64,000 nucleotides of DNA. Origin: Aquabacterium sp. NJ1. GTDB taxonomy: Bacteria > Pseudomonadota > Gammaproteobacteria > Burkholderiales > Burkholderiaceae_C. Shown here piece by piece: positions 1 to 64,000 of this stretch; positions within the stretch are counted from its first letter, which is position 1; each line of letters begins with the position of its first letter. The notes beneath the pieces are model-generated. The model saw only the letters and a list, made by a program, of their open reading frames with translations. It searched no databases and had not been told where the DNA came from. The stretch is from positions 3,888,001 to 3,952,000 of the forward strand of contig NZ_JRKM01000001.1 in assembly GCF_000768065.1 (NCBI RefSeq), given 5' to 3'. A program made the position numbers and the translations under genes.

Positions 1-1327
1 CGGTGTGCTTTTGCAGGATGTACTCGGCCGAGTCGTAGAAGGCCTCGGGCAGCTGCCAGCCGCTTTGCGTGTTGTGGTACAGCGGCAGGCGCACGATGCG
101 CGGGAAGACGCGGTGTGTGCAGATGGCGCTCAGGCACAGGTCGGTGGCCCACAGGTGCCAGCCGATCTGCGGGTCGATGCGGTGGATGGAGTCTTTCGAG
201 ATCACCAGGGCCAGCTCGTCGATGGACACGGCGGCGTCCGATGCGGGGTGGTCGGCGCTGTTGACGCGGTCGATCACAAAGCCGGCGGGTTCAGGCTGTT
301 CGGTCTGGCGGTTGATGCCCATGCCGATGAAGCCCAGCAAGGTCTTGGGGCGGTCTTCCGCCGAGATGGTGGCCAGCAAGGCATTGAGGCGTTGGCCAAA
401 GCCCTTGGGGAAGTAGACGTCCTGGTGGCACAGCAGCACCCAGTCGCTTTGCGCATGGGCCAGCGAGGCCTCCAGCGCTTCGGCCGGCGTGGCCGCCTGG
501 CGGTAGGAAATGATGCGGGCCTGCACTTCCTTGAGCCCCGGCGATTGCTCGACGTTCACACGCAGTTGCTGTTCTTTGGTGGTGGGCACCACCACGTCGA
601 ACAGTGGCTGGCTGGAGGCGGGTTGCACATCATCGAACTGGCGCACGCCGCGGATGATGAAGTGCTTCATGCGGTGCACGCGGTCGGCGCAACCTGCGGG
701 CACACCGAGCGCATCGCCCATGTAGCGCACGGCGGCGGCCACCTTGTCGTCCATGGGCTGATCGGGCTGGTGGTCCACCAGGGTGGGGGTCCAGCCGGCG
801 TCCAGCAGCAGCTTGTAGATGGTCGAGTGCGACTGGTAGCGGGGGTGCGCCAGCTCCTGGCTGAGCGTGTCATGAGCCGAAGCCGCGATCCCCGTGGAAG
901 GGTCCGCCTCGATCAGGTGCGCCAGGGTGGACAGGCAGGCATGGTTCTCGGCCAGCACGAACAACTGGCCACCAGGGGCCAGCAAGGGGCCCAGCTCGGC
1001 CAGCGTCTTGGCGGCGTGGGGCAGGTGCTCCAGGCGGTTGACCACGATCAGGTCAAAGCTGCCCTTGTTGACCGGCAGGGCGGTGGTATGCGGGTTCAGC
1101 GCCAGCCACTGCGCTTGTGGGTGCCGGCGCTGATAGGCCTGGGCCAGCTCACCCTGGCCGCAATCCAGCTCCAGCACCTGCGAGGCGGCCGGCAGGGCGG
1201 CCAGCAGCCGTTGAAAAGAAGGGTCTGCGGCACGGGCTGCGCGCTCGTGGCTGGCCGGTGCCGGCGAGCCACCACCGATCACGATCAGGGCGGGTGCGGG
1301 CGCGTTGAAGGTGGCGGGTGCATTCAT
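1..1327 (-). CDS. Methyltransferase-glycosyltransferase-like two-domain protein (partial, C-terminus beyond left edge)
   Basis: At least 442 residues are visible; no stop is reached before the window edge. Residues about 40-130 look like a class I SAM-dependent methyltransferase: motif I reads VLELDCGQGE at 51-60, followed by FDLIVVNRLEHLP near 91-103. A second domain starts near residue 243 (FDVVVPTTKEQQLRVN) and carries DWVLLCHQDVYFPKGF near 295-310, which resembles the nucleotide-sugar-binding part of family 2-like glycosyltransferases. The start is the ATG at 1325-1327 because the ATG just upstream is out of frame and ends at once. A GT2 gene lies 90 bp upstream on the same strand, so the pair probably acts on a surface glycan. 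The substrate is unknown. The long open frame on the opposite strand is an antisense shadow. Confidence 0.75.
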   Translation of the reverse strand, partial: MNAPATFNAPAPALIVIGGGSPAPASHERAARAADPSFQRLLAALPAASQVLELDCGQGELAQAYQRRHPQAQWLALNPHTTALPVNKGSFDLIVVNRLEHLPHAAKTLAELGPLLAPGGQLFVLAENHACLSTLAHLIEADPSTGIAASAHDTLSQELAHPRYQSHSTIYKLLLDAGWTPTLVDHQPDQPMDDKVAAAVRYMGDALGVPAGCADRVHRMKHFIIRGVRQFDDVQPASSQPLFDVVVPTTKEQQLRVNVEQSPGLKEVQARIISYRQAATPAEALEASLAHAQSDWVLLCHQDVYFPKGFGQRLNALLATISAEDRPKTLLGFIGMGINRQTEQPEPAGFVIDRVNSADHPASDAAVSIDELALVISKDSIHRIDPQIGWHLWATDLCLSAICTHRVFPRIVRLPLYHNTQSGWQLPEAFYDSAEYILQKHT

Positions 1328-1417
1328 ACCACCATGATGGGCTTTTCACCCTGGAGCGATCTGCCAATGAGGCGCCTGAACAGTGCATTAATCCCGGCCT
1401 CACGGCAGGGCACGCCT

Positions 1418-2434
1418 TCAGATTTCGGCCATGGTGCCGAGCAGCAATTTCAGGTTGTGGCGAGCCAGATGGCTGCCGCGTCCGTGCACGGCGCCCTCGA
1501 GCTTGGGGTTCTCGCCGATGGCCAGGCACTGGCGCCAGGCGTTCTCGATCATGGGCAGGATGTCGGTGGCTTGCTCGGGCAGGGCGGTGGCCAGGTCCAG
1601 CAGCACGTCGCCCAGCACGAAGTAGAAATCGGGTGAGTCGGGCCAGTTGGCCATCTCGGTGTCGGCCAGTTGAATGGCTTGCTCCACCTGGCCGCTGGCC
1701 TTGAGGGCATACAGGCTGCGCAGGATCAGGTCATGTCGCCACGGGGGCTCACGCGTGGCCTGCGGGCCCAGCAACTGCAAGGCCTGTTCATAGGCTCGCC
1801 AGGCATCCTCGAAGCGGTCATGGATCTCGTGGTCCTTGCCCAGCTGGTAGCGCAGGTAGGCGTCTTGCGGGCGTTCGGCCATGGCGGCTTCCAGCAAGGC
1901 ACGGTTGCGCGCGCCTTTGGCCTGCATCTGCGCGGGCATGTAGCCGTCGTGCAGCACGGTCACAGCCAGGTCCCTGCGGGGCAGGCTGGACACCGGTTGT
2001 TCGTGGATGCGGCCTTCGTATTTCACGCCAACCGGCAGCACGCGCGGCAGCCAGCTGGAGGCGTCTTGTTGATGGGGCTGGCCGTTGGCCTGGAAGGCAC
2101 TGCGCACGTCCACGCGGCCCATGAAGTCGGGTGGCTGATGCCGCAGTGCCGCAATCAGTTCGCCACCTTCACTCAGGATCTCGTCGGCATCCAGCACCAG
2201 GTTCCAGTCAGCCTGGCTCAAGGCCAGTGCGGCATTGCGCGCTGCAGCAAAGTCCTGCACCCAGGTGAAGTGGTGCACCTGTGCGCCTTCGGCTTGCGCC
2301 AGGGCCACGGTGTTGTCGCAAGAGCCCGTGTCGAGCACGATCATCTCGTCCACCCAGGGGCGTGCGCTGCGCAGGCAACGCACGATGCAGCGCGCTTCAT
2401 CGCGGGCAATCATGACCAGGGCAACGCGGGACAC
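1418..2434 (-). CDS. Glycosyltransferase family 2 protein with TPR-like C-terminal half
   Basis: The 338-residue product starts MSRVALVMIARDEA and has the GT-A nucleotide-sugar motif LVLDADE at about 79-85, with DTGSCDNT at 35-42. This matches the GT2 subgroup annotated as cell-wall or O-glycan transferases working on UDP- or GDP-sugars in the cytoplasm. The second half (about 185-330) is helical, with repeated YxxGLxxLxxxG-like spacing such as LRYQLGKDHEIHDRFEDAW, as in TPR-extended GT2 enzymes. It precedes the methyltransferase-GT gene on the same strand, and the two are likely cotranscribed. The sugar and acceptor cannot be told from sequence. Confidence 0.88.
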   Translation of the reverse strand: MSRVALVMIARDEARCIVRCLRSARPWVDEMIVLDTGSCDNTVALAQAEGAQVHHFTWVQDFAAARNAALALSQADWNLVLDADEILSEGGELIAALRHQPPDFMGRVDVRSAFQANGQPHQQDASSWLPRVLPVGVKYEGRIHEQPVSSLPRRDLAVTVLHDGYMPAQMQAKGARNRALLEAAMAERPQDAYLRYQLGKDHEIHDRFEDAWRAYEQALQLLGPQATREPPWRHDLILRSLYALKASGQVEQAIQLADTEMANWPDSPDFYFVLGDVLLDLATALPEQATDILPMIENAWRQCLAIGENPKLEGAVHGRGSHLARHNLKLLLGTMAEI

Positions 2435-2472
2435 AGGGGCTCACAAATCCATACACATGCTCGGCAGTGTGG

Positions 2473-2521
2473 GGCTCAAACTTGAGCCACGAACCCCGAA
2501 ACAGGGTGTGGGTTAACACCC
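2473..2521. promoter_or_regulatory. Two inverted repeats between divergent genes
   Basis: In the 194-bp gap between the minus-strand GT2 gene and the plus-strand exported protein there is a perfect 7-bp inverted repeat GGCTCAA-AC-TTGAGCC (2473-2488) and a 6-bp repeat GGGTGT-N6-ACACCC (2504-2521). Either could be an operator or an mRNA hairpin. No regulator gene lies next to them. Confidence 0.3.
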
Positions 2522-2628
2522 AAATAGCGTGCTTACGCCACCGCTACTGATGGCATCCCCCGGGATTACGTCATTGCAGAATGAATTCACGGCAATAAGC
2601 TGAACCCAGGTCGAAGCAGGAGACCCGT

Positions 2629-2997
2629 ATGCGCAATCAACTCATTCTGATGTTGGCGATGACGTCGATCATGACGGCAGCGCGTGCGCAAGACGCCGAA
2701 CCCGAAGTGGTTCAACAACTCAGCACGACCCAGGCTCATTTGCGCGAGATGTCGCCACCGTCGGGCAAGCCGGCATCGGCCACCCCCTTGCTGGGGCGGC
2801 TGGTGGGCAAGATGCTGTCCGAGCAGTTCAAGGATGTGCGCATTGATCTGGAATCTGATGCCGGCCCGGTCAACCCGGCGATGGCACCCACGCAAGGGGC
2901 CCTGCATTTGAACCGTCGTGCCGAAATCTGCTTTGACAACTACCGCGTCGGCCTCAAGCGCGACGGCGTGGTCATGCGCTACGAACTGACGTTCTGA
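2629..2997 (+). CDS. Small exported protein of unknown function
   Basis: The 122-residue product has a signal peptide: MRNQLILMLAMTSIMTAARAQD, with an AxA-type cleavage site before about residue 21. A good ribosome binding site (AGGAGA) lies 5-10 bp before the ATG. The mature part is about 100 residues, mixed charge, with no cysteine pair (one Cys in RAEICFDNYRVGLK) and no membrane helix, and ends in an amphipathic strand-like stretch DGVVMRYELTF. I do not recognise the family. Its terminator region abuts a convergent gene 7 bp away. Confidence 0.7.
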   Translation: MRNQLILMLAMTSIMTAARAQDAEPEVVQQLSTTQAHLREMSPPSGKPASATPLLGRLVGKMLSEQFKDVRIDLESDAGPVNPAMAPTQGALHLNRRAEICFDNYRVGLKRDGVVMRYELTF

Positions 2998-3003
2998 GCA
3001 GCG

Positions 3004-3573
3004 TCAGCGGGGCGCGATGCCCGGCATCACCAGGATGTTGTCGAACATGTGCGACTTGTTGCTGATGCAGTCGCCTTGTACCCAGGTGAGCGTTTTCAGG
3101 TTGTAGAAAACCGAGGGGAAGACCACGCGTTGCCAGCCCGGCTTGCCATCCAGCGGGGCGCTCATGCGCACTTGCGTGCCATCGGTCTTGGTGCCGATGA
3201 ATTCGACCGTGGCGGGGGCGTCCGCATTGGCTTCGGCCAGGTCCAGGGCCAGCACCGAGAAGGGCTTGCCCGACTGGGCGGTGAGCGTCGTGCTGGCGTT
3301 GCAGCTGTTGGCCAGCATGGCCGTGTTGCCGCCCACATTGGGCGCCCACAGCTTGCCGATGGCGTGAAAGCCCACCGGGCGTTCGTCGTCCGGCGCAGGG
3401 GCGTAGCGCAGCGCGTAGCCCTTGCTGGCATACACCGAGCCCACATTGCAGATGGGTTGGGTTCGCGCGCACGTGAGGTCTTCGAAGTCCAGCACCACGG
3501 CCTGGGCCAGTTGCACGCCCGCCATGCCCGTGAGGGCGACGAACACTTGAAGGGCGAGGCGGCGAGACAGCAT
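3004..3573 (-). CDS. Exported protein of unknown function, lectin/CBM-like fold possible
   Basis: The 189-residue product begins MLSRRLALQVFVALTGMAGVQLAQA, a classic signal peptide, which is why this start is preferred over an ATG 33 bp upstream (3606); neither has a clear Shine-Dalgarno site. The mature protein has VLDFEDL at its N-terminus and LTWVQGDCISNKSHMFDNILVMPG at its end. This pattern, a short FEDL start and a terminal FDNI strand, is typical of secreted beta-sandwich proteins related to PEP-CTERM and NPCBM-type domains, but no PEP-CTERM anchor is present. Four cysteines (CARTQPIC, NSCN, GDC) may form disulfides in the periplasm. Function unknown. Confidence 0.65.
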   Translation of the reverse strand: MLSRRLALQVFVALTGMAGVQLAQAVVLDFEDLTCARTQPICNVGSVYASKGYALRYAPAPDDERPVGFHAIGKLWAPNVGGNTAMLANSCNASTTLTAQSGKPFSVLALDLAEANADAPATVEFIGTKTDGTQVRMSAPLDGKPGWQRVVFPSVFYNLKTLTWVQGDCISNKSHMFDNILVMPGIAPR

Positions 3574-3663
3574 GGTCAACAAGGCGAGGCAGGGGTGAAC
3601 GGCCATTCTAGGCAGCCCGCCCCAGGCGTGGGGTGAAATTGCTGAACGGCGCCCGGTAATTTT

Positions 3664-4791
<1,128 letters not shown>

Positions 4792-4818
4792 CGGCTTGTT
4801 CTACCTCGGGTGTGCTGC

Positions 4819-5940
4819 TCAGCGGGTGTGGGCGGCAATCACATCACGGACCATGGCGTCGGGGGCGGTCCGCGTGCTCGCTTGCCCCAGTGGCCCGACG
4901 ACCACGAACTTGATCTCGCCGCCTTCGGCTTTCTTGTCCACCTGCATCAGCTCGATGTAGCGGTCTGCGCCCAGATCCGGGCCCTTGACGGGCAGGCCGG
5001 TGCGCTCGATCAAGGCCTTGATGCGCAGCGAGGTGGCTTCGTCGATCAGGCCCAGTCGTGCTGACAGATCAGCGGCCATGACCATGCCACAACCCACGGC
5101 CTCGCCGTGCAGCCATTCGCCGTAACCCATGCCGGATTCGATGGCGTGGCCGAAGGTGTGGCCAAAGTTCAGGATGGCGCGCAGGCCGGATTCCTTTTCG
5201 TCCTGGCCCACCACCCAGGCCTTGATTTCGCACGAGCGCTTGATGGCGTGCATCAGTGCGGCGCGGTCGCGGGCGAGCAGCTTGTCCATGTTGGCTTCGA
5301 GCCAGGACAGGAAGTCGGCATCGGCAATCGGGCCGTACTTGATGACCTCGGCCAGGCCGGCCAGCAGTTCTTTTTGCGGCAGGGTGTCCAGCGTATCGAG
5401 GTCGCAGATCACGCGCTGGGGCTGGTAGAAAGCCCCGATCATGTTCTTGCCCGCCGGGTGGTTGATCGCCGTCTTGCCACCCACCGATGAGTCGACCTGC
5501 GACAGCAGTGTGGTGGGCACCTGCACGAAGGGCACGCCGCGCATGTAGCAGGCTGCGGCAAAGCCGGTCATGTCACCCACCACACCACCGCCCAGTGCGT
5601 ACAGCACGGTCTTGCGGTCCGCGGCTTCTTCCAGCAACTTGGTGAAGATCTGGTTGAGGGCGGGCCAGTCCTTGTACTGCTCGCCATCGGGCAGTTCCAC
5701 GTCCAGCACGGTTTTGTGATGCGGCGCCAGCGCGGCACGCAGCCTGGCCGTGTACAGCGGGCCCACCCTGGTGTTGGTGACGATCAGCGCCTTGGAGGAC
5801 TTGGGCAGGCCGGCAAAGGACGCCGCCTGCAGCAGGCCGCCACCGATCAGGATGTCGTAGCTGCGATCGCCCAGGTCAATGTGAACCTGGGTGTTGCCAG
5901 AGACGGAGGAGGATGCGGGCGGGAGGGGAGTTGATGCCAT
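4819..5940 (-). CDS. aroB: 3-dehydroquinate synthase
   Basis: The 373-residue enzyme converts DAHP to 3-dehydroquinate in the shikimate pathway, using NAD and a divalent metal. The AroB signature [16 protein letters not shown] and the following [15 protein letters not shown] stretch are intact, and the metal ligands sit in [16 protein letters not shown] and GEWLHGEAV. The frame stays open upstream to 6099, but that extension runs through the 4.5S RNA gene, so the ATG at 5938-5940 (MASTPLPP) is the likely start. It is probably cotranscribed with dgt; the aroK often found upstream is absent here. Confidence 0.96.
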
Positions 5941-6013
5941 GAGCCTGAACGCGCCCCGAACTTCGCGGAAGTTCGGTCCCGGCCGCGACGCAGGGGGCAT
6001 CAAAACAAAGAAT

Positions 6014-6119
6014 GGGGTGACGAGCCTGAACCCCGGCACTGAAGGTAATCGGTTAGGGCTGCTTCGTTCCCGACCTGACCCGGTTGGCCGCACCCCCATG
6101 CGGGGAGGCCCGTCACCGA
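6014..6119 (-). ncRNA. ffs: 4.5S signal recognition particle RNA
   Basis: The reverse complement of 6057-6080 carries the SRP RNA domain IV core, GGTCAGGTCGGGAACGAAGC followed by AGCC, which matches the conserved GGUCAGGUCCGGAAGGAAGCAGCC apart from small changes. The ends pair: GGTGACGGGCCT (6106-6117) with AGGCTCGTCACC (6016-6027), giving a closed hairpin of about 105 nt. A -10-like TACAAT sits at 6122-6127, five to eight bases before the 5' end. The RNA binds Ffh and targets membrane proteins to SecYEG. End positions are estimated from the terminal stem. Confidence 0.92.
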
Positions 6120-6216
6120 CGATTGTAAGCCATGCCGCGGTACCGGGCTGGAACTTGTGTTGCCAGCCCGCGTTGCACCAGGGTGATGTGTTGCTTTCGA
6201 GGGGGATCGAGCGCGA

Positions 6217-6891
6217 TCAGGCCTGCGCCTTCAAGTGCGTGAGCATGAAGCTCACCGTGCGGTCCCAGGCCTGCTGGGCGCAGGCCGCGTCGAACACCTC
6301 GGGGCGGGTCTGGTTGACGAAGGCGTGGTGCGCCTGGTAGCGGTGGATGTCGGGTGCCTGACCGGCCTGCCGCATCGCCGCTTCCAGCTTGTCGACCAGC
6401 GCGGGCGTGCACCAGTCATCCAGGCTGGCAAAGTGCCCCTGGAAGGGGATGCGGATGCGTGCCGGGTCGGCGAACTCGGCAGGCGGGATGCCATAGAAGC
6501 ACACGGCCGCCGACAGGCCTGGCACGTGCACGGCGCTGGCCACGGTGAGTGCACCGCCCATGCAGAAGCCCATCACGCCCACCTTGCCGCCGCGTTGAGT
6601 CAGGTACTGCGTGGCACCGCGCAAGTCCTGGTGGGTGGCGTCGGCAAAGTCCAGGCCGTTCATCATGTGGCTGGCTTCGTCGGCGGTGCTGGCCAGGCGG
6701 CCGCGGTACAGATCGGGCGCCAGCGTGGTGATGCCGGCTGCTGCCATGCGGTCCACCAGGGCCAGGATGTGGTCATTGAGCCCCCACCATTCCTGGATCA
6801 GGATGACGCTGGGGCTGCCGGGGCCGGCATCGGCCAGATAGCCACGGCTTGTGGCGCCATCGGGGCGTTGGAACTCGATCATCTGACCCAT
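6217..6891 (-). CDS. Dienelactone hydrolase family protein
   Basis: The 224-residue alpha/beta hydrolase has the family's cysteine nucleophile in VGVMGFCMGG (Cys110), the conserved Glu in LIQEWWGLND (Glu34), an Asp in HFASLDDWCTP and the His in YQAHHAF. Classical members open dienelactones to maleylacetate in chloroaromatic breakdown, but many homologues are general esterases. There are no chlorocatechol genes nearby. It sits 32 bp after the PurM-like gene on the same strand and may be cotranscribed. Confidence 0.9.
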   Translation of the reverse strand: MGQMIEFQRPDGATSRGYLADAGPGSPSVILIQEWWGLNDHILALVDRMAAAGITTLAPDLYRGRLASTADEASHMMNGLDFADATHQDLRGATQYLTQRGGKVGVMGFCMGGALTVASAVHVPGLSAAVCFYGIPPAEFADPARIRIPFQGHFASLDDWCTPALVDKLEAAMRQAGQAPDIHRYQAHHAFVNQTRPEVFDAACAQQAWDRTVSFMLTHLKAQA

Positions 6892-6923
6892 GTTGGACTC
6901 CTTGCCTGTTTGGCGCCGAGTGT

Positions 6924-8045
6924 TCAGCGCAGTTGCAACTCGTCGGCGCCGTACACCACGTTCAACGGTTCGATCACGACCTGCTTGGGGCCGGCTTCCA
7001 CGCGGCCAGCCACCAGGGCCGGGATGCCCAGGCCTTGCGCGATCTCGACCACGCGCTGGGCATCGCTCGCCGCCACGTACAGCGCAAAACCGGCGCCCAT
7101 GTTGAGCGTGCCGTAGGCCTCGTGGTCATCCAGGCCGCATTCCTTTTGCATGAAGGCCAGCACGGGTGTTTTCTCGGGCAGGGCGGTGATGCGGTAGGTC
7201 AGCGCCTTGGGGTGGCGCAGCAGCTTGCGCCAGCCGTGGCCGGTCACGTTCGCACAGTAATGTGGGTGGATGCCGGCAGCGGCCAGGGCCTCAGTCACGG
7301 GCGAGTACAGCGTGGTGGGCGCCAGCAGGGCCTCGCCATAGGTCTGGCCATTGCCGATGTCGGTCAGGTAGCCCTTGGGCAGGCGCTCGGCCAGCTTGCG
7401 CGCCAGCGACAGGCCGTTGGCGTGGATGCCACTCGATGCCAGCAGCACGATGGCATCACCCGCTTCCATCTTGTCGCCCACCGACAGGCGGGTCTTGGGG
7501 CTGATGATGCCGGTGCAGGATGCGGCCAGATCCACACGGCCATCGGCCACGATGCCAGCCAGTGCGGGTGTTTCGCCGCCGCCCCAGGCCACATTGCAGA
7601 CCTCGCAGGCTTTTTTCCAGCCGGCCACCAGGGCATTGGCGCGGATCTTGTCGCCGAACCAGTCCGAGCCGCCAGCGGCCCAGTAGGCCTGCACGACCAG
7701 GGGCGTGGCGCCCACGGTGATCAGGTCATTGACGGCCATGGCGATGGTGTCTTGCGCGATGCTGTCGTAGTAGCTCTTGCCCGTCAGCGTGGCCATTTCG
7801 TCGGCCACCAGGGTCTTGGTGCCCAGGCACTCCACGATGGAGGCCAGGTACATCGGGCCCACGTCCACCACATAAGCCGACTCGCCACGCGAGGCCAGCA
7901 CTTCCGAGAAACCATGGCTGGCCAGGTTCGCACCGGTTTCAGCAGCAGCACGTTGCGCCGCGACCTTCAACGGGTCGATCAGGTCATAGTTGACACCGGC
8001 CTGGTCGTAGGTGAGGGGCGCGTTCTGGTTAGTGGGCGTGGTCAT
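6924..8045 (-). CDS. PurM-family (AIR synthase-related) ATP-dependent protein
   Basis: The 373-residue protein has the PurM/ThiL/SelD fold signatures: TYDQAGVNYD at the N-terminus, MAVNDLITVGATPL near 105-118, a GGGETPALAG loop near 170 and LASSGIHANGLSLARK near 220, then VTGHGWRKLLR. True PurM (FGAM to AIR) reads differently at several of these points, for example VDxxDxLV at the start and a GxGG stretch near residue 40, and is usually about 345 residues. I see this as a divergent PurM paralogue annotated either as purM or as AIR synthase-related. A separate purM elsewhere in the genome is likely but cannot be seen here. Confidence 0.82.
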   Translation of the reverse strand: MTTPTNQNAPLTYDQAGVNYDLIDPLKVAAQRAAAETGANLASHGFSEVLASRGESAYVVDVGPMYLASIVECLGTKTLVADEMATLTGKSYYDSIAQDTIAMAVNDLITVGATPLVVQAYWAAGGSDWFGDKIRANALVAGWKKACEVCNVAWGGGETPALAGIVADGRVDLAASCTGIISPKTRLSVGDKMEAGDAIVLLASSGIHANGLSLARKLAERLPKGYLTDIGNGQTYGEALLAPTTLYSPVTEALAAAGIHPHYCANVTGHGWRKLLRHPKALTYRITALPEKTPVLAFMQKECGLDDHEAYGTLNMGAGFALYVAASDAQRVVEIAQGLGIPALVAGRVEAGPKQVVIEPLNVVYGADELQLR

Positions 8046-8404
8046 GGGCAGGCAAAGAGCTGGGTGATCGGGAAAACCGCGATTATCCCGTACCGCGGCG
8101 GGGTATGGGGTAATTTGCGTGGACGGCGCTCCACGATGAGCCCGTTTAAGGGGGCGCTAGGGGAGGGCGCTGCAGTTGCGCGTCTTTGGTTTCATGTGAG
8201 GGGCGACGGCCACTGAACGAGGGCAAAGGGGTGGCCGGTGCGGGGAGGGGCTTGGGCGGGTGACTGCTAGACTTGAACGCGTCATTGCCACTGAACAAGG
8301 ACTTGTCCATGCTTGCTTCCCATGAGCTCACCTGCGGCGCTTGTCTGCAGGGCCTGCTCAGCCGCCAGAACGGTCACTGCATGACGCTGGCCTGAGGCGG
8401 GTCC
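8046..8404. other. Intergenic region without a supported gene
   Basis: These 359 bp separate two divergent genes. A minus-strand -10-like GATAAT at 8082-8087 may serve the PurM-like gene. A 61-codon frame on the minus strand (8146-8331, Pro/Ser-rich) and a 28-codon plus-strand frame at 8308-8394 (MLASHELTCGACLQ...) exist but lack a convincing ribosome binding site or recognisable domain. No RNA gene or long repeat is seen. Confidence 0.5.
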
Positions 8405-9523
8405 ATGGTGCATTTGCTGGGCAAACTGTTGCGCAGTTTGCGTGAAGACAAGTTTTTCCTTGTTCTGCTTGCCGGTCTGGTGGCACTCAGCGCGCTTGCA
8501 CCGAGCGGCATGGGCGCCTATGCGTCGCTGGTCGATTGGCCGACGATCGCGGCGCTCACCGGGTTGTTGCTGCTGACCAAGGGCATCGAGGTCAGTGGCG
8601 TGCTGCACCGTTTCGGCCTCGCCCTCATCCGCTTGATGGTGACCGAGCGCGCTGCGGCGCTGTGCCTGGTGATCGCCGCCGCGTTGCTGTCCATGGTGCT
8701 GACCAACGACGTGGCCTTGTTTGTCGTGGTGCCTCTGACGCTGGGGATGTGCCGCCTCACGAAAATGCCGGCAACCAGGCTGATCGTGTTCGAGGCGCTG
8801 GCCGTGAATGTCGGCTCGGCGCTGACGCCGATTGGCAATCCACAGAATCTGTTCCTGTGGCAACGCTCGGAAGCTTCTTTCGGTCAGTTCGTGTGGCACA
8901 TGCTGCCGCTGGTCGCGCTGATGATGGCAGCGCTGCTTGTGCTGACCGCCTGCACGTTTGGCCGCCAGGCAGTGCAGGCACGCGACGACGCCACCCTCGT
9001 GGCGCTTGACCGCCCGCTGCTGGGTGTGTCGCTTGCGCTGTACTTGCCGTTCCTGATTGCCACCGACCTGCATCACGTCGGCGTGGCGGTGACCGCGTTG
9101 CTGGCGGTGTTCCTGGTGCTGCGGCCGCGTGTGTTGGCCCAGCTGGACTGGGGGCTGCTGCTGGTGTTCATCCTGATGTTCATCGACCTGCGTCTGCTCG
9201 TTGGCCTGGCGGGTGTGCGCGAAGCGCTGCAACACCTCGGGCTTGACCAGCCAGCGCACCTGTATTTCGCCGGCATCGGCGCCTCGCAGATCGTCAGCAA
9301 TGTGCCGGCGGCCATCGCGCTGGCGGAATACGCCAAAGACTGGCGGGTGCTGGCCTACGGCGTGAACGTCGGCGGCTTCGGGTTCATGGTCGGTTCGCTC
9401 GCTAACCTGATCGCCCTGCGCCTGTCAGGTGACCGCAGGGCCTGGCTGAGCTTTCACGCCTACGCCATCCCCGCGCTGTTCGTGGCCGCCGCCATGGGCT
9501 ACCTGCTGCTGTTCGTGAGGTAA
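8405..9523 (+). CDS. SLC13/ArsB-NhaD ion-transporter superfamily membrane protein
   Basis: The 372-residue protein is strongly hydrophobic, with about ten predicted membrane helices. Two family motifs are visible: SMVLTNDVALFVVVPLTLG (about 97-115) and VGSALTPIGNPQNLFLW (about 137-153), which correspond to the re-entrant hairpin motifs of arsenite/Na+:H+/dicarboxylate transporters; a second such hairpin, SQIVSNVPAAIAL, lies near 298-310. The substrate cannot be told; the family moves arsenite, dicarboxylates or sodium. It stands alone between divergent and convergent neighbours. The antisense frame across it is His/Gln-rich and is a shadow. Confidence 0.85.
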   Translation: MVHLLGKLLRSLREDKFFLVLLAGLVALSALAPSGMGAYASLVDWPTIAALTGLLLLTKGIEVSGVLHRFGLALIRLMVTERAAALCLVIAAALLSMVLTNDVALFVVVPLTLGMCRLTKMPATRLIVFEALAVNVGSALTPIGNPQNLFLWQRSEASFGQFVWHMLPLVALMMAALLVLTACTFGRQAVQARDDATLVALDRPLLGVSLALYLPFLIATDLHHVGVAVTALLAVFLVLRPRVLAQLDWGLLLVFILMFIDLRLLVGLAGVREALQHLGLDQPAHLYFAGIGASQIVSNVPAAIALAEYAKDWRVLAYGVNVGGFGFMVGSLANLIALRLSGDRRAWLSFHAYAIPALFVAAAMGYLLLFVR

Positions 9524-9592
9524 GTGCCCCCGACGCGGTTGACGCTATGCGGCTGCCTGCTTGCGGCCAGCAAGCTGCTGGCTGATTACTGG

Positions 9593-10060
9593 CTACTGGC
9601 TGATCTTGCGGGCCTCTTCGACCTGGTATTCGAAGTAGCGCTGGCCGGAAAACGCGATGGTCGACATCAACACCGTGGCACCCAGCATCAGCGCCAGGCC
9701 CACGCCGATCACCGCGGCCCAGCCGCTGGCCGGCGCATCGGGTGAGGTGGCCAGGGCCGGGTTGTAGCGGGCGTGCCATTTCTCGTCCGGCATCAGGCCG
9801 TAGAGGATGGCCTGCAGCATCGTGTAGGCCACCATGAAGCCCAGGATGGGGATGAGCAGCCACGACAGCTGGTCGTCCTGCCCGAGATCCTGTACCCGCT
9901 GGATGCCCCAGGCGCCCACCAGGGTCGGGATGGCGTGCAGCCAGCCCAGCCAGTCGCCCAGGCCGAACAGGTAGAAGCGGTGCGCCCCCACAGGCCCCCC
10001 CAGCAGGGCAGCCCAGGTGGCCAGGGTTTTGGACTTGTAGCCAGCGGGGATTTGCGTCAT
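9593..10060 (-). CDS. TM2-like domain membrane protein
   Basis: The 155-residue product begins MTQIPAGYKSKTLATWAALLGGPVGAHRFYLFG. The KSK...GGxxGAHRFYL pattern is the hallmark of TM2 domains, small membrane modules with two helices and a conserved Asp/Arg turn. At least three more hydrophobic segments follow (WLLIPILGFMVAYTMLQAIL and AAVIGVGLALMLGATVLMSTIAF). The ATG at 10058-10060 is preferred to the upstream one (10156), whose extension overlaps the rpsP promoter. Function unknown. It is divergent from the rpsP operon. Confidence 0.75.
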   Translation of the reverse strand: MTQIPAGYKSKTLATWAALLGGPVGAHRFYLFGLGDWLGWLHAIPTLVGAWGIQRVQDLGQDDQLSWLLIPILGFMVAYTMLQAILYGLMPDEKWHARYNPALATSPDAPASGWAAVIGVGLALMLGATVLMSTIAFSGQRYFEYQVEEARKISQ

Positions 10061-10070
10061 GGATGCAGTG

Positions 10071-10101
10071 TTCACACAAACGGTAAGAGTCGGACTATAA
10101 T
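10071..10101 (+). promoter_or_regulatory. Sigma-70-type promoter of the rpsP operon
   Basis: A perfect TATAAT lies at 10096-10101, with TTCACA at 10071-10076 as the -35 (19-bp spacer, slightly long). It points at rpsP and leaves a leader of about 210 nt. Confidence 0.65.
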
Positions 10102-10209
10102 GCGCGGTTTCGTGGCCCGAGTCGGGTGTTTCCCATGCTGGAGTTTTTGGCTTCAATCTGGGGGTGAACTCTGGCGCGTATCTAAACGGGCTGTGAGATC
10201 CCTATACCT

Positions 10210-10250
10210 GGTTGGGCCAGATCATTTTTGAATGAGATGTCTGACCAACC
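10210..10250 (+). other. Hairpin in the rpsP leader
   Basis: GGTTGG (10210-10215) pairs with CCAACC (10245-10250). Inside, CAG/CTG and TCATT/AATGA can extend the stem around a 4-nt loop. No poly-T follows. It may be an mRNA structure controlling S16 synthesis, but no known ribosomal leader motif was recognised. Confidence 0.4.
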
Positions 10251-10316
10251 TTTGGCCGCCTGCCCCCGAGTGTCTCCCGGGAAGGGTGGCCGCCAAACCA
10301 ATTTGAAGGACACATC

Positions 10317-10577
10317 ATGGTCGTGATTCGACTCTCTCGCGGTGGCTCCAAGAAGCGCCCCTTCTACAACATCGTTGTGGCTGAACAAAAGAACCGCCGT
10401 GACGGCCGCTTCCTGGAGCGCGTGGGTTTCTACAACCCCCTGGCTTCCGGCAACGCCGAAACCCTGCGCCTGTCGCTGGACCGCGTGGCCCACTGGGTTG
10501 GCAACGGTGCCCAGCCCTCTGAGGCCGTGACCCGTCTGGTCAGCGAAGCCAAGGCCAAGGCCGCTCCCGCTGCCTGA
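10317..10577 (+). CDS. rpsP: 30S ribosomal protein S16
   Basis: The 86-residue protein starts [20 protein letters not shown] and contains [14 protein letters not shown], both strictly typical of S16, a primary assembly protein of the small subunit. An AAGGA ribosome binding site lies about 8 bp upstream. It is the first gene of rpsP-rimM-trmD-rplS, which links ribosome assembly to tRNA methylation. Confidence 0.98.
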
Positions 10578-10590
10578 GCTTGACGCTTGC

Positions 10591-11262
10591 ATGAACGATC
10601 GCGCCGAGACCTATACCCCTGTTCTGGACGACGGTGTCGTCTGGCCTGCAGATGCGGTAGAGGTCGGGCGCATCGTTGACGCCTGGGGCGTGAAAGGCGG
10701 GATCAAGGTCCAGCCTTTCTCCTCTGATCCTCAGGCGCTGTTCTGTACCAAGAAATGGTTCTTGCGCCCCGGCGAAACCGCTGCGGGCGCTTTGCCACGT
10801 CCGTCTGCAGCCAAGGCCAGTGCCGCGGCGCAGGCTGCCCCGGCTGCCGCGCCCAAAGGTGTGCTGCGCCTGAGCAAGCCGCGCTTCCTGCAGGTCAAGC
10901 AGGCCCGTGAGCAGGGCGACGTGGTCGTGGCCACGGCCGATGGCCTGGAAGACCGCAATGCCGCCGAGGCGCTCAAGGGCGCCCGCGTGTACGTGTCGCG
11001 CTCGGCCTTCCCGACGCCCGACGCAGACGAGTTCTACTGGGTCGACCTGATCGGCCTGGATGTGCTCAACAAAGCCGGCGAAGCCCTGGGCAAGGTGGTT
11101 GATCTGCTCGACACCGGCCCCAACAGCGTGTTGCGCCTGGAGGGCGAGGCTGGCGAAGACGGCAAGCCCGTCGAGCGCATGATCCCCTTCGTGTCGGCCT
11201 ACATTGTCAGCGTGAGCCTGGCCGATCGGCGCATCGTGGCCGATTGGGGCCTGGACTACTGA
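10591..11262 (+). CDS. rimM: Ribosome maturation factor RimM, with an Ala/Pro-rich insertion
   Basis: RimM binds S19 and helps mature the 3' domain of the 30S subunit. The 223-residue product has the N-terminal barrel motif VEVGRIVDAWGVKGGIKVQPFSSDP and the C-terminal PRC-barrel segment DEFYWVDLIGLDVLNKAGEALGKVVDLLDTGPNSVL. It is longer than the usual 165-185 residues because of a low-complexity insertion at about 68-90 (PSAAKASAAAQAAPAAAP). It starts 13 bp after rpsP. Confidence 0.97.
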   Translation: MNDRAETYTPVLDDGVVWPADAVEVGRIVDAWGVKGGIKVQPFSSDPQALFCTKKWFLRPGETAAGALPRPSAAKASAAAQAAPAAAPKGVLRLSKPRFLQVKQAREQGDVVVATADGLEDRNAAEALKGARVYVSRSAFPTPDADEFYWVDLIGLDVLNKAGEALGKVVDLLDTGPNSVLRLEGEAGEDGKPVERMIPFVSAYIVSVSLADRRIVADWGLDY

Positions 11263-11287
11263 TCCTTTTTTGAACGGGGGGTCAAGC

Positions 11288-12076
11288 ATGGCCGTGCGCT
11301 TCGACGTCATCACCCTGTTTCCCGAGTTGTTCGCCCCGTTTCAAAGCATCGGCGTGACGCGCCGCGCGTTCGAGACGGGCGCGGTGGACGTGCGCTTGTG
11401 GCCCTTGCGTGACCATGCCGACGGCACCTACCGCCGTGTGGACGATCGCCCCTTTGGTGGCGGCCCCGGCATGGTGATGCTGGTCGAGCCCCTGGTGCGC
11501 TGCCTCTCGGCGATCCGCTCGGACCAGGCGGCGGCCGCGGCCCCGCGCCTGCCGGTGGTGCTCTTCAGCCCGGCGGGCAAACCTTTGACCCAGCAGCGTG
11601 TGCAGCACCTGGCCCAGGGGCCGGGTGCGGTGCTGCTGTGCGGCCGTTACGAGGGCATCGACCAGCGCTTCATCGATGCCCATGTGGACGAAGAAATCTC
11701 CATGGGTGACTACGTGCTCTCAGGCGGCGAGCTGCCTGCGCTGACCTTGATCGACGCCGTGGCCCGCCTGCAGCCCGGCGTGCTCAACGACGTGGCTTCG
11801 CACGAACAGGACAGCTTCTCGGACGGTCTGCTGGACTGCCCGCATTACAGCCGCCCGGAGGTGCTGAGCCTGCCGGAGCAGGGTGAGGGCGCCAGCGTGG
11901 AGGCCGCCGTGCCGCCCGTGCTCATGTCGGGCCACCACGCGCACATTGCGCGCTGGCGCCGGGAGCAGCAGCTGGCCATCACCGCCCGTCGCCGGCCCGA
12001 GTTGATCGAGGCAGCCAGGGCGCGCGGTGAATTGTCCAAACAAGACGAACACTTTTTATCCCAACTCGCGCTATAA
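11288..12076 (+). CDS. trmD: tRNA (guanine-37-N1) methyltransferase
   Basis: TrmD uses SAM to make m1G37 next to the anticodon, preventing +1 frameshifting. The 262-residue product shows the SPOUT trefoil-knot motifs: FDVITLFPELF at the start, RRVDDRPFGGGPGMVM, LLCGRYEGIDQRFID and EEISMGDYVLSGGE. The ATG at 11288 is preferred over an in-frame TTG at 11270. It lies 25 bp after rimM. The stop codon falls inside the -10 hexamer of the rplS promoter. Confidence 0.97.
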   Translation: MAVRFDVITLFPELFAPFQSIGVTRRAFETGAVDVRLWPLRDHADGTYRRVDDRPFGGGPGMVMLVEPLVRCLSAIRSDQAAAAAPRLPVVLFSPAGKPLTQQRVQHLAQGPGAVLLCGRYEGIDQRFIDAHVDEEISMGDYVLSGGELPALTLIDAVARLQPGVLNDVASHEQDSFSDGLLDCPHYSRPEVLSLPEQGEGASVEAAVPPVLMSGHHAHIARWRREQQLAITARRRPELIEAARARGELSKQDEHFLSQLAL

Positions 12077-12077
12077 T
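12072..12077 (+). promoter_or_regulatory. Probable -10 element upstream of rplS
   Basis: A perfect TATAAT at 12072-12077 overlaps the trmD stop codon (12074-12076). The -35 region is poor, so the boundary of the promoter is uncertain. It would give rplS a separate transcript with a leader of about 110 nt, as ribosomal protein and TrmD levels must differ. Confidence 0.5.
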
Positions 12078-12194
12078 CTGCGGTTTTCCGATCCTCTACC
12101 CGGCTTTTACCTCTGCGCAAGCCGATCAGACCATCTGGTTGACTGGGCAGATTTCAATCTTTCTGGCGCGGGCAAGATCATTTAGGAGCCTTTG

Positions 12195-12551
12195 ATGTCC
12201 AACATCATTCAACAGCTCGAGCAAGAAGAAATTGCTCGTCTGAACAAGACCATCCCCTCTTTCGCCCCTGGCGACACCGTGATCGTGTCCGTCAACGTGG
12301 TGGAAGGTACCCGCAAGCGCGTCCAGGCCTACGAAGGCGTCGTGATCGCCAAGCGTAACCGCGGCCTGAACTCCAGCTTCATCGTGCGCAAGATCTCCAG
12401 CGGCGAAGGCGTGGAGCGTACGTTCCAGCTGTACAGCCCCCTGATCGCTGGCATCGAAGTCAAGCGTCGCGGCGATGTGCGCCGTGCCAAGCTGTACTAC
12501 CTGCGTCAGCGCAGCGGCAAGTCGGCACGTATCAAGGAGAAGCTGGCTTAA
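12195..12551 (+). CDS. rplS: 50S ribosomal protein L19
   Basis: The 118-residue protein carries L19 hallmarks [35 protein letters not shown] (broken here for reading: FAPGDTVIV, then [15 protein letters not shown]) and [14 protein letters not shown]19 lies at the 30S-50S interface. An AGGAG site precedes the ATG at 12195; an in-frame TTG lies one codon upstream. A terminator follows 50 bp later. Confidence 0.98.
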
Positions 12552-12600
12552 TTGCCGGTTCCCTCCGAGCCGGGCATCACAGTGTGGTGCCTGCCCCAAT

Positions 12601-12634
12601 AGCCGCCCTTGCGCAAGCACTGGCGGCTTTTGTT
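12601..12634 (+). terminator. Rho-independent terminator after rplS
   Basis: AGCCGCC (12601-12607) pairs perfectly with GGCGGCT (12622-12628), and TTTTGTT follows. It closes the rpsP-rimM-trmD-rplS operon. Confidence 0.85.
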
Positions 12635-12645
12635 ATGGTGGTGTC

Positions 12646-13338
12646 ATGGCATTCATGATCGATCCTCGTGTGGCCGAGCTGTTGGGCCACGATGCCCACC
12701 TGCCGGCTGTTGACCCGCAGCGCTTCACGCGGGCTTCGCTGGTTCAGCGCTTCCAGCAGCCACCCGTCTGGCAGCCCGATGTCGAAGTCGAGAAGTGGTA
12801 CCGTGCGCCGGATCCGGTGCCGGCCTCGGTGCTGGTGCCTCTGGTGATGCGTGGCGAGCCCAGCGTCTTGCTGACACAACGCACCACGCACCTCAAGAAG
12901 CACGCCGGCCAGATCAGCTTTCCGGGTGGGCGCAGCGAACCCTCTGACCCGGACGCCGTTGCCACGGCCTTGCGCGAGGCGCAGGAAGAAGTGGGCCTGG
13001 CGCCGTCACGGGTGGACGTATTGGGTACCTTGCCCACCTACACCACGGGCACCGGCTTTGTGGTCACGCCCGTGGTGGGCCTGATCGAGCCTGGTGCGCA
13101 AGAGCTGGAGCGCCTGCAGCTGCAAGCCGACCCCAGCGAAGTGGATGAGATCTTCGAGGTGCCGCTGCACTTCCTGATGGACCCGCGTTACCACCAGCGC
13201 CGTGCCTTCGATGTGTCGGGCACCCGCCTGGAGTTCTTCTCCATGCCGTGGACGTCGCAGGCCACCGACAAGGAGTACTTCATCTGGGGTGCGACTGCCG
13301 CGATGTTGCGAAATTTATACCGCTTCCTGTCTGCCTGA
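12646..13338 (+). CDS. nudL: CoA pyrophosphatase, Nudix family
   Basis: The 230-residue product has the Nudix box GGRSEPSDPDAVATALREAQEE (residue run here split: GGRSEPSD ... REAQEEVGL) and, just before it, the NudL/UPF0035 signature LLTQRTTHLKKHAGQISFPG. This subgroup hydrolyses CoA and its derivatives to 3',5'-ADP and phosphopantetheine. The ATG at 12646 follows the rplS terminator; in-frame sequence upstream of it reads through that terminator and is not coding. A homologue in this place after rplS is common in Burkholderiales. Confidence 0.93.
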   Translation: MAFMIDPRVAELLGHDAHLPAVDPQRFTRASLVQRFQQPPVWQPDVEVEKWYRAPDPVPASVLVPLVMRGEPSVLLTQRTTHLKKHAGQISFPGGRSEPSDPDAVATALREAQEEVGLAPSRVDVLGTLPTYTTGTGFVVTPVVGLIEPGAQELERLQLQADPSEVDEIFEVPLHFLMDPRYHQRRAFDVSGTRLEFFSMPWTSQATDKEYFIWGATAAMLRNLYRFLSA

Positions 13339-13393
13339 AACTTGGCCCCATTTCCCGGCCATTCAAGGGCGGGGCGGGGGCTATCATCCATCC

Positions 13394-14389
13394 ATGAGCT
13401 TTTTTGCCGTGCTCTTCGCCCTGTTGGCGGAGCAGCTCAAGCCCTTGTCGAACCTCAACCCCATCCACCACGGACTGACTGGCTGGGTGCGTTGGGCTGG
13501 GCGCAACTTCGATGCCGGCGAGGACATGCACGCGCGCGTGGTCTGGGGCATCACGGTGCTGGCGCCTGCTGCGCTCACGGCCATCATCTATGTGTTCACC
13601 AACCGCTACAGCACCGTGCTGGCTCTGGGCCTGGATGTGGCCGTGCTGTACCTGACGCTGGGCTTTCGTCAGTTCAGCCACCACTTCACCGACATCCGCG
13701 ATGCCCTGGAGGCCGGCCGTGAAGACCGCGCACGCGAGTTGCTGGCGCACTGGCAGAACCTGGACGCCAGCGAACTGCCCCGCACCGAGATCCTGCGCCA
13801 TGTGCTGGAGTACTCGCTGCTGGCTGCGCACCGCCACGTGTTCGGCGTGTTCTTCTGGTTCGTGGCCCTGTCGTCATTGGGCCTGGGGCCGGCGGGGGCC
13901 GTGCTCTACCGCATGGCCGAGTTCGCCAGCCGTTATTGGTCGTACCGCAGCCAGATCACCGGGGTGTCCACGCACGACCGCCTGATGAGCCTGTCGCAGA
14001 CCTTGTTCTCGCTGGTCGACCATGCGCCCGCGCGCTTGACGGCCTTTGGTTTTGCCGTGGTGGGCAACTTTGAGGATGCCGTGGATGCCTGGCGGCGTCA
14101 CGCCGTGTTGTGGGTACGCCCCAATGAGGGCACCATCCTGTCGGCTGCCTCGGGGGCACTGGGTGTGCGCCTGGGTGGCCAGGTGGCGCCGAGCACCGAC
14201 GGCGCACGCGATGTGAGCCGCACGATCACGCAAGGCGATGCGCCCGATGTGATCGAAGCGCAAGGCAGCACCACCGGTGCCGCGCCCCAGATGGCCCACC
14301 TGCGCAGTGTGGTGGGTCTGATCTGGCGCTCGGTGGTCCTGTGGATGCTGCTGCTGGCCTTGCTCTCGCTGGCCAACCTCATTGGTTGA
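13394..14389 (+). CDS. CobD/CbiB-family membrane protein
   Basis: The 331-residue product starts MSFFAVLFALLAEQLKPL and has several hydrophobic segments, including ITVLAPAALTAIIYVF and a C-terminal SVVLWMLLLALLSLANLIG. The FRQFSHHFTDIRDALEAG stretch matches the CobD/CbiB-AmpE superfamily. True CbiB makes adenosylcobinamide, but no cobalamin gene is nearby, and betaproteobacteria carry this homologue beside rplS-nudL, so a role in B12 synthesis is unproven. A TATCAT sits exactly 6 bp before the ATG, and the poly-G stretch before it is not a good ribosome binding site. Confidence 0.82.
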   Translation: MSFFAVLFALLAEQLKPLSNLNPIHHGLTGWVRWAGRNFDAGEDMHARVVWGITVLAPAALTAIIYVFTNRYSTVLALGLDVAVLYLTLGFRQFSHHFTDIRDALEAGREDRARELLAHWQNLDASELPRTEILRHVLEYSLLAAHRHVFGVFFWFVALSSLGLGPAGAVLYRMAEFASRYWSYRSQITGVSTHDRLMSLSQTLFSLVDHAPARLTAFGFAVVGNFEDAVDAWRRHAVLWVRPNEGTILSAASGALGVRLGGQVAPSTDGARDVSRTITQGDAPDVIEAQGSTTGAAPQMAHLRSVVGLIWRSVVLWMLLLALLSLANLIG

Positions 14390-14405
14390 TCAGCACGCGC
14401 TGATC
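14388..14405. terminator. Hairpin between convergent genes
   Basis: GATCAGC (14388-14394) and GCTGATC (14399-14405) form a perfect 7-bp stem with a 4-nt loop at the meeting point of two convergent genes. No T-tract follows on either strand, so terminator function is only possible. Confidence 0.35.
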
Positions 14406-14414
14406 CACACCGCC

Positions 14415-14858
14415 TCAGCCGGCTGCTTTCACATTCATCGTGATGCGCGCCGTGAAGACCTTCTTGCCTTCGGTATCGAACACCTCCACGGGCACGACCT
14501 GATCGCCCGTCTGCGTCCAGTCAATGCCGCTGCCATCGGACACGGCACGGATGTCGGTCTTGACCTTGGCCAGGTATTCCACGCTCATGCCCTTGGGAAT
14601 CCAGCGGTAGCCGGCCGGCAGCGAGGCGTCGGTCATGGTGCCGGCCACCAATTCGGCCGCGTTGCACAGCGCGATCGCATGCATGGTGCCCAGGTGGTTG
14701 GTGACTTCCTTGCGCAAGGGGACGGTGGCTTCTGCATAACCCGGGCGCAGCGCCGTGACGCTGGGCGTGATGGTGCTGAAGTAGGGGGCGATCTGGCAGA
14801 TCATGGTGGTGAACTGCTCGGGCCCGACGCTGTTGAACAGGTTCAGGACTTGGCTCAT
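14415..14858 (-). CDS. Hotdog-fold DUF4442-type protein, putative thioesterase
   Basis: The 147-residue product begins MSQVLNLFNSVGPEQF, behind a strong AGGAGA site. It has the hotdog pattern PLRKEVTNHLGTMHAIALCNAAELVAGTM (core NHLGTMHAIALCN) and the strand KVFTARITMNVKA at the end. Related proteins are acyl-CoA thioesterase-like, though catalysis is often unproven. It is divergent from a TetR gene 85 bp away, with a tandem palindrome between them, so it is probably controlled by that regulator. Confidence 0.83.
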   Translation of the reverse strand: MSQVLNLFNSVGPEQFTTMICQIAPYFSTITPSVTALRPGYAEATVPLRKEVTNHLGTMHAIALCNAAELVAGTMTDASLPAGYRWIPKGMSVEYLAKVKTDIRAVSDGSGIDWTQTGDQVVPVEVFDTEGKKVFTARITMNVKAAG

Positions 14859-14901
14859 GGGTGTCTCCTCGGTGTCCTTGCTGGACGGTTGATAACGAAC
14901 A

Positions 14902-14925
14902 GAATAGTATTCTGGAATATTATTC
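14902..14925. promoter_or_regulatory. Tandem 11-bp palindromes, probable TetR operator
   Basis: GAATAGTATTC (14902-14912) and GAATATTATTC (14915-14925) are both perfect copies of GAATA-N-TATTC, separated by 2 bp, in the gap between the hotdog gene and the tetR gene. The 13-bp centre spacing places both dimers at nearly one and a quarter helical turns. Confidence 0.7.
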
Positions 14926-14943
14926 GGTGTCAAATAGCGCGCC

Positions 14944-15618
14944 ATGAAGCAAGCAAGCAAGACCATTGAACCCAAGGCTGCAGCGAAAGAAAAGGCCGTG
15001 GGTGTGCGGGGTGTGCTGGAGCGGGCCTACCCAGGCAGCCGGGCGCAACTCAAGCGGCGCATGCTGGAGGGGGCGCTGGCCTGCTTCAACGAACACGGTA
15101 TCGAGCCCACCACCATCGAGATGATCCTGGCGCGCTGTGAAGCGAGCGTGGGCAACCTGTACCACCACTTCGGCAGCAAGGACGGCCTGGTGGCTGCGCT
15201 GTTTTTCTGCACCCTGCAGGATCAGGCGGCCCTGGTGGACGAGGAACTGGCCAAGGCCCACTCCATGCGTGAAGGCGTGGCCGCGTTGGTCTACAGCTAC
15301 GTGGATTGGGTGAGTGCCCAGCCGGAGCTGGCGCGCTTCATGTTCCAGGCGCGCTCGGCGGTGTCCAAGGGGCCGCATGCCAGCGAGTTGCAGCAGCGCA
15401 ACCGCCTACGCGCCAAGCTCGTCATGAACTGGTTTGCCCAGGCTGATCGGCCAGTCCGCATCAAGGACTGGCCGACCGAGCTCTTGCCTTCCTTGATCAT
15501 CGGCCCCGCCGAGAACCTCAGCCGCGCCTGGTTGTCCGGGCGGGTCAAGGCTACGCCCGCGCATTACCGCGAGCAGCTGGCCGAGGCCGCCTGGCTGAGC
15601 GTGGCAGGGTCAGACTGA
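14944..15618 (+). CDS. TetR-family transcriptional regulator
   Basis: The 224-residue protein has an N-terminal HTH at about 38-80 (ALACFNEHGIEPTTIEMILARCEASVGNLYHHF, core TTIEMILARCEASVGNLYHH), preceded by a lysine-rich 30-residue extension. The C-terminal ligand domain is not assignable. It is divergent from the hotdog gene and its 3' end overlaps the convergent flavoprotein gene by 9 bp. It likely represses both itself and the hotdog gene through the tandem palindrome. Confidence 0.9.
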   Translation: MKQASKTIEPKAAAKEKAVGVRGVLERAYPGSRAQLKRRMLEGALACFNEHGIEPTTIEMILARCEASVGNLYHHFGSKDGLVAALFFCTLQDQAALVDEELAKAHSMREGVAALVYSYVDWVSAQPELARFMFQARSAVSKGPHASELQQRNRLRAKLVMNWFAQADRPVRIKDWPTELLPSLIIGPAENLSRAWLSGRVKATPAHYREQLAEAAWLSVAGSD

Positions 15619-17370
15619 AGGAGCCTGGTCCGCCAGGTCGTTGCCGGCCACGTAGCCGAAGGTCATGGCCGGGCCGATGGTCGAGCCCGCACCCGCATAG
15701 CTGTGGCCCATGACCGACGCGCTGTTGTTGCCCGCGGCATAAAGGCCTTCGATGACGCTGCCATCGTCGCGCAGCACGCGGGCGCGCGCATCGGTGCGCA
15801 AGCCACCCTTGGTGCCCAGATCGCCCGGCCGGATCTTGAAGGCGTAGAAGGGCGCATGGCGCAGTGCGGCCAGGCTGGAGCTGGGGCGCACGGCGGGGTC
15901 CGTGTAGTAGTGGTCATAGACACTGTCGCCGCGGTGGAAGTCCAGGTCTTTGCCGGCATCGGCAAAGCCGTTGAAGCGTTGCACGGTGTTGCGCAGCGCG
16001 GCCGGGGGCACGCCCATCTTGGTGGCCAGGCCTTCGAGTGTCAGGTCCTTGACGACCACGCCGGCGTCATACCAGCGTTGCGGCAGCGGCAGGAAGGGCA
16101 GCGTTTCCTTGAACAGGTAGCGGTTGCGGTAGCGTTGGTCCACCACCATCCAGGCGTTCACGTCCTGGCTGACCAGGGCTTGCTTGTAGGTGGCGTGCAC
16201 GAAGTCCGTGTAAGGCGCGGCTTCGTTGACGAAACGCTGGCCCTGGCTGTTGACCATGATGCTGCCCGGCAGGGTGCGTTCGGCCAGCACGAAGTAGGGG
16301 CCTTCCGGCAGGGGGATGACCGGACCCCACCAGGCGTCGTCCATCAGGTCCAGCGCGGCGCCGGCGCGTTGCCCGGCCTGGATGCCGTCACCCGTGTTGG
16401 TCTTGGTGCCGACCGTCCAGTCCGTGGTGATGGGGTGTTGCTGGTAATCCAGCCGCATCTTCAGGTTGTGCTCGAAGCCGCCTGCGGCCATGACCACGCC
16501 TCGTGTGGCCCGGATCACCGTGGGGTTGCCGTTCTTGTTGACGAGCACGCCGTTGACGCGGCCATTGGCGTCGAACTGCAGGTCGATCAGGGGCGTGTTG
16601 AGCCACACCGGCACATTGGCCTGAAGCAAGCCGGCACGCAGGCCGGCCGCCAGGGCCTGGCCCATGGTCAGCGGGATCTGGCCCTTGAGCATGGCCTCTG
16701 CATAACGTGCCACGGCATTGGCTGCGATCAGGGCGCCCTTGGCGGACACGGCCGCGAGGTTCAGCCACTTGTACTCGCCACCGAAGATCACCACGCCGGG
16801 CGGCGTCGCCAGGTAGGGCGGGTTGAGGTTGGCCAGCTCCTTGCCCAGCAGCCGGCCATCGAACTGATCGGGCTCGATGGAGGCGCCGTTGGGCTTGCCG
16901 CCTGGCAACTCGGGGTAGTAGTCAGAGTAGCCCTCCATCCATCGAAAGCGCAGCGGCGTGTTGCGCAGGATGAAGGAGATCATGGCCGGGCCTTGCTGCA
17001 GATAGGTGGCCTTGCGCTCGGGCGGCACGATGGGCCCGACCACGGCGTCCAGGTAGGCGGCAGCTTGTTCGGGCGTGTCGGTCACGCCGGCCTTTTGCAG
17101 CACCTCGTTGTTGCGGATCCAGATGCCGGCGCCCGAGCGGGCCGTGGAGCCACCGAACTTGTCGGCCTTTTCGATCACGACGACGCGCAGGCCGCGTTTG
17201 GCGGCGCTCAAGGCGGCGGTCATGCCCGCGGCGCCCGAGCCGATCACGACCACGTCAAACGTGTCCTCGGCGGCTTGGGCGGGGCTGCTGAGGCTGCCCA
17301 TCACGCTGGTGGTCAGCGCGGCCGATGCGGCGCCTTGAAGGACTTGTCGACGGGTGCGGGATACAGGCAT
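15610..17370 (-). CDS. FAD-dependent 3-ketosteroid dehydrogenase-like flavoprotein with Tat-type signal
   Basis: The 586-residue product has a twin-arginine-like leader (SRTRRQVLQG, then a hydrophobic stretch to SSPAQA), an FAD-binding Rossmann motif VVVIGSGAAGMTAALSAAKRG and GGSTARSGAGIWIRNNE. The C-terminal AAGNNSASVMGHSYAGAGST and IGPAMTFGYVAG match the KstD/fumarate reductase-like group, which removes hydrogens at C1-C2 of 3-ketosteroids. The start at 17370 is chosen because the ATG at 17406 sits inside an inverted repeat and the frame start at 17424 is TTG. Substrate is uncertain; homologues also reduce fumarate or unsaturated acids. Confidence 0.85.
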   Translation of the reverse strand: MPVSRTRRQVLQGAASAALTTSVMGSLSSPAQAAEDTFDVVVIGSGAAGMTAALSAAKRGLRVVVIEKADKFGGSTARSGAGIWIRNNEVLQKAGVTDTPEQAAAYLDAVVGPIVPPERKATYLQQGPAMISFILRNTPLRFRWMEGYSDYYPELPGGKPNGASIEPDQFDGRLLGKELANLNPPYLATPPGVVIFGGEYKWLNLAAVSAKGALIAANAVARYAEAMLKGQIPLTMGQALAAGLRAGLLQANVPVWLNTPLIDLQFDANGRVNGVLVNKNGNPTVIRATRGVVMAAGGFEHNLKMRLDYQQHPITTDWTVGTKTNTGDGIQAGQRAGAALDLMDDAWWGPVIPLPEGPYFVLAERTLPGSIMVNSQGQRFVNEAAPYTDFVHATYKQALVSQDVNAWMVVDQRYRNRYLFKETLPFLPLPQRWYDAGVVVKDLTLEGLATKMGVPPAALRNTVQRFNGFADAGKDLDFHRGDSVYDHYYTDPAVRPSSSLAALRHAPFYAFKIRPGDLGTKGGLRTDARARVLRDDGSVIEGLYAAGNNSASVMGHSYAGAGSTIGPAMTFGYVAGNDLADQAPSV

Positions 17371-17399
17371 GGGTGTCTGGAAAGCGGGGGTTGGTGACC

Positions 17400-17415
17400 G
17401 AACCATTCTCGGTTC
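17400..17415. promoter_or_regulatory. Inverted repeat upstream of the flavoprotein gene
   Basis: GAACC-N6-GGTTC (17400-17415) lies 30-45 bp upstream of the chosen flavoprotein start and 60 bp before the divergent nitronate monooxygenase gene, so it could control either. Confidence 0.35.
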
Positions 17416-17477
17416 AAATGGCAAGCTACAAATGATGGGCCACTCATGTCGGTGGCCCTTGAAGCAAGGGGGGCTGC

Positions 17478-18503
17478 ATGGGAGACAAGTTGTCGGGTTT
17501 ACGTGAGCTGGGCGTGTCCTATCCGGTCATGCAAGCCGGCATGCCGGGCATCGCGGGGCCTGAACTGGCCGCGGCAGTCAGCCTGGCGGGTGGCATCGGC
17601 ACGCTGGGCATCATGGATGTGTCCGAGTGGGGCACGGCGCTGGCCTTGACGCGGCGCCTGTGCCAGGGGAGGCCCTTCAACGCGAACCTCTTGCTGCCCT
17701 TCACGCGGGCGCGTCACATCGAGCTGGTGATCGCGCAGCAGGTGCCGATGGTGACGCTGTTCTGGGGGCGTGATGCGGCCTTGATCCAGCGTTTGAAGCA
17801 GGCCGGCATCTTCACCTTCCAGCAAGTGGGCAGCGTGGACGAGGCGCGTTTTGCGCTGGATGCAGGCATCGATGCCTTGATCGTGCAAGGCCGCGAAGCG
17901 GGTGGGCATGTGCGCGGCACCAGCTTGCTCAAGGTCATTTTGCCGGCCATCGTGGGCGAGGCTGGCGAAGTGCCGGTGTTTGCGGCGGGCGGCATGTACA
18001 CCGAGCAGGATGCCCTGGCGGCGCGGCACATGGGCGCCAGTGGCGTGTCAACGGGGACGCGTTTCGTGGCCACCAACGAAAGCCGCGCCCACGATGCCTA
18101 CAAGCGTGGCCTGGTCGAGGCCGACGACACGGTGGTGACCACCTTGTTCGGTTTGAACTGGGATGCCCCGCACCGTGTGCTGCCCAACGAGGCCACGCGG
18201 CGCTGGTGTGATGCGCAAGGCCAGGCGCCAGCCTGGGTGCGCGGCCTGCACAAGCTCACAGGCTTGGGGCGGCGCCTGATGCCGATGAAGGCCGAGCTCA
18301 CGCATTGGCAACGAGCGGCGATGCCTTTGTTGACCGGTGCCGCGCTGGAGGCCAGCATGCCGGCACGCATGGCGGGCTGTACGGCTTTGTATGCGGGGGC
18401 CGATGTGGGCCGTATCCGATCCGTGATGCCGGCGGCCGAGGTGGTCAGGGAACTGGCGGCGGCATTTGATCAGCGCGGCAGCCGGGCTGGCCGGGCGGCT
18501 TGA
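17478..18503 (+). CDS. Nitronate monooxygenase (2-nitropropane dioxygenase family)
   Basis: The 341-residue FMN-dependent TIM-barrel enzyme oxidises alkyl nitronates such as propionate-3-nitronate, or has a related role. Visible motifs: YPVMQAGMPGIAGPELAAAV near the start, DALIVQGREAGGHVRG (phosphate-binding GGH, about 137-152) and VFAAGGMYTEQDALAARHMGASGV. It belongs to the group that sits with lipid or steroid oxidation genes; the neighbour is the KstD-like flavoprotein on the other strand. Confidence 0.9.
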   Translation: MGDKLSGLRELGVSYPVMQAGMPGIAGPELAAAVSLAGGIGTLGIMDVSEWGTALALTRRLCQGRPFNANLLLPFTRARHIELVIAQQVPMVTLFWGRDAALIQRLKQAGIFTFQQVGSVDEARFALDAGIDALIVQGREAGGHVRGTSLLKVILPAIVGEAGEVPVFAAGGMYTEQDALAARHMGASGVSTGTRFVATNESRAHDAYKRGLVEADDTVVTTLFGLNWDAPHRVLPNEATRRWCDAQGQAPAWVRGLHKLTGLGRRLMPMKAELTHWQRAAMPLLTGAALEASMPARMAGCTALYAGADVGRIRSVMPAAEVVRELAAAFDQRGSRAGRAA

Positions 18504-18578
18504 TCCATTTGATCTGCTTGATCTGCGAGATGCATGGCCTGGCTGGCCCAAACGAGTTTGTGCGTGCTCCGGGTTTGA

Positions 18579-18851
18579 TCAGGACGCAGGCAGGGCACGT
18601 GCCCGGGCCAGCCAGTCGGCGAGTGCACCCACCATGTCGGCCTGGCTGAAGGAGCAGCTTTCTTCGGTGAACAGGGCGGCGCTTTCCAGTTGGTTGAGCA
18701 GGCGCTCCAGCACGTCCACGTAACGCTGCGGCAGCGCAGGCTCGTGGCTGTAGGCGGCGTCGCGCCAGTCACGGGCCAGGTCGGGGATGGAGATGGCGCC
18801 TTGGGCGAAGTCGTCAAGGGTGGCGGCCAGGGCGATGAGTCGGTCTGTCAT
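18579..18851 (-). CDS. Small protein of unknown function
   Basis: The 90-residue product (MTDRLIALAATLDDFAQGA...) is acidic, mostly helical and without a signal peptide or membrane segment. It has ARDWRDAAYSHEPALPQRYVDVLERLLNQLESAALFTEESCSF, suggesting a small soluble regulator or antitoxin-like fold, but no family was recognised. It lies between a convergent oxygenase gene and rsgA. A homologue search would decide if it is real. Confidence 0.55.
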   Translation of the reverse strand: MTDRLIALAATLDDFAQGAISIPDLARDWRDAAYSHEPALPQRYVDVLERLLNQLESAALFTEESCSFSQADMVGALADWLARARALPAS

Positions 18852-18968
18852 GGTCGTGGGTGTCAGTGCGAGGTGTCGGTTCGTGATCTTGCGATTGCGA
18901 TAGGGTCTTGCAAGATGGGCTTGGGGGCGCAGCCAGGGCTTGGTTTGGCCTTTGGCCTGAGTCTTGGC

Positions 18969-19928
18969 TCACCAGCGCGGCTGGCTGAGCTCGTCATACA
19001 GCGCGGTGTACAGGCTCAGGCGGATGGGGCTGATCTCGCCACGCGCCACGGCGGCCTGCACCGCACAGCCCGGTTCCTGCCGGTGCGTGCAGTTGTGGAA
19101 GCGGCAGTCGTTCATGTGCCGGGCGATGTCGGGCATCCAGCGCGCCAGTTCGGTGGGCGGGATGTGGTGCATGCCGAACTCCTGAAAGCCCGGTGAGTCG
19201 ATCACGGCGCTGGTGCGGCTGTCGTCCAGCCAGTACCAGAGGCTGGATGTGGTGGTGTGCTTGCCGGAGTTGAGCGCCTGCGAGATCTCTTGCGTTTCGG
19301 CGCGGGCGTTGGGCAGCAGGGTGTTGATCAGCGTGCTCTTGCCTGCGCCGGACGGGCCCAGCACCAGTGTGGCCTTGCGTTCCAGCAAGGGGGCGACCTG
19401 GGCGCGTGCGGCCTCGGTCTCCTTTTTCAGGGACAACTCGACCACCTTGTAGCCCATGGCGCGATAAGGCGCGAGGCGATCACGTGCAGCCTGCGCACCG
19501 GGCAGGTCGATCTTGTTGAGCACGATGGTGGGTGGGATGCCTGCAGACTCGGCGGCGATCAGCGCGCGTGTGAGCTGCGATTCGCTGAACACGGGCTCCA
19601 CCGCGATCCACATCAGCAACTGGTCGAGGTTGGCGGCGAAGGATTTGCTGCGCCACTCGTCCTGGCGGTAGAGAAGGCTCTTGCGCTCTTCCACGGCCAC
19701 GATCACGCCTTCGTCACCGCCTTCCAGGGTGTGTTGCCACATGACGCGGTCGCCCACCACGGCTTCGCTTTTCTTGCCGCGTGGGTGGCAGATCAGGCGC
19801 TCGCCAGCATCGTCTTCCACGATCACATGGCGGCCGTGCGTGGCCACCACCAGGCCGCTCTGGCACTGGCTGGTGTCCGTGCTCTTGCTGTTGCGACGAA
19901 CGCCGCTGGGTTTGCCGGGCCGCTTCAT
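18969..19928 (-). CDS. rsgA: Ribosome small-subunit-dependent GTPase A
   Basis: The 319-residue circularly permuted GTPase matures the 30S subunit. Order of motifs: OB domain near 22-80, G4 NKID near 138, G1 GPSGAGKST near 190, G3 DSPG near 245 (permuted), then a zinc motif NDCRFHNCTHRQEPGCAV with C-x4-C-x-H-x5-C spacing. It overlaps phhB by 4 bp (ATGA at 19925-19928), so the pair is cotranscribed. Confidence 0.97.
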   Translation of the reverse strand: MKRPGKPSGVRRNSKSTDTSQCQSGLVVATHGRHVIVEDDAGERLICHPRGKKSEAVVGDRVMWQHTLEGGDEGVIVAVEERKSLLYRQDEWRSKSFAANLDQLLMWIAVEPVFSESQLTRALIAAESAGIPPTIVLNKIDLPGAQAARDRLAPYRAMGYKVVELSLKKETEAARAQVAPLLERKATLVLGPSGAGKSTLINTLLPNARAETQEISQALNSGKHTTTSSLWYWLDDSRTSAVIDSPGFQEFGMHHIPPTELARWMPDIARHMNDCRFHNCTHRQEPGCAVQAAVARGEISPIRLSLYTALYDELSQPRW

Positions 19929-20272
19929 GCGGACAGGGCGTCCACGCGGGCGGCGCAGATGAAGTCGTTGAGGGACAGGCCGCCCACGGAATGCGTGGAC
20001 CAGCGGATGGTGCAGTGTTTGTAGCTCACGGCCAGATCAGGGTGGTGGTCTTGTTCATGGGCGACCCAGGCCACGGCGTTGACGAAGGCCATGGTGTGGT
20101 GGAAGTCGGCCAGGGTGTAGGTCTTGGTGAGGGCGCCGCCTGGCGTGCTGGTGTCCACCTGCCAGCCTTGCAGCTGGCTCAGGAGCAGCAATTGCTCGTC
20201 AGGCGTGAGGGCGGGGCCGCTCTGGTGGCTGCAACGCTGTTGCTGCAGGGGCAGGGCATGGGCTGCGGTCAT
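19925..20272 (-). CDS. phhB: 4a-hydroxytetrahydrobiopterin dehydratase
   Basis: The 115-residue enzyme recycles pterin cofactor of phenylalanine hydroxylase. It has the family stretch ALTKTYTLADFHHTMAFVNAVAWVAHEQDHHPDLAVSY (core FHHTMAFVNAVAWVAHEQDH) with the catalytic His residues in HEQDHHPD, and ends TIRWSTHSVGGLSLNDFICA. The start is ATG 20270-20272; the larger frame that reads further upstream overlaps the M48 gene in another frame and is not used. It lies 11 bp after the M48 gene and overlaps rsgA. Confidence 0.96.
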   Translation of the reverse strand: MTAAHALPLQQQRCSHQSGPALTPDEQLLLLSQLQGWQVDTSTPGGALTKTYTLADFHHTMAFVNAVAWVAHEQDHHPDLAVSYKHCTIRWSTHSVGGLSLNDFICAARVDALSA

Positions 20273-20283
20273 GGTCACCTCAC

Positions 20284-21549
20284 TCAGTTGGCCGCCATGG
20301 CCGCCAGGCGTTCGGAGGCCGGTGGGTGCGAGTAGTAAAAGCGCACGTACATCGGGTCTGGCGTCAGGGTGGACGAGTTGTCTTTGTACAGCTTGATCAG
20401 GGCCATGGCCAGGTCCTTGCCGCTGGACTGCTTGCAGGCGTAGGCATCGGCCTGGTATTCGTCGCGGCGCGAGAAGTACGAGAACACGGGCGACACAAAG
20501 AACATGAAGGCGGGCAGGGCCAGCATGAACAGCAGCAGGGCCAGCGCATCGTTGGGTGCCGTCAGGTTGGGCGCCACGCCCAGGCCGGTGTAGAAAGCCA
20601 TCTGGCGCGACAGCCAGCCCAGCAGCGCGAAGCCGGCCAGGCTCATCACGAACATCATGATCATGCGCTTGAGCACGTGCTTGTGCTTGAAGTGGCCCAG
20701 CTCGTGCGCCAGCACCGCCTCGACCTCGCCGTGCGACAGCTTGGTCAGCAGCGTGTCGAAGAACACCACGCGTTTGGACGAACCCAGGCCGGTGAAATAG
20801 GCATTGGCGTGCGCCGAGCGGCGGCTGCCGTCCATCACGAAGAAGCCCTTGGCCTTGAAGCCACAACGCGTCATCAGGTTGGTCACGCGCGAGGCCAGGG
20901 TGTCGTCCTGCAGGGGTTCGAACTTGTTGAACAGCGGCGCGATGAAGATGGGGAAGATCACCATCAGCAGCAGGCTGAAGGCCACCCAGGCGCCCCAGGC
21001 CCACAACCACCAGGCCTGGCCGGCCGCGCCCATCAGCCACAGGATCAGGGCGGCAATCGGCGTGCCGATGAGGATGCCCAGCAGCACCTGCTTGAGCTGG
21101 TCACCGATCCACATGCCCCAGGTCATGCGGTTGAAGCCGTGGCGTTGTTCGATGCGGAAGGTGTTCCAGGCGTCCATGGGCCATTCGATGATGGCGCCAA
21201 TGGCCGTGAACGAACCCAGCAAGGCGAGCTGGTAGGCCAGGCCGCCCCAGCGCGGGAAGACGGCGTCGCGCACCAGGTGGTTGAGTGCGTCCAGGCCACC
21301 CAGCAGCGTCCAGCCGAGCAGCACGGCGGTGCTGATGGCGGTGTTGAGCAGGCCAAAACGCAGTTTGTCCAGGGTGTAGTCGGCTGCACGCTGGTGGCTG
21401 GCCAGGGCCACCTCGTTGCTGAAGGCCGGGGGGACGGCACCTCGGTGGGTGGCCACGTGGCGCGCCTGGCGGCTGTCCAGCCAGAACTTGGTCAACAGGG
21501 AGGCGGTCACGAAGGCCGCGAAAAGCAGGGTGAGATCACTGGATTGCAT
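20284..21549 (-). CDS. M48-family zinc metalloprotease (Ste24/CAAX protease-like)
   Basis: The 421-residue membrane protein has an N-terminal multi-helix M48_N domain, then the zinc motif VLAHELGHFKHKH (HExxH near 277-281), a third ligand Glu in SRRDEYQADAYA and the C-terminal SHPPASERLAAMA that is standard for Ste24-like peptidases. It probably acts at the inner membrane. It heads a likely operon with phhB and rsgA. Confidence 0.94.
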   Translation of the reverse strand: MQSSDLTLLFAAFVTASLLTKFWLDSRQARHVATHRGAVPPAFSNEVALASHQRAADYTLDKLRFGLLNTAISTAVLLGWTLLGGLDALNHLVRDAVFPRWGGLAYQLALLGSFTAIGAIIEWPMDAWNTFRIEQRHGFNRMTWGMWIGDQLKQVLLGILIGTPIAALILWLMGAAGQAWWLWAWGAWVAFSLLLMVIFPIFIAPLFNKFEPLQDDTLASRVTNLMTRCGFKAKGFFVMDGSRRSAHANAYFTGLGSSKRVVFFDTLLTKLSHGEVEAVLAHELGHFKHKHVLKRMIMMFVMSLAGFALLGWLSRQMAFYTGLGVAPNLTAPNDALALLLFMLALPAFMFFVSPVFSYFSRRDEYQADAYACKQSSGKDLAMALIKLYKDNSSTLTPDPMYVRFYYSHPPASERLAAMAAN

Positions 21550-21692
21550 GGGCGCCAGTGTACGTTTGCCTCACAATCGCCGCTTCGGGCTCGATGGCCA
21601 TAACCCCACACCCATGCGGACAGGGGGCCATCGGGCCGCTGGTTTTTCGCATGACAAGAGCCGGGCGATGGCCCGCGCAAGGACCCTGATCG

Positions 21693-22307
21693 ATGAGCGA
21701 CACGCTGCCCGCCACAGCCCCGACCCCGGCCGATACCCCCGCCGCCGATACCCCTGCCACCCTGACCAAGAGCGACCAGAACCTGATCTGGATCGACCTG
21801 GAGATGACGGGCCTCAAGCCGGACAGCGACCGCATCATCGAGATCGCCGTGGTGGTGACCGACCCGAACCTGAGCATCCGGGTCGAGGGTCCGGTGTTTG
21901 CCATCCACCAGTCTGACGAGATGCTCAATGGCATGGACGCCTGGAACAAGGGCACGCACGGCAAGAGTGGCCTGATTGACCGCGTCAAGGCTTCGACGGT
22001 CGATGAGGACCAGGCCGCCAAGGCCGTGATCGCTTTTCTCAAGCCTTATGTGGGCAACAACAAGTCGCCCATGTGCGGCAACTCGATCTGCCAGGACCGC
22101 CGTTTCCTGGCCCGCTACATGCCTACGCTGGAGGCCTACTTCCATTACCGCAACCTGGATGTCAGCACCTTGAAGGAGCTGGCCAAGCGCTGGAAGCCGG
22201 GTCTGGCCGAGGGTTTCAAGAAGGCGCAGAAGCACACGGCGCTGGCCGACATCCACGAGTCCATCGACGAGCTGGCGTATTACCGCGAGCACTTCCTGGT
22301 GAAGTGA
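21693..22307 (+). CDS. orn: Oligoribonuclease
   Basis: The 204-residue DEDDh 3'-5' exonuclease degrades 2- to 5-nt RNA and pGpG, the last step of c-di-GMP breakdown. Active-site motifs are [20 protein letters not shown] and [14 protein letters not shown]. The first 24 residues ([21 protein letters not shown]) are a Pro/Ala/Thr extension absent in E. coli Orn (181 residues). It is divergent from the M48 gene. Confidence 0.97.
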
Positions 22308-22316
22308 GGGCGGGCC

Positions 22317-22706
22317 ATGTCTTCGCGTCTGTCTGACAAGCCGGGCATCGTTCGCCTGGACCAGCCAGCCCAGCCTGGTGCGGTTGATCACCCCCGGCCG
22401 GATCGGCTGGAGCAGGGCAACCCGCGCCGCGAAACCTGGACGCTGTACGAATCAGCCGATGGGCAGATGAGCTCCGGCATCTGGGCCTGTGAAGTGGGCC
22501 GTTGGCGCATCGTGTTTCCCGCCGGCAAGGACGAGTACTTCTTTGTGCTCGAAGGCCATGTGCGCCTGCACGACCGCGATGGCGGTTTCGTGGATGTGCA
22601 GGCGGGCCAGGGGGCCGTGATCCCGGGCGGCTTTGAAGGTGCGTTCGAGGTGATCAGCCCGGTACGCAAGCACTTCGTGGTGGTGGAGCGGCCTCAAGCG
22701 GGTTGA
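22317..22706 (+). CDS. Cupin domain protein (DUF861 type)
   Basis: The 129-residue product is a single beta-barrel cupin with EYFFVLEGHVRLHDRDGGFVDVQAG and AVIPGGFEGAFEV, the (S)-ureidoglycine aminohydrolase-like DUF861 subgroup. Function unknown. It starts 10 bp after orn and is probably cotranscribed. Confidence 0.85.
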   Translation: MSSRLSDKPGIVRLDQPAQPGAVDHPRPDRLEQGNPRRETWTLYESADGQMSSGIWACEVGRWRIVFPAGKDEYFFVLEGHVRLHDRDGGFVDVQAGQGAVIPGGFEGAFEVISPVRKHFVVVERPQAG

Positions 22707-22724
22707 GGCCCGGCCGCGATCAGG

Positions 22725-23402
22725 TCAGGGCTTGCTGGCCGGCGGCACCGATGGGGCGGGCTGCGTCTGAGGTGTCGCGGGCGTGGCGGGGGACGGTTTG
22801 CCTTCAGTGGCAGGCGAAGTGGGTGCAGGTGAAGGCGTGGACGCCTCGCCCGCAGAGGCCGCAGCCAGTTGCGGTGGTGGCGTCAGCACACAGCCGTGCG
22901 ACACGGCAAAACCCTTGAGAAAGGCCCGGCGGATGGAGCCGGCCGTGATGGCCGCCGCCAGCTTTCTGGAGTGGCGCTCTGCACCGCTGAGCTTGCGCAC
23001 CCAGCTTCTGAACGGCACCAGGCCTTCGGCGGTGCGCTGGATGGCGCCGATGGCGGTGTTCTCGGCCATGTCCTCGCCGCGGTCCAGCAGGGATGGGTTG
23101 TCATCCGAAGCGGGGGCATCCAGATCGGCGCCCAGCACGGCATCGAGCTGGTACACCTCGGTCACGACCACGCTGCAAGTGGCATCCGAAGGCGGCAGGT
23201 AGGGCTGCTTGAGCGCGTTTTGCAGGACCTCGGGGATCTCGTCGCGCATCAGGTTCAGGTCGCTCAACGGGGTGGTGGCGGCCGAGGTGACGCGGTTTTG
23301 TGTCTTGGTGGTGGCGCATGCCGACAGCAACAGCAACAAGGCGAGTGTGCTGACGCGCTTGGCGTACTGGGCGAATTTCGGAACGGGGCTCACGGTCGTC
23401 AT
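22725..23402 (-). CDS. Lipoprotein of unknown function with Pro/Ala-rich tail
   Basis: The 225-residue product has a lipobox (LLLLLLSAC, Cys near 28), so it should be anchored in a membrane facing the periplasm. The middle has two cysteines (DATCSVVVTEVYQL and SHGCVLTPPP) flanking an acidic stretch DAPASDDNPSLLDRGED. The tail from about 185 is Pro/Thr/Ser-rich (SPAPTSPATEGKPSPATPATPQTQPAPSV), as in surface-exposed spacers. No family recognised. Confidence 0.75.
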   Translation of the reverse strand: MTTVSPVPKFAQYAKRVSTLALLLLLSACATTKTQNRVTSAATTPLSDLNLMRDEIPEVLQNALKQPYLPPSDATCSVVVTEVYQLDAVLGADLDAPASDDNPSLLDRGEDMAENTAIGAIQRTAEGLVPFRSWVRKLSGAERHSRKLAAAITAGSIRRAFLKGFAVSHGCVLTPPPQLAAASAGEASTPSPAPTSPATEGKPSPATPATPQTQPAPSVPPASKP

Positions 23403-23494
23403 GCTTTCACTTTAACCGAGTACCTCACAGATGAGGCTTCGTGCGCGCCTTGTCAAGACGCCTGGAGGCCATCGGCAGGCAAACCGGTGGTCTT

Positions 23495-24412
23495 TCACGG
23501 ATTCCCTGGTGTGGCGAAGGGCCACTGTCGAACTGCTTGCGCCAGCCAATCCGCTACGCTACCTCGCGCTTCAGTCACCAGACCCAGTGCGCGCCCGGCC
23601 TGTTGCAGGGTTGCTTGAGGCGATGACAGGTCCAGCGCCCGGGCCCCGTTCTGTTTGGACAGCTTCTCGCCGTTGTCGCCCAGCACCAGCGGCGTGTGCA
23701 GGTAGCGCGGCGTGGGCAGGCCCAGCCAGCGCTGCAGCAGGATCTGCCGGGGCGTGTTGTCGCACAGGTCGGCGCCCCGGACGATGTGGGTGACACCCTG
23801 TGCGGCATCGTCCACCACCACGGCCAGTTGGTAGGCCCACAGGCCATCGGCGCGCTTGATGACGAAGTCGCCCACGGCGCTGGCCAGGTGCTGGTGCTGG
23901 GGCCCCAGTCGGCGGTCTTGCCAGGTGATCAGGTCATGCGGGGCGTCGGGTACCTGCAGGCGCCAGGCGCGGGCGGGCTTGCCTTGGAGCCCACCTCGCT
24001 CTGGGCGGCAGGTGCCGGGGTAGACCAGGTCGCCATGGCGTGGCTTGCTCAGGCCCAGGGTGGCATTGGCCTGGGCGATGTCGGCACGGGTGCAGCCGCA
24101 GGGGTAGGCGTGGCCGTTGGCAACCAGTTGGTCCAGCGCCGCCTGGTACAGCGCACCGCGCTGGCTCTGGTAGACCGGGGGCGCATCCGGGATCAGGCCG
24201 CAGCTGGCCAGTTGCTGCAGGATGAGCTGATCGGCGCCGGGCACGCAGCGTGGCAGGTCCACGTCTTCGATGCGCACCAGCCAGCTGCCACCATGGGCAC
24301 GGGCATCCAGCCAGCTGGCCAGCGCGGCCACCAGCGAGCCCGCATGCAGCGGTCCCGTGGGGGAGGGCGCGAACCGGCCGATGTAGCGGCCCGCCTCTGC
24401 CACAGCGCTCAC
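23495..24412 (-). CDS. gluQ: Glutamyl-Q tRNA(Asp) synthetase
   Basis: This 305-residue truncated GluRS paralogue attaches Glu to queuosine-34 of tRNA(Asp). Key motifs: [21 protein letters not shown] (HIGH variant), the zinc cysteines in [10 protein letters not shown] plus YPGTCRPE, and [10 protein letters not shown] (KMSKS variant). The anticodon-binding domain of GluRS is missing, as expected. The GTG at 24410-24412 overlaps the stop of the LysR gene (GTGA), which fits a common translation unit; an in-frame ATG further upstream lies inside the LysR gene. Confidence 0.95.
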
Positions 24413-25353
24413 AGGATCAGGCCCTCGTGCAGGTCCAGCAGGGCGCAGCGCGTGGCCGGGCTGGCCAGCTGGTGCAGCCACCAGGTCAGGGCCATGCCGG
24501 GCTGGGCACCCGTCTGGCGCCAGGCGTAGTGCGTGCGCACGACGCGGGGTGGGGTGTCCACCTCCTTGCGGATCAGGCGGCCTGAGGCGATGTGGGGACG
24601 CACCATGGGTTCAGGCAGGAAGCCGCAGCCCAGTCCGCGCAACTGGGCCTCGAGCTTGGCGGCCATCGAGGGCAGGGTCAGCACATCCTGGCCGGGCAGG
24701 ATGCCCACGGTGGCCGGGGCCAGGTCGCGTGCGGTGTCGGCCACGGCGATGATGCGGTGCTGCGCCAGCGTGGTCGATGACAGCGGCTCGGGCGCCTGGG
24801 CCAGCGGGTGGTGGGGCGCCACGGTCAGCACGAACTGGTGCTCGCCGATGGCCTCGAAGCGGATGTCCTGGCTGGACGCACGTTCGGCCATCACCCCGAT
24901 GGCGAGGTCCGCCTGGCCGGAAGCCAGCGCTTCCCAGGTGCCGGTCATGACCTCGCTGCGCATGCGCAGGCGGGTGGGGGGCTTGAGGGCGTAGAAGGCC
25001 TCCATGAGGTCGAACACGGCGTGCGGGGCAATGGCCTTGTCCACGGCCACGGTCAGCTCGGCTTCCCAGCCCGAGGCGATGCGGTGCACGCGGTTGGCCA
25101 CGGCGTTCATCTGCTGCAGCAGCAATTGGCCCTCGCGCAGCAGCTCTTCACCTGCTGCGGTGAGTCGGGCCTGGCGGCTGCGGCGGTCGAACAGCAGCAC
25201 GTCAAGCGCATCTTCCAGCTGGCGCACGCTGTAGGTCAGCGCCGAGGGCACCTTGCCCAGCTCGCGTGCGGCGGCGGCAAAACTGCCCGTGCGGGCGATG
25301 GCCACCACCATGTCCAGGGCTTCGGGCGAGAGGGCGTGGCTGCGGTCGGTCAT
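24409..25353 (-). CDS. LysR-family transcriptional regulator
   Basis: The 314-residue protein has the LysR N-terminal HTH ([39 protein letters not shown]; core [20 protein letters not shown]) and an effector domain. It is divergent from the pirin gene, an arrangement known in many proteobacteria, so it probably controls pirin. A palindrome lies in the shared gap. It overlaps gluQ by 4 bp. Confidence 0.95.
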
Positions 25354-25373
25354 GCAGGGTCAAACCTTGGATG

Positions 25374-25390
25374 ATTCAAATTACTTGAAT
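25374..25390. promoter_or_regulatory. Probable LysR-type binding site
   Basis: ATTCAA-N5-TTGAAT (25374-25390) is a perfect inverted repeat that contains a T-N11-A core, the LysR consensus. It lies 20 bp upstream of the LysR start and 98 bp before the pirin start. Confidence 0.55.
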
Positions 25391-25487
25391 GATGCCATCA
25401 GCGGCCCGCAGCGGCCAGGCGGGTGTCGGCGCCTACAGTGAACCCACCGCGAACGACATTCGCTCACACCCTGAAAGGAGTCACACC

Positions 25488-26189
25488 ATGCTGACACTGC
25501 GCCGCTCCGATGAACGAGGTTATGCCGACCACGGCTGGCTGCAGAGCTTTCACAGCTTCTCGTTTGCCGAGTACTTCGACCCGGCACACATGGGTTATGG
25601 GCCGCTGCGTGTAATCAACGACGACGTGATCGCGCCCGGCCGGGGCTTTGGCATGCACGGCCACCGCGACATGGAGATCGTGACCTATGTGCTCGAAGGT
25701 GAGCTGGCCCACAAGGACAGCCTGGGCAATGGCGCGAGCATCCTGCCCGGCGATGTGCAGCGCATGAGCGCTGGCAAGGGCATCATGCACAGCGAGTTCA
25801 ACCAGGCCTTGTACAAGCCCACGCACCTGCTGCAGATCTGGATCGAGCCGACCGAGAAGGGCCTGCGCCCCGGGTATGAGCAGAAGAACTTCAGCGCCGA
25901 AGACAAGCGCGGGCGCCTGCGCCTGGTGGCCTCACCCGACGGCCGTGATGGCTCGGTGACCATCCACGCGGATGCGACCTTGTCCGTGGGCCTGTTCGAT
26001 GGGGCTGAAGCGGCCGAGCTGGCGCTGGACCCGACGCGCAAGGGCTATGTGCACGTGGCGCGCGGGCAGGTGGTGGTCAATGGCCAGGCTTTGAACGCGG
26101 GTGATGCGCTCAAGCTGGACGGTGAGCACAGCTTGATCATCGGGCAGGGCCAGCAGGCCGAAGTGCTGTTCTTCGACCTGGGCGCCTGA
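25488..26189 (+). CDS. Pirin family protein
   Basis: The 233-residue bicupin protein starts MLTLRRSDERGYADHGWLQSFHSFSFA and has the pirin metal-binding sequence GFGMHGHRDMEIVTYVLEGE, with the later SAGKGIMHSEFN. Bacterial homologues (YhhW) bind metal and show quercetinase-like activity in some cases. An AAAGGAG site precedes the ATG at 25488. Confidence 0.94.
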   Translation: MLTLRRSDERGYADHGWLQSFHSFSFAEYFDPAHMGYGPLRVINDDVIAPGRGFGMHGHRDMEIVTYVLEGELAHKDSLGNGASILPGDVQRMSAGKGIMHSEFNQALYKPTHLLQIWIEPTEKGLRPGYEQKNFSAEDKRGRLRLVASPDGRDGSVTIHADATLSVGLFDGAEAAELALDPTRKGYVHVARGQVVVNGQALNAGDALKLDGEHSLIIGQGQQAEVLFFDLGA

Positions 26190-26211
26190 TGGCGCTCAAG
26201 CCTGGCCGGGC

Positions 26212-27078
26212 TCAGCTTTGCTGGGCTTCGAGCGTGTAGGCCGCGTGGTCGTCCTGCCCGATGGTCTCGACCAGCCAGGGCAGGGCTTCGGCCAGGCGGT
26301 CGTACAGCGTCCACGGCGGGTTGATGATGAACATGCCACTGCCGTACAGGCCCAGGCCGCCCTTTTCGGCGGCCTTGACGCGCAGCGTGGCATGCAGCCA
26401 GTCCACCTTGGGCAGCTCGGCGGCCAGGCGCTTGAGCTGGCCGGGCAGCTGCTGTGATTCGCGGCGCGCCACCTCGGGGTACCAGATGGCGTAGGTGCCG
26501 GTGGTGAACTTGGTGATCGCGTCCTTCAGGGTCTGCGTCACGCGGCGGTAGTCTTCCTTGAGCTCGTACGGCGGGTCGATGTGGACCAGGCCGCGGCGAG
26601 GGGGCGGCGGCAGGCAACCCTTGAGGTTGCTGAAGCCGTCGGCGCACTGGATGCTGACGCCACGCTTGACCGAGGCGAAGTGCCCTTCCAGCAGCTTGAT
26701 TTCGGTGGGATGCAGCTCGAACAGGCGCAGGTGGTCACCCTCGCGCAGCATCTGCGCGGCGATCTGAGGCGAGCCGGGGTACCAATGCAGGTCATCCTTG
26801 TCGTTGACCTTGGCCACCTGGGCCAGGTAGTCCTGTACCGCTTCGGGCGTGGCTTTCTTATTGCGCAATGGCCACAGCGTGGTCACGCCGGTTTCGGCTT
26901 CGCCACTCTTGGTGGCGTAGCTGCTGGTGAGGTCGTAGAGCCCCCCGCCGGCGTGGGTGTCCACCACCCAGAAGGGTTTGTCTTTCTTGAGCATGTGCTC
27001 AAGCAACTGCACCAGGACCATGTGCTTGAGCACATCGGCGTGGTTGCCCGCGTGGAAGCCGTGTCTGTAACTGAACAT
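26212..27078 (-). CDS. rlmJ: 23S rRNA (adenine-2030-N6)-methyltransferase
   Basis: The 288-residue enzyme starts MFSYRHGFHAGNHADVLKHM, the family signature. It has VVDTHAGGGLYDL (SAM motif) and the catalytic DPPYE motif in VHIDPPYELKEDY. It methylates A2030 before 50S assembly. Convergent with pirin. Confidence 0.97.
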   Translation of the reverse strand: MFSYRHGFHAGNHADVLKHMVLVQLLEHMLKKDKPFWVVDTHAGGGLYDLTSSYATKSGEAETGVTTLWPLRNKKATPEAVQDYLAQVAKVNDKDDLHWYPGSPQIAAQMLREGDHLRLFELHPTEIKLLEGHFASVKRGVSIQCADGFSNLKGCLPPPPRRGLVHIDPPYELKEDYRRVTQTLKDAITKFTTGTYAIWYPEVARRESQQLPGQLKRLAAELPKVDWLHATLRVKAAEKGGLGLYGSGMFIINPPWTLYDRLAEALPWLVETIGQDDHAAYTLEAQQS

Positions 27079-27144
27079 CCGCCAAGGGTAGCGGTTTTAT
27101 GGGCCTGTGCCCCCTGGCCGGTGTGACTTTTTTCTGGACGGCGA

Positions 27145-28239
27145 TCAGGCGGAGGGCGCGTGCGGCAGTTCGATGACCTCGACCCAGGTCGGGCTGGTGC
27201 CGCAATCGAGCTGGCTTTGAAGCCGCATGCGGCCTTGTTCCGGATCGAAATCGATGACGCTCAGGCGGCCCGTGTCCTGGCTGGCCACGAAGAGCGTCAG
27301 GCCATCAGGGGCCAGCGCAAAACTGCGTGGCAAGGCTTCTGTCTGCAGGCAATCGACCAGGGCGAGCTGGCCGGTGGTGGTGTCGATGCGCAGGGCGCTC
27401 AGCGTGGCGGCGCGGCGGTCGCTGGTGAACAGCCATTGGCCGTTGGTGCTGACGCGCAGTTCGGCCGACCAGGGTTCGGTCGATATCTCCGGCGGCAGGA
27501 TGCGGGCATGGCTCAATGGCGACGGTGGCGCGCTGCCTTCGCCCAATGCCAGCCCATCCACGCTGCCGCCAAGCTCGTTGATGAGGAACAGCCAGCGCCC
27601 GTTGGGGTGAAAGGCCAGATGCCGGGGGCCGCTGCCGGCACGGCAGGCATGGCGCAGCACAGGCTCGGTTGACAGCGGGGTGGCGGTTTGCTGGGGGGCA
27701 GACGCAAGCCGGTAGCACAGCAGCTGATCGGCACCCAGGCAACTCACCCAGACGTGCTGGCCATCGGGGGCCGGGCAGATGGCATGCGCTTGCCTGGGCG
27801 TGTTCAACACCTGCAGCGTCGGGCCGACAAGGCCGTCGGCCTCGATGGCGTTCACCGCGATCAGGTCTTCACCATAAGACGAGGTCAGCAGGTATCGCCC
27901 GTCCAGGCTGGTGGACACATAGACCATGTTGCCGGCCAGCGGGCTGGTGCCCAGCAGGCTCAGGTGGCCCTTGTGCGCGTCGACAGCCAGGGTGTGCACC
28001 GTGAAGGGTGCGGTGCGGTTCACCGCGTACAGGCGATCGCGCTGGGGGCTGAAGGCCATGGGCATGATGGCGCCGCCCAGCGCCAGCCGCTGCACGGTCT
28101 GCCAGCTGGCCTTCGTGGCGGGCTGATCAGCGAGGCCAGACGCAAGCGGGGGGGCGTGCGGGCGCAGCACATGGATGTCGCCGCTGCCGGCTGCCGACAC
28201 GTAGACGGCCAGACGGCTGGAGCGGGCCGCCATGTGCAT
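27145..28239 (-). CDS. Lactonase-type seven-bladed beta-propeller protein
   Basis: The 364-residue protein has repeats with NxxxLYVxxxxxGxL-like blades and motifs such as RYLLTSSYGEDLIAVN, CPAPDGQHVWVSCLGADQL, FHPNGRWLFLINE and GPRHLAFHPNG. These fit the 6-phosphogluconolactonase-type propeller family (YbhE/Pgl). Whether it is the true Pgl cannot be told; no zwf is nearby. It follows the glycosyltransferase gene by 8 bp, so it may be in that operon. Confidence 0.85.
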   Translation of the reverse strand: MHMAARSSRLAVYVSAAGSGDIHVLRPHAPPLASGLADQPATKASWQTVQRLALGGAIMPMAFSPQRDRLYAVNRTAPFTVHTLAVDAHKGHLSLLGTSPLAGNMVYVSTSLDGRYLLTSSYGEDLIAVNAIEADGLVGPTLQVLNTPRQAHAICPAPDGQHVWVSCLGADQLLCYRLASAPQQTATPLSTEPVLRHACRAGSGPRHLAFHPNGRWLFLINELGGSVDGLALGEGSAPPSPLSHARILPPEISTEPWSAELRVSTNGQWLFTSDRRAATLSALRIDTTTGQLALVDCLQTEALPRSFALAPDGLTLFVASQDTGRLSVIDFDPEQGRMRLQSQLDCGTSPTWVEVIELPHAPSA

Positions 28240-28247
28240 GGTGCCGT

Positions 28248-29336
28248 TCAGGCCTTGGCGCCTGCGGTGCCACGCCCGCGTCGGGCCATGCTCAGCAAGG
28301 CGTCGGGCATCAGTGCCTTGAACAGGGCGCGTGCGGCCGTGCCATTGAAGGCGCCATAGCGCAGCGCCGCCTTGATCAGCAGGCTGATGGCCAGGCCAGG
28401 GCGGTCCTCCGAGTTGGCGTATGCCGCATCGATGGTGACCTCCGACAGCAGCTTGCGCAGCGCCGGCCCACGTCGCTGCCGCAGCTCAGGGTCACGTGCC
28501 ACGATGCGCTCGGCCACCATCACCACATCCACGCTCGAGTTCTTGCTGTAGCGCTCGGACGAGATCTGCGTGTTGGAGCGCCGGTAGTTCAGCAAGGGCC
28601 GGTCGATGTAGGCGAAATCGGTGACACGGGCGGCGCGCACCAGCCAGTCCCAATCGGTGCACAGACGCGCTTCGGGGTCAAAGCCACCGATCTGGTCGAT
28701 CAGGGCGGCACGGAACAGCACCGTGGGCGGGTGGGCGAAGTTGCCGCAGGCCATGGTGTCGTAAACCGAGCCCATGTACACCGGCACGTCCACGGGTTCG
28801 CTCGCCGGTGTGGGCAGGCAGGCGGCCACATCCAGTGTGGTCTTGCGCGGGAACTGGCCGGCCGGGCCACCGCGATCGGCGGTGCATTGCGCGTAGTAGC
28901 AGGGGCTGTAGCGCTCGGCGATCGGGCCCTTGTCGCTGAAGGCGCTGAACTCCGTGCAACACAGGCCGACCTCGGGGTGCTGGTCCAGCAGGGCGATCTG
29001 CGCGGCGATGCGCTCGGGCATGCACAGGTCGTCGTGGTCCATCAGGGCGATGAATTCGCCGCGGGCATGCAGCAAGCCTGTGTTGCGCGCCGCAGGTACA
29101 CCGCCATTGGCCTGGCGCACCGCCACGATGCGCTCGCCGTAGGACTGCAGCACCTGCCAGGTGTCGTCGGTGGAGCCATCGTCCACGATGATCAGCTCCA
29201 TGGGCTGGTAGGTCTGCGCCAGCATGGTGTCGATCGTCTCGCCGATGTGGCGCGCCGAGTTGTACGCCCCGATGATGACGCTGACCAGGCGCGGGACGCG
29301 CGCATGCTTCTGTTGAATGGGGTGGATGATCATCAT
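28248..29336 (-). CDS. Glycosyltransferase family 2 protein
   Basis: The 362-residue protein has the GT2 fold start LVSVIIGAYNSARHIGETI (residues 17-36), IIVDDGSTDDTWQVL and ALMDHDDLCMPERI, with the DxD-like metal motif. It should transfer a sugar to a surface glycan. The ATG at 29334-29336 overlaps the stop of the upstream acyltransferase gene (ATGA). A longer frame reading upstream spans that gene in another phase and is a shadow. Confidence 0.9.
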   Translation of the reverse strand: MMIIHPIQQKHARVPRLVSVIIGAYNSARHIGETIDTMLAQTYQPMELIIVDDGSTDDTWQVLQSYGERIVAVRQANGGVPAARNTGLLHARGEFIALMDHDDLCMPERIAAQIALLDQHPEVGLCCTEFSAFSDKGPIAERYSPCYYAQCTADRGGPAGQFPRKTTLDVAACLPTPASEPVDVPVYMGSVYDTMACGNFAHPPTVLFRAALIDQIGGFDPEARLCTDWDWLVRAARVTDFAYIDRPLLNYRRSNTQISSERYSKNSSVDVVMVAERIVARDPELRQRRGPALRKLLSEVTIDAAYANSEDRPGLAISLLIKAALRYGAFNGTAARALFKALMPDALLSMARRGRGTAGAKA

Positions 29337-30541
29337 GCGCCTGCAATCAGTTCGAGGGGCATGACGTAGTCCAGCAACTCTCGGCAGCTCAGGAGACCCA
29401 GGAGCACGGCGGTGGTCATGTTGCGGCGGTTGCGCATGGTGGCCACCCATTGCTTGCCGCTGCGCAGCCCTTCCTCCAGCCTGGGCAGGAGGCCATCGCG
29501 CTGGAACACGTGTGTGCCCTGGGGTTCGCGGCCCGTGGCCAGCGAACTCTTGTAGCGGTAATCGCCCGCGGTGAAGTCGTAGACATGCTGCCCGTTGCGG
29601 GCGTTGTGTTCGATGGCCAGCGCGTGGCAGACCAGGCCTGGACGATCCTGCTTGTCCAGCAGGCCCGTGCGGAAGCCGGATTGGTAGAACACCACGCGGC
29701 CGCGGTGCACGAAGTTGTAGAGGTAGCCCAGTTCGGTGTCGCCTACCGAGATGCGCAGCAACTGGATCTCGCCGCGGTCGAACGCTTCTTCTATGAGCAG
29801 ATCGTGGAAGCGCTCTGCCACCTTGGAGTTGACGAAGGCGGATTCTTCGCCACGTTCTTCCCATTTCTGGGCATGCAAGGCGCGCAGGGCGTTGAGAAAT
29901 GCCCGGGCCTCCTGGGCGGTGCTGGCCGGGGTCAGCGTCACCTCGCCCAGCTTTCGGTAGCCGCTCAGGCTGCGCCTGACCTGGCTTCGCGTGTTGGCGC
30001 TCAACAGCGGGATGTAGCCCTCTGCCTGGGCACGCACCTCGTTGAGATCGACCGTGTACGAGGCCAGCTCGACGGTGCGCACCAGCATGCCGCGTTCCTG
30101 ATGGGCACTGGCCAGTTCGGCAAAACGGGCCTCGGCCTTGGTGATCTCGAAGCGCCGCACACCGGTCTGAGTCAGCAGGTGGTTGAGCATGGCGTCCTTG
30201 ATCTGCACGGCGCGACCTTCTTCCGTGAGGAAGCCGTTGTACTCGATGGTCAGGCTGTCGAACTCCATCAGCCCGGTCGCGTGCAGCCGCCAGCAAGACA
30301 CGGGAACGACGCGCAGCATGCGGGCCCGGCCGCGGATCAACAGGCCCAGGCCCATGATGACATCCCCATCGCGTGCGACGAGCAACTGGGGTTGCAGATG
30401 CGCGGGCAGGATGTTCAGCCAGTTGCCGATCCATGACCATGATGTGAAAAAAGTGGCCATGGCGCGGGTTTCAAGCTCGCGCCACCATGCAGCCAGCGTG
30501 GTTCGGGGCGGTGGGCTTTCCAGCGCGATGGTCAGGGCCAT
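29333..30541 (-). CDS. FemAB/CelD-like acyltransferase (BioF2-type GNAT)
   Basis: The 402-residue protein starts MALTIALESPPPRTTLA behind a GGAG site at about -10. It has ANTRSQVRRSLSGYRKLG and GYLYNFVHRGRVVFYQSGFR, GLVCHALAIEHNARNGQHVYDFTAGDYRYKSSLA (core DFTAGDYRYKSSLAT), which are the hallmarks of the GNAT-like CelD/BioF2 domain used in exopolysaccharide acylation. With the GT2 and propeller genes it forms a small glycan operon. The substrate is unknown. Confidence 0.85.
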   Translation of the reverse strand: MALTIALESPPPRTTLAAWWRELETRAMATFFTSWSWIGNWLNILPAHLQPQLLVARDGDVIMGLGLLIRGRARMLRVVPVSCWRLHATGLMEFDSLTIEYNGFLTEEGRAVQIKDAMLNHLLTQTGVRRFEITKAEARFAELASAHQERGMLVRTVELASYTVDLNEVRAQAEGYIPLLSANTRSQVRRSLSGYRKLGEVTLTPASTAQEARAFLNALRALHAQKWEERGEESAFVNSKVAERFHDLLIEEAFDRGEIQLLRISVGDTELGYLYNFVHRGRVVFYQSGFRTGLLDKQDRPGLVCHALAIEHNARNGQHVYDFTAGDYRYKSSLATGREPQGTHVFQRDGLLPRLEEGLRSGKQWVATMRNRRNMTTAVLLGLLSCRELLDYVMPLELIAGA

Positions 30542-30862
30542 TGAGGGACTCCGTGTACTTGTCTTTTGTTGGCATGCCGCACCAGGGGCCGGGCGCACCG
30601 CTGGCTGGTGGGCAGGGCAGGTGTCTTTTACCGAACGGCCGACGCATCACCTGGCGCATGAGGCGTGGTGGAGGCTGAGGCTGAAACGGGAACCGGCCGA
30701 TCTTAATCAAACCAGGCCCTGGCAGCGTCCGCCTGTATCGGGGGGCGGCAAAGCCGGCTTGTGCGAAATTGCATGTTTCTCTAGCAATATACGTGCTGGA
30801 GTTACAGCGCCTGGTTGCTGTCCGAAATTGGCCCTGAAAAGGGTCTTGATAACTGGAAGTAC
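30542..30862. other. Intergenic region without a supported gene
   Basis: These 321 bp lie between the divergent acyltransferase operon and the FMN reductase gene. I see no tRNA, terminator or long repeat. The 3' part before the reductase is AT-richer, with AATATACG near 30784-30791, and probably holds its promoter. Confidence 0.5.
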
Positions 30863-31480
30863 ATGACCGCAAGCAATCTTTCCCGGCCAGTGAGGCTGTT
30901 GGCCATTTCAGGTAGTTCACGCCAGGGTTCGCTCAATCGCCAGCTGCTTGGTCTGGCGGCGCGCAAGGCGCAGGCGCTGGGGGCGGAGGTCACGCAGGTC
31001 GATCTGCGCGAGCTGGCCCTGCCTGTTTACGATGACGATTGGGCCGCGGCGCATGGCAAGCCAGAAGGCGCCATCAAGCTGCGCGCCTTGTTTGCCAGCC
31101 ATGATGGCTTGTTGTTGTCCTGCCCGGAGTACAACGCCTTGCCCACGCCCTTGTTGATCAACAGTTTTGACTGGCTGTCCACGGTGCCGGCACAGGATGA
31201 GCTGCCCGGCGGTACGGGCGCCACGTCTGGCAAGCCGGTGGGGCTGATGGCCGCCTCGCCAGGCGCCCTGGGCGGCCTGCGGGCTTTGCCCATCGTGCGC
31301 ACCTACCTGAGCACCAATTTCGCCATGGTGGTGGTGCCCGAGCAGCTGGGCCTGCCGCATGCCGACCAGCAGTTCGATGAAGCCCATGGCCTGGTGAAGC
31401 CGGATCTGGACAAGGTGCTGGACCGCCTGGTGGCGTCGGTGGTGCGCCAGGCGCGCTGGCGCATCGCTGAACAAGCCTGA
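30863..31480 (+). CDS. NADPH-dependent FMN reductase
   Basis: The 205-residue flavodoxin-like protein has LLAISGSSRQGSLNRQLLGL (GSxRxxS phosphate loop), the LLLSCPEYNALPTPLLINSFDWLS motif (core SCPEYNALP) and later SKPVGLMAASPGALGG. It is likely to supply reduced FMN or to reduce quinones or azo compounds. The ATG at 30863 is preferred over an upstream in-frame ATG for lack of extension homology. Confidence 0.92.
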   Translation: MTASNLSRPVRLLAISGSSRQGSLNRQLLGLAARKAQALGAEVTQVDLRELALPVYDDDWAAAHGKPEGAIKLRALFASHDGLLLSCPEYNALPTPLLINSFDWLSTVPAQDELPGGTGATSGKPVGLMAASPGALGGLRALPIVRTYLSTNFAMVVVPEQLGLPHADQQFDEAHGLVKPDLDKVLDRLVASVVRQARWRIAEQA

Positions 31481-31519
31481 GGACGCCTGAAGGGCTCAGG
31501 CCAACGGGGCCGAGAGGCC

Positions 31520-32470
31520 TCAGTTGCTGGCCGCCAGGAAGGCGAGGAACACCTTCAGCGTGGCCTGCGGGTCTTCTTCCTGGGGCAGGTGGCCCAGCCC
31601 GGGGAAGGTGGTGAGCTGGCAGTGCGGGATGTCCCGGCAGAACAGGTTGCCCTGGTCGGGCGAGATCATCTCGTCTTTCTCGCCCCACATGACCAGTGTG
31701 GGTTGCTGCACCCGGTGGATCAGCGCTGAGTTGCTGCCGAACTGCGCCTGGTCCATGCGCTGGAACAGGGCGCGGCGGTTGCCCACGCGCAGGTTCAGCT
31801 CGAAATAGCGGTCGACCTTCTCTTTGGTGGCGTGGGCCGGGTCACCGAACACGCTGCGCACGCTGGACTCGACGAGCGAGCGCGGCAGGATGCGTTCGGA
31901 CACCCAGCGCAGCCCGCGCATGCTGGCGATCTGGAAGGCCAGCGGCATGGACAGCACGGAGGGCTGGTAGCCGTCCGAGTCGATCAGCACCAGCTTGCGC
32001 ACGCGCTCGGGTGCCAGCACGGCCGTTTGCCAGGCCACTTCGCCGCCCAGGGCGTTGCCCACCAGGATCACGCGCTTGACGTTGAGCGTGTCCAGAAACC
32101 GCAGCACGAAGCGCACATAGGCGTCGATGCGGTAGTCGCCCTGGGGGCTGGGGCCGGTCAGGCCGAAGCCGGGCAGGTCCACGCTGATGACACGGTGTTT
32201 GGCCTGCAGTGCGGTCTGCCAGCCTTCGTAGGTGTGCAGGCTGGACGACATGCCGTGCAGCAGCACGATGGGCAGGTTGTCCTCGCGCGGGCCGGTGTCC
32301 CGCATGTGCACCTGCATGCCGTCGAGCTCGACGAAGCTGGAGGGCTCGGGCGCCCAGCGCCCCACCAGTTGCCCCAGTTGCCGGTCAGGCTCCCAGGTCG
32401 ACCAGACAGCCACAGCCAGGCCGATCCCCAGCAGGACGGCACTCCACCAAAGTCGGTTCAGCCACTTCAT
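31520..32470 (-). CDS. Alpha/beta hydrolase-fold protein lacking the catalytic Ser
   Basis: The 316-residue protein has an N-terminal membrane anchor (WWSAVLLGIGLAVAVW), an oxyanion loop PIVLLHGMSSS, and late Asp266 (MWGEKDEM) and His294 (GLGHLPQEE). The nucleophile elbow reads VGNALGG, so residue 140 is Ala (codon GCC at 32051-32053) where G-x-S-x-G hydrolases have Ser. This predicts a dead or altered enzyme, such as a chaperone-like or ligand-binding protein. It ends the monooxygenase operon, 7 bp after the SDR gene. Confidence 0.88.
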   Translation of the reverse strand: MKWLNRLWWSAVLLGIGLAVAVWSTWEPDRQLGQLVGRWAPEPSSFVELDGMQVHMRDTGPREDNLPIVLLHGMSSSLHTYEGWQTALQAKHRVISVDLPGFGLTGPSPQGDYRIDAYVRFVLRFLDTLNVKRVILVGNALGGEVAWQTAVLAPERVRKLVLIDSDGYQPSVLSMPLAFQIASMRGLRWVSERILPRSLVESSVRSVFGDPAHATKEKVDRYFELNLRVGNRRALFQRMDQAQFGSNSALIHRVQQPTLVMWGEKDEMISPDQGNLFCRDIPHCQLTTFPGLGHLPQEEDPQATLKVFLAFLAASN

Positions 32471-32477
32471 GCGCGCA

Positions 32478-33344
32478 TCATGCCGCGCTTCGGGCCGGTT
32501 GACGCGGCTTGTTCATCTTGCGCAACTGTTTCATCACCAGCACCTGGTAGGCCGAGCCGAACAGGCGGATCACCTTGTCGAGCTTCTTGGCGTCGTTGCC
32601 GACCAGCACGCGGCGCTCGTTGTTTTCAACGGCCTGCAGGATCTGCAGCGCGGCCGATTCGGCGGTGGTCACGTTGATCAGCTTGTTGGCGCGGCGCTTG
32701 TGGGCGTCCACGCTCTGGCCGGTGAGCTTTTCCATGACCGGGTCCACCTTGCCGGCGTTCGCGATGTTGGTGGCGATGCCGCCCGGGTGCACACAGGTGG
32801 CGCTCACGCAGGCGCCTTCCATGTCCAACTCCATGCGCAGGGCCTCGGTGAAGCCGCGCACGCCGAACTTGCTGGCGTTGTAGGCGCTTTGCGTGGGCAC
32901 GGCCATCAGGCCGAACAGGCTGGAGGTGTTGATGACATGGCCTTCGCCCGACGCTTTGAGGTGCGGCAGGAAGGCCTGGGTGCCATACACCACGCCCCAG
33001 AAGTTGATGCCCATGATCCACTCGAAGTCGCTGATCTTCATGTGCTCGACGGGGGCGGTCAGCGCCACGCCGGCGTTGTTGAAGATCAGGTTGACCTTGC
33101 CGTGGTCGCGCACGACTTCGTCGGCCCAGGCGTAGACCTCGTCGCGCTTGGAGACATCCAGCTTGCGCACGGTGACGCGCACGCCATGCTGGCTGGCCAG
33201 TTCGGCCGTCTTGACCAGCTCGGCGTCGTTGACGTCGCTGATGGCCAGATTGCAGCCGCGACGGGCCAGCTCGACGGCCAGCGTGCGGCCCATGCCGGAT
33301 GCGGCGCCGGTGATGGCCGCGACCTTGTTCTTGAAGTCTTTCAT
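32478..33344 (-). CDS. SDR-family oxidoreductase
   Basis: The 288-residue protein has the NAD(P) motif VAAITGAASGMGRTLAVELA (TGxxxGxG), NNAG at about 88 and the active Ser-Tyr-Lys set (NTSSLF ... SAYNASKFG). It should interconvert a secondary alcohol and a ketone. The ATG at 33344 follows a GAGGAAG site. It lies 23 bp after the HSL esterase gene and probably acts in the same pathway. Confidence 0.93.
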   Translation of the reverse strand: MKDFKNKVAAITGAASGMGRTLAVELARRGCNLAISDVNDAELVKTAELASQHGVRVTVRKLDVSKRDEVYAWADEVVRDHGKVNLIFNNAGVALTAPVEHMKISDFEWIMGINFWGVVYGTQAFLPHLKASGEGHVINTSSLFGLMAVPTQSAYNASKFGVRGFTEALRMELDMEGACVSATCVHPGGIATNIANAGKVDPVMEKLTGQSVDAHKRRANKLINVTTAESAALQILQAVENNERRVLVGNDAKKLDKVIRLFGSAYQVLVMKQLRKMNKPRQPARSAA

Positions 33345-33367
33345 GGGGTCTTCCTCAGGCGATGGGT

Positions 33368-34282
33368 TTAAGCGGTCACGCGGGCTGTCACGTTGGTGAT
33401 AAAGGCGCCGCATTCTTTCAGGGTCTGGCGGGCTTCGGGCAGCATGAGCATGGTGGGCCACACGTGGGGCATCTTGGCCTTGAGGTGCAGCTCGCTCTTG
33501 ACGCCTTGTTGCTGCGCGCGTTCATGCAGGCGGGTCGAGTCAGCCAGCAGGATCTCGTGCTTGCTGGCGTGGATCATCAGGGGTGGCAGGCCCTTGAGGT
33601 CGGCAAACAGGGGCGAAGCCAGCGGCGTGGTGGTGGGCTTGCCGTTGAGGTAGAGCGCTGCAGCTTCGGGCAGGGACTCGGGGTTGAACATCACGTCCGC
33701 ATCGGCCAGGGACTTCATGGTCTCGCCCGAGCAGGACAGGTCGCTCCAGGGCGAGAACAGTACGGCGCCTGCGGGCATGGGCAGGCCCTGGTCACGCGAA
33801 GCCACCAGGCAGGCCAGGGCCAGGCCACCACCGGCCGAGTCACCACCGAAGACCACGCTCTTGGGGTCGATGCCCTTGTTCAAGAGCTCTTTCCACCAGG
33901 CCACGGCGTCGTCCACGGCAGCGGGGAAAACGTTTTCGGGCGCCATGCGGTAGTCCACCGACAGCACCTGGGCTTCGGCGGTGCGCGCCAGGTAGGCACA
34001 GGTCGGGCGGTGGGTTTCCAGGCCGCAGAAGAAGTAGCCGCCACCATGGAAGTACAGCACCGTGCGCTTCGGGTTGGCCACACTCAACCACTCGGCCGAG
34101 CACAGGGCGCTGGCCGGTTGCGCCGCCACGGGCGTGTGCTTGATTTCGGGCGGCGGGGGCGGGTAGCGCTTGGCCATCTTGTTGACCATGTGGCGTGCCT
34201 TGTGCACGTTCAATGGCCCACGCCCTGCGCGCTTGAACTGGTAACGCAGGACCATGTTGGCGATGACGGATTGAATGCTCAT
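33368..34282 (-). CDS. HSL-family (HGGG) esterase
   Basis: The 304-residue alpha/beta hydrolase has the oxyanion motif YFHGGGYFF (HGGG 79-82) and the nucleophile motif FGGDSAGGG (Ser149), then a Asp/His pair near PPLMIHASKHE and PHVWPTML. It should hydrolyse esters, and so could split the product of the monooxygenase. Its ATG overlaps that gene's stop (34279-34282). Confidence 0.92.
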   Translation of the reverse strand: MSIQSVIANMVLRYQFKRAGRGPLNVHKARHMVNKMAKRYPPPPPEIKHTPVAAQPASALCSAEWLSVANPKRTVLYFHGGGYFFCGLETHRPTCAYLARTAEAQVLSVDYRMAPENVFPAAVDDAVAWWKELLNKGIDPKSVVFGGDSAGGGLALACLVASRDQGLPMPAGAVLFSPWSDLSCSGETMKSLADADVMFNPESLPEAAALYLNGKPTTTPLASPLFADLKGLPPLMIHASKHEILLADSTRLHERAQQQGVKSELHLKAKMPHVWPTMLMLPEARQTLKECGAFITNVTARVTA

Positions 34283-35781
34283 GCGCGCTCTGTGAAGTAG
34301 GGGTTGAGGTTGAAACGGCGGGTTTTCAAACGGTAGGCAAATGTAAACCCTGGCCACAGCGTCGTGTTGCGGCCCTTGTCGTCGATGTACCAGCTCTTGC
34401 AGCCGGAGTTCCACACGGTTTTCTTCAGGTCGGCCTGCACATCGGCCACGAAGCGGGCCTGCGCCTGGGGTTTGACTTCCAGGGCCTTGATGCGGCGCTC
34501 TTTCATGGTCTTGAGCGCCTCGACGATGTAATGCGCCTGCGACTCGATCATGAACACCATGGAGTTGTGGCCCAGGCCCGTGTTGGGGCCCATCAGCATG
34601 AAGAAGTTGGGGAAGCCTGCCACGGTGATGCCCATATAGGCCTCGGCGCCTTGCTTCCACACCTCGGCCAGATCGGCGCCACCCTTGCCGAACACGGCCT
34701 TGGGCGGGATCGGGTCCTGCACCTTGAAGCCGGTGCCGAAGATGATGGCGTCCACCTCGTGCTCGCGGCCATCTTGCGTGCGCACGCCGCGTGGCGTGAT
34801 GGCCTGGATGCCCTCGGTGACGACCTCGACATTGGTGCGCGCCAGGGCAGGGTAGTACTCGTTGGAAATCAGCAGGCGCTTGCAGCCGGGCGTGTAGTCG
34901 GGCGTGAGCTTGGCGCGCAGGGCCGGATCCTTGATGGCCTTGTTGATGCGGTGCTTGCCCACCTTTGCCACCAGCTTCATCCACTCGGGCTTGAACTTGA
35001 AGGCCAGGAAGCGCATCTCCAGCGTCCAGTACAGCTTGGTGCGGGCGATCTTCTGGCGCCAGGGGTTGGCGTTGAAGTCGGCCTTTTCTTCGGGTTTGAT
35101 GGGGCGGTCCATCTTGGGCACGACCCAGGGCGGGGTGCGCTGGAAGTAGGTGAGGTGGTCCACCTTGGGGGCAATCGCCGGCACGAACTGGATGGCGCTG
35201 GCGCCGCTGCCGATCACGGCCACGCGCTTGCCCGTCAGGTCGTAATCGTGGCGCCAGGTGGCGGAATGGAAGGTGGTGCCCTCGAAGCTGTCCAGGCCCT
35301 TGATGCTGGGGATGGCCGGGTTGCTCAGTCCGCCCATGCCGGAGACCAGCACATCGGCTTCGAACACGCGGCCGTCGTCCGCCTTGACGACCCAGACCTG
35401 GCGCGCTTCGTCATAGCGCGAGGCCGTGATGTTGGCGCCAAAGCGGATGTGGCGCAGCAGGTCGTACTTGGTGGCGACGTGCTTCAGGTACGCGTAAATC
35501 TCGGGCTGGGGCGCGTACATGCGCGACCAGTTGGGGTTGGGCTCGAACGAGAAGGAGTAGAGGTGGGACTCCACGTCGCAGGCGCAACCGGGGTAAGTGT
35601 TGTCGCGCCAGGTGCCACCCACGTCATGGGCACGCTCCAGCAGCACGAAGTCGTCCTCGCCGTTTTCACGGAGTTTGACACCCATGCACAGGCCCGAAAA
35701 TCCCGTGCCCACGACGATGATGCGGTGCCGCTCCACCCCCTGGCCGGCGGCAAGCGGCTGCTTGAATTCATTCGGCTTCAT
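34279..35781 (-). CDS. Flavin-containing Baeyer-Villiger-type monooxygenase
   Basis: The 500-residue protein has the FAD motif VVGTGFSG (25-30 GxGxxG), the BVMO fingerprint FEGTTFHSATW (166-176, FxGxxxHxxxW), a second NADPH-binding GSGASA (191-196) and GTGFKVQDP near the end. Enzymes of this type insert oxygen into ketones using NADPH and O2, or hydroxylate alkanes (AlmA-like). It starts a four-gene operon: monooxygenase, esterase, SDR, dead hydrolase. Confidence 0.93.
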   Translation of the reverse strand: MKPNEFKQPLAAGQGVERHRIIVVGTGFSGLCMGVKLRENGEDDFVLLERAHDVGGTWRDNTYPGCACDVESHLYSFSFEPNPNWSRMYAPQPEIYAYLKHVATKYDLLRHIRFGANITASRYDEARQVWVVKADDGRVFEADVLVSGMGGLSNPAIPSIKGLDSFEGTTFHSATWRHDYDLTGKRVAVIGSGASAIQFVPAIAPKVDHLTYFQRTPPWVVPKMDRPIKPEEKADFNANPWRQKIARTKLYWTLEMRFLAFKFKPEWMKLVAKVGKHRINKAIKDPALRAKLTPDYTPGCKRLLISNEYYPALARTNVEVVTEGIQAITPRGVRTQDGREHEVDAIIFGTGFKVQDPIPPKAVFGKGGADLAEVWKQGAEAYMGITVAGFPNFFMLMGPNTGLGHNSMVFMIESQAHYIVEALKTMKERRIKALEVKPQAQARFVADVQADLKKTVWNSGCKSWYIDDKGRNTTLWPGFTFAYRLKTRRFNLNPYFTERA

Positions 35782-35812
35782 ACGGAGATCTTTCTGAAAG
35801 CACTTTGATTTG

Positions 35813-35857
35813 TGACAAGAATTATTGTCAGACTAACTTTGACAATGATTCATGTCA
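35813..35857. promoter_or_regulatory. Two TGACA-N8-TGTCA operators
   Basis: Identical half-site pairs TGACA-N8-TGTCA occur at 35813-35830 and 35840-35857, centres 27 bp apart, in the gap between the monooxygenase operon and the divergent tetR gene. The second carries an extra T/A on each side. They are the probable TetR operators. Confidence 0.7.
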
Positions 35858-35871
35858 ATATAGGGATCCCT

Positions 35872-36549
35872 ATGGACGCAGCAATTTCCGACTCATCCCC
35901 CCCGAACAAGCGCCGTTATGGCGGTGTCTTGCCCGAAGAGCGCCAGCGCCTGCGGCGAGCCAAGCTCATCGACGGCGCGCTGGAGGTGTTCGGGACGAAA
36001 GGCTTCCACGCCACGACGGTGCGCGAGGTGTGCGTGGCTGCGCACCTGACGGAGCGTTACTTCTACGAGTCCTTCAAGACGCTGCCGCAGCTGTTTCTGG
36101 CCACTTACGCCGAATTGCGCGAGCAGTTGATGGCCTTGACGCTGGCCTCGCTCAAGCAGGCCGAGCCCACGCCGCTGGGCATGCTGGAGCCCGCCATGCG
36201 CGTGTTCCTGGAGTTCATCCGCGACGACCCACGCCGGGGCCGCGTGATGCTGGTGGATTCGCTGGGCGTGAACGACGAGGTGGCCGCCTTGAGTGGCGCC
36301 ACGGCGCGCGACTACTCGGCCATGATGCGCCAGCACCTGCACCTGCTGGTGCCCAAGGGCCGCGCCGCCGAGATCAACCTGGACTTGCTGGCCGACGGCA
36401 TGATCGGCCTGAACGTGCTGCTGGCCTCACGCTGGATGCAGGACGGCTTCAAGGAACCGATCGACAAGGTCGTCAAGACCAACTTGTTGCCGTATCAGGG
36501 CTTGCTGGCGCTCGTGGACCACGAACCCAAGGCCCCCAAAGCGGGCTGA
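35872..36549 (+). CDS. TetR-family transcriptional regulator
   Basis: The 225-residue regulator has an HTH at about 30-70: LEVFGTKGFHATTVREVCVAA followed by HLTERYFYESF. The C-terminal ligand domain is typical of TetR. The ATG at 35872 is preferred over an upstream frame start because the operators lie in that extension. It is divergent from the monooxygenase operon and probably represses it. Confidence 0.93.
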   Translation: MDAAISDSSPPNKRRYGGVLPEERQRLRRAKLIDGALEVFGTKGFHATTVREVCVAAHLTERYFYESFKTLPQLFLATYAELREQLMALTLASLKQAEPTPLGMLEPAMRVFLEFIRDDPRRGRVMLVDSLGVNDEVAALSGATARDYSAMMRQHLHLLVPKGRAAEINLDLLADGMIGLNVLLASRWMQDGFKEPIDKVVKTNLLPYQGLLALVDHEPKAPKAG

Positions 36550-36567
36550 GCCTGATAAGGTGGTGGC

Positions 36568-37137
36568 ATGCTCGAAGCCATCCGCCAGCCACTGATCCAG
36601 CGTTATGCCGAGCCCCATCGGGCCTACCACGGCATGGCCCACATCGAGGCCTTGCTGCAAGCGCAACTCGCGCACCGCGATCTGATTCAGGACCAGCGCG
36701 CCGTCATGCTGGCGATCTGGTTCCATGACGCCGTCTACGACACGCAGCGGCAGGACAACGAGGAGCGCAGCGCCGTGCTGGCCGGGGAGATGCTGCAACA
36801 GGCGGGGGCGGATGCCGCCTTGATCGACTCGGTACAGCGCAAAGTGCGCGCGACGCACCACCATGAATGGACCGATGGGGACCCGGACACGGCGGTGTTC
36901 CTGGACCTGGATCTCGGCATTCTGGCGACCTCACCCGAGGCCTATGACCGCTATGCACAGCAGGTGGCCCAGGAGTGGGCCTGGGTGCCCGAGCCGGCCT
37001 ACAAACAAGGCCGCGTCAAGGTTCTGCAAGCCTTTCTGGATCGGTCCCAGATCTATTTCACGCCGGCCTTGCGGGCCCAGTGGGAAGACCGCGCCCGCGC
37101 CAACCTCCAACGTGAAATCGCCGCGCTGACGGCGTGA
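36568..37137 (+). CDS. HD-superfamily metal-dependent phosphohydrolase (COG4339-like)
   Basis: The 189-residue protein has RAYHGMAHIEALL near 18-30, IWFHDAVYDTQRQDNEERSA near 50-70 and ATHHHEWTDGDPDTAVFLDLDLGIL, with several His/Asp ligands. This matches a predicted HD phosphohydrolase family whose substrate is unknown. It starts 18 bp after the tetR gene. Confidence 0.87.
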   Translation: MLEAIRQPLIQRYAEPHRAYHGMAHIEALLQAQLAHRDLIQDQRAVMLAIWFHDAVYDTQRQDNEERSAVLAGEMLQQAGADAALIDSVQRKVRATHHHEWTDGDPDTAVFLDLDLGILATSPEAYDRYAQQVAQEWAWVPEPAYKQGRVKVLQAFLDRSQIYFTPALRAQWEDRARANLQREIAALTA

Positions 37138-37185
37138 GCGTCAACGCGGCGCGAGGTGCTGGCCAGCGAGCTGGCCGCGATGGGA

Positions 37186-38418
37186 TCAGGCCTGCTTGAG
37201 CGCGGGCTGGGCCGCCTGGCTGGCCTGAGCGGTGGCCGAGTCGGTCAAACCAAAGCGGCGCATCAGCATCGCGCGCTTGGCGGGCAGGAAGTTGATGCGG
37301 TTCGCATCGCCACCGACGGCCTGGATCACGCGCTTGTCCATGATGGCGAACCACAGTGGCGGCACATAGGCAGCCAGGAACATGCCGAAGTAGCCGGAAG
37401 GCAGTGTGGGCAGCTCGGGGAAGTTGCGCAGCGACTGGTAGCTGCGGGTCGGGTTGGCGTGGTGATCCGAGTGGCGCTGCAGGTGGAACACGATCAGGTT
37501 GGACACGATGTGGTTGCTGTTCCACGAGTGGTGCGGCTGGCAGTGTTCATAGCGGCCATCGGCCTTCTTCTGGCGCAGCAGGCCGTAGTGCTCGATGTAG
37601 TTGGCCGAGGTCAGCTGGAAGGCGCCCCAGAAGGCCACGATGGCCAGGATGGGCACCATCTTCGGGCCGAAGGCCGCGATCAGGCCACCGTACAGCAGGG
37701 CCGTGACCAGGCCGGCTTGCAGGATCTCGTTGTCCAGGCTCCAGACCGACTTGCCGACGCGGTCCAGGCGTTCCGTTTCCAGATCCCAGGCGCGGAAGTA
37801 GGCGCCGGGCAGCTCGCGGAACATGAAGCGGTAGATGCTCTCGCCCATCTTGGAGGATGCGGGGTCTTCGGGCGTGGCCACATGGCGGTGGTGGCCGCGG
37901 TTGTGCTCGATCGAGAAGTGACCATAACCACCCAGCGCCGAGTTGAACAGGCCCATCTTGCGGCCGATCCAGTCCTTCTTGTGGCCCAACTCGTGGCTGA
38001 GGTTCAGGCCAAAGCCCAGCATGGAGCCGGTGATCACGGTGGTGGCCAGCCATTCATACCAGGCCAGGTCGTGTGTGGCCAGGAACACCACGTTGAACAA
38101 CAGGCTGCCCCACAGCACGGGCACCACGAGGTAGTTGATCCAGCGGTAGTAGCCATCGGCTTCCAGGCGCGGCACGGCGCCCTCGGGCGGGTTGCTCAGG
38201 TCCTCGCCCATGATGTAGTCGAGCAGGGGCACGCCCAGGTAGATCGCGATCATGCTGGCAAAGAACCACATGGGGTGGGTGTGGCCGTTCAGGTAGGCCA
38301 CAGGGCCCACCACCACGGAAGCCGGCGCGATGACCGACAACAGCCACATGAGCTTCTTGCGGTCGCGGTAGCTGGCGGGGTCTTGTTCTTGTGCAGGAAG
38401 GGGCAGGGTAGCGGGCAT
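37186..38418 (-). CDS. alkB: Alkane 1-monooxygenase
   Basis: The 410-residue membrane diiron enzyme hydroxylates medium-chain n-alkanes at the terminal carbon. The three His boxes are present: LSHELGHKKD (142-146), EHNRGHHRHVATPEDP and LQRHSDHHANP (near 318), plus the AlkB signature NYIEHYGL. About six membrane helices. No rubredoxin or rubredoxin reductase gene lies in the window, although AlkB needs them for electrons. It is divergent from an AraC regulator. Confidence 0.96.
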   Translation of the reverse strand: MPATLPLPAQEQDPASYRDRKKLMWLLSVIAPASVVVGPVAYLNGHTHPMWFFASMIAIYLGVPLLDYIMGEDLSNPPEGAVPRLEADGYYRWINYLVVPVLWGSLLFNVVFLATHDLAWYEWLATTVITGSMLGFGLNLSHELGHKKDWIGRKMGLFNSALGGYGHFSIEHNRGHHRHVATPEDPASSKMGESIYRFMFRELPGAYFRAWDLETERLDRVGKSVWSLDNEILQAGLVTALLYGGLIAAFGPKMVPILAIVAFWGAFQLTSANYIEHYGLLRQKKADGRYEHCQPHHSWNSNHIVSNLIVFHLQRHSDHHANPTRSYQSLRNFPELPTLPSGYFGMFLAAYVPPLWFAIMDKRVIQAVGGDANRINFLPAKRAMLMRRFGLTDSATAQASQAAQPALKQA

Positions 38419-38430
38419 GGGTTTGTCTCC

Positions 38431-38518
38431 TCAAGTTCCTTGAACCATGACGTGACTGTGCGTTTTCCCTCCTCGACGCGACACCGTTTGTGCTGGCAGA
38501 ATTTCGTCATTTAGTGAC
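38431..38518. promoter_or_regulatory. Inverted repeats in the alkB-araC gap
   Basis: The gap holds TCAAG-N3-CTTGA (38431-38443), close to the alkB start, and GTCA-N5-TGAC (38506-38518), close to the AraC start. AraC members usually bind direct repeats, so these are only candidate sites. Confidence 0.3.
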
Positions 38519-38559
38519 ATGCCCGAATGACCTCAACCCGAATGGCATCCAGGATCGAC

Positions 38560-39615
38560 ATGCTTGATGCGCACGCGCCTGCCGACTGGTTGAAGCCCTC
38601 CCTGCACCCCGTCTACGCCCGCCTGATCTGCGCCGAGTTGCGCCGCCGCGGCTTCAGTGAAGACGAGATCCTGCAAGGCACCCGGCTGAACTGGGCCGAG
38701 TTGCATGGCAGCAACCTGTTCCTCAGCTTCGAGCAGACGCGCCGGCTCGTCCTGCGGGCTTTGACCTTGACGCAATGCCCCTGGCTGGGGCTGCAGGTGG
38801 GCCTGAGCACACAGTTGTCCGCGCACGGGGCCTTGGGTTATGCGGCCATGGCGGCCGGCACGGTGGGCGAGGCCATGTTGCTGTTGCAGCGCTTCACCGA
38901 CGTGCGCCTGCGCCTGGCCCGCATGGATGTCGATACGCGTGGTGGCTTTGCCCTGGTGCTCAAGGAGGTGCTGGTGTCTGATGATGTGCGCGAGTACATC
39001 GTCGGGCACATCGCGGCGGCCATGTTGCGCATGTTCGAGACCATCGCCGGTCAGGACATGCGGGGCCGCGTGCGGATTCAGTGGCCCTTCCCCGAGCCGC
39101 CCTGGGGCCAGCACTACCGCGACTTCTGCCCGCAAAGCGAATTCGGCGCCGATCAACTGCGCATGGAGTTGCCGCTGGATGTGTGGGGCAGTCCGGGCAT
39201 CGCGTCCGACCCCGAGGCCTTTCGCACGGCCTTGCGCGACTGCGAACGCCAGCTCAACCAGATCGAGATGGGCACGGTGACGACCCGCGTGCAACGCCGC
39301 CTGTTGGGCTGCGACGGCAGCTACCCGTCGCTGGAGCAGATGGCCGAGCTGGAACATGTGTCCCCGCGCACGCTGATTCGCCATCTGAGCGAAGAGGGCA
39401 TGAGCTACCAGCGCCTGCTGGATGCGGTGCGCGAGGAGCTGGCCTGCTGGCTGCTGGTGCACACCGAGCTGAGCGTGGAGGCCATCGCCGAACGCCTGGG
39501 GTATCAGGACACGTCCAACTTCAGCCGCACGTTTCGGCGCTGGCTGGGTGTCACACCGCGGGATTTTCGGCAAACCCGGGTAGACCACAAGCCACTTGAG
39601 GCTCAATCGGGCTGA
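38560..39615 (+). CDS. AraC-family transcriptional regulator
   Basis: The 351-residue protein has an N-terminal arabinose-binding-like domain and a C-terminal double HTH: SLEQMAELEHVSPRTLIRHLSEEGMSYQRLLDAVREEL and LSVEAIAERLGYQDTSNFSRTFRRWLGVTPRDFR. The ATG at 38560 has an AGGA site; an in-frame ATG at 38527 is the alternative. It likely activates alkB in answer to alkanes. Effector unknown. Confidence 0.92.
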   Translation: MLDAHAPADWLKPSLHPVYARLICAELRRRGFSEDEILQGTRLNWAELHGSNLFLSFEQTRRLVLRALTLTQCPWLGLQVGLSTQLSAHGALGYAAMAAGTVGEAMLLLQRFTDVRLRLARMDVDTRGGFALVLKEVLVSDDVREYIVGHIAAAMLRMFETIAGQDMRGRVRIQWPFPEPPWGQHYRDFCPQSEFGADQLRMELPLDVWGSPGIASDPEAFRTALRDCERQLNQIEMGTVTTRVQRRLLGCDGSYPSLEQMAELEHVSPRTLIRHLSEEGMSYQRLLDAVREELACWLLVHTELSVEAIAERLGYQDTSNFSRTFRRWLGVTPRDFRQTRVDHKPLEAQSG

Positions 39616-39645
39616 TCCGGGTGCCGGGCTTCTTACAATGCCTGG

Positions 39646-42600
39646 ATGCCTTTCGTACACCTGCGCTCCCACACAGAATTTTCGGTCGTTGACGGCACCG
39701 TTCGCATCGACGACCTGGTCGCTGCCGCCGCCAAGGACAAGCAGCCGGCCGTGGCCGTCACCGACCTGAGCAACCTGTTCGGGGCGCTCAAGCTGTACAA
39801 GGCCGCGCAGAAGAAGGGCGTTCAACCCATCATCGGCGCCGATGTGTGGCTGGAGCCCGAAGAAGCCGGCAAGGCGCCCACGCGCCTGCTGCTGCTGATC
39901 CAGAACCGCAAGGGCTATCTGCGCCTGTGCGAACTGCTGGGCGAGGCCTGGACGGCGCCCGGCCAGCGCACGCATGCCTGGGTGCACTGGGCCTCCCTGG
40001 CGGCCAACAACGAGGGCCTGATCTGCCTGTCTGGCGCCGAAATGGGCATGGTGGGCCAGGCCTTGCTGATGGGGGATGTGGCCAAGGCCGAGGCCCAGGC
40101 GCGCAAGCTGGCCGAGACCTTCCCGAACCGCTTCTACATCGAGCTGCAGCGCGCCGGGCACAGCACCAACGAGCCCTACATCCGCGAAGCCGTGCCCCTG
40201 GCCGCGCGCCTGAAACTGCCCGTGGTGGCGACCCACCCCATCCAGTTCCAGGAGCCCGATGACTTCCAGGCGCACGAGGCGCGCACCTGCATCGCCGAAG
40301 GCGAGACCCTGGGCAACCCCAAACGCGTCAAGCGCTTCACGCGGGATCAGCACTTCAAGACCACGGCCGAGATGGAGGCCCTGTTTGCCGACATCCCCTC
40401 GGCCATCAGCAACACGCTGGCCATTGCCCGCCGTTGTTCGTTGACCCTGGTGCTGGGCAAGCCGCAGCTGCCCAACTTCCCCACGCCCATCATGCCCAAT
40501 GGTGAGCCGCAGCCCATGGAAGACTTCTTCCGCGAGCTGTCGCACGCCGGCCTGGAAGAGCGTTTGGTTCACCTGTTTCCTGATGAGGCCGAACGCGAGG
40601 CGCAGCGCCCACACTATGTCGAGCGCCTGGACTTCGAGATCAACACGATCCTGAAGATGGGCTTCCCGGGCTACTTCCTGATCGTGCAGGACTTCATCAA
40701 CTGGGCCAAGAACAACGGCTGCCCCGTGGGGCCGGGCCGGGGCTCCGGTGCCGGCTCGCTGGTGGCCTATGCGCTCAAGATCACGGACCTGGACCCGCTC
40801 AAGTACAACCTGCTGTTCGAGCGCTTCCTGAACCCTGAACGCGTCTCGATGCCCGACTTCGACATCGACTTCTGCCAGGGCAACCGCGACCGCGTCATCG
40901 ACTACGTGAAGGACCGCTACGGCCGCGATGCCGTCTCGCAGATCGCCACCTTCGGCACCATGGCGGCCAAGGCCGCGCTGCGTGACGTGGGCCGCGTGCT
41001 GGGCATGGGTTATGGCCAGGTGGACGGCATCGCCAAGCTGATCCCGGCGCCCCCGGGCAAGACCGTGACGCTGGCCAAGGTGCCCGCCGAGCCGGACCCC
41101 GGCATCATCTACGCCCGCAAGGAAGCGCCCGAGCTGGAAGAGCGCGAGAAGGCCGAAGAAGAAGTGGCCTCGCTGCTCGAACTCGCCATGCGCGTGGAAG
41201 GCATGGTGCGCAACATCGGCATGCACGCAGGGGGCGTGCTGATCGCGCCCGGCAAGATCACCGACTTCTGCCCGCTGTACCAGCAGCCCGGCAGTGAATC
41301 GGCCGTGAGCCAGTACGACAAGGACGACGTGGAAGCCATCGGCCTGGTGAAGTTCGACTTCCTGGGCCTGGCCACGCTGACCATCCTGGAGCTGGCCAAG
41401 GACTACATCATCGCCCGCCACCCGGATCAGAAGGACTTCGACTTCGCCAAGATCCCGCTGGACGATACGGCCTCGTACCGCTTGCTGTCAGAAGGCAAGA
41501 CCGTGGCCGTGTTCCAGCTTGAATCCCGCGGGATGCAGGGCATGCTGCGAGACGCCAAACCCAGCGTCTTCGAGGACATCATCGCCCTGGTGGCGCTGTA
41601 CCGGCCAGGCCCGATGGATCTGATCCCTTCCTTCTGTGCGCGCAAGCACGGCAAGGAAGAGGTGACCTACCCGCATCCGCTGATGGAGCAGGTGCTCAAG
41701 GAAACCTACGGGATCATGGTCTACCAGGAGCAGGTGATGCAGGTGGCCCAGATCGTGGGGGGCTACTCACTGGGCGGCGCCGACTTGCTGCGCCGCGCCA
41801 TGGGCAAGAAGAAGGTCGAGGAGATGCAGCACCACCGCGGCATCTTCTCGGAAGGCGCGGCCAAGAACGGCATCAGCAAGCAACTGGCCGACGAAATCTT
41901 CGACTTGATGGAGAAGTTCGCGGGCTACGGCTTCAACAAGTCGCACGCCGCCGCGTATGCCTTGCTGGCCTATCACACGGCCTGGTTGAAGGCGCACTAC
42001 ACCGCCGAATTCTTCTCAGGGAACATGAGCGTGTCGAGTGACGACACGGACAAGCTCAAGATCTTCCATGACGATGCCACGCAGAACTTCGGCATCACCT
42101 TCACGCCGCCCGATGTGAACCAAGGCGAGTGGCGCTTCGTGCCCACGGGCAACAAGACCATCTGCTACGCGCTGGGTGCCGTCAAGGGTACGGGCCAGGG
42201 CGCCATCGAAGCCCTGGTGCGCGAGCGCAAGGAGAACGGGCCCTTCAAGAGCTTCTTCGATTTCTGCGCGCGGGTGGACCGCAAGCAGGTCAACAAGCGC
42301 GTGGTCGAGGCCCTGATCAAGGCCGGTGCCTTTGACTCGCTGGAGCCGCATCGTGCCGGCCTGCTGGCCAGCGTGGGCCTGGCCTTCGAGTACGCCGACA
42401 CGCTGGTGGCCAATGCCGACCAGGGAGGCCTCTTTGATTTTGGCGACAGCCATGCAGCCTCGACCAACGAGCCCGAGCTGGTGCCCACCGAGATGTGGAC
42501 GCTCAAGGAGCGCTTGTCGCTGGAAAAAACGGCCATCGGCTTTTACCTCTCAGGCCACTTGTTCGACGAGGCTGAACCGGAGGTGCGCCGTTTTGCCAGG

Positions 42601-43179
42601 CAGCGCATTGGCGACCTGAAAGACAGCCGCGACCCGCAGGTGGTGGCCGGCATCATCAGCGAGCTGCGCGTCATCAACGGTGTGCGCGGCCGCGTGGCCA
42701 TCTTCAAGCTCGACGACAAGAGCGACGTCATCGAGGCCGTGGCCAATCAGGACACGCTGGACGCCAACAAAGACCTGCTCAAGGACGATGAGCTGGTCAT
42801 CATCACCGGCAAGGTACAGACCGACCGCTTCTCGGGTGGCCTGCGCCTGAACGTGCAGCAGGTGATGAGCCTGCCGGCGGCGCGTTGCCGTTATGCCCGT
42901 TTCGTGCGCGTGCTGGCCAAGGACCAGAAGCTGCCCGTGGCCGACATCCTGCGCGAGTTCCCTGCGCGCCAGATCGAGGCGCCCCAGCCTGATCTGCCGC
43001 CCACCATACAAGGGCTGCCGATTCGCGTGGTGGTGGAGCGGCGCACCCCGGACATCTCGGCCAGGGCCGAGGTGGAGCTGGGCGACAAGGCACGCATGTT
43101 CCCCAGTGACCAGGCCCTGCAGCGCTTCAAGGAGCTGATGCCCGAGGGGCAGGCCATGGTGGTGTACGGCGAGGGCTGA
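39646..43179 (+). CDS. dnaE: DNA polymerase III subunit alpha
   Basis: The 1177-residue replicative polymerase has an N-terminal PHP domain (FVHLRSHTEFSVVDGTVRI), the catalytic palm with MPDFDIDFCQGNRDRVIDY (D404, D406) and VGPGRGSGAGSLVAYAL, and a C-terminal OB fold with RINGVRGRVAIFKLDD-type motifs. Length fits DnaE1 (E. coli 1160), not the shorter error-prone DnaE2. A TACAAT at 39634-39639 ends 6 bp before the ATG and there is no Shine-Dalgarno site. Confidence 0.98.
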   Translation: MPFVHLRSHTEFSVVDGTVRIDDLVAAAAKDKQPAVAVTDLSNLFGALKLYKAAQKKGVQPIIGADVWLEPEEAGKAPTRLLLLIQNRKGYLRLCELLGEAWTAPGQRTHAWVHWASLAANNEGLICLSGAEMGMVGQALLMGDVAKAEAQARKLAETFPNRFYIELQRAGHSTNEPYIREAVPLAARLKLPVVATHPIQFQEPDDFQAHEARTCIAEGETLGNPKRVKRFTRDQHFKTTAEMEALFADIPSAISNTLAIARRCSLTLVLGKPQLPNFPTPIMPNGEPQPMEDFFRELSHAGLEERLVHLFPDEAEREAQRPHYVERLDFEINTILKMGFPGYFLIVQDFINWAKNNGCPVGPGRGSGAGSLVAYALKITDLDPLKYNLLFERFLNPERVSMPDFDIDFCQGNRDRVIDYVKDRYGRDAVSQIATFGTMAAKAALRDVGRVLGMGYGQVDGIAKLIPAPPGKTVTLAKVPAEPDPGIIYARKEAPELEEREKAEEEVASLLELAMRVEGMVRNIGMHAGGVLIAPGKITDFCPLYQQPGSESAVSQYDKDDVEAIGLVKFDFLGLATLTILELAKDYIIARHPDQKDFDFAKIPLDDTASYRLLSEGKTVAVFQLESRGMQGMLRDAKPSVFEDIIALVALYRPGPMDLIPSFCARKHGKEEVTYPHPLMEQVLKETYGIMVYQEQVMQVAQIVGGYSLGGADLLRRAMGKKKVEEMQHHRGIFSEGAAKNGISKQLADEIFDLMEKFAGYGFNKSHAAAYALLAYHTAWLKAHYTAEFFSGNMSVSSDDTDKLKIFHDDATQNFGITFTPPDVNQGEWRFVPTGNKTICYALGAVKGTGQGAIEALVRERKENGPFKSFFDFCARVDRKQVNKRVVEALIKAGAFDSLEPHRAGLLASVGLAFEYADTLVANADQGGLFDFGDSHAASTNEPELVPTEMWTLKERLSLEKTAIGFYLSGHLFDEAEPEVRRFARQRIGDLKDSRDPQVVAGIISELRVINGVRGRVAIFKLDDKSDVIEAVANQDTLDANKDLLKDDELVIITGKVQTDRFSGGLRLNVQQVMSLPAARCRYARFVRVLAKDQKLPVADILREFPARQIEAPQPDLPPTIQGLPIRVVVERRTPDISARAEVELGDKARMFPSDQALQRFKELMPEGQAMVVYGEG

Positions 43180-44310
43180 TCAGTCCAGCGATGCGACCTG
43201 GATGGCGGGGCTGCCCACGCATTCGCCACGGCTCAGGCAGGCCGCAGCCACCTGGCTGAGGTTACGGCCCAGCACCACGCGCACATCGGCACGCATGCCG
43301 TCTTGCAGGCTGGCCGAGGCCTCTTCCAGCTCGCTGCTGGTGGGCAGCAGCCGGGCCAGCGCGCGAGCCTCTGCGGCCTTGCCTGGGCGGTAGACGATGC
43401 GCGTGTTCGACACATCGAACTTCGCCATGTTGGCGATGCGATTGGGCTTCAGGCCTTGACGGGCCAGCGCGTGGCTGAGCCCTTTGGCCGCGCCCGCAAT
43501 GCCGTTGCCGTTGAACACCTCCACCGTCAGCCCCGTGAGGGTGACGGACATGGTGGAGGCGGGCACGGCCTGGTCGTTGAGCGCCACCGATGTGAGTGGC
43601 ACCACCTTGATGTTGTCGGCGCCCTTGAGCTGCAGCGGCTCGGCGGAGGCCGTGGTCGTGATCTGCGGCAAGGGGGCCACATTCGGTGTTTGCTGAACAC
43701 CCAGCACGGTGGTGAGCCTGAGGGCCATCTGGGTCACCCCGGACAAGGTCGGTTCGGCTACAGGCGCCGCCGGGCTGGTGGCCTCACGCGGCTCGACCTG
43801 GGCCACGGTCATCGACATGGCCGATTGCGCCAGCATGGCCAGGTTGTAGCGCGCCTGGGCGTGCGTCGGGTCTGCCTGCAGTGCAGCCTTGAACATGGCC
43901 ACGGCCTCATCGCGTTCGCCCTGCAGCTTCAAGGCATTGCCCAGGTTGTTGAGGATGCGGGCGTCGTGTGGTGCCAGCGAGGCCGCTTCTCGCAAAGAGC
44001 TGATGCCCTCGGGCAAACGCCCCATGCGCGCGAGACACAGGCCCAGGCCATGGTGGGCATCCGCACGGCCGGGGGCCGCGCCCACGGCGCGTGCCCACCA
44101 GATGGCGGCGTGCTCCAGCTGGTTTTCCGCCTCCGCTTCGCGTGCCCGCACCATGTAGCCGTAGGACAGGTCCACCTGCCCACCCTGCTTGACCTGGTAG
44201 TTCGGTTTCACCTGGAGCGCCTGCGGCCCCATCGGGTTGTGCGCGCAGCCTGAGAGCGCCAGGCCAATCAGGATGGTGCCGCAGGACAGGGCGAACTTGG
44301 GCTGTGACAT
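43180..44310 (-). CDS. Tad locus lipoprotein with TPR and LytR C-terminal domain
   Basis: The 376-residue product has a lipobox (IGLALSGCAH, Cys near 22), four TPR-like units between 55 and 160 (WWARAVGAAPGRADAHHGLGLCLARMGRLPEG; ILNNLGNALKLQGERDEAVAMFKAALQADPTHAQARYNLAMLAQ) and, near 258-305, a LytR_C-type domain: VEVFNGNGIAGAAKGLSHALARQG. It resembles TadD but adds the LytR_C module. It is the last gene of the Tad operon. Confidence 0.82.
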   Translation of the reverse strand: MSQPKFALSCGTILIGLALSGCAHNPMGPQALQVKPNYQVKQGGQVDLSYGYMVRAREAEAENQLEHAAIWWARAVGAAPGRADAHHGLGLCLARMGRLPEGISSLREAASLAPHDARILNNLGNALKLQGERDEAVAMFKAALQADPTHAQARYNLAMLAQSAMSMTVAQVEPREATSPAAPVAEPTLSGVTQMALRLTTVLGVQQTPNVAPLPQITTTASAEPLQLKGADNIKVVPLTSVALNDQAVPASTMSVTLTGLTVEVFNGNGIAGAAKGLSHALARQGLKPNRIANMAKFDVSNTRIVYRPGKAAEARALARLLPTSSELEEASASLQDGMRADVRVVLGRNLSQVAAACLSRGECVGSPAIQVASLD

Positions 44311-44328
44311 GGGGGTGTCCTTCCTTGG

Positions 44329-45258
44329 CTACTTGGCCGTGAAGATGCCGACCAGCTGGATGATCGAGGGGCCGACCAGCACGAACAGCAGGGCCGGGAA
44401 CAGGCACAACACCAGCGGGAACAGCAGCTTGGTGCCAATCTTGGCGGCCTCTTCTTCGATGCGCTGGCGGCGGCGTGTGCGCATGGTCTCGGAGTGCACG
44501 CGCAGCGCCTCGGCGATGCTGGTGCCGAAGCGCTCGGCCTGCATCACCATGGTCACGAAGCTGTCGACCTCGTCCACGCCGGTGCGGCCGTAGAAATTGC
44601 GCAAAGCCATGGCCCGGTTGAGGCCGGCGCGTGTTTCCATGCCGATGATCCGCAGTTCCTCACCCAGCACCGGGTTGCTCATGCCGATGTCTTCGGCGAC
44701 CCGCGACATGGCCGAATCCATGCTCAGGCCGGCCTCCACGCACACGGTCATGAGGTCAATGGCATCGGGCATGCCCTCCACGATGCGCTGGCGGCGGTGC
44801 CTGACGGCCCACTTCAGGAACAGGCTGGGCAGGTAATAACCCAGCGCCGCGGGCGCCAGCACGGTCATGATGTTGAACGAACGCGGGCCCACCGTGCTGA
44901 AGGTCAGCACAGACAGGGTCAGCAAGGGCAACAGCAGCGTGAGCGCCGCCTTGGCGCCGAAGTAGGCGGCGGGCGCCGATTTCTGACGCAGGCCGGCATG
45001 GGCCAGCGTCAGCGAGATTTCGTTGAAGCGGTCCTCGTCGGGGGTGGCCAGCTTGCCGATGGGTTCGGTGACGCGGGCCAGCACGTTGATGAGGTGGTTG
45101 CGCCTCACGCGGCGCGCGGCATGGGGCGAGGCATCGACGAGGTCTGCCAGACGGCGCCGGGCCTCGTCAGGGAAGAAGATGTCGAACACCCACACGGCAA
45201 ACAGCGCAGCTGCCGCGAAGATGAAGAGCAGGACCAACCAGATTGACATGTGTGGCAC
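44329..45258 (-). CDS. tadC: Tad pilus inner-membrane platform protein TadC
   Basis: The 309-residue type II secretion F-domain protein has three or four membrane helices and the conserved region IDLMTVCVEAGLSMDSAMSRVAED and RSEMRTRRR-like basic patch (HSETMRTRRRQRIEEEAAKIG). It pairs with TadB and interacts with the ATPase TadA. It starts 3 bp after TadB. Confidence 0.92.
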   Translation of the reverse strand: MPHMSIWLVLLFIFAAAALFAVWVFDIFFPDEARRRLADLVDASPHAARRVRRNHLINVLARVTEPIGKLATPDEDRFNEISLTLAHAGLRQKSAPAAYFGAKAALTLLLPLLTLSVLTFSTVGPRSFNIMTVLAPAALGYYLPSLFLKWAVRHRRQRIVEGMPDAIDLMTVCVEAGLSMDSAMSRVAEDIGMSNPVLGEELRIIGMETRAGLNRAMALRNFYGRTGVDEVDSFVTMVMQAERFGTSIAEALRVHSETMRTRRRQRIEEEAAKIGTKLLFPLVLCLFPALLFVLVGPSIIQLVGIFTAK

Positions 45259-45261
45259 TCC

Positions 45262-46233
45262 TCAGGCCCTGATGCGCACAATGCGCGTGATCCACAGGAT
45301 GCCCAGCGCCATCAGCACCAGCATGCGGAACAGCCACATCCGGCCGGATGGGTCCGTCCAGATCAGGGACATGGATTTGGGGTTCAGGTACATCAGGAAG
45401 GCCGCCATGCCAAAAGGCAGCAGGCTCAGGATCCAGGCAGACATGCGGCCTTCGGCGCTGCGGATGCGCACCTCGCCGATCAGCTTGAACCGTTCGCGCA
45501 TCAGCTTGGCCAGCTTGTCCAGCAACTCGGCCAGGTTGCCGCCGGTTTCACGTTGCACGGTCAGCACCACGGCCAGGAAGGACACCTCGCGCAGCGGCAC
45601 GCGGTCGACCAGGCCTTGCAGCGCATCGTTGAAAGGGATGCCCAGCGTGACTTCGTCCGACATCTCGCGCAATTCGGGGCCCAGCGGACCGGGCAGCTCG
45701 TCGCCGCACATCTTGATGGCCACGGACAGCGCATGGCCCGCCCGCATGGCGCGGGCCACCATGTCCAGCGCCTCGGGGAACTGCTGCTCCAGGCGCTTGA
45801 TGCGTTTGTCGCGGCGGTAGCTGATGAACCACCAGGGCGCCGCACCAATGGACAAGCCCACGGCCGCACCAAAGGGCAGGGGCCGCCCCGTGACGGCCGC
45901 CGCCAGGATGCCGGCCAGCAACAACGCGGCCGAGATGAGCACCATGTCTGCGGCATGCAGGCCGGCGTCAGCCTGGTGAACATACAGGGTCAGCCGCTTG
46001 CCAATCGGGTTCCCCAGCATCCAGCGGGCGAGCTCGCCAATACGGGCTTGCTCTTCCTCCCGCGTCAGGCGCAGTTCAACCTGCCTGCCGGTGTCGTTGA
46101 GTTGCGCCAGGCGATTGCGGATGCGCCGGGCTTCCCGCGAGCGACCGGCAAAGAAGGTGTGATACAGCCCTTCGAGTACCAGCACCACGGCCAGAAAGGC
46201 CAGGATGACGAACATCAGGTAGGTTGCGTTCAT
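45262..46233 (-). CDS. tadB: Tad pilus inner-membrane platform protein TadB
   Basis: The 323-residue GspF-like protein has QFPEALDMVARAMRAGHALSVAIKMCGDELPG and LLDKLAKLMRERFKLIGEVRIRSAEGRMSAWIL (core RSAEGRMSAWIL), standard for TadB. The ATG at 46233 has a GGAGCAAG site. The further upstream in-frame ATG overlaps tadA in another frame. Confidence 0.92.
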   Translation of the reverse strand: MNATYLMFVILAFLAVVLVLEGLYHTFFAGRSREARRIRNRLAQLNDTGRQVELRLTREEEQARIGELARWMLGNPIGKRLTLYVHQADAGLHAADMVLISAALLLAGILAAAVTGRPLPFGAAVGLSIGAAPWWFISYRRDKRIKRLEQQFPEALDMVARAMRAGHALSVAIKMCGDELPGPLGPELREMSDEVTLGIPFNDALQGLVDRVPLREVSFLAVVLTVQRETGGNLAELLDKLAKLMRERFKLIGEVRIRSAEGRMSAWILSLLPFGMAAFLMYLNPKSMSLIWTDPSGRMWLFRMLVLMALGILWITRIVRIRA

Positions 46234-46252
46234 GACTTGCTCCTGATGTGCT

Positions 46253-47725
46253 TCACACGTTGTGTTTGACGGGCTCGAACAGCCGCTCGGGCAGGTGGAT
46301 GCCCTTGGACACCAGCTTGTCCCACAGCTTGGAGCGCACGCCCGTGGCGGTGAAGTGGCCCTGGACCACACCGTTGGCGGCCACGCCGGTCTGCTTGAAG
46401 ACGAAGAGCTCCTGCATGGTGATCACATCGCCTTCCATGCCGGCGATCTCGGTGACGCTGGTCAGGCGGCGCGTGCCGTCGGTCAGGCGGTTGACCTGCA
46501 CGATGACGCCGATGGCCGATGCAATCTGGCTGCGTGCGGCGCGGGCGGGCAGGTCCACACCCGCCATGGCGACCATGCTTTCCAGGCGGGCCAGCGCATC
46601 ACGCGGGGTGTTGGCGTGAATGGTGGTCATGGAGCCCTCGTGGCCCGTGTTCATGGCCTGCAGCATGTCCAGCGCCTCGGGGCCGCGTGTTTCGCCCAGC
46701 ACGATGCGGTCAGGGCGCATCCGCAGGGCGTTGCGTACCAGTGCGCGCTGGTTGATCTCGCCGCGGCCTTCGATGTTGGCCGGGCGGGTTTCAAGGCGCA
46801 CCACATGGGGCTGCTGCAGCTGCAACTCGGCGGCGTCTTCGATGGTGACGATGCGCTCGTTGGTGGGCACGTAGCCGCTGAGGATGTTGAGCAGCGTGGT
46901 CTTGCCCGAACCCGTGCCACCCGAGATCACGATGTTGACCTTGGCCTCTGCGGCCGCGGCAAGGAACAAGGCCATCTCCTCCGACAGGGACTTGAAGCCC
47001 AGGAGGTTGCTCATCTGCAAGGGCGTGGCGGAAAACCGCCGGATCGAGAGAATCGGGCCATCGATCGCCAGGGGCGGGATGATCACGTTCACGCGGGAGC
47101 CGTCGTCCAGGCGGGCATCGGCCATCGGGCTGGACTCATCGACGCGCCGCCCCACACGGGAAACGATCTTGTCGATGATCTTCATCAGGTGGGCGTTGTC
47201 GGCGAACGCGATGTTCGTCAACTCCAGCTTGCCCATGCGCTCCACGTACACCTGCTGAAAGGTGTTGACGAGGATGTCCGACACGGACGGGTCCTGGAGC
47301 AGGGGCTCGATGGGCCCCAGCCCCAGCATCTCGTTCTGGATCTCGGTGACCAGTGCGCGCCGCTCCGAGGCATTGAGGGCGATGCTCTGCTCATGCAGCA
47401 GCTGTTCGACCAGCAGGCGCAGCTCTTCGCGCAACCGGTCGGGCGGCAGCCTGTCCAGGGCTTCGATGTCCAGGCGACGCAGCACCTGCTGGTGCACCTG
47501 CGATTTGAGTTGCTGGTAGGCCCGCGTGGCAGCAGGGTTGGCGTCCACCGGGGCTGGCACCGCGCCTGTCGGTATCAGCTTGGACAGGGCTGCGCGGGTG
47601 ATGGCTTCATCGTCAGGTGGCGGCATCACGCTGTCGGGGGCGCCGGACGGAGCCGTTGTGGTGAGTGCTTTCTCACCGCCTCCACCGCCACCGGCACCCA
47701 GGCCGAGACGTTCTCTCAAACTCAT
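46253..47725 (-). CDS. tadA: Tad secretion ATPase TadA/CpaF
   Basis: The 490-residue secretion ATPase has the Walker A motif [15 protein letters not shown], an Asp box ([14 protein letters not shown]), a Walker B ([29 protein letters not shown]; core [12 protein letters not shown]) and a His box ([13 protein letters not shown]). It powers pilus assembly. It overlaps tadZ by 4 bp. Confidence 0.95.
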
Positions 47726-48915
47726 ACCGATACCCCGTCACCACGTTTGTCGAAGAACTTGCCCAGCATGCCCTTGATGCCCGCGTTGCCTGCGTCCACA
47801 GGCGCCTGGCCGGTGATGCTGGAGGCCAGTTCATGGATGGCCAGCGTCACCGGGCTGCGCGGTGCAATGCGCGAAACCGGCACGCCCTGGTTCACCGAGT
47901 CGGCCACCACGCCATAGTGGTTGGGGATGGTGCTCAGGTGCTGGATGTTCAATGTGCGCTTCAGGTCGTGCAGCGTCAGCTGGCCGCCCGCTTCGAAGCG
48001 GTTGACGATCCAGTTGATCTTGCTGGGCGGATAGTCCAGCGACGTGAAGATCTGCTGCAGCCGCTTGCCGTCGCGGATGAAGGGCAAGGTCAGTTGCAGC
48101 ACGGCATAGACCTGGTCGGCCATGTCCAGTGCCTGCAGGGCCACGGCATTGAGCGTGCGGCCCAGGTCAATCACGATGTAGTCGAACTCGTTCTGGGCCG
48201 TGTGCAGCAGGGTGCGCACGTGTTCGGCGTGCACGTCTTCGGCAGCAGCCGGGTCTTCAGGTGCCGGCAGAACGAGCAGGCCGGGGCTGACTTCCAGCAT
48301 CGACGCACGCAGCAACTCCTGGTCAAGCCGTTCGCTGTTGCGTGCCACTTCGGCTACGTTGCTGGAGGCCTGCTGGCTGCTGATGAACAGCAAGGCGTCG
48401 CCGAACTGCAGGTTGAAATCGAACAAGGCCACCTTGCGCGTGCCTTCGGCTGCCAGGTCCACCGCCAGGTTGGCCGCCAGGAAGGTGGCGCCGCTGCCGC
48501 CCTTGCAACTGATGAAGCACAGGATCTTGGCCTTGCGGGTGGGGCGCAGCGCACCGCCTTTCTTGCGGGCCAGGCGCTCGACAGCCTGGGCCACCGCCAC
48601 GCCATCGGGGTTGCCGGGCAGCACTTCGCGCACACCGGCGCGCATCAGACTGACCAGCGTATCCGCATCGGGCTGCAGGCCGACGATCACGCAATCAAGG
48701 TAGGGCAGGTCCTGTGCCAGGGCCTGCAAGGCGGCGAAGTCATCGGGCTTTCGGGCCTCCACCACCAGGATGTCGGGCACATCCTCCTTGATGGCGGCTT
48801 GCGCCTCGCTCAAAGACCCGTAGGCGCTGGTGATGTGCAGGCTTCGGGGGGATGCGCGCAGCGACGCTTGCCAGCCTTGAGCGGCGGTGGGACTGCAGAC
48901 CAGATGGATGTGCAT
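47722..48915 (-). CDS. tadZ: Tad polar localisation protein TadZ/CpaE
   Basis: The 397-residue MinD/ParA-like ATPase has an N-terminal receiver-like domain (ILVVEARKPDDFAALQAL) and a deviant Walker A ISCKGGSGATFLAANLAV, in which the second Lys of KGGxGKT is replaced by Ala, as seen in other TadZ/CpaE members. TadZ places the pilus machine in the cell. It sits upstream of tadA with ATGA overlap. Confidence 0.93.
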   Translation of the reverse strand: MHIHLVCSPTAAQGWQASLRASPRSLHITSAYGSLSEAQAAIKEDVPDILVVEARKPDDFAALQALAQDLPYLDCVIVGLQPDADTLVSLMRAGVREVLPGNPDGVAVAQAVERLARKKGGALRPTRKAKILCFISCKGGSGATFLAANLAVDLAAEGTRKVALFDFNLQFGDALLFISSQQASSNVAEVARNSERLDQELLRASMLEVSPGLLVLPAPEDPAAAEDVHAEHVRTLLHTAQNEFDYIVIDLGRTLNAVALQALDMADQVYAVLQLTLPFIRDGKRLQQIFTSLDYPPSKINWIVNRFEAGGQLTLHDLKRTLNIQHLSTIPNHYGVVADSVNQGVPVSRIAPRSPVTLAIHELASSITGQAPVDAGNAGIKGMLGKFFDKRGDGVSV

Positions 48916-48940
48916 AGGCGTTCAGTGGCAAATGGCTACG

Positions 48941-49426
48941 TCAACTGCAGAAGCCGTTGTTGGTGCTCACCATGAGCTCACGCGGCGCGGTGGTCGACAC
49001 GGTGGGCAAGGTGAGGTTGAGCGGAAACACCGGGATGACGGTCGGGACGGGGACACCGCTGAGCGCGACCCGGACATAGGCGCAGTCCGACGTGCTGGTG
49101 CAGCTGGTGCTCATGTCGCTTTTCATGCGCGTGATCGTGACGTAGCTGCTGTAGTCGCTGGGGATCTGCGGCAGGATGGCGCGCATGCGGTTCACCGCCA
49201 GGTTGACCGTGGTGTCGTTGGGGTCGCACAGGGCGATGGTGCGGGCGCCGATGCGGGTGGCCTCGGAGGCGACATTGCGCAAGTAGGCAAACCGGGCCAG
49301 TTCGATGGCGCCCAGGAACAGGGGCATGAAGAGCACGAAGCTCAGGGCAAACTCGACAGCCACGACGCCTCGGGCCGCGCGGGCAGGCGTGCTGTTCATG
49401 AGGAGGGGTGGGCGATGTGTGTTCAT
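48941..49426 (-). CDS. TadE-like pseudopilin
   Basis: The 161-residue protein has the prepilin site RG|VVAVEFALSFVLFMPLFLG (Gly at -1, Glu at +5) and a C-terminal part with three cysteines pairs (STSCTSTSDCAY, GFCS). It is a minor pilin of the Tad system, processed by TadV. Confidence 0.85.
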   Translation of the reverse strand: MNTHRPPLLMNSTPARAARGVVAVEFALSFVLFMPLFLGAIELARFAYLRNVASEATRIGARTIALCDPNDTTVNLAVNRMRAILPQIPSDYSSYVTITRMKSDMSTSCTSTSDCAYVRVALSGVPVPTVIPVFPLNLTLPTVSTTAPRELMVSTNNGFCS

Positions 49427-49427
49427 C

Positions 49428-49931
49428 TCAGCCCACCCTGGGAAGCGTCACGGAAATGGTCTTGAACAGCATGTCGGCGACCGTTTGCGGGAAATAGGAG
49501 ATGAGGGTCAGGTTGCTGACCTGCACCTGGACCAGGTTCACGGTGCCGGCACCGGTGACGGGCTGGTTGGTCATGCTGGCGGTGCTGGCGCCCGGGATGT
49601 CGCAATAGCTGGGCGTGCAGAACTGGATGGCCGTGCTGGAGGCGGTGAGCTCGCTGGTCAAGGCCGGCCCGCTGTTGGAGAAGCTGCCGTAGATCACCAG
49701 ATTGCGGGCCCTGCTCACTTCGGTGGCACCAACGGTGGGCGAGGTGGCCAGGTAACGTGCAGCCGTTCTGGTCGACTGCGCGATCTCGTTGTAGGCATAC
49801 ATGGCGCGCCCCAGGTCGAGTGCACCAAACATCATCGTGGCCAGCAGGACGGTGACCAGCGCCAGTTCGATCACCACGACGCCGCGTGTGCGCAGGCTGC
49901 TGGGGGATGAAGGGCGTGATTTGCGCATCAT
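49428..49931 (-). CDS. tadE: TadE-type pseudopilin
   Basis: The 167-residue protein has the prepilin site RG|VVVIELALVTVLLATMMFG (Gly -1, Glu +5) and two cysteines in FCTPSYCDIPG. The next gene follows after TGAGATG. It is the second TadE-type protein beside TadG. MM at the start leaves a one-codon uncertainty. Confidence 0.87.
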   Translation of the reverse strand: MMRKSRPSSPSSLRTRGVVVIELALVTVLLATMMFGALDLGRAMYAYNEIAQSTRTAARYLATSPTVGATEVSRARNLVIYGSFSNSGPALTSELTASSTAIQFCTPSYCDIPGASTASMTNQPVTGAGTVNLVQVQVSNLTLISYFPQTVADMLFKTISVTLPRVG

Positions 49932-49940
49932 GGGTCCCCG

Positions 49941-51182
49941 TCAGTTCACCAGCGTGGCCACCGAGTTGCCGATCCCGCTGCCGGAGGGGTCGGGCAGGCC
50001 GCTGATCTGGCACGGTGTGCCGCTGGTGCCGGGCTTGCCCAGGTATTGCAGGTACAGCGGGGTGCTGTTGGCACCGTTGCCGTTGTCCATGGGGTTGAGC
50101 ATCAGCACGCAGGCGCTGTCCGTGACCTTGGGTGCAGCAGAATTGCAGTCCGCCACGATCAGGGTCAGGATGCGGCGGTCCCGGCCGTAGGTCTGCAACT
50201 CGCTTGTGGTGGCGATCTTCTTGTAGGCGCTGTTGCTGAAAGATTTGCCGCCGCTCTGATCCACATAGGCCGCTTTGGAGAAGGGCGTGTTGCTGGCCCG
50301 CTGGACGAGGTAGTCGTCGTAGGCGTTGGTCGCATTCAGCGGGATGCTGGCCGTCGGGTAGGCATAGCCGGTCTTGTCCGGCATCGGCGTGGTGGACAGC
50401 GTCAGATCGGTTGAGGCCGATTTGTACAGGCCGAAGCGCGAGTTGTATTCGTCGCTCACACCGCTGGCCACGCCGGGGAAGGTGACGGGGTCGCCCTTGC
50501 CGGCGCAGGTGTTGTCGTTGGACGAGAGCCCGGCGGCAATGGTGCTGGCACCCCCTTTGCCGGACAACAGCGCCCACTTGAACACGGTGCCACCCAGCGT
50601 GCCCTTCTTGTCGGCATAGGCTTCGGTCAGCCACTGCCCCTTGGTGTAGGTGGGGCCACTGCACACGGCAATCGGCGCGTTGGTGCACATGTTCTGCCCG
50701 CCAGAGAGCGTGGCCACGGCCACGGCCTGGGCCTGCATGCTGTTGATGCCCAGCACGCTCAGGAAGGCCGGCGCGATGGTGCTGGGCTTGATCGTGCACT
50801 TGGCATAGCGCGACGCGTTCTGCGACTTGTCGAAAGTGCCATTGCTGCTGGTCGAGAACGTCACATCGTTTTCGGTGATGGCCACGCTCTTGCTCTGCAA
50901 ATCCATCTTGTTGCGGTTGGCCAGGTTCACACCACGCTTGGCGGCGCGGCTCAGGCAACTCGCATCACCTGCTTCGCACACCAGCTCGGTGGCAGCCGCG
51001 AGGGCACAGGCATCGGCGGCCGACTGCAGTTCGCTCTTGTTGCTCAGCAGCCGGCCGCCGTCCAGCGCCAGGCCGAGCGCACCGAGCAACACCACCATGG
51101 CAATGGCCACAAAGATGGCGAACGCACCGTGCTGGCGCTGCCTGCCGGCTGCGCCTGGAGGGGCAATGCGTCGGGTGCTCAT
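49941..51182 (-). CDS. tadG: TadG-like pilus assembly protein
   Basis: The 413-residue protein has the TadE/G N-terminal region GAFAIFVAIAMVVLLGALGLALDGG followed by SNKSELQSAADACALAAATE, as in PF13400 proteins. The rest is a large extracytoplasmic domain with many Ser/Thr/Asn and several cysteines. It may work as an adhesin or assembly scaffold. Next to tadE. Confidence 0.85.
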   Translation of the reverse strand: MSTRRIAPPGAAGRQRQHGAFAIFVAIAMVVLLGALGLALDGGRLLSNKSELQSAADACALAAATELVCEAGDASCLSRAAKRGVNLANRNKMDLQSKSVAITENDVTFSTSSNGTFDKSQNASRYAKCTIKPSTIAPAFLSVLGINSMQAQAVAVATLSGGQNMCTNAPIAVCSGPTYTKGQWLTEAYADKKGTLGGTVFKWALLSGKGGASTIAAGLSSNDNTCAGKGDPVTFPGVASGVSDEYNSRFGLYKSASTDLTLSTTPMPDKTGYAYPTASIPLNATNAYDDYLVQRASNTPFSKAAYVDQSGGKSFSNSAYKKIATTSELQTYGRDRRILTLIVADCNSAAPKVTDSACVLMLNPMDNGNGANSTPLYLQYLGKPGTSGTPCQISGLPDPSGSGIGNSVATLVN

Positions 51183-51203
51183 GGCGGGCTCGTCCAGCGT
51201 GGT

Positions 51204-51518
51204 TCAGCGGTTCGAGTTCGTGCCGGTGCTGCCACCCACGCCACTGACCGTCGGGATCTCGCCGGTCTGCGGGTTGCGGTAGCTCTCCAGCAGGCGCTCG
51301 GAACTGGCGCGCACGGTGCGGCCGTCGGCGCCCAGGGGTTTGGCTTCGTTGGCCGCGCTGGCCTCGGGGTTGATGCGCTGCTGCACATTGAGTTGGTGCA
51401 CCGATTCACCGAAGTGGGCATCCAGGATCGGGGAGGTCGAGGCGCAGCCGCCGATCAGGATGGCGGTACTCAGCAGGGTGCCCAGGGCAGCCCTGTTCAG
51501 GCATGAAGAGTGGTTCAT
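51204..51518 (-). CDS. Small Tad-locus lipoprotein
   Basis: The 104-residue product has a lipobox (AILIGGCAS, Cys near 25) and the core HFGESVHQLNVQQRINPEASAANEAKPLGADGRTVRASSERLLESYRNP. The NPEAS...DG motif recurs in small lipoproteins of betaproteobacterial Tad loci; it may help the secretin. Overlaps rcpA by 4 bp. Confidence 0.72.
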   Translation of the reverse strand: MNHSSCLNRAALGTLLSTAILIGGCASTSPILDAHFGESVHQLNVQQRINPEASAANEAKPLGADGRTVRASSERLLESYRNPQTGEIPTVSGVGGSTGTNSNR

Positions 51519-53068
51519 GGTTTGTCCTTGGGCGTGCTCAGGTCGAAGCCACCGTTGCTGGCGGGTTGGCGAGAAGGGGCGGGTGCGGGGGCGCTGCCGG
51601 CTGCGTCACCATCGGGCTTGCTGCCTTCGGTGCGGCCATTGAGGATCACGTCACTGCGGCTGGGGGGCACGTAGTTGTCCGTTGGCAGCTTGTAGTCGGC
51701 CGGCAGTGACTTGACGAGGCGCGGCGTGATGACGAACACCAGCTCGGTGCGATTGGTCTGGAACTGCGAGCTTCTGAACAGCGCGCCGATGACAGGTAAC
51801 TCACCCAGGAAGGGGAAGGCGCTGATGTTGGTTGTGGCGTTGTTCTTGACCAGTCCACCGATGGCAAAGCTCTGGCCATCGGCCAGTTGCACCGTGGTTT
51901 CGGCCTTGCGCGAGGTGAACGAGGGCAGCACGGCGTTGCCATTGAGGCCTGCGATGGTCACGCCCGAGGCATTGAGCTCGGACACCTCGGGGCGCACGTG
52001 CAGGTTGATGCGGCCACCACCCAGCACCGTGGGCGTGAAGCTCACGGCCACACCGAACTCTTTTTCTTCCAGCGTGATATTGGTGCCGCCAGACGAGTTG
52101 TTCTGACTCACCGGTATGAGCACCTTGCCGCCGGCCAGGAAGCTGCCTGTCTGGCCGCTGATGGCCATGATGGTGGGCTCGGCCAGCACCTTGATCAGCT
52201 CATCGTTCTTCTGGGCGTTGATGAGGACACTTGTGGTGTACTTGGAGCGCGCACGGCTGAAGGCGATACTGCCGCCGAGGTTGCCTCCTGGGCTGACGCT
52301 CAACAGGTTGCTCAACAGCTGGATGCTGTTCCCGGAACTGTTCTGATACCGAGAAAAGTCCACGCCAAACTCGTCGAGCAGTGTCTTGGAGATCTCGGCC
52401 ACCTTGACCTCCAGCATGACCTGCTGCGGTGCGCCCACGCTGAGCATGTTGATGACCTTGGCGTTGCGGTTGTTGGTGCTGCCTGCCCCGCTGGCCGAGC
52501 CGCCGCCCACAAAGGCCTGCGCCAGATCCACCACGCGGTTGACGGCCTCGCTGTCAGACACCTCGCCCGACAGCACGATGGCGTCGTTGGCCGTGGTGAC
52601 CTTCACATTCTTTTCGTCCGGGACCAGGTCGCGGATCAAGGTCTGCAGGCCCAGCGCGTCCATGCTGACCAGCACGTCAAAGGCCGTGCACACATTGCTG
52701 CGGTCCATCAGCACTACGTTGGTCGTGCCCAGTGACTTGCCCAGCAGGTAGACCTCGCTGGGACTCAGCAGCATCACGTCCACGTCTGCCGCACCCAGGC
52801 GCGGTGCGCCTGCCGGGTTGGCCGCTGCGGCATTGGCCGGGGCAGGCGCCGAGCCCAGCACGATGCGCTGGATGGGGGCCTGGGGCCGGATGATGGTGGA
52901 CTTGCCCAGGGCGACCTTGACCACGGGGGCGATGTCGACACGGCTGCAGCTGGCGTTGGCAGCCATGGCCTGGCTGGTGGCCAGGCAGCAAGTCAGGGCT
53001 GCGGCCCAACTCAGGGTGGACCGTGCCAGCGTGAGAGGACGGTTTGATTGGCTCATGTTCGTGCTCAT
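51515..53068 (-). CDS. rcpA: Tad secretin RcpA/CpaC
   Basis: The 517-residue outer-membrane secretin has a signal peptide (…TLSWAAALTCCLATSQAMA), an N-terminal BON/POTRA-like region with ALGKSTIIRPQAPIQRIVLG, and the secretin core: VMLEVKVAEISKTLLDEFGVDF, ELIKVLAEPTIMAISGQTGSF, LADGQSFAIGGLVKNN and LGELPVIGALFRSSQFQTNRTELVFVITPRLV. It forms the exit pore. The first of two nearby ATGs (53068, 53056) is given. Confidence 0.95.
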   Translation of the reverse strand: MSTNMSQSNRPLTLARSTLSWAAALTCCLATSQAMAANASCSRVDIAPVVKVALGKSTIIRPQAPIQRIVLGSAPAPANAAAANPAGAPRLGAADVDVMLLSPSEVYLLGKSLGTTNVVLMDRSNVCTAFDVLVSMDALGLQTLIRDLVPDEKNVKVTTANDAIVLSGEVSDSEAVNRVVDLAQAFVGGGSASGAGSTNNRNAKVINMLSVGAPQQVMLEVKVAEISKTLLDEFGVDFSRYQNSSGNSIQLLSNLLSVSPGGNLGGSIAFSRARSKYTTSVLINAQKNDELIKVLAEPTIMAISGQTGSFLAGGKVLIPVSQNNSSGGTNITLEEKEFGVAVSFTPTVLGGGRINLHVRPEVSELNASGVTIAGLNGNAVLPSFTSRKAETTVQLADGQSFAIGGLVKNNATTNISAFPFLGELPVIGALFRSSQFQTNRTELVFVITPRLVKSLPADYKLPTDNYVPPSRSDVILNGRTEGSKPDGDAAGSAPAPAPSRQPASNGGFDLSTPKDKP

Positions 53069-53078
53069 GCGAGGGCCC

Positions 53079-53939
53079 TCAGAAACATTCGTGGCTGCGT
53101 GCGCCTGCCCGAATCACGTCCACGCAATCCTGCGCGGTGCCCTGGGATGGCTTGACAGATGGAGATGTGCGCGGGCGGGGCGTGGCCACCGCGCTGCTGG
53201 CTGGGGCGGGCGCCGCCTTGATGGGCAGGTGGGCATCACGCAGGCCCAGCAAGGCCTCCTTGGTCGCACCGGTGGTGCCCGCAGTCTGGGCTTCAGCCTG
53301 ATTGCGCAGCACCAGCGACAACGCGCCGACGCTGCGTGCCAGGTCCAGCGTTTCGGCCTGCTGGGGGGTGACCTCCAGCGTCACCGCGTTGGCCACCTGG
53401 GGCTTGGTCGAGTCGCGCTCGACGTCTTGCGCCACGGCCAGCACGAGGATGCGTTCCAGCACGATCTTGGAGATCGATTCCTGCTTGCTGCCTTCCTGGC
53501 CGACCTGGGTGTTGACAATCACATCGACGTAGGTGCCGGGCAGCACGAAGCCGGCCACGCCCACCACGTCGTTGACACGCACCGTGATGGCCCGCTTGCC
53601 GGGTGCCACGATGGCGTTGAGGCCGCCCTTGGAGCCTTCCGGCGCAAGGCGGCGCTGCACGATGGGCTCACCCTTCTGCACCGCCGTCAGGATGACGCGG
53701 TTGCGCAAGGGCGCCACATCGGTGAAGGCGCCCTCGGGTTTGGCATCTTCTGGCCAGGGCGCCAGCTTCACCATGTCGGGCCCGATGACCGCACCCATGG
53801 GGATGTCGTTGACCGCCACGGCAACTTGCGTGGACCTCGTTCCCGTCGTTTGCGAACGCATCCACTGCGTTGCCAGCACGATGGCAAGCAAGCCTGCCAA
53901 CAGCGCGAAGACGAGCATCAATACACCGCGGAATCTCAT
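53079..53939 (-). CDS. rcpC: Flp pilus assembly protein CpaB/RcpC
   Basis: The 286-residue protein has one N-terminal membrane helix (LMLVFALLAGLLAIVLA) and an SAF domain: VAVAVNDIPMGAVIGPDMVK and QRRLAPEGSKGGLNAIVAPGKRAITVRVNDVVGVAGFV. CpaB helps the secretin. The ATG at 53939 is preferred over an in-frame TTG at 53945. Confidence 0.93.
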   Translation of the reverse strand: MRFRGVLMLVFALLAGLLAIVLATQWMRSQTTGTRSTQVAVAVNDIPMGAVIGPDMVKLAPWPEDAKPEGAFTDVAPLRNRVILTAVQKGEPIVQRRLAPEGSKGGLNAIVAPGKRAITVRVNDVVGVAGFVLPGTYVDVIVNTQVGQEGSKQESISKIVLERILVLAVAQDVERDSTKPQVANAVTLEVTPQQAETLDLARSVGALSLVLRNQAEAQTAGTTGATKEALLGLRDAHLPIKAAPAPASSAVATPRPRTSPSVKPSQGTAQDCVDVIRAGARSHECF

Positions 53940-54005
53940 GGGCAACTCACTCCCTGGGTTAGCAGGACCTTGGACGAATTAGTCATCGACAGCCCTCATA
54001 AGAAA

Positions 54006-54563
54006 TCAATGCTGAAACAACGTTACGCTGATGCTCGCCAGCAGGATGGGTAAAGAAAAAGGTAATTTGACCGTCGTGTAACGAAGCGGGTCAAAACCTT
54101 TGATTTCACCTTCCACTGTCGGGATCGCGCCGCCGTTCGAGCAGCCTTGCAACCTGCGCCAAAGCGCGCCTATGGGGTGCCACAAGAGCAGGGATGGCAC
54201 CCCGAACCAGAGCTTCCATGCCAGGGCCATGACACCTCCCAGCATCAGCGCCACGAGGGCGCCTTGCCAGGCGAGTGCCGGGCCCAGGATGGCACCGCAG
54301 GTGGCCATCAGTTTCACGTCGCCGGCACCCATCAGTCGGGCGATGTGAAGCGGTAAAAAACACAGCAGCCCCACCAGCAAACCGCTCGGGCGCTGGGTGA
54401 GGGCAAAATCGGTATCCATATGGCCTGACTGAATCGAATTAACGATGGCCATAGAGAATGTCAATATCAGGCTGAAGAGCAGAACCTGATTGGGTATGCG
54501 GCGTTCGCGCATATCCGAGCGAACGGCAGGCATCAGCACAAGTAATAGAATGACTTGCACCAT
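54006..54563 (-). CDS. tadV: Prepilin peptidase TadV/CpaA
   Basis: The 185-residue integral-membrane aspartic peptidase has the active Asp in AVRSDMRERRIPN and the second in GAGDVKLMATCG. It should cut Flp pilins and pseudopilins after Gly. The ATG at 54563 follows an AGGA site. It lies 55 bp after the second pilin. Confidence 0.93.
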   Translation of the reverse strand: MVQVILLLVLMPAVRSDMRERRIPNQVLLFSLILTFSMAIVNSIQSGHMDTDFALTQRPSGLLVGLLCFLPLHIARLMGAGDVKLMATCGAILGPALAWQGALVALMLGGVMALAWKLWFGVPSLLLWHPIGALWRRLQGCSNGGAIPTVEGEIKGFDPLRYTTVKLPFSLPILLASISVTLFQH

Positions 54564-54618
54564 ACGATATTCCTGGTTCTGTATTGATCTGGCGCAACAA
54601 GCCGGGTTTTTGAGCGTG

Positions 54619-54792
54619 TCAGGCAATTCGACTGAATATCGATTGCCAGATGCTGGTCAAAATACCGGGGGCGTTGCTGGTGAAGAAGCCAAGCACCGCG
54701 GCAGCCACAAAGGCAGCCGTCAAGGCATATTCAATGGCGATGGCACCAAACTGGTTTTCGCGAAACCGGGGCATGAGAATGCTGGGTGTCAT
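54619..54792 (-). CDS. Second Flp-type pilin, 57 residues
   Basis: Too short for many callers. The 57-residue product reads MTPSILMPRFRENQFG then AIAIEYALTAAFVAAAVLGF. The prepilin site is FG|AIAIEYAL (Gly -1, Glu +5, Tyr +6), followed by a hydrophobic helix. A GGGAGG site lies about 12 bp before the ATG. It is separated from the major pilin by a strong hairpin. It may be a minor pilin or a second pilus subunit. Confidence 0.85.
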   Translation of the reverse strand: MTPSILMPRFRENQFGAIAIEYALTAAFVAAAVLGFFTSNAPGILTSIWQSIFSRIA

Positions 54793-54853
54793 GGCAGGGG
54801 CCTCCCAGGTTGGCAGATTCGCCGGAGCAAAGTCATTGGGAACAGCGGCGGAT

Positions 54854-54878
54854 GGTCAGGATGCCACGCACCCTGACC
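54854..54878 (-). other. Strong hairpin between the two pilin genes
   Basis: On the transcribed strand GGTCAGGGTGC pairs with GCATCCTGACC (one G-U pair) around a 3-nt loop, 18 bp after the major pilin stop. No T-tract follows, so an mRNA-stabilising or partial termination role is more likely than full termination. Confidence 0.6.
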
Positions 54879-54896
54879 CGTCAGGAGCTTCGCTTC

Positions 54897-55094
54897 TTAG
54901 TTCGCGGGGGTGGTGACGCCGGCAGCCGTCTTGATCTTGTCGTACAGCGCGGTCAGCAGCGAGCCAAACGAGCCGCTGGAAGAGAAGAAGGTCAGCACCA
55001 CAGCCGCAATACCGGCAGCCACCAGTGCATATTCAATCGCAACAGCGCCTTCTTCGTCGCGCAGGAACTTGGTCAGGGATTTGGTCAGGGACAT
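54897..55094 (-). CDS. flp: Flp major pilin
   Basis: The 65-residue protein starts MSLTKSLTKFLRDEEG, then AVAIEYALVAAGIAAVVLTFF. The Flp site EEG|AVAIEY is perfect. The ATG has an AAGGAG site (TTTAAGGAGTATCTT). It is the first gene of the Tad operon and the most likely to be highly expressed. Confidence 0.95.
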   Translation of the reverse strand: MSLTKSLTKFLRDEEGAVAIEYALVAAGIAAVVLTFFSSSGSFGSLLTALYDKIKTAAGVTTPAN

Positions 55095-55520
55095 AAGATA
55101 CTCCTTAAAAAGTGGCGAAAACACGATACGAATCGCTAAAGATGAGCACGGCCTGGTGTACTGCTTCAACCCATTTCGCCTCGCCCTCAAACCTGTTCAT
55201 CTATTGAGCATGTCGCTTTAGCGTTGTGACCGTAACGAAAGGTTACAAGGGTTCTTACCGATCGTGTAAACATTTTCGGTTATTCGGACCCTTAATCAAG
55301 GGGTAGAAGTTACCCTGTGCTGTGATTTATGACTAAGTTGGCATTACATGGGGGTCTGTGGGCATATAAGGTCGGAAAATGTGCAAAAGTTCATATCACG
55401 CAAATGAGTGCCAGCAAGATATGAAGAGATGAGCGAGTATTTACGTCGGGAATGGCGCCAGGCCATGGGCAGGGCTCCAGTCCAGGAGGGGCACAGGGAG
55501 GGGCGGTAAGCAGGTCAGGC
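55095..55520. promoter_or_regulatory. AT-richer control region upstream of flp
   Basis: This gap of about 430 bp, divergent between flp and the radical SAM gene, is clearly lower in GC than its surroundings. It holds two 5-bp inverted repeats: GTAAC-N5-GTTAC (55232-55246) and GGGTA-N5-TACCC (55301-55315). Pilus loci often have long regulatory regions. No ORF or RNA is recognised. Confidence 0.5.
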
Positions 55521-55549
55521 TTGAGTGCTGTATGTTTGTACAGTATCAT
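55521..55549 (+). promoter_or_regulatory. LexA box inside a sigma-70 promoter
   Basis: CTGT-ATGTTTGT-ACAG (55528-55543) fits the LexA consensus CTGT-N8-ACAG, with flanking TG and TA. TTGAGT (55521-55526) and TATCAT (55544-55549) are spaced by 17 bp, so the box fills the spacer of the promoter and LexA would block it. Confidence 0.8.
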
Positions 55550-55559
55550 TCAATCAACC

Positions 55560-56693
55560 ATGAGCACCCCACCAGACGACCGACACGTTGCCGCGCCCCG
55601 CAAAGGCCGGGGCACGATGACCCGCATCGCGCACCGCTTCGAGTCACAAGGCCGGCAGGTGGACGAGCTTGTCGAGCCGGTGCCTGATCAGGCTGAGCCA
55701 GCCTGGGGTGACGATGACGCTCAGCCCTCGCCGCAGACCGAGGTCACGCCCGAGCAGGCGCGCAGCATCCTGTCCCGCAACGATTCACCCGACATCCCCT
55801 TCACCTGGTCCATCAACCCTTACCGCGGTTGCGAGCACGGTTGCATCTACTGCTATGCCCGCCCCACCCACAGCTACCTCAATCTGTCGCCGGGGCTGGA
55901 CTTCGAAACCAGGCTGGTGGCCAAGGTCAACGCAGCTGCCTTGCTGCGGCACGAGCTGGCACGCGAGGGGCATGAGCCTTCTCCTATCAACATCGGTTCG
56001 GCCACCGACGCGTATCAACCCGTCGAGCGCGAGTGGCGCATCACCCGCAGCGTGCTGGAGGTGCTGCACGCCTGCCAGCATCCCTACACCATCGTGACCA
56101 AATCGAGCGGGGTCGAGCGTGATCTGGACATCCTGTCTGTGGCGGGTGCGCGCCGGCAGGCTTATGTGATGGTCAGCGTCACGACGCTGGACAGCGGCTT
56201 GTCACGCCGGCTGGAGCCTCGCGCCGCCGCGCCTTTGCGCCGCCTGCAAACCGTGCAAAGGCTCGCGCGGGCCGGCGTGCCGGTGGGAGTGAACGTGGCA
56301 CCCATCATCCCCTTCCTCAATGAGCCCGAGATTGAGCAGATCATCGAGGCGGCGGCACAGGCCGGGGCCCAGGCCATCCACTACACCGTGGTGCGGTTGC
56401 CCTGGGAGGTCAAGCCCTTGTTCGAGGAGTGGCTCATGCACCATGTGCCTGACAAGGCGGCGCGCGTCATGGCCCGTGTGCGTGAGCTGCGGGGCGGCAA
56501 GGACTACGATGCCGACTTCAGCCTGCGCATGAAAGGCGAGGGCGTGTGGGCCCAATTGATCGCGCAGCGGGTTCGCAAGGCCGCGGCGCGCCATGGCCTG
56601 GGGCGCCGTGCACCTGAGCTGGACAGCAGCGCGTTCGATCGCGGCGCCTTGCACCTGGACGATGGCCCCCAGATGGGCTTGTTCACTGGATGA
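55560..56693 (+). CDS. SplB-type radical SAM protein (PA0069 family), SOS-regulated
   Basis: The 377-residue protein has the radical SAM cluster motif YRGCEHGCIYCYA (Cys91, 95, 98, CxxxCxxC) after a basic N-terminus RKGRGTMTRIAHRFE. The rest, with INIGSATDAYQPVEREWRITRSVLEVL, TIVTKSSGVERDLDIL and PIIPFLNEPEIEQIIEAAAQAGA, matches COG1533/PA0069-family proteins, annotated as DNA repair photolyase-like. No substrate is proven. The ATG at 55560 lies 16 bp after the LexA box, which supports a DNA-damage role. Its end overlaps the convergent repeat gene by 11 bp. Confidence 0.9.
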   Translation: MSTPPDDRHVAAPRKGRGTMTRIAHRFESQGRQVDELVEPVPDQAEPAWGDDDAQPSPQTEVTPEQARSILSRNDSPDIPFTWSINPYRGCEHGCIYCYARPTHSYLNLSPGLDFETRLVAKVNAAALLRHELAREGHEPSPINIGSATDAYQPVEREWRITRSVLEVLHACQHPYTIVTKSSGVERDLDILSVAGARRQAYVMVSVTTLDSGLSRRLEPRAAAPLRRLQTVQRLARAGVPVGVNVAPIIPFLNEPEIEQIIEAAAQAGAQAIHYTVVRLPWEVKPLFEEWLMHHVPDKAARVMARVRELRGGKDYDADFSLRMKGEGVWAQLIAQRVRKAAARHGLGRRAPELDSSAFDRGALHLDDGPQMGLFTG

Positions 56694-59600
56694 CGGGCAT
56701 GTCCTGCTCGATGGGCTTGTCGCCGTCGAACAGGTGCTCGACCTCACGGTCGCCCAGGTGGTTGTCGCCGTCCTCGTCATGATCCGGGTCGTCTGAGGGT
56801 GAGGTCACCACGGGCAGCGGGTCCAGCGAGCGCCAGGCCGGGGTGCTGACCAGCGCGCTGGTGACCAGGCCCGAGATCCGCGCCGTCCACCAGATGGTGC
56901 CGATGGACAGGCCCAGGCCCGTGGAGTAGCTGGCCACCTTGGTCAGCTTGATCGGTGTCTGCCCCCCGTCCTGGTCGGATGCGTTTGTGTCTGCGACTGA
57001 GCGTGCAGGCAAGGCGTGCGTGACGCTGCTCAAGGGGGTGTGCAGCAGATTGATGTCCTGAGCGTGTTCCACGGCGGGCTTGATCAGATCCAGGAGTTGG
57101 ATCACCGTGGTGCCATTGCCCGGATTGGTCGGCATGGACGGGACGTAGTTGCTGAGGGTGGGTGAGAAGAGCATTTGTCTGCCGCTTCCAAACGTGTCCG
57201 TCAGCGTGCGGGGACTCCAGATACCTGCCTGGATACGTTGCAGCAGCGCACCTGCCGCATCTTTGGGGGCAAAGTCTGCGCCTTCCGCCTTGGCTGGGGT
57301 GGGCGTGGCAGGTTGTGCGTTCTGTGCGGGTTTGGGCTCGGCTTCCTTGCTTGGTTTGGATGGGCTCGTCTCAACGCTTGTTTTGTTGCCGGTATCGGTT
57401 TGGGCGCTGGGAGGGGGCGAGTTTGATGTGTCTGTGCTCGGGCCCAAATCGATTGCCACCGGCATGGATACCACGGTGGCGGCACTGGTGACGGTCTCGG
57501 CCGCGCCGTGTCCGTCGGTGTAGGTGGCTTTTGCAGAGATGGCCGTGCCCATATCGGCGTCAGCCAGGACATAGGTGCTGCCCGTGGAGCCCGTGTCCAC
57601 GCCATTGCGCAGCCAGTGGTAGGTGATGGTGCCCAGACCGTCCGCATCGGCGATGTTGTTGCTGGCGGTGAGTGTCTGGCCCTGCGTCGGCGTGCCTGAA
57701 ATCGTGACCGCACCCGTCGGCGCATCATTGACATTGGCCGCGGCCGCCGTGGCGGCGCTGGTGACGGCCTCGGCCGTGCCGTGTCCGTCGGTGTAGGTGG
57801 CCTGTGCAGAGATGGCCGTGCCGACATCGGCTTCGCCGAGTACATAAGTCGAACCGGTGGAACCGGTGTCCACGCCATTGCGCAGCCAGTGATAGGTGAT
57901 GGTGCCCAGGCCATCGGCATCGGCGATGTTGTTGCTGGCCGTGAGCGTCTGGCCTTGGGTGGCGGTGCCGGTGATGGTGACGGAACCAGTGGGCGCGTCA
58001 TTGATATTGGCCACGGCTGCGGTAGCTGCACTGGTGACAGTCTCGGCGGTGCCGTGGCCGTCGGTGTAGGCGGCCTGTGCAGAGATGGCGGTGCCGACAT
58101 CGGCTTCGGCCAGGACGTAGGTGCTGCCCGTGGCGCCCGTGTCCACACCATTGCGCAACCAGTGGTAGGTGATGACACCCATGCCGTCCGCATCAGCGAT
58201 GTTGTTGCTGGCCGTGAGCGTTTGGCCCTGCGTCGGCGTGCCAGAAATCGTCACCGAGCCGGTGGGCGCATCGTTGACATTGGCCACGGCTGCGGTGGCT
58301 GCGCTGGTGACGGTCTCGGCGGTGCCGTGTCCGTCGGTGTAGGTGGCCTGTGCAGAGATAGCGGCGCCCACATCGGCTTCGGCCAGGACGTAGGTGCTGC
58401 CTGTGGAACCGGTGTCCACGCCATCGCGCAACCAGTGGTAGGTGATGGTGCCCAAACCGTCGGCATCGGCGATGTTGTTGCTGGCGGTGAGTGTCTGGCC
58501 TTGGGTGGCGGTGCCGGTGATGTTGACGGAACCAGTGGGCGCGTCATTGACATTGGCCACAGCCGCCGTGGCGGCGCTGGTGACGGTTTCGGCCGTACCG
58601 TGTCCATCGGTGTAAGCCGCTTGTGCAGAGATGGCCGTTCCGACATCGGCTTCGGCCAGGACGTAGGTGCTGCCCGTGGCGCCCGTGTCCACGCCATCGC
58701 GCAGCCAGTGGTAGGTGATGGTGCCCAGGCCATCGGCATCGGCGATGTTGTTGCTGGCAGTGAGCGTCTGGCCTTGGGTCGGCGTGCCTGAAATCGTGAC
58801 CGCACCCGTCGGTGCATCGTTGACATTTGCCACAGCCGCTGTGGCTGCGCTGGTGACGGTCTCGGCGGTGCCGTGGCCGTCGGTGTAGGTTGCTTGTGCA
58901 GAGATGGCTGTGCCGACATCGGCTTCGGCCAGGACGTAGGTGCTGCCAGTGGCACCCGTGTCCACGCCATCGCGCAACCAGTGGTAAGTGATGACACCCA
59001 TGCCGTCCGCATCAGCGATGTTGTTGCTGGCCGTAAGCGTCTGGCCCTGCGTCGGCGTGCCTGAAATCGTGACCGAGCCCGTCGGCGCGTCATTGACATT
59101 GGCTACGGCCGCAGTGGCGGCACTGGTGACAGTCTCGGCGGTGCCGTGTCCATCGGTGTAGGCGGCTTGTGCAGAGATGGCTGTGCCGACATCGGCTTCG
59201 GCCAGGACGTAGGTGCTGCCTGTGGCACCCGTGTCCACGCCATCGCGCAACCAGTGGTAGGTGATGACACCCATGCCGTCCGCATCAGCGATGTTGTTGC
59301 TGGCCGTAAGCGTCTGGCCCTGCGTCGGCGTGCCTGAAATCGTGACCGAGCCCGTGGGCGCGTCATTGACATTGGCCACGGCTGCGGTAGCCGCACTGGT
59401 GACAGTCTCGGCGGTGCCGTGTCCATCGGTGTAAGCCGCTTGCGCGGAGATGGCCGTGCCCACATCGGCTTCGGCCAGGACATAGGTGCTGCCTGTGGCG
59501 CCCGTGTCCACGCCATCGCGCAGCCAGTGATAGGTGATGACACCCATGCCATCGGCATCAGCGTTGTTGTTGCTGGCCGTGAGCGTTTGGCCTTGGGTTG

Positions 59601-62600
59601 CAGTGCCCGTGACGGTCACGGAACCAGTGGGCGCGTCATTAACATTGGCTATGGCCGCCGTGGCGCCACTGGTGACGGTCTCTGCAGTGCCATGTCCATC
59701 GGTGTAAGCCGCTTGTGCAGAGATGGCGGTACCCACATCGGCTTCGGCAAGCAGGTAAGTCGAGCCTGTGGAGCCGGTATCCACGCCATCGCGCAACCAG
59801 TGGTAGGTGATGACGCCCATGCCGTCGGCATCGGCGATGTTGTTGCTGGCGGTGAGTGTCTGGCCTTGGGTGGCAGTACCGGTGACGGTGACCGAGCCGG
59901 TGGGGGCATCGTTGACATTGGCCACGGCTGCGGTAGCCGCATTGGTGACAGTCTCGGCGGTGCCGTGTCCATCGGTGTAGGCGGCTTGCGCAGAGATGGC
60001 GGTGCCGACATCGGCTTCGGCCAGGACGTAGGTGCTGCCTGTGGCGCCCGTGTCCACACCATCGCGCAACCAGTGGTAGGTGATGACGCCCATGCCGTCG
60101 GCATCGGCGATGTTGTTGCTCGCGGTGAGCGTTTGGCCTTGGGTTGCAGTGCCCGTGACGGTCACGGAACCAGTGGGCGCGTCATTAACATTGGCTACGG
60201 CCGCCGTGGCGCCACTGGTGACGGTCTCTGCAGTGCCATGTCCATCGGTGTAAGCGGCTTGCGCGGAGATGGCCGTGCCCACATCCGCTTCGGCGAGCAG
60301 GTAAGTCGAGCCTGTGGAGCCGGTATCCACGCCATCGCGCAACCAGTGGTAGGTGATGACACCCATGCCGTCCGCATCAGCGATGTTGTTGCTGACGGTG
60401 AGTGTCTGGCCCTGCGTCGGCGTGCCTGAAATCGTTACCGCACCCGTCGGCGCGTCATTGACATTGGCTACGGCCGCAGTGGTGGCGCTGGTGACGGTCT
60501 CGTCGGTGCCGTGTCCGTCGGTGTAGCTGGCCTGCGCAGAGATAGCGGCGCCCACATCGGCTTCAGCCAGGACGTAGGTGCTGCCCGTGGCACCCGTGTC
60601 CACGCCATCGCGCAACCAGTGGTAGGTGATGGTGCCCAGGCCATCGGCATCGGCGATGTTGTTGCTGGCGGTGAGTGTCTGGCCTTGGGTGGCGGTGCCT
60701 GAAATCGTGACTGCACCCGTCGGCGCGTCATTGACATTGGCCACAGCCGCCGTGGCGGCGCTGGTGACGGTTTCGGCCGTACCGTGTCCATCGGTGTAGG
60801 CGGCTTGTGCAGAAATGGCCGTGCCGACATCGGCTTCGCCGAGTACATAAGTCGAACCGGTGGAACCGGTGTCCACGCCATTGCGCAGCCAGTGATAGGT
60901 GATGGTGCCCAGGCCGTCCGCATCAGCGATGTTGTTGCTGGCCGTAAGCGTCTGGCCCTGCGTCGGCGTGCCAGCAATCGTCACCGAACCGGTGGGGGCG
61001 TCATTGACATTGTCCACAGCCGCCGTGGCGGCGCTGGTGACAGTCTCGGCGGTGCCGTGGCCGTCGGTGTAGGCGGCTTGCGCAGAGATGGCGGTGCCCA
61101 CATCGGCTTCAGCGAGCAGGTAGGTCAATCCGGTTGTACCTGTGTCCACGCCATCGCGCAGCCAGTGGTATGTGATGACACCCATGCCGTCGGCATCGGC
61201 GATGTTGTTGCTGGCGGTGAGCGTCTGGCCTTGCGTCGGCGTGCCGGCAATCGTCACCGAGCCGGTGGGGGCATCGTTGACATTGGCCACGGCTACGGTG
61301 GCGGCGCTGGTGACGGTTTCGGCGGTGCCATGCCCATCGGTGTACGCCGCTTGTGCGGAGATGGTGGTACCCACATCGGCGTCAGCGAGCAGGTAAGTTG
61401 ATCCGGTTGTACCCGTGTCCACACCATCGCGCAGCCAGTGGTATGTGATGGCACCCATGCCGTCTGCGTCGGCGATGTTGTCGCTGGCGGTGAGGGTCTG
61501 GCCTTTGGTGGCGGGGCCGGTGACTGTGACCGAACCGGTGGGCGCATCGTTGACATTGGCCACGGCCGCGGTAGCGGTGCTGGTGACGGTCTCGGCGGTG
61601 CCATGTCCATCGGTGTAAACCGCTTGTGCGGAGATGGCGGTACCCACATCGGCTTCAGCAAGCAGGTAGGTCGACCCAGTTGCACCAGTGTCCACACCGT
61701 TGCGTAGCCAGTGATAGGTGATGGTGCCTAAACCGTCGGCATCGGCGATGTTGTTGCTGGCGGTGAGTGTCTGGCCCTGCGTCGGCGTGCCTGAAATCGT
61801 GACTGCACCCGTCGGCGCGTCATTGACATTGGCTACGGCCGCAGTGGTGGCGCTGGTGACGGTCTCGGCGGTGCCGTGTCCGTCGGTGTAGGTGGCCTGT
61901 GCAGAGATGGCCGTGCCCACATCGGCTTCGGCGAGCAGGTAAGTCGAGCCTGTGGAGCCGGTATCCACGCCATCGCGCAACCAGTGGTAGGTGATGACAC
62001 CCATGCCGTCGGCATCAGCGATGTTATCGCTGGCCGTGAGCGTCTGGCCTTGGGTGGCGGTGCCGGTGATGGTGACCGAGCCGGTGGGGGCATCGTTGAC
62101 ATTGGCCACGGCTGCGGTGGCGGCACTGGTGACGGTCTCGGCGGTGCCATGTCCATCGGTGTAAGCGGCTTGCGCGGAGATGGCCGTGCCCACATCCGCT
62201 TCGGCGAGCAGGTAAGTCGAGCCTGTGGAGCCGGTATCCACGCCATCGCGCAACCAGTGGTAGGTGATGACACCCATGCCGTCGGCATCAGCGATGTTGT
62301 TGCTGGCGGTGAGCGTCTGGCCCTGCGTCGGCGTGCCTGAAATCGTGACCGCACCCGTCGGCGCATCGTTGACATTGGCCACGGCCGCAGTAGCGGTGCT
62401 GGTGACGGTCTCGGCGGTGCCGTGGCCGTCGGTGTAGCTGGCTTGTGCCGAGATGGCGGTGCCGACATCGGCCTCGGCCAGGACGTAGGTGCTGCCTGTG
62501 GCGCCCGTGTCCACGCCATCGCGCAGCCAGTGATAGGTGATGACACCCATGCTATCGGCATCAGCGATGTTGTTGCTGGCCGTGAGCGTCTGGCCTTGGG

Positions 62601-64000
62601 TCGGCGTGCCTGAAATCGTGACCGCACCCGTCGGTGCATCGTTGACATTGGCCACAGCCGCTGTGGCGGCGCTGGTGACGGTCTCGGCGGTGCCGTGGCC
62701 ATCGGTGTAAGCCGCTTGCGCGGAGATGGCCGTGCCCACATCGGCCTCGGCCAGGACGTAGGTGCTGCCAGTGGCACCCGTGTCCACGCCATCGCGCAGC
62801 CAGTGATAGGTGATGACACCCATGCCATCGGCATCAGCGATGTTGTTGCTGGCCGTGAGCGTCTGGCCTTGGGTGGCGGTGCCGGTGATGGTGACGGAGC
62901 CAGTGGGCGCGTCATTGATATTGGCCACGGCTGTGGTAGCCGCACTGGTGACAGTCTCGGCGGTGCCGTGGCCGTCGGTGTAGGCGGCTTGTGCGGAGAT
63001 GGCCGTTCCGACATCGGCTTCAGCGAGCAGGTAGGTCGATCCGGTTGTACCAGTGTCCACGCCATTGCGCAGCCAGTGGTAGGTGATGGTGCCCAGGCCA
63101 TCGGCATCGGCGATGTTGTTGCTGGCGGTGAGCGTCTGACCTTGAGTGGCGGTACCAGTGACGGTGACCGAGCCGGTGGGGGCATCGTTGACATTGGCCA
63201 CGGCTGCGGTAGCCGCACTGGTGACAGTCTCGGCCGTGCCGTGTCCGTCGGTGTAGGTGGCCTGTGCAGAGATGGCCGTGCCCACATCGGCTTCGGCCAG
63301 GACGTAGGTGCTGCCTGTGGCGCCCGTGTCCACACCATCGCGCAACCAGTGGTAGGTGATGGTGCCCAGGCCATCGGCATCAGCGATGTTGTTGCTGGCG
63401 GTGAGCGTCTGGCCTTGGGTGGCGGTGCCGGCAATCGTCACCGAACCAGTGGGGGCGTCATTGACATTGGCCACGGCTGCGGTAGCGGCGCTGGTGACGG
63501 TCTCGGCCGTGCCGTGTCCGTCGGTGTAGGTGGCCTGTGCAGAGATGGCCGTGCCCACATCGACTTCAGCGAGCACATAAGTCGAGCCGGTGGAACCGGT
63601 GTCCACGCCATCGCGCAGCCAGTGGTAGGTGATGGTGCCCAGGCCATCGGGATCGGCAATGTTGTTGCTGGCGGTGAGCGTCTGACCTTGGGTGGCGGTA
63701 CCGGTGATGGTGACGGAACCAGTGGGCGCGTCATTGATATTGGCCACGGCTGCGGTAGCCGCACTGGTGACAGTCTCGGCGGTGCCGTGGCCGTCGGTGT
63801 AGGCGGCTTGTGCCGAGATGGCGGTGCCCACATCGGCTTCGGCCAGGACATAGGTGCTGCCGGTGGAACCGGTGTCCACGCCATCGCGCAACCAGTGGTA
63901 GGTGATGACGCCCATGCCGTCGGCATCGGCGATGTTGTTGCTTGCGGTGAGCGTCTGGCCCTGCGTCGGCGTGCCTGAAATCGTGACCGTACCCGTCGGC
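56683..64000 (-). CDS. Giant repeat surface protein (partial, N-terminus beyond right edge)
   Basis: At least 2439 codons are visible; the ATG-like start at 63915 is internal because the repeat carries on to the edge. The bulk is about 24 copies of a 91-residue unit of the type NDAPTGSVTITGTATQGQTL...DADGLGTITYHWLRDGVD...VGTAISAQATYTDGHGTAE, an Ig-like/VCBS-like fold found in large adhesins. The C-terminal 270 residues have no repeats: a Pro/Thr-rich linker, SGLVTSALVSTPAW-type hydrophobic helix region (SYSTGLGLSIGTIWWTARIS) and an acidic tail DDPDHDEDGDNHLG. No RTX motif is visible. Function as an adhesin is inferred. Confidence 0.9.
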   Translation of the reverse strand, partial: PTGTVTISGTPTQGQTLTASNNIADADGMGVITYHWLRDGVDTGSTGSTYVLAEADVGTAISAQAAYTDGHGTAETVTSAATAAVANINDAPTGSVTITGTATQGQTLTASNNIADPDGLGTITYHWLRDGVDTGSTGSTYVLAEVDVGTAISAQATYTDGHGTAETVTSAATAAVANVNDAPTGSVTIAGTATQGQTLTASNNIADADGLGTITYHWLRDGVDTGATGSTYVLAEADVGTAISAQATYTDGHGTAETVTSAATAAVANVNDAPTGSVTVTGTATQGQTLTASNNIADADGLGTITYHWLRNGVDTGTTGSTYLLAEADVGTAISAQAAYTDGHGTAETVTSAATTAVANINDAPTGSVTITGTATQGQTLTASNNIADADGMGVITYHWLRDGVDTGATGSTYVLAEADVGTAISAQAAYTDGHGTAETVTSAATAAVANVNDAPTGAVTISGTPTQGQTLTASNNIADADSMGVITYHWLRDGVDTGATGSTYVLAEADVGTAISAQASYTDGHGTAETVTSTATAAVANVNDAPTGAVTISGTPTQGQTLTASNNIADADGMGVITYHWLRDGVDTGSTGSTYLLAEADVGTAISAQAAYTDGHGTAETVTSAATAAVANVNDAPTGSVTITGTATQGQTLTASDNIADADGMGVITYHWLRDGVDTGSTGSTYLLAEADVGTAISAQATYTDGHGTAETVTSATTAAVANVNDAPTGAVTISGTPTQGQTLTASNNIADADGLGTITYHWLRNGVDTGATGSTYLLAEADVGTAISAQAVYTDGHGTAETVTSTATAAVANVNDAPTGSVTVTGPATKGQTLTASDNIADADGMGAITYHWLRDGVDTGTTGSTYLLADADVGTTISAQAAYTDGHGTAETVTSAATVAVANVNDAPTGSVTIAGTPTQGQTLTASNNIADADGMGVITYHWLRDGVDTGTTGLTYLLAEADVGTAISAQAAYTDGHGTAETVTSAATAAVDNVNDAPTGSVTIAGTPTQGQTLTASNNIADADGLGTITYHWLRNGVDTGSTGSTYVLGEADVGTAISAQAAYTDGHGTAETVTSAATAAVANVNDAPTGAVTISGTATQGQTLTASNNIADADGLGTITYHWLRDGVDTGATGSTYVLAEADVGAAISAQASYTDGHGTDETVTSATTAAVANVNDAPTGAVTISGTPTQGQTLTVSNNIADADGMGVITYHWLRDGVDTGSTGSTYLLAEADVGTAISAQAAYTDGHGTAETVTSGATAAVANVNDAPTGSVTVTGTATQGQTLTASNNIADADGMGVITYHWLRDGVDTGATGSTYVLAEADVGTAISAQAAYTDGHGTAETVTNAATAAVANVNDAPTGSVTVTGTATQGQTLTASNNIADADGMGVITYHWLRDGVDTGSTGSTYLLAEADVGTAISAQAAYTDGHGTAETVTSGATAAIANVNDAPTGSVTVTGTATQGQTLTASNNNADADGMGVITYHWLRDGVDTGATGSTYVLAEADVGTAISAQAAYTDGHGTAETVTSAATAAVANVNDAPTGSVTISGTPTQGQTLTASNNIADADGMGVITYHWLRDGVDTGATGSTYVLAEADVGTAISAQAAYTDGHGTAETVTSAATAAVANVNDAPTGSVTISGTPTQGQTLTASNNIADADGMGVITYHWLRDGVDTGATGSTYVLAEADVGTAISAQATYTDGHGTAETVTSAATAAVANVNDAPTGAVTISGTPTQGQTLTASNNIADADGLGTITYHWLRDGVDTGATGSTYVLAEADVGTAISAQAAYTDGHGTAETVTSAATAAVANVNDAPTGSVNITGTATQGQTLTASNNIADADGLGTITYHWLRDGVDTGSTGSTYVLAEADVGAAISAQATYTDGHGTAETVTSAATAAVANVNDAPTGSVTISGTPTQGQTLTASNNIADADGMGVITYHWLRNGVDTGATGSTYVLAEADVGTAISAQAAYTDGHGTAETVTSAATAAVANINDAPTGSVTITGTATQGQTLTASNNIADADGLGTITYHWLRNGVDTGSTGSTYVLGEADVGTAISAQATYTDGHGTAEAVTSAATAAAANVNDAPTGAVTISGTPTQGQTLTASNNIADADGLGTITYHWLRNGVDTGSTGSTYVLADADMGTAISAKATYTDGHGAAETVTSAATVVSMPVAIDLGPSTDTSNSPPPSAQTDTGNKTSVETSPSKPSKEAEPKPAQNAQPATPTPAKAEGADFAPKDAAGALLQRIQAGIWSPRTLTDTFGSGRQMLFSPTLSNYVPSMPTNPGNGTTVIQLLDLIKPAVEHAQDINLLHTPLSSVTHALPARSVADTNASDQDGGQTPIKLTKVASYSTGLGLSIGTIWWTARISGLVTSALVSTPAWRSLDPLPVVTSPSDDPDHDEDGDNHLGDREVEHLFDGDKPIEQDMPVIQ
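57480..64000. repeat. About 24 tandem 273-bp repeats
   Basis: The anchor gatgttgtt recurs at 57652, 57925 and so on to 63931, exactly 23 periods of 273 bp with no length change. Unit subtypes are mixed (DADGMGVI or DADGLGTI; GSTYVL or GSTYLL). One copy near 59552 has the anchor altered to give ASNNNADADG. The copy nearest the C-terminus is degenerate. The array runs off the right edge. Confidence 0.95.

Follow-up and report, generated by a model that had tools for sequence, protein, structure and literature searches.

A serine-less PlaF-like alpha/beta hydrolase conserved in Aquabacterium, a candidate lipid-binding pseudo-lipase linked to an HSL-type esterase

The 64,000-nucleotide stretch of the Aquabacterium sp. 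NJ1 genome analyzed here (the window) carries a gene for a PlaF-like alpha/beta-hydrolase protein in which alanine replaces the catalytic serine, and comparison across the genus showed that this alanine is fixed under purifying selection. Our best explanation, held with middling confidence, is that the product is a non-hydrolytic, lipid-binding membrane pseudo-lipase derived from a PlaF-type protein and serving the pathway of the linked HSL-type esterase. A survey of the open-licence literature, covering titles and the starts of abstracts, found no paper on this Ala protein, which is not proof of novelty.

The alanine elbow and its conservation

The gene lies at 31520..32470 (coordinates are those of the window, and features are on the minus strand unless stated otherwise), starts with ATG and encodes a 316-aa protein, as judged from its ORF, translation, profile match and predicted model. 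Its nucleophile elbow reads LVGNALGGEV, with Ala140 (codon GCC, 32051..32053) at the nucleophile position. The match to the Abhydrolase_1 profile (E 5.9e-33), together with the fold, places the protein in the alpha/beta-hydrolase fold superfamily (PF00561/PF12697). By the hallmarks of a serine hydrolase, it has lost the nucleophilic Ser of GxSxG (Ala140 in 38/38 orthologues) and kept the triad acid and base, Asp266 (31673..31675) and His294 (31589..31591), which were located by alignments to solved relatives and are, like His72, invariant in the same 38 sequences. Re-reading of the codon and the ORF, in agreement with the 38 orthologues, bore out the initial annotation, which had described Ala in place of the catalytic Ser with Asp266 and His294 retained. 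The oxyanion loop, also described there as retained, is so for His72-Gly73, invariant in all 38, and not for residue 74 (Met74, 32249..32251), which is Met in 35 and Leu in 3 of the Ala clade vs Thr in 96/97 Ser relatives.

All 42 Aquabacterium genomes had at least one match to the Ala protein, and 38 of them carried the operon-type orthologue, with Ala at the nucleophile site in every case (38/38), which settles whether Ala is conserved among close homologues. The Ala orthologue was present in 33/33 genomes of at least 90% completeness. The four genomes without the Ala form (G006, G022, G035 and G041) are all less than 90% complete, and its absence from them is therefore no proof of loss; the operon reaches the contig end in G006 and G041, a 79% BVMO fragment does so in G035, and no close BVMO was seen in G022.

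Three synonymous codons specify Ala140 among the 38 orthologues (GCC 19, GCG 16, GCA 3), with at least 13 codon changes on the tree, every one silent, and no replacement. The dN/dS ratio ranged from 0.02 to 0.15 in the Ala clade (10 pairs) vs 0.11 to 0.23 among the Ser paralogues (5 pairs), and no internal stop codon occurs in the 38 Ala orthologues. A sequencing error or a decaying, functionless gene, for which the lost Ser would be the sole support, is refuted by these orthologue, codon and dN/dS counts; an error in particular, which had been named among the findings that would overturn the initial annotation, is excluded by the 38/38 agreement through three codons.

Relatives and origin of the Ala form

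The relatives were placed in a tree of 143 rows, of the "quick" kind with SH-aLRT support only and with 44 of its 138 inner forks open; it omits duplicate-named contig copies (L038-L062), L063, L064, the pattern loci L111-L132, the weak paralogues L004-L008 and matches shorter than 200 residues. The comparison set of 97 Ser relatives excludes four outgroup rows (L003, L212, L207 and L208). The 38 Ala rows formed one group (SH-aLRT 92), and its sister (SH-aLRT 94) consisted of two additional gene copies from Aquabacterium in which Gly occupies the nucleophile site. One of these Gly copies, L097:10739-11758 (-) in genome G020, adjoins the TetR gene of the Ala locus and is convergent with it; the other, L100/L251 (G013:C278:3300-4235), has also lost the oxyanion His, replaced by Pro.

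Among the 82 Aquabacterium matches, 38 had Ala, 2 Gly and 19 Ser, the remaining 23 being unread paralogue places of 49-54% identity; hence, all 19 same-genus paralogues read had Ser. Beyond the genus, the 80 places of the family (299 genomes, E <= 1e-75) comprised 78 with Ser and 2 with Gly. Ser was likewise found in 22/22 non-own places of the order (300 genomes, E <= 1e-60; one place shared with the family set), in 8/8 of the class (369 genomes, E <= 1e-60), in all 5 records read of the 13 matched plasmids, and in the single viral contig place (1/1). The Ala form was not seen outside Aquabacterium in the family, order, class, plasmid and viral places read, where the family, order and class searches scored the best few candidates per genome and larger groups were sampled.

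The two Gly exceptions in the family (L183 and L185, genomes G115 and G219) belong to another genus, read LVGQGLGAQL and represent a separate Ser-to-Gly loss in the tree; in L167, from a third genome of the same genus, Ser is retained. We also considered the Ala elbow as a wider motif and rejected it: the GNALGGE pattern occurred in 22/399 family genomes, at one place each (a control pattern occurred in 5 genomes), and 6 of these places were the real elbows of Aquabacterium, the other 16 having no tblastn match and lying, by eye, in unrelated frames. On plasmid pAER57, a Ser relative (L264:1549-3930) lies inside an annotated aldehyde dehydrogenase gene, to which it may be fused, and a GMC oxidoreductase gene precedes it.

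In Rivibacter (G148), the BVMO, HSL and SDR genes are present and the Ala-type gene is absent beside them. The simplest history suggested by these comparisons would be a duplication, inside Aquabacterium, of a PlaF-like alpha/beta hydrolase anchored in the inner membrane; the duplicate would have joined a TetR-controlled esterase operon there and had its Ser nucleophile swapped for Ala.

Predicted structure and membrane topology

The AlphaFold2 model of the Ala protein (pLDDT 94.4) comprises helices at residues 2-25 and 32-39, lid helices and a hydrolase core. The first is a predicted N-terminal membrane helix (32396..32467) and the second a juxtamembrane helix (32354..32377), followed by a lid-like region at residues 165-247 (31730..31978), with bounds set by hand around model helices 177-241. 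The top Foldseek match was PlaF (PA2949, PDB 6i8w), a cytoplasmic-membrane phospholipase A1 of Pseudomonas aeruginosa, at 21% identity and an rmsd of 8.5 A. VIA-align placed C-C hydrolases first and gave PlaF a Z of 32.1 over residues 31-316, the membrane helix being left out; compared with 1j1i, the model had a Z of 34.3 and an rmsd of 1.8 over 250 residues. The hydrolase core of the model alone would not single out PlaF; the predicted membrane anchor does.

PlaF is described as having a domain that extends into the periplasm and a cleft occupied by fatty acids, and as dimerising through its TM-JM helices to a less active form (PMC9132575). The Ala protein resembles it in the membrane helix, juxtamembrane helix, lid and core of the predicted model, and in Asp266 and His294, which correspond to PlaF Asp258 and His286. 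It differs, beyond the identity and rmsd given above, in lacking the catalytic Ser: PlaF is an active phospholipase with Ser137, and the residue here is Ala140. A membrane anchor had been one of the roles offered in the initial annotation, and the predicted helix 2-25 and the PlaF-like plan of the model speak for it.

Lys2 and Arg6 (often with Lys5) precede the membrane helix and Glu27 and Asp29 follow it; Lys2 is found in only 17 of the 38 Ala rows, though Arg6 is found in 36. A pair of Cys specific to the clade, Cys278 (31637..31639) and Cys284 (31619..31621), occurs together in 36/38 Ala rows, both being absent from the two earliest-branching ones (L097 and L098), and neither site has Cys in any of 101 Ser rows. 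No Cys occurs anywhere in 89/101 Ser rows, whereas HSL and BVMO each hold 3-7 Cys in the portions aligned. Judging from the charges, assigned by eye, and from this Cys pattern, the N-terminus is probably inside and the domain outside, facing the periplasm.

The own genome also encodes a Ser paralogue (L002, 54% identity) of near-equal length, with the Asp and His and the same predicted plan (pLDDT 95.8). It differs from the Ala protein in Ser140, Thr74 and the lack of the Cys pair, and its neighbors, labelled by eye, are a phosphotransferase, a histidine phosphatase and another SDR. The Ala protein might then act as a dominant negative, forming mixed dimers with the active Ser paralogue via the membrane helix. 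Such a role would recall the PlaF homodimers, whose contact through the TM-JM helices goes with lower activity in the portion of the PlaF report at hand (PMC9132575), and all 38 Ala rows share Gln31 and Gly33 near the juxtamembrane helix, two residues that none of the 97 Ser relatives has at these sites. However, two genomes of 99% completeness that carry the Ala form (G027 and G028) yielded no further match at E <= 1e-20, so mixed dimers cannot be the general mechanism, and the Ser paralogue is located elsewhere, among other neighbors. We regard this explanation as very improbable.

Residue changes peculiar to the Ala clade

By the cut-offs chosen here, 29 sites differ between the Ala clade and the 97 Ser relatives. 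Their concentration in the membrane and juxtamembrane part (7/29, uncorrected p 0.06) and in the lid (12/29, uncorrected p 0.05) is weak. At residue 166 (Asp166, 31973..31975), 36 of the 38 Ala rows have Asp and the other 2 have Asn, vs Asp in 1/97 Ser relatives. With the Cys pair, this points to a stepwise record within the clade, in which Ala would have come first and the Cys pair and Asp166 later.

C-C hydrolases of the alpha/beta-hydrolase fold are known to retain a partial reaction without Ser, and proteins of this fold may keep some chemistry when Ser is lost. The main rival of the pseudo-lipase reading is a re-tooled enzyme with Ser-free chemistry, for example with His294-Asp266 as a general base aided by Asp/Asn166; we consider it unlikely, if the foremost of the alternatives. 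It would account for the invariance of Asp266 and His294 (38/38) and for Asp or Asn at residue 166 throughout the clade, beside the vacated nucleophile site. The residue aligns with PlaF Ala163, and Ser137 of PlaF hydrogen-bonds Ile160, Asp161 and Ala163 in the available text of the PlaF study (PMC9132575). On the other hand, distant Ser relatives share Asp166 (L259 and L266, PDG) and also Met74 (L228, HGM), and for that reason neither residue alone signals lost hydrolysis. Moreover, oxyanion-loop residue 74 has turned to Met or Leu, no candidate for a new nucleophile was seen among the sites that differ in the clade, and His and Asp may persist for folding or for the polarity of the ligand site.

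The operon and its constant esterase partner

The Ala gene is the last of an operon in the order BVMO-type, HSL-type esterase, SDR and Ala gene, as the initial annotation had it, and re-examination of the neighbors confirmed their types. The flavin monooxygenase of BVMO type (34279..35781) carries FEGTTFHSATW; the HSL-type esterase (33368..34282, GDSAG), with its start taken at an internal ATG, overlaps the end of the BVMO gene by 4 nt; and the SDR (32478..33344), whose start was likewise assigned to an ATG inside the ORF as listed, lies 7 nt from the Ala gene. A TetR regulator (35812..36549, plus strand) is divergent from the monooxygenase. Close to the operon, the window also holds a gene for a fatty-acid-desaturase-family protein, AlkB-like by eye (37186-38418, minus strand), and an AraC-type regulator (38527-39615, plus strand); an AlkB-like gene is also close to the operon in several other Aquabacterium loci.

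The loci were picked through the Ala gene, so that its retention there follows from how they were chosen, unlike its presence in the 33/33 genomes of at least 90% completeness. HSL was adjacent to the Ala gene or one gene away in 37/37 testable loci (L053 is cut), and no loss of HSL was seen in any of them. The SDR was missing in 3/38 loci (L061, L239 and L240), through one loss on the tree, and the BVMO in 7/37 testable loci (the same three, L042, L059, L237 and L238), through at least 4 losses. The emphasis previously placed on the monooxygenase is not supported by these counts, and the label "monooxygenase operon" is misleading on this gene-content comparison: with HSL constant and BVMO repeatedly lost, the esterase and not the monooxygenase is the link to pursue. 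Overall, the initial interpretation finds support in part, with its focus shifted to the esterase.

Additional copies or pairings of these genes were noted at several loci. In G020, a second HSL-like gene (L097:7139-8146, minus strand) lies between the operon HSL and BVMO, and in G013 an HSL-like match (L250:1718-2536, minus strand) lies beyond TetR. Elsewhere in the own genome (L212, G000:C1:4730864-4743303), a different BVMO has as its neighbor a distantly related alpha/beta hydrolase of Ser type (GNSMGG), and L207 and L208 (genomes G208 and G285, of another genus) show a pairing similar to this one.

The mycobacterial mymA operon combines a BVMO, an esterase and an SDR; it was considered as a parallel and not adopted. 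For 2-ketone degradation in Acinetobacter, the available portion of a recent report proposes the order ketone, ester, alcohol (PMC12753306), with which an operon encoding BVMO, HSL esterase and SDR would fit. No Ser-less membrane hydrolase is named in that portion of the report (PMC12753306).

The constancy of HSL also allows a direct partnership, in which the Ala protein would act on the esterase as the human ABHD5/CGI-58, a co-activator without nucleophile, acts on a lipase. In the text available, ABHD5 has no nucleophile, a Trp-rich N-terminal anchor and a likely lipid cavity, and co-activates PNPLA2 (PMC12871566). Compared by that description, both proteins have an alpha/beta-hydrolase-like fold without nucleophile (Ala140 here) and a Trp-rich anchor, with W3 in 36 and W8 and W9 in 34 each of the 38 Ala rows, and the occurrence of HSL at every testable locus, despite the BVMO and SDR losses, would suit a contact partner. 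However, the site of action of ABHD5 is the lipid droplet and its partners are patatin-type lipases, compared with a probably periplasmic domain and a linked HSL-type esterase here. A domain in the periplasm would make direct contact with a cytosolic HSL unlikely, and HSL showed no export signal by eye and has 3-7 Cys. Furthermore, the model shows the N-terminal part of the Ala protein as a membrane helix of full length. We therefore rate such a contact as rather improbable. To the same low degree we credit a broader idea, that the Ala protein and HSL are the bacterial equivalent of ABHD5 and its lipase: a nucleophile-less, membrane-anchored protein descended from a PlaF-type lipase would sense a fatty ligand for a dedicated HSL or bring it to that esterase, with monooxygenase and SDR optional. 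The HSL link could also reflect shared regulation alone.

Proposed role and significance

Selection maintains the sequence together with His and Asp, yet an acyl-enzyme should be impossible on Ala140; a non-hydrolytic binder is the best reading, for which the nucleophile-less ABHD5/CGI-58 is a precedent. In this pseudo-lipase, the domain would sit at the periplasmic (outer) face of the inner membrane, where a Cys278-Cys284 disulfide may form, and its cleft would still accept a fatty acid, an ester or a similar ligand. By capturing this ligand or passing it on, the protein would serve the pathway in which the intracellular HSL acts, along with the BVMO and SDR where those genes occur.

Pseudo-hydrolases are known in animals, such as ABHD5 and DPP10. 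A bacterial one that is kept genus-wide, with an active-looking Ser relative in the same genome, offers a clean case for asking why a dead lipase is kept. A ready genetic test is offered by the stepwise residue record, by a Ser paralogue that can act as internal control and by the loci that have naturally lost BVMO and SDR. If the link to HSL is true, it would bear on how esters are handled at the inner membrane of hydrocarbon- and lipid-degrading bacteria, and would caution against annotating every protein with this profile as a hydrolase.
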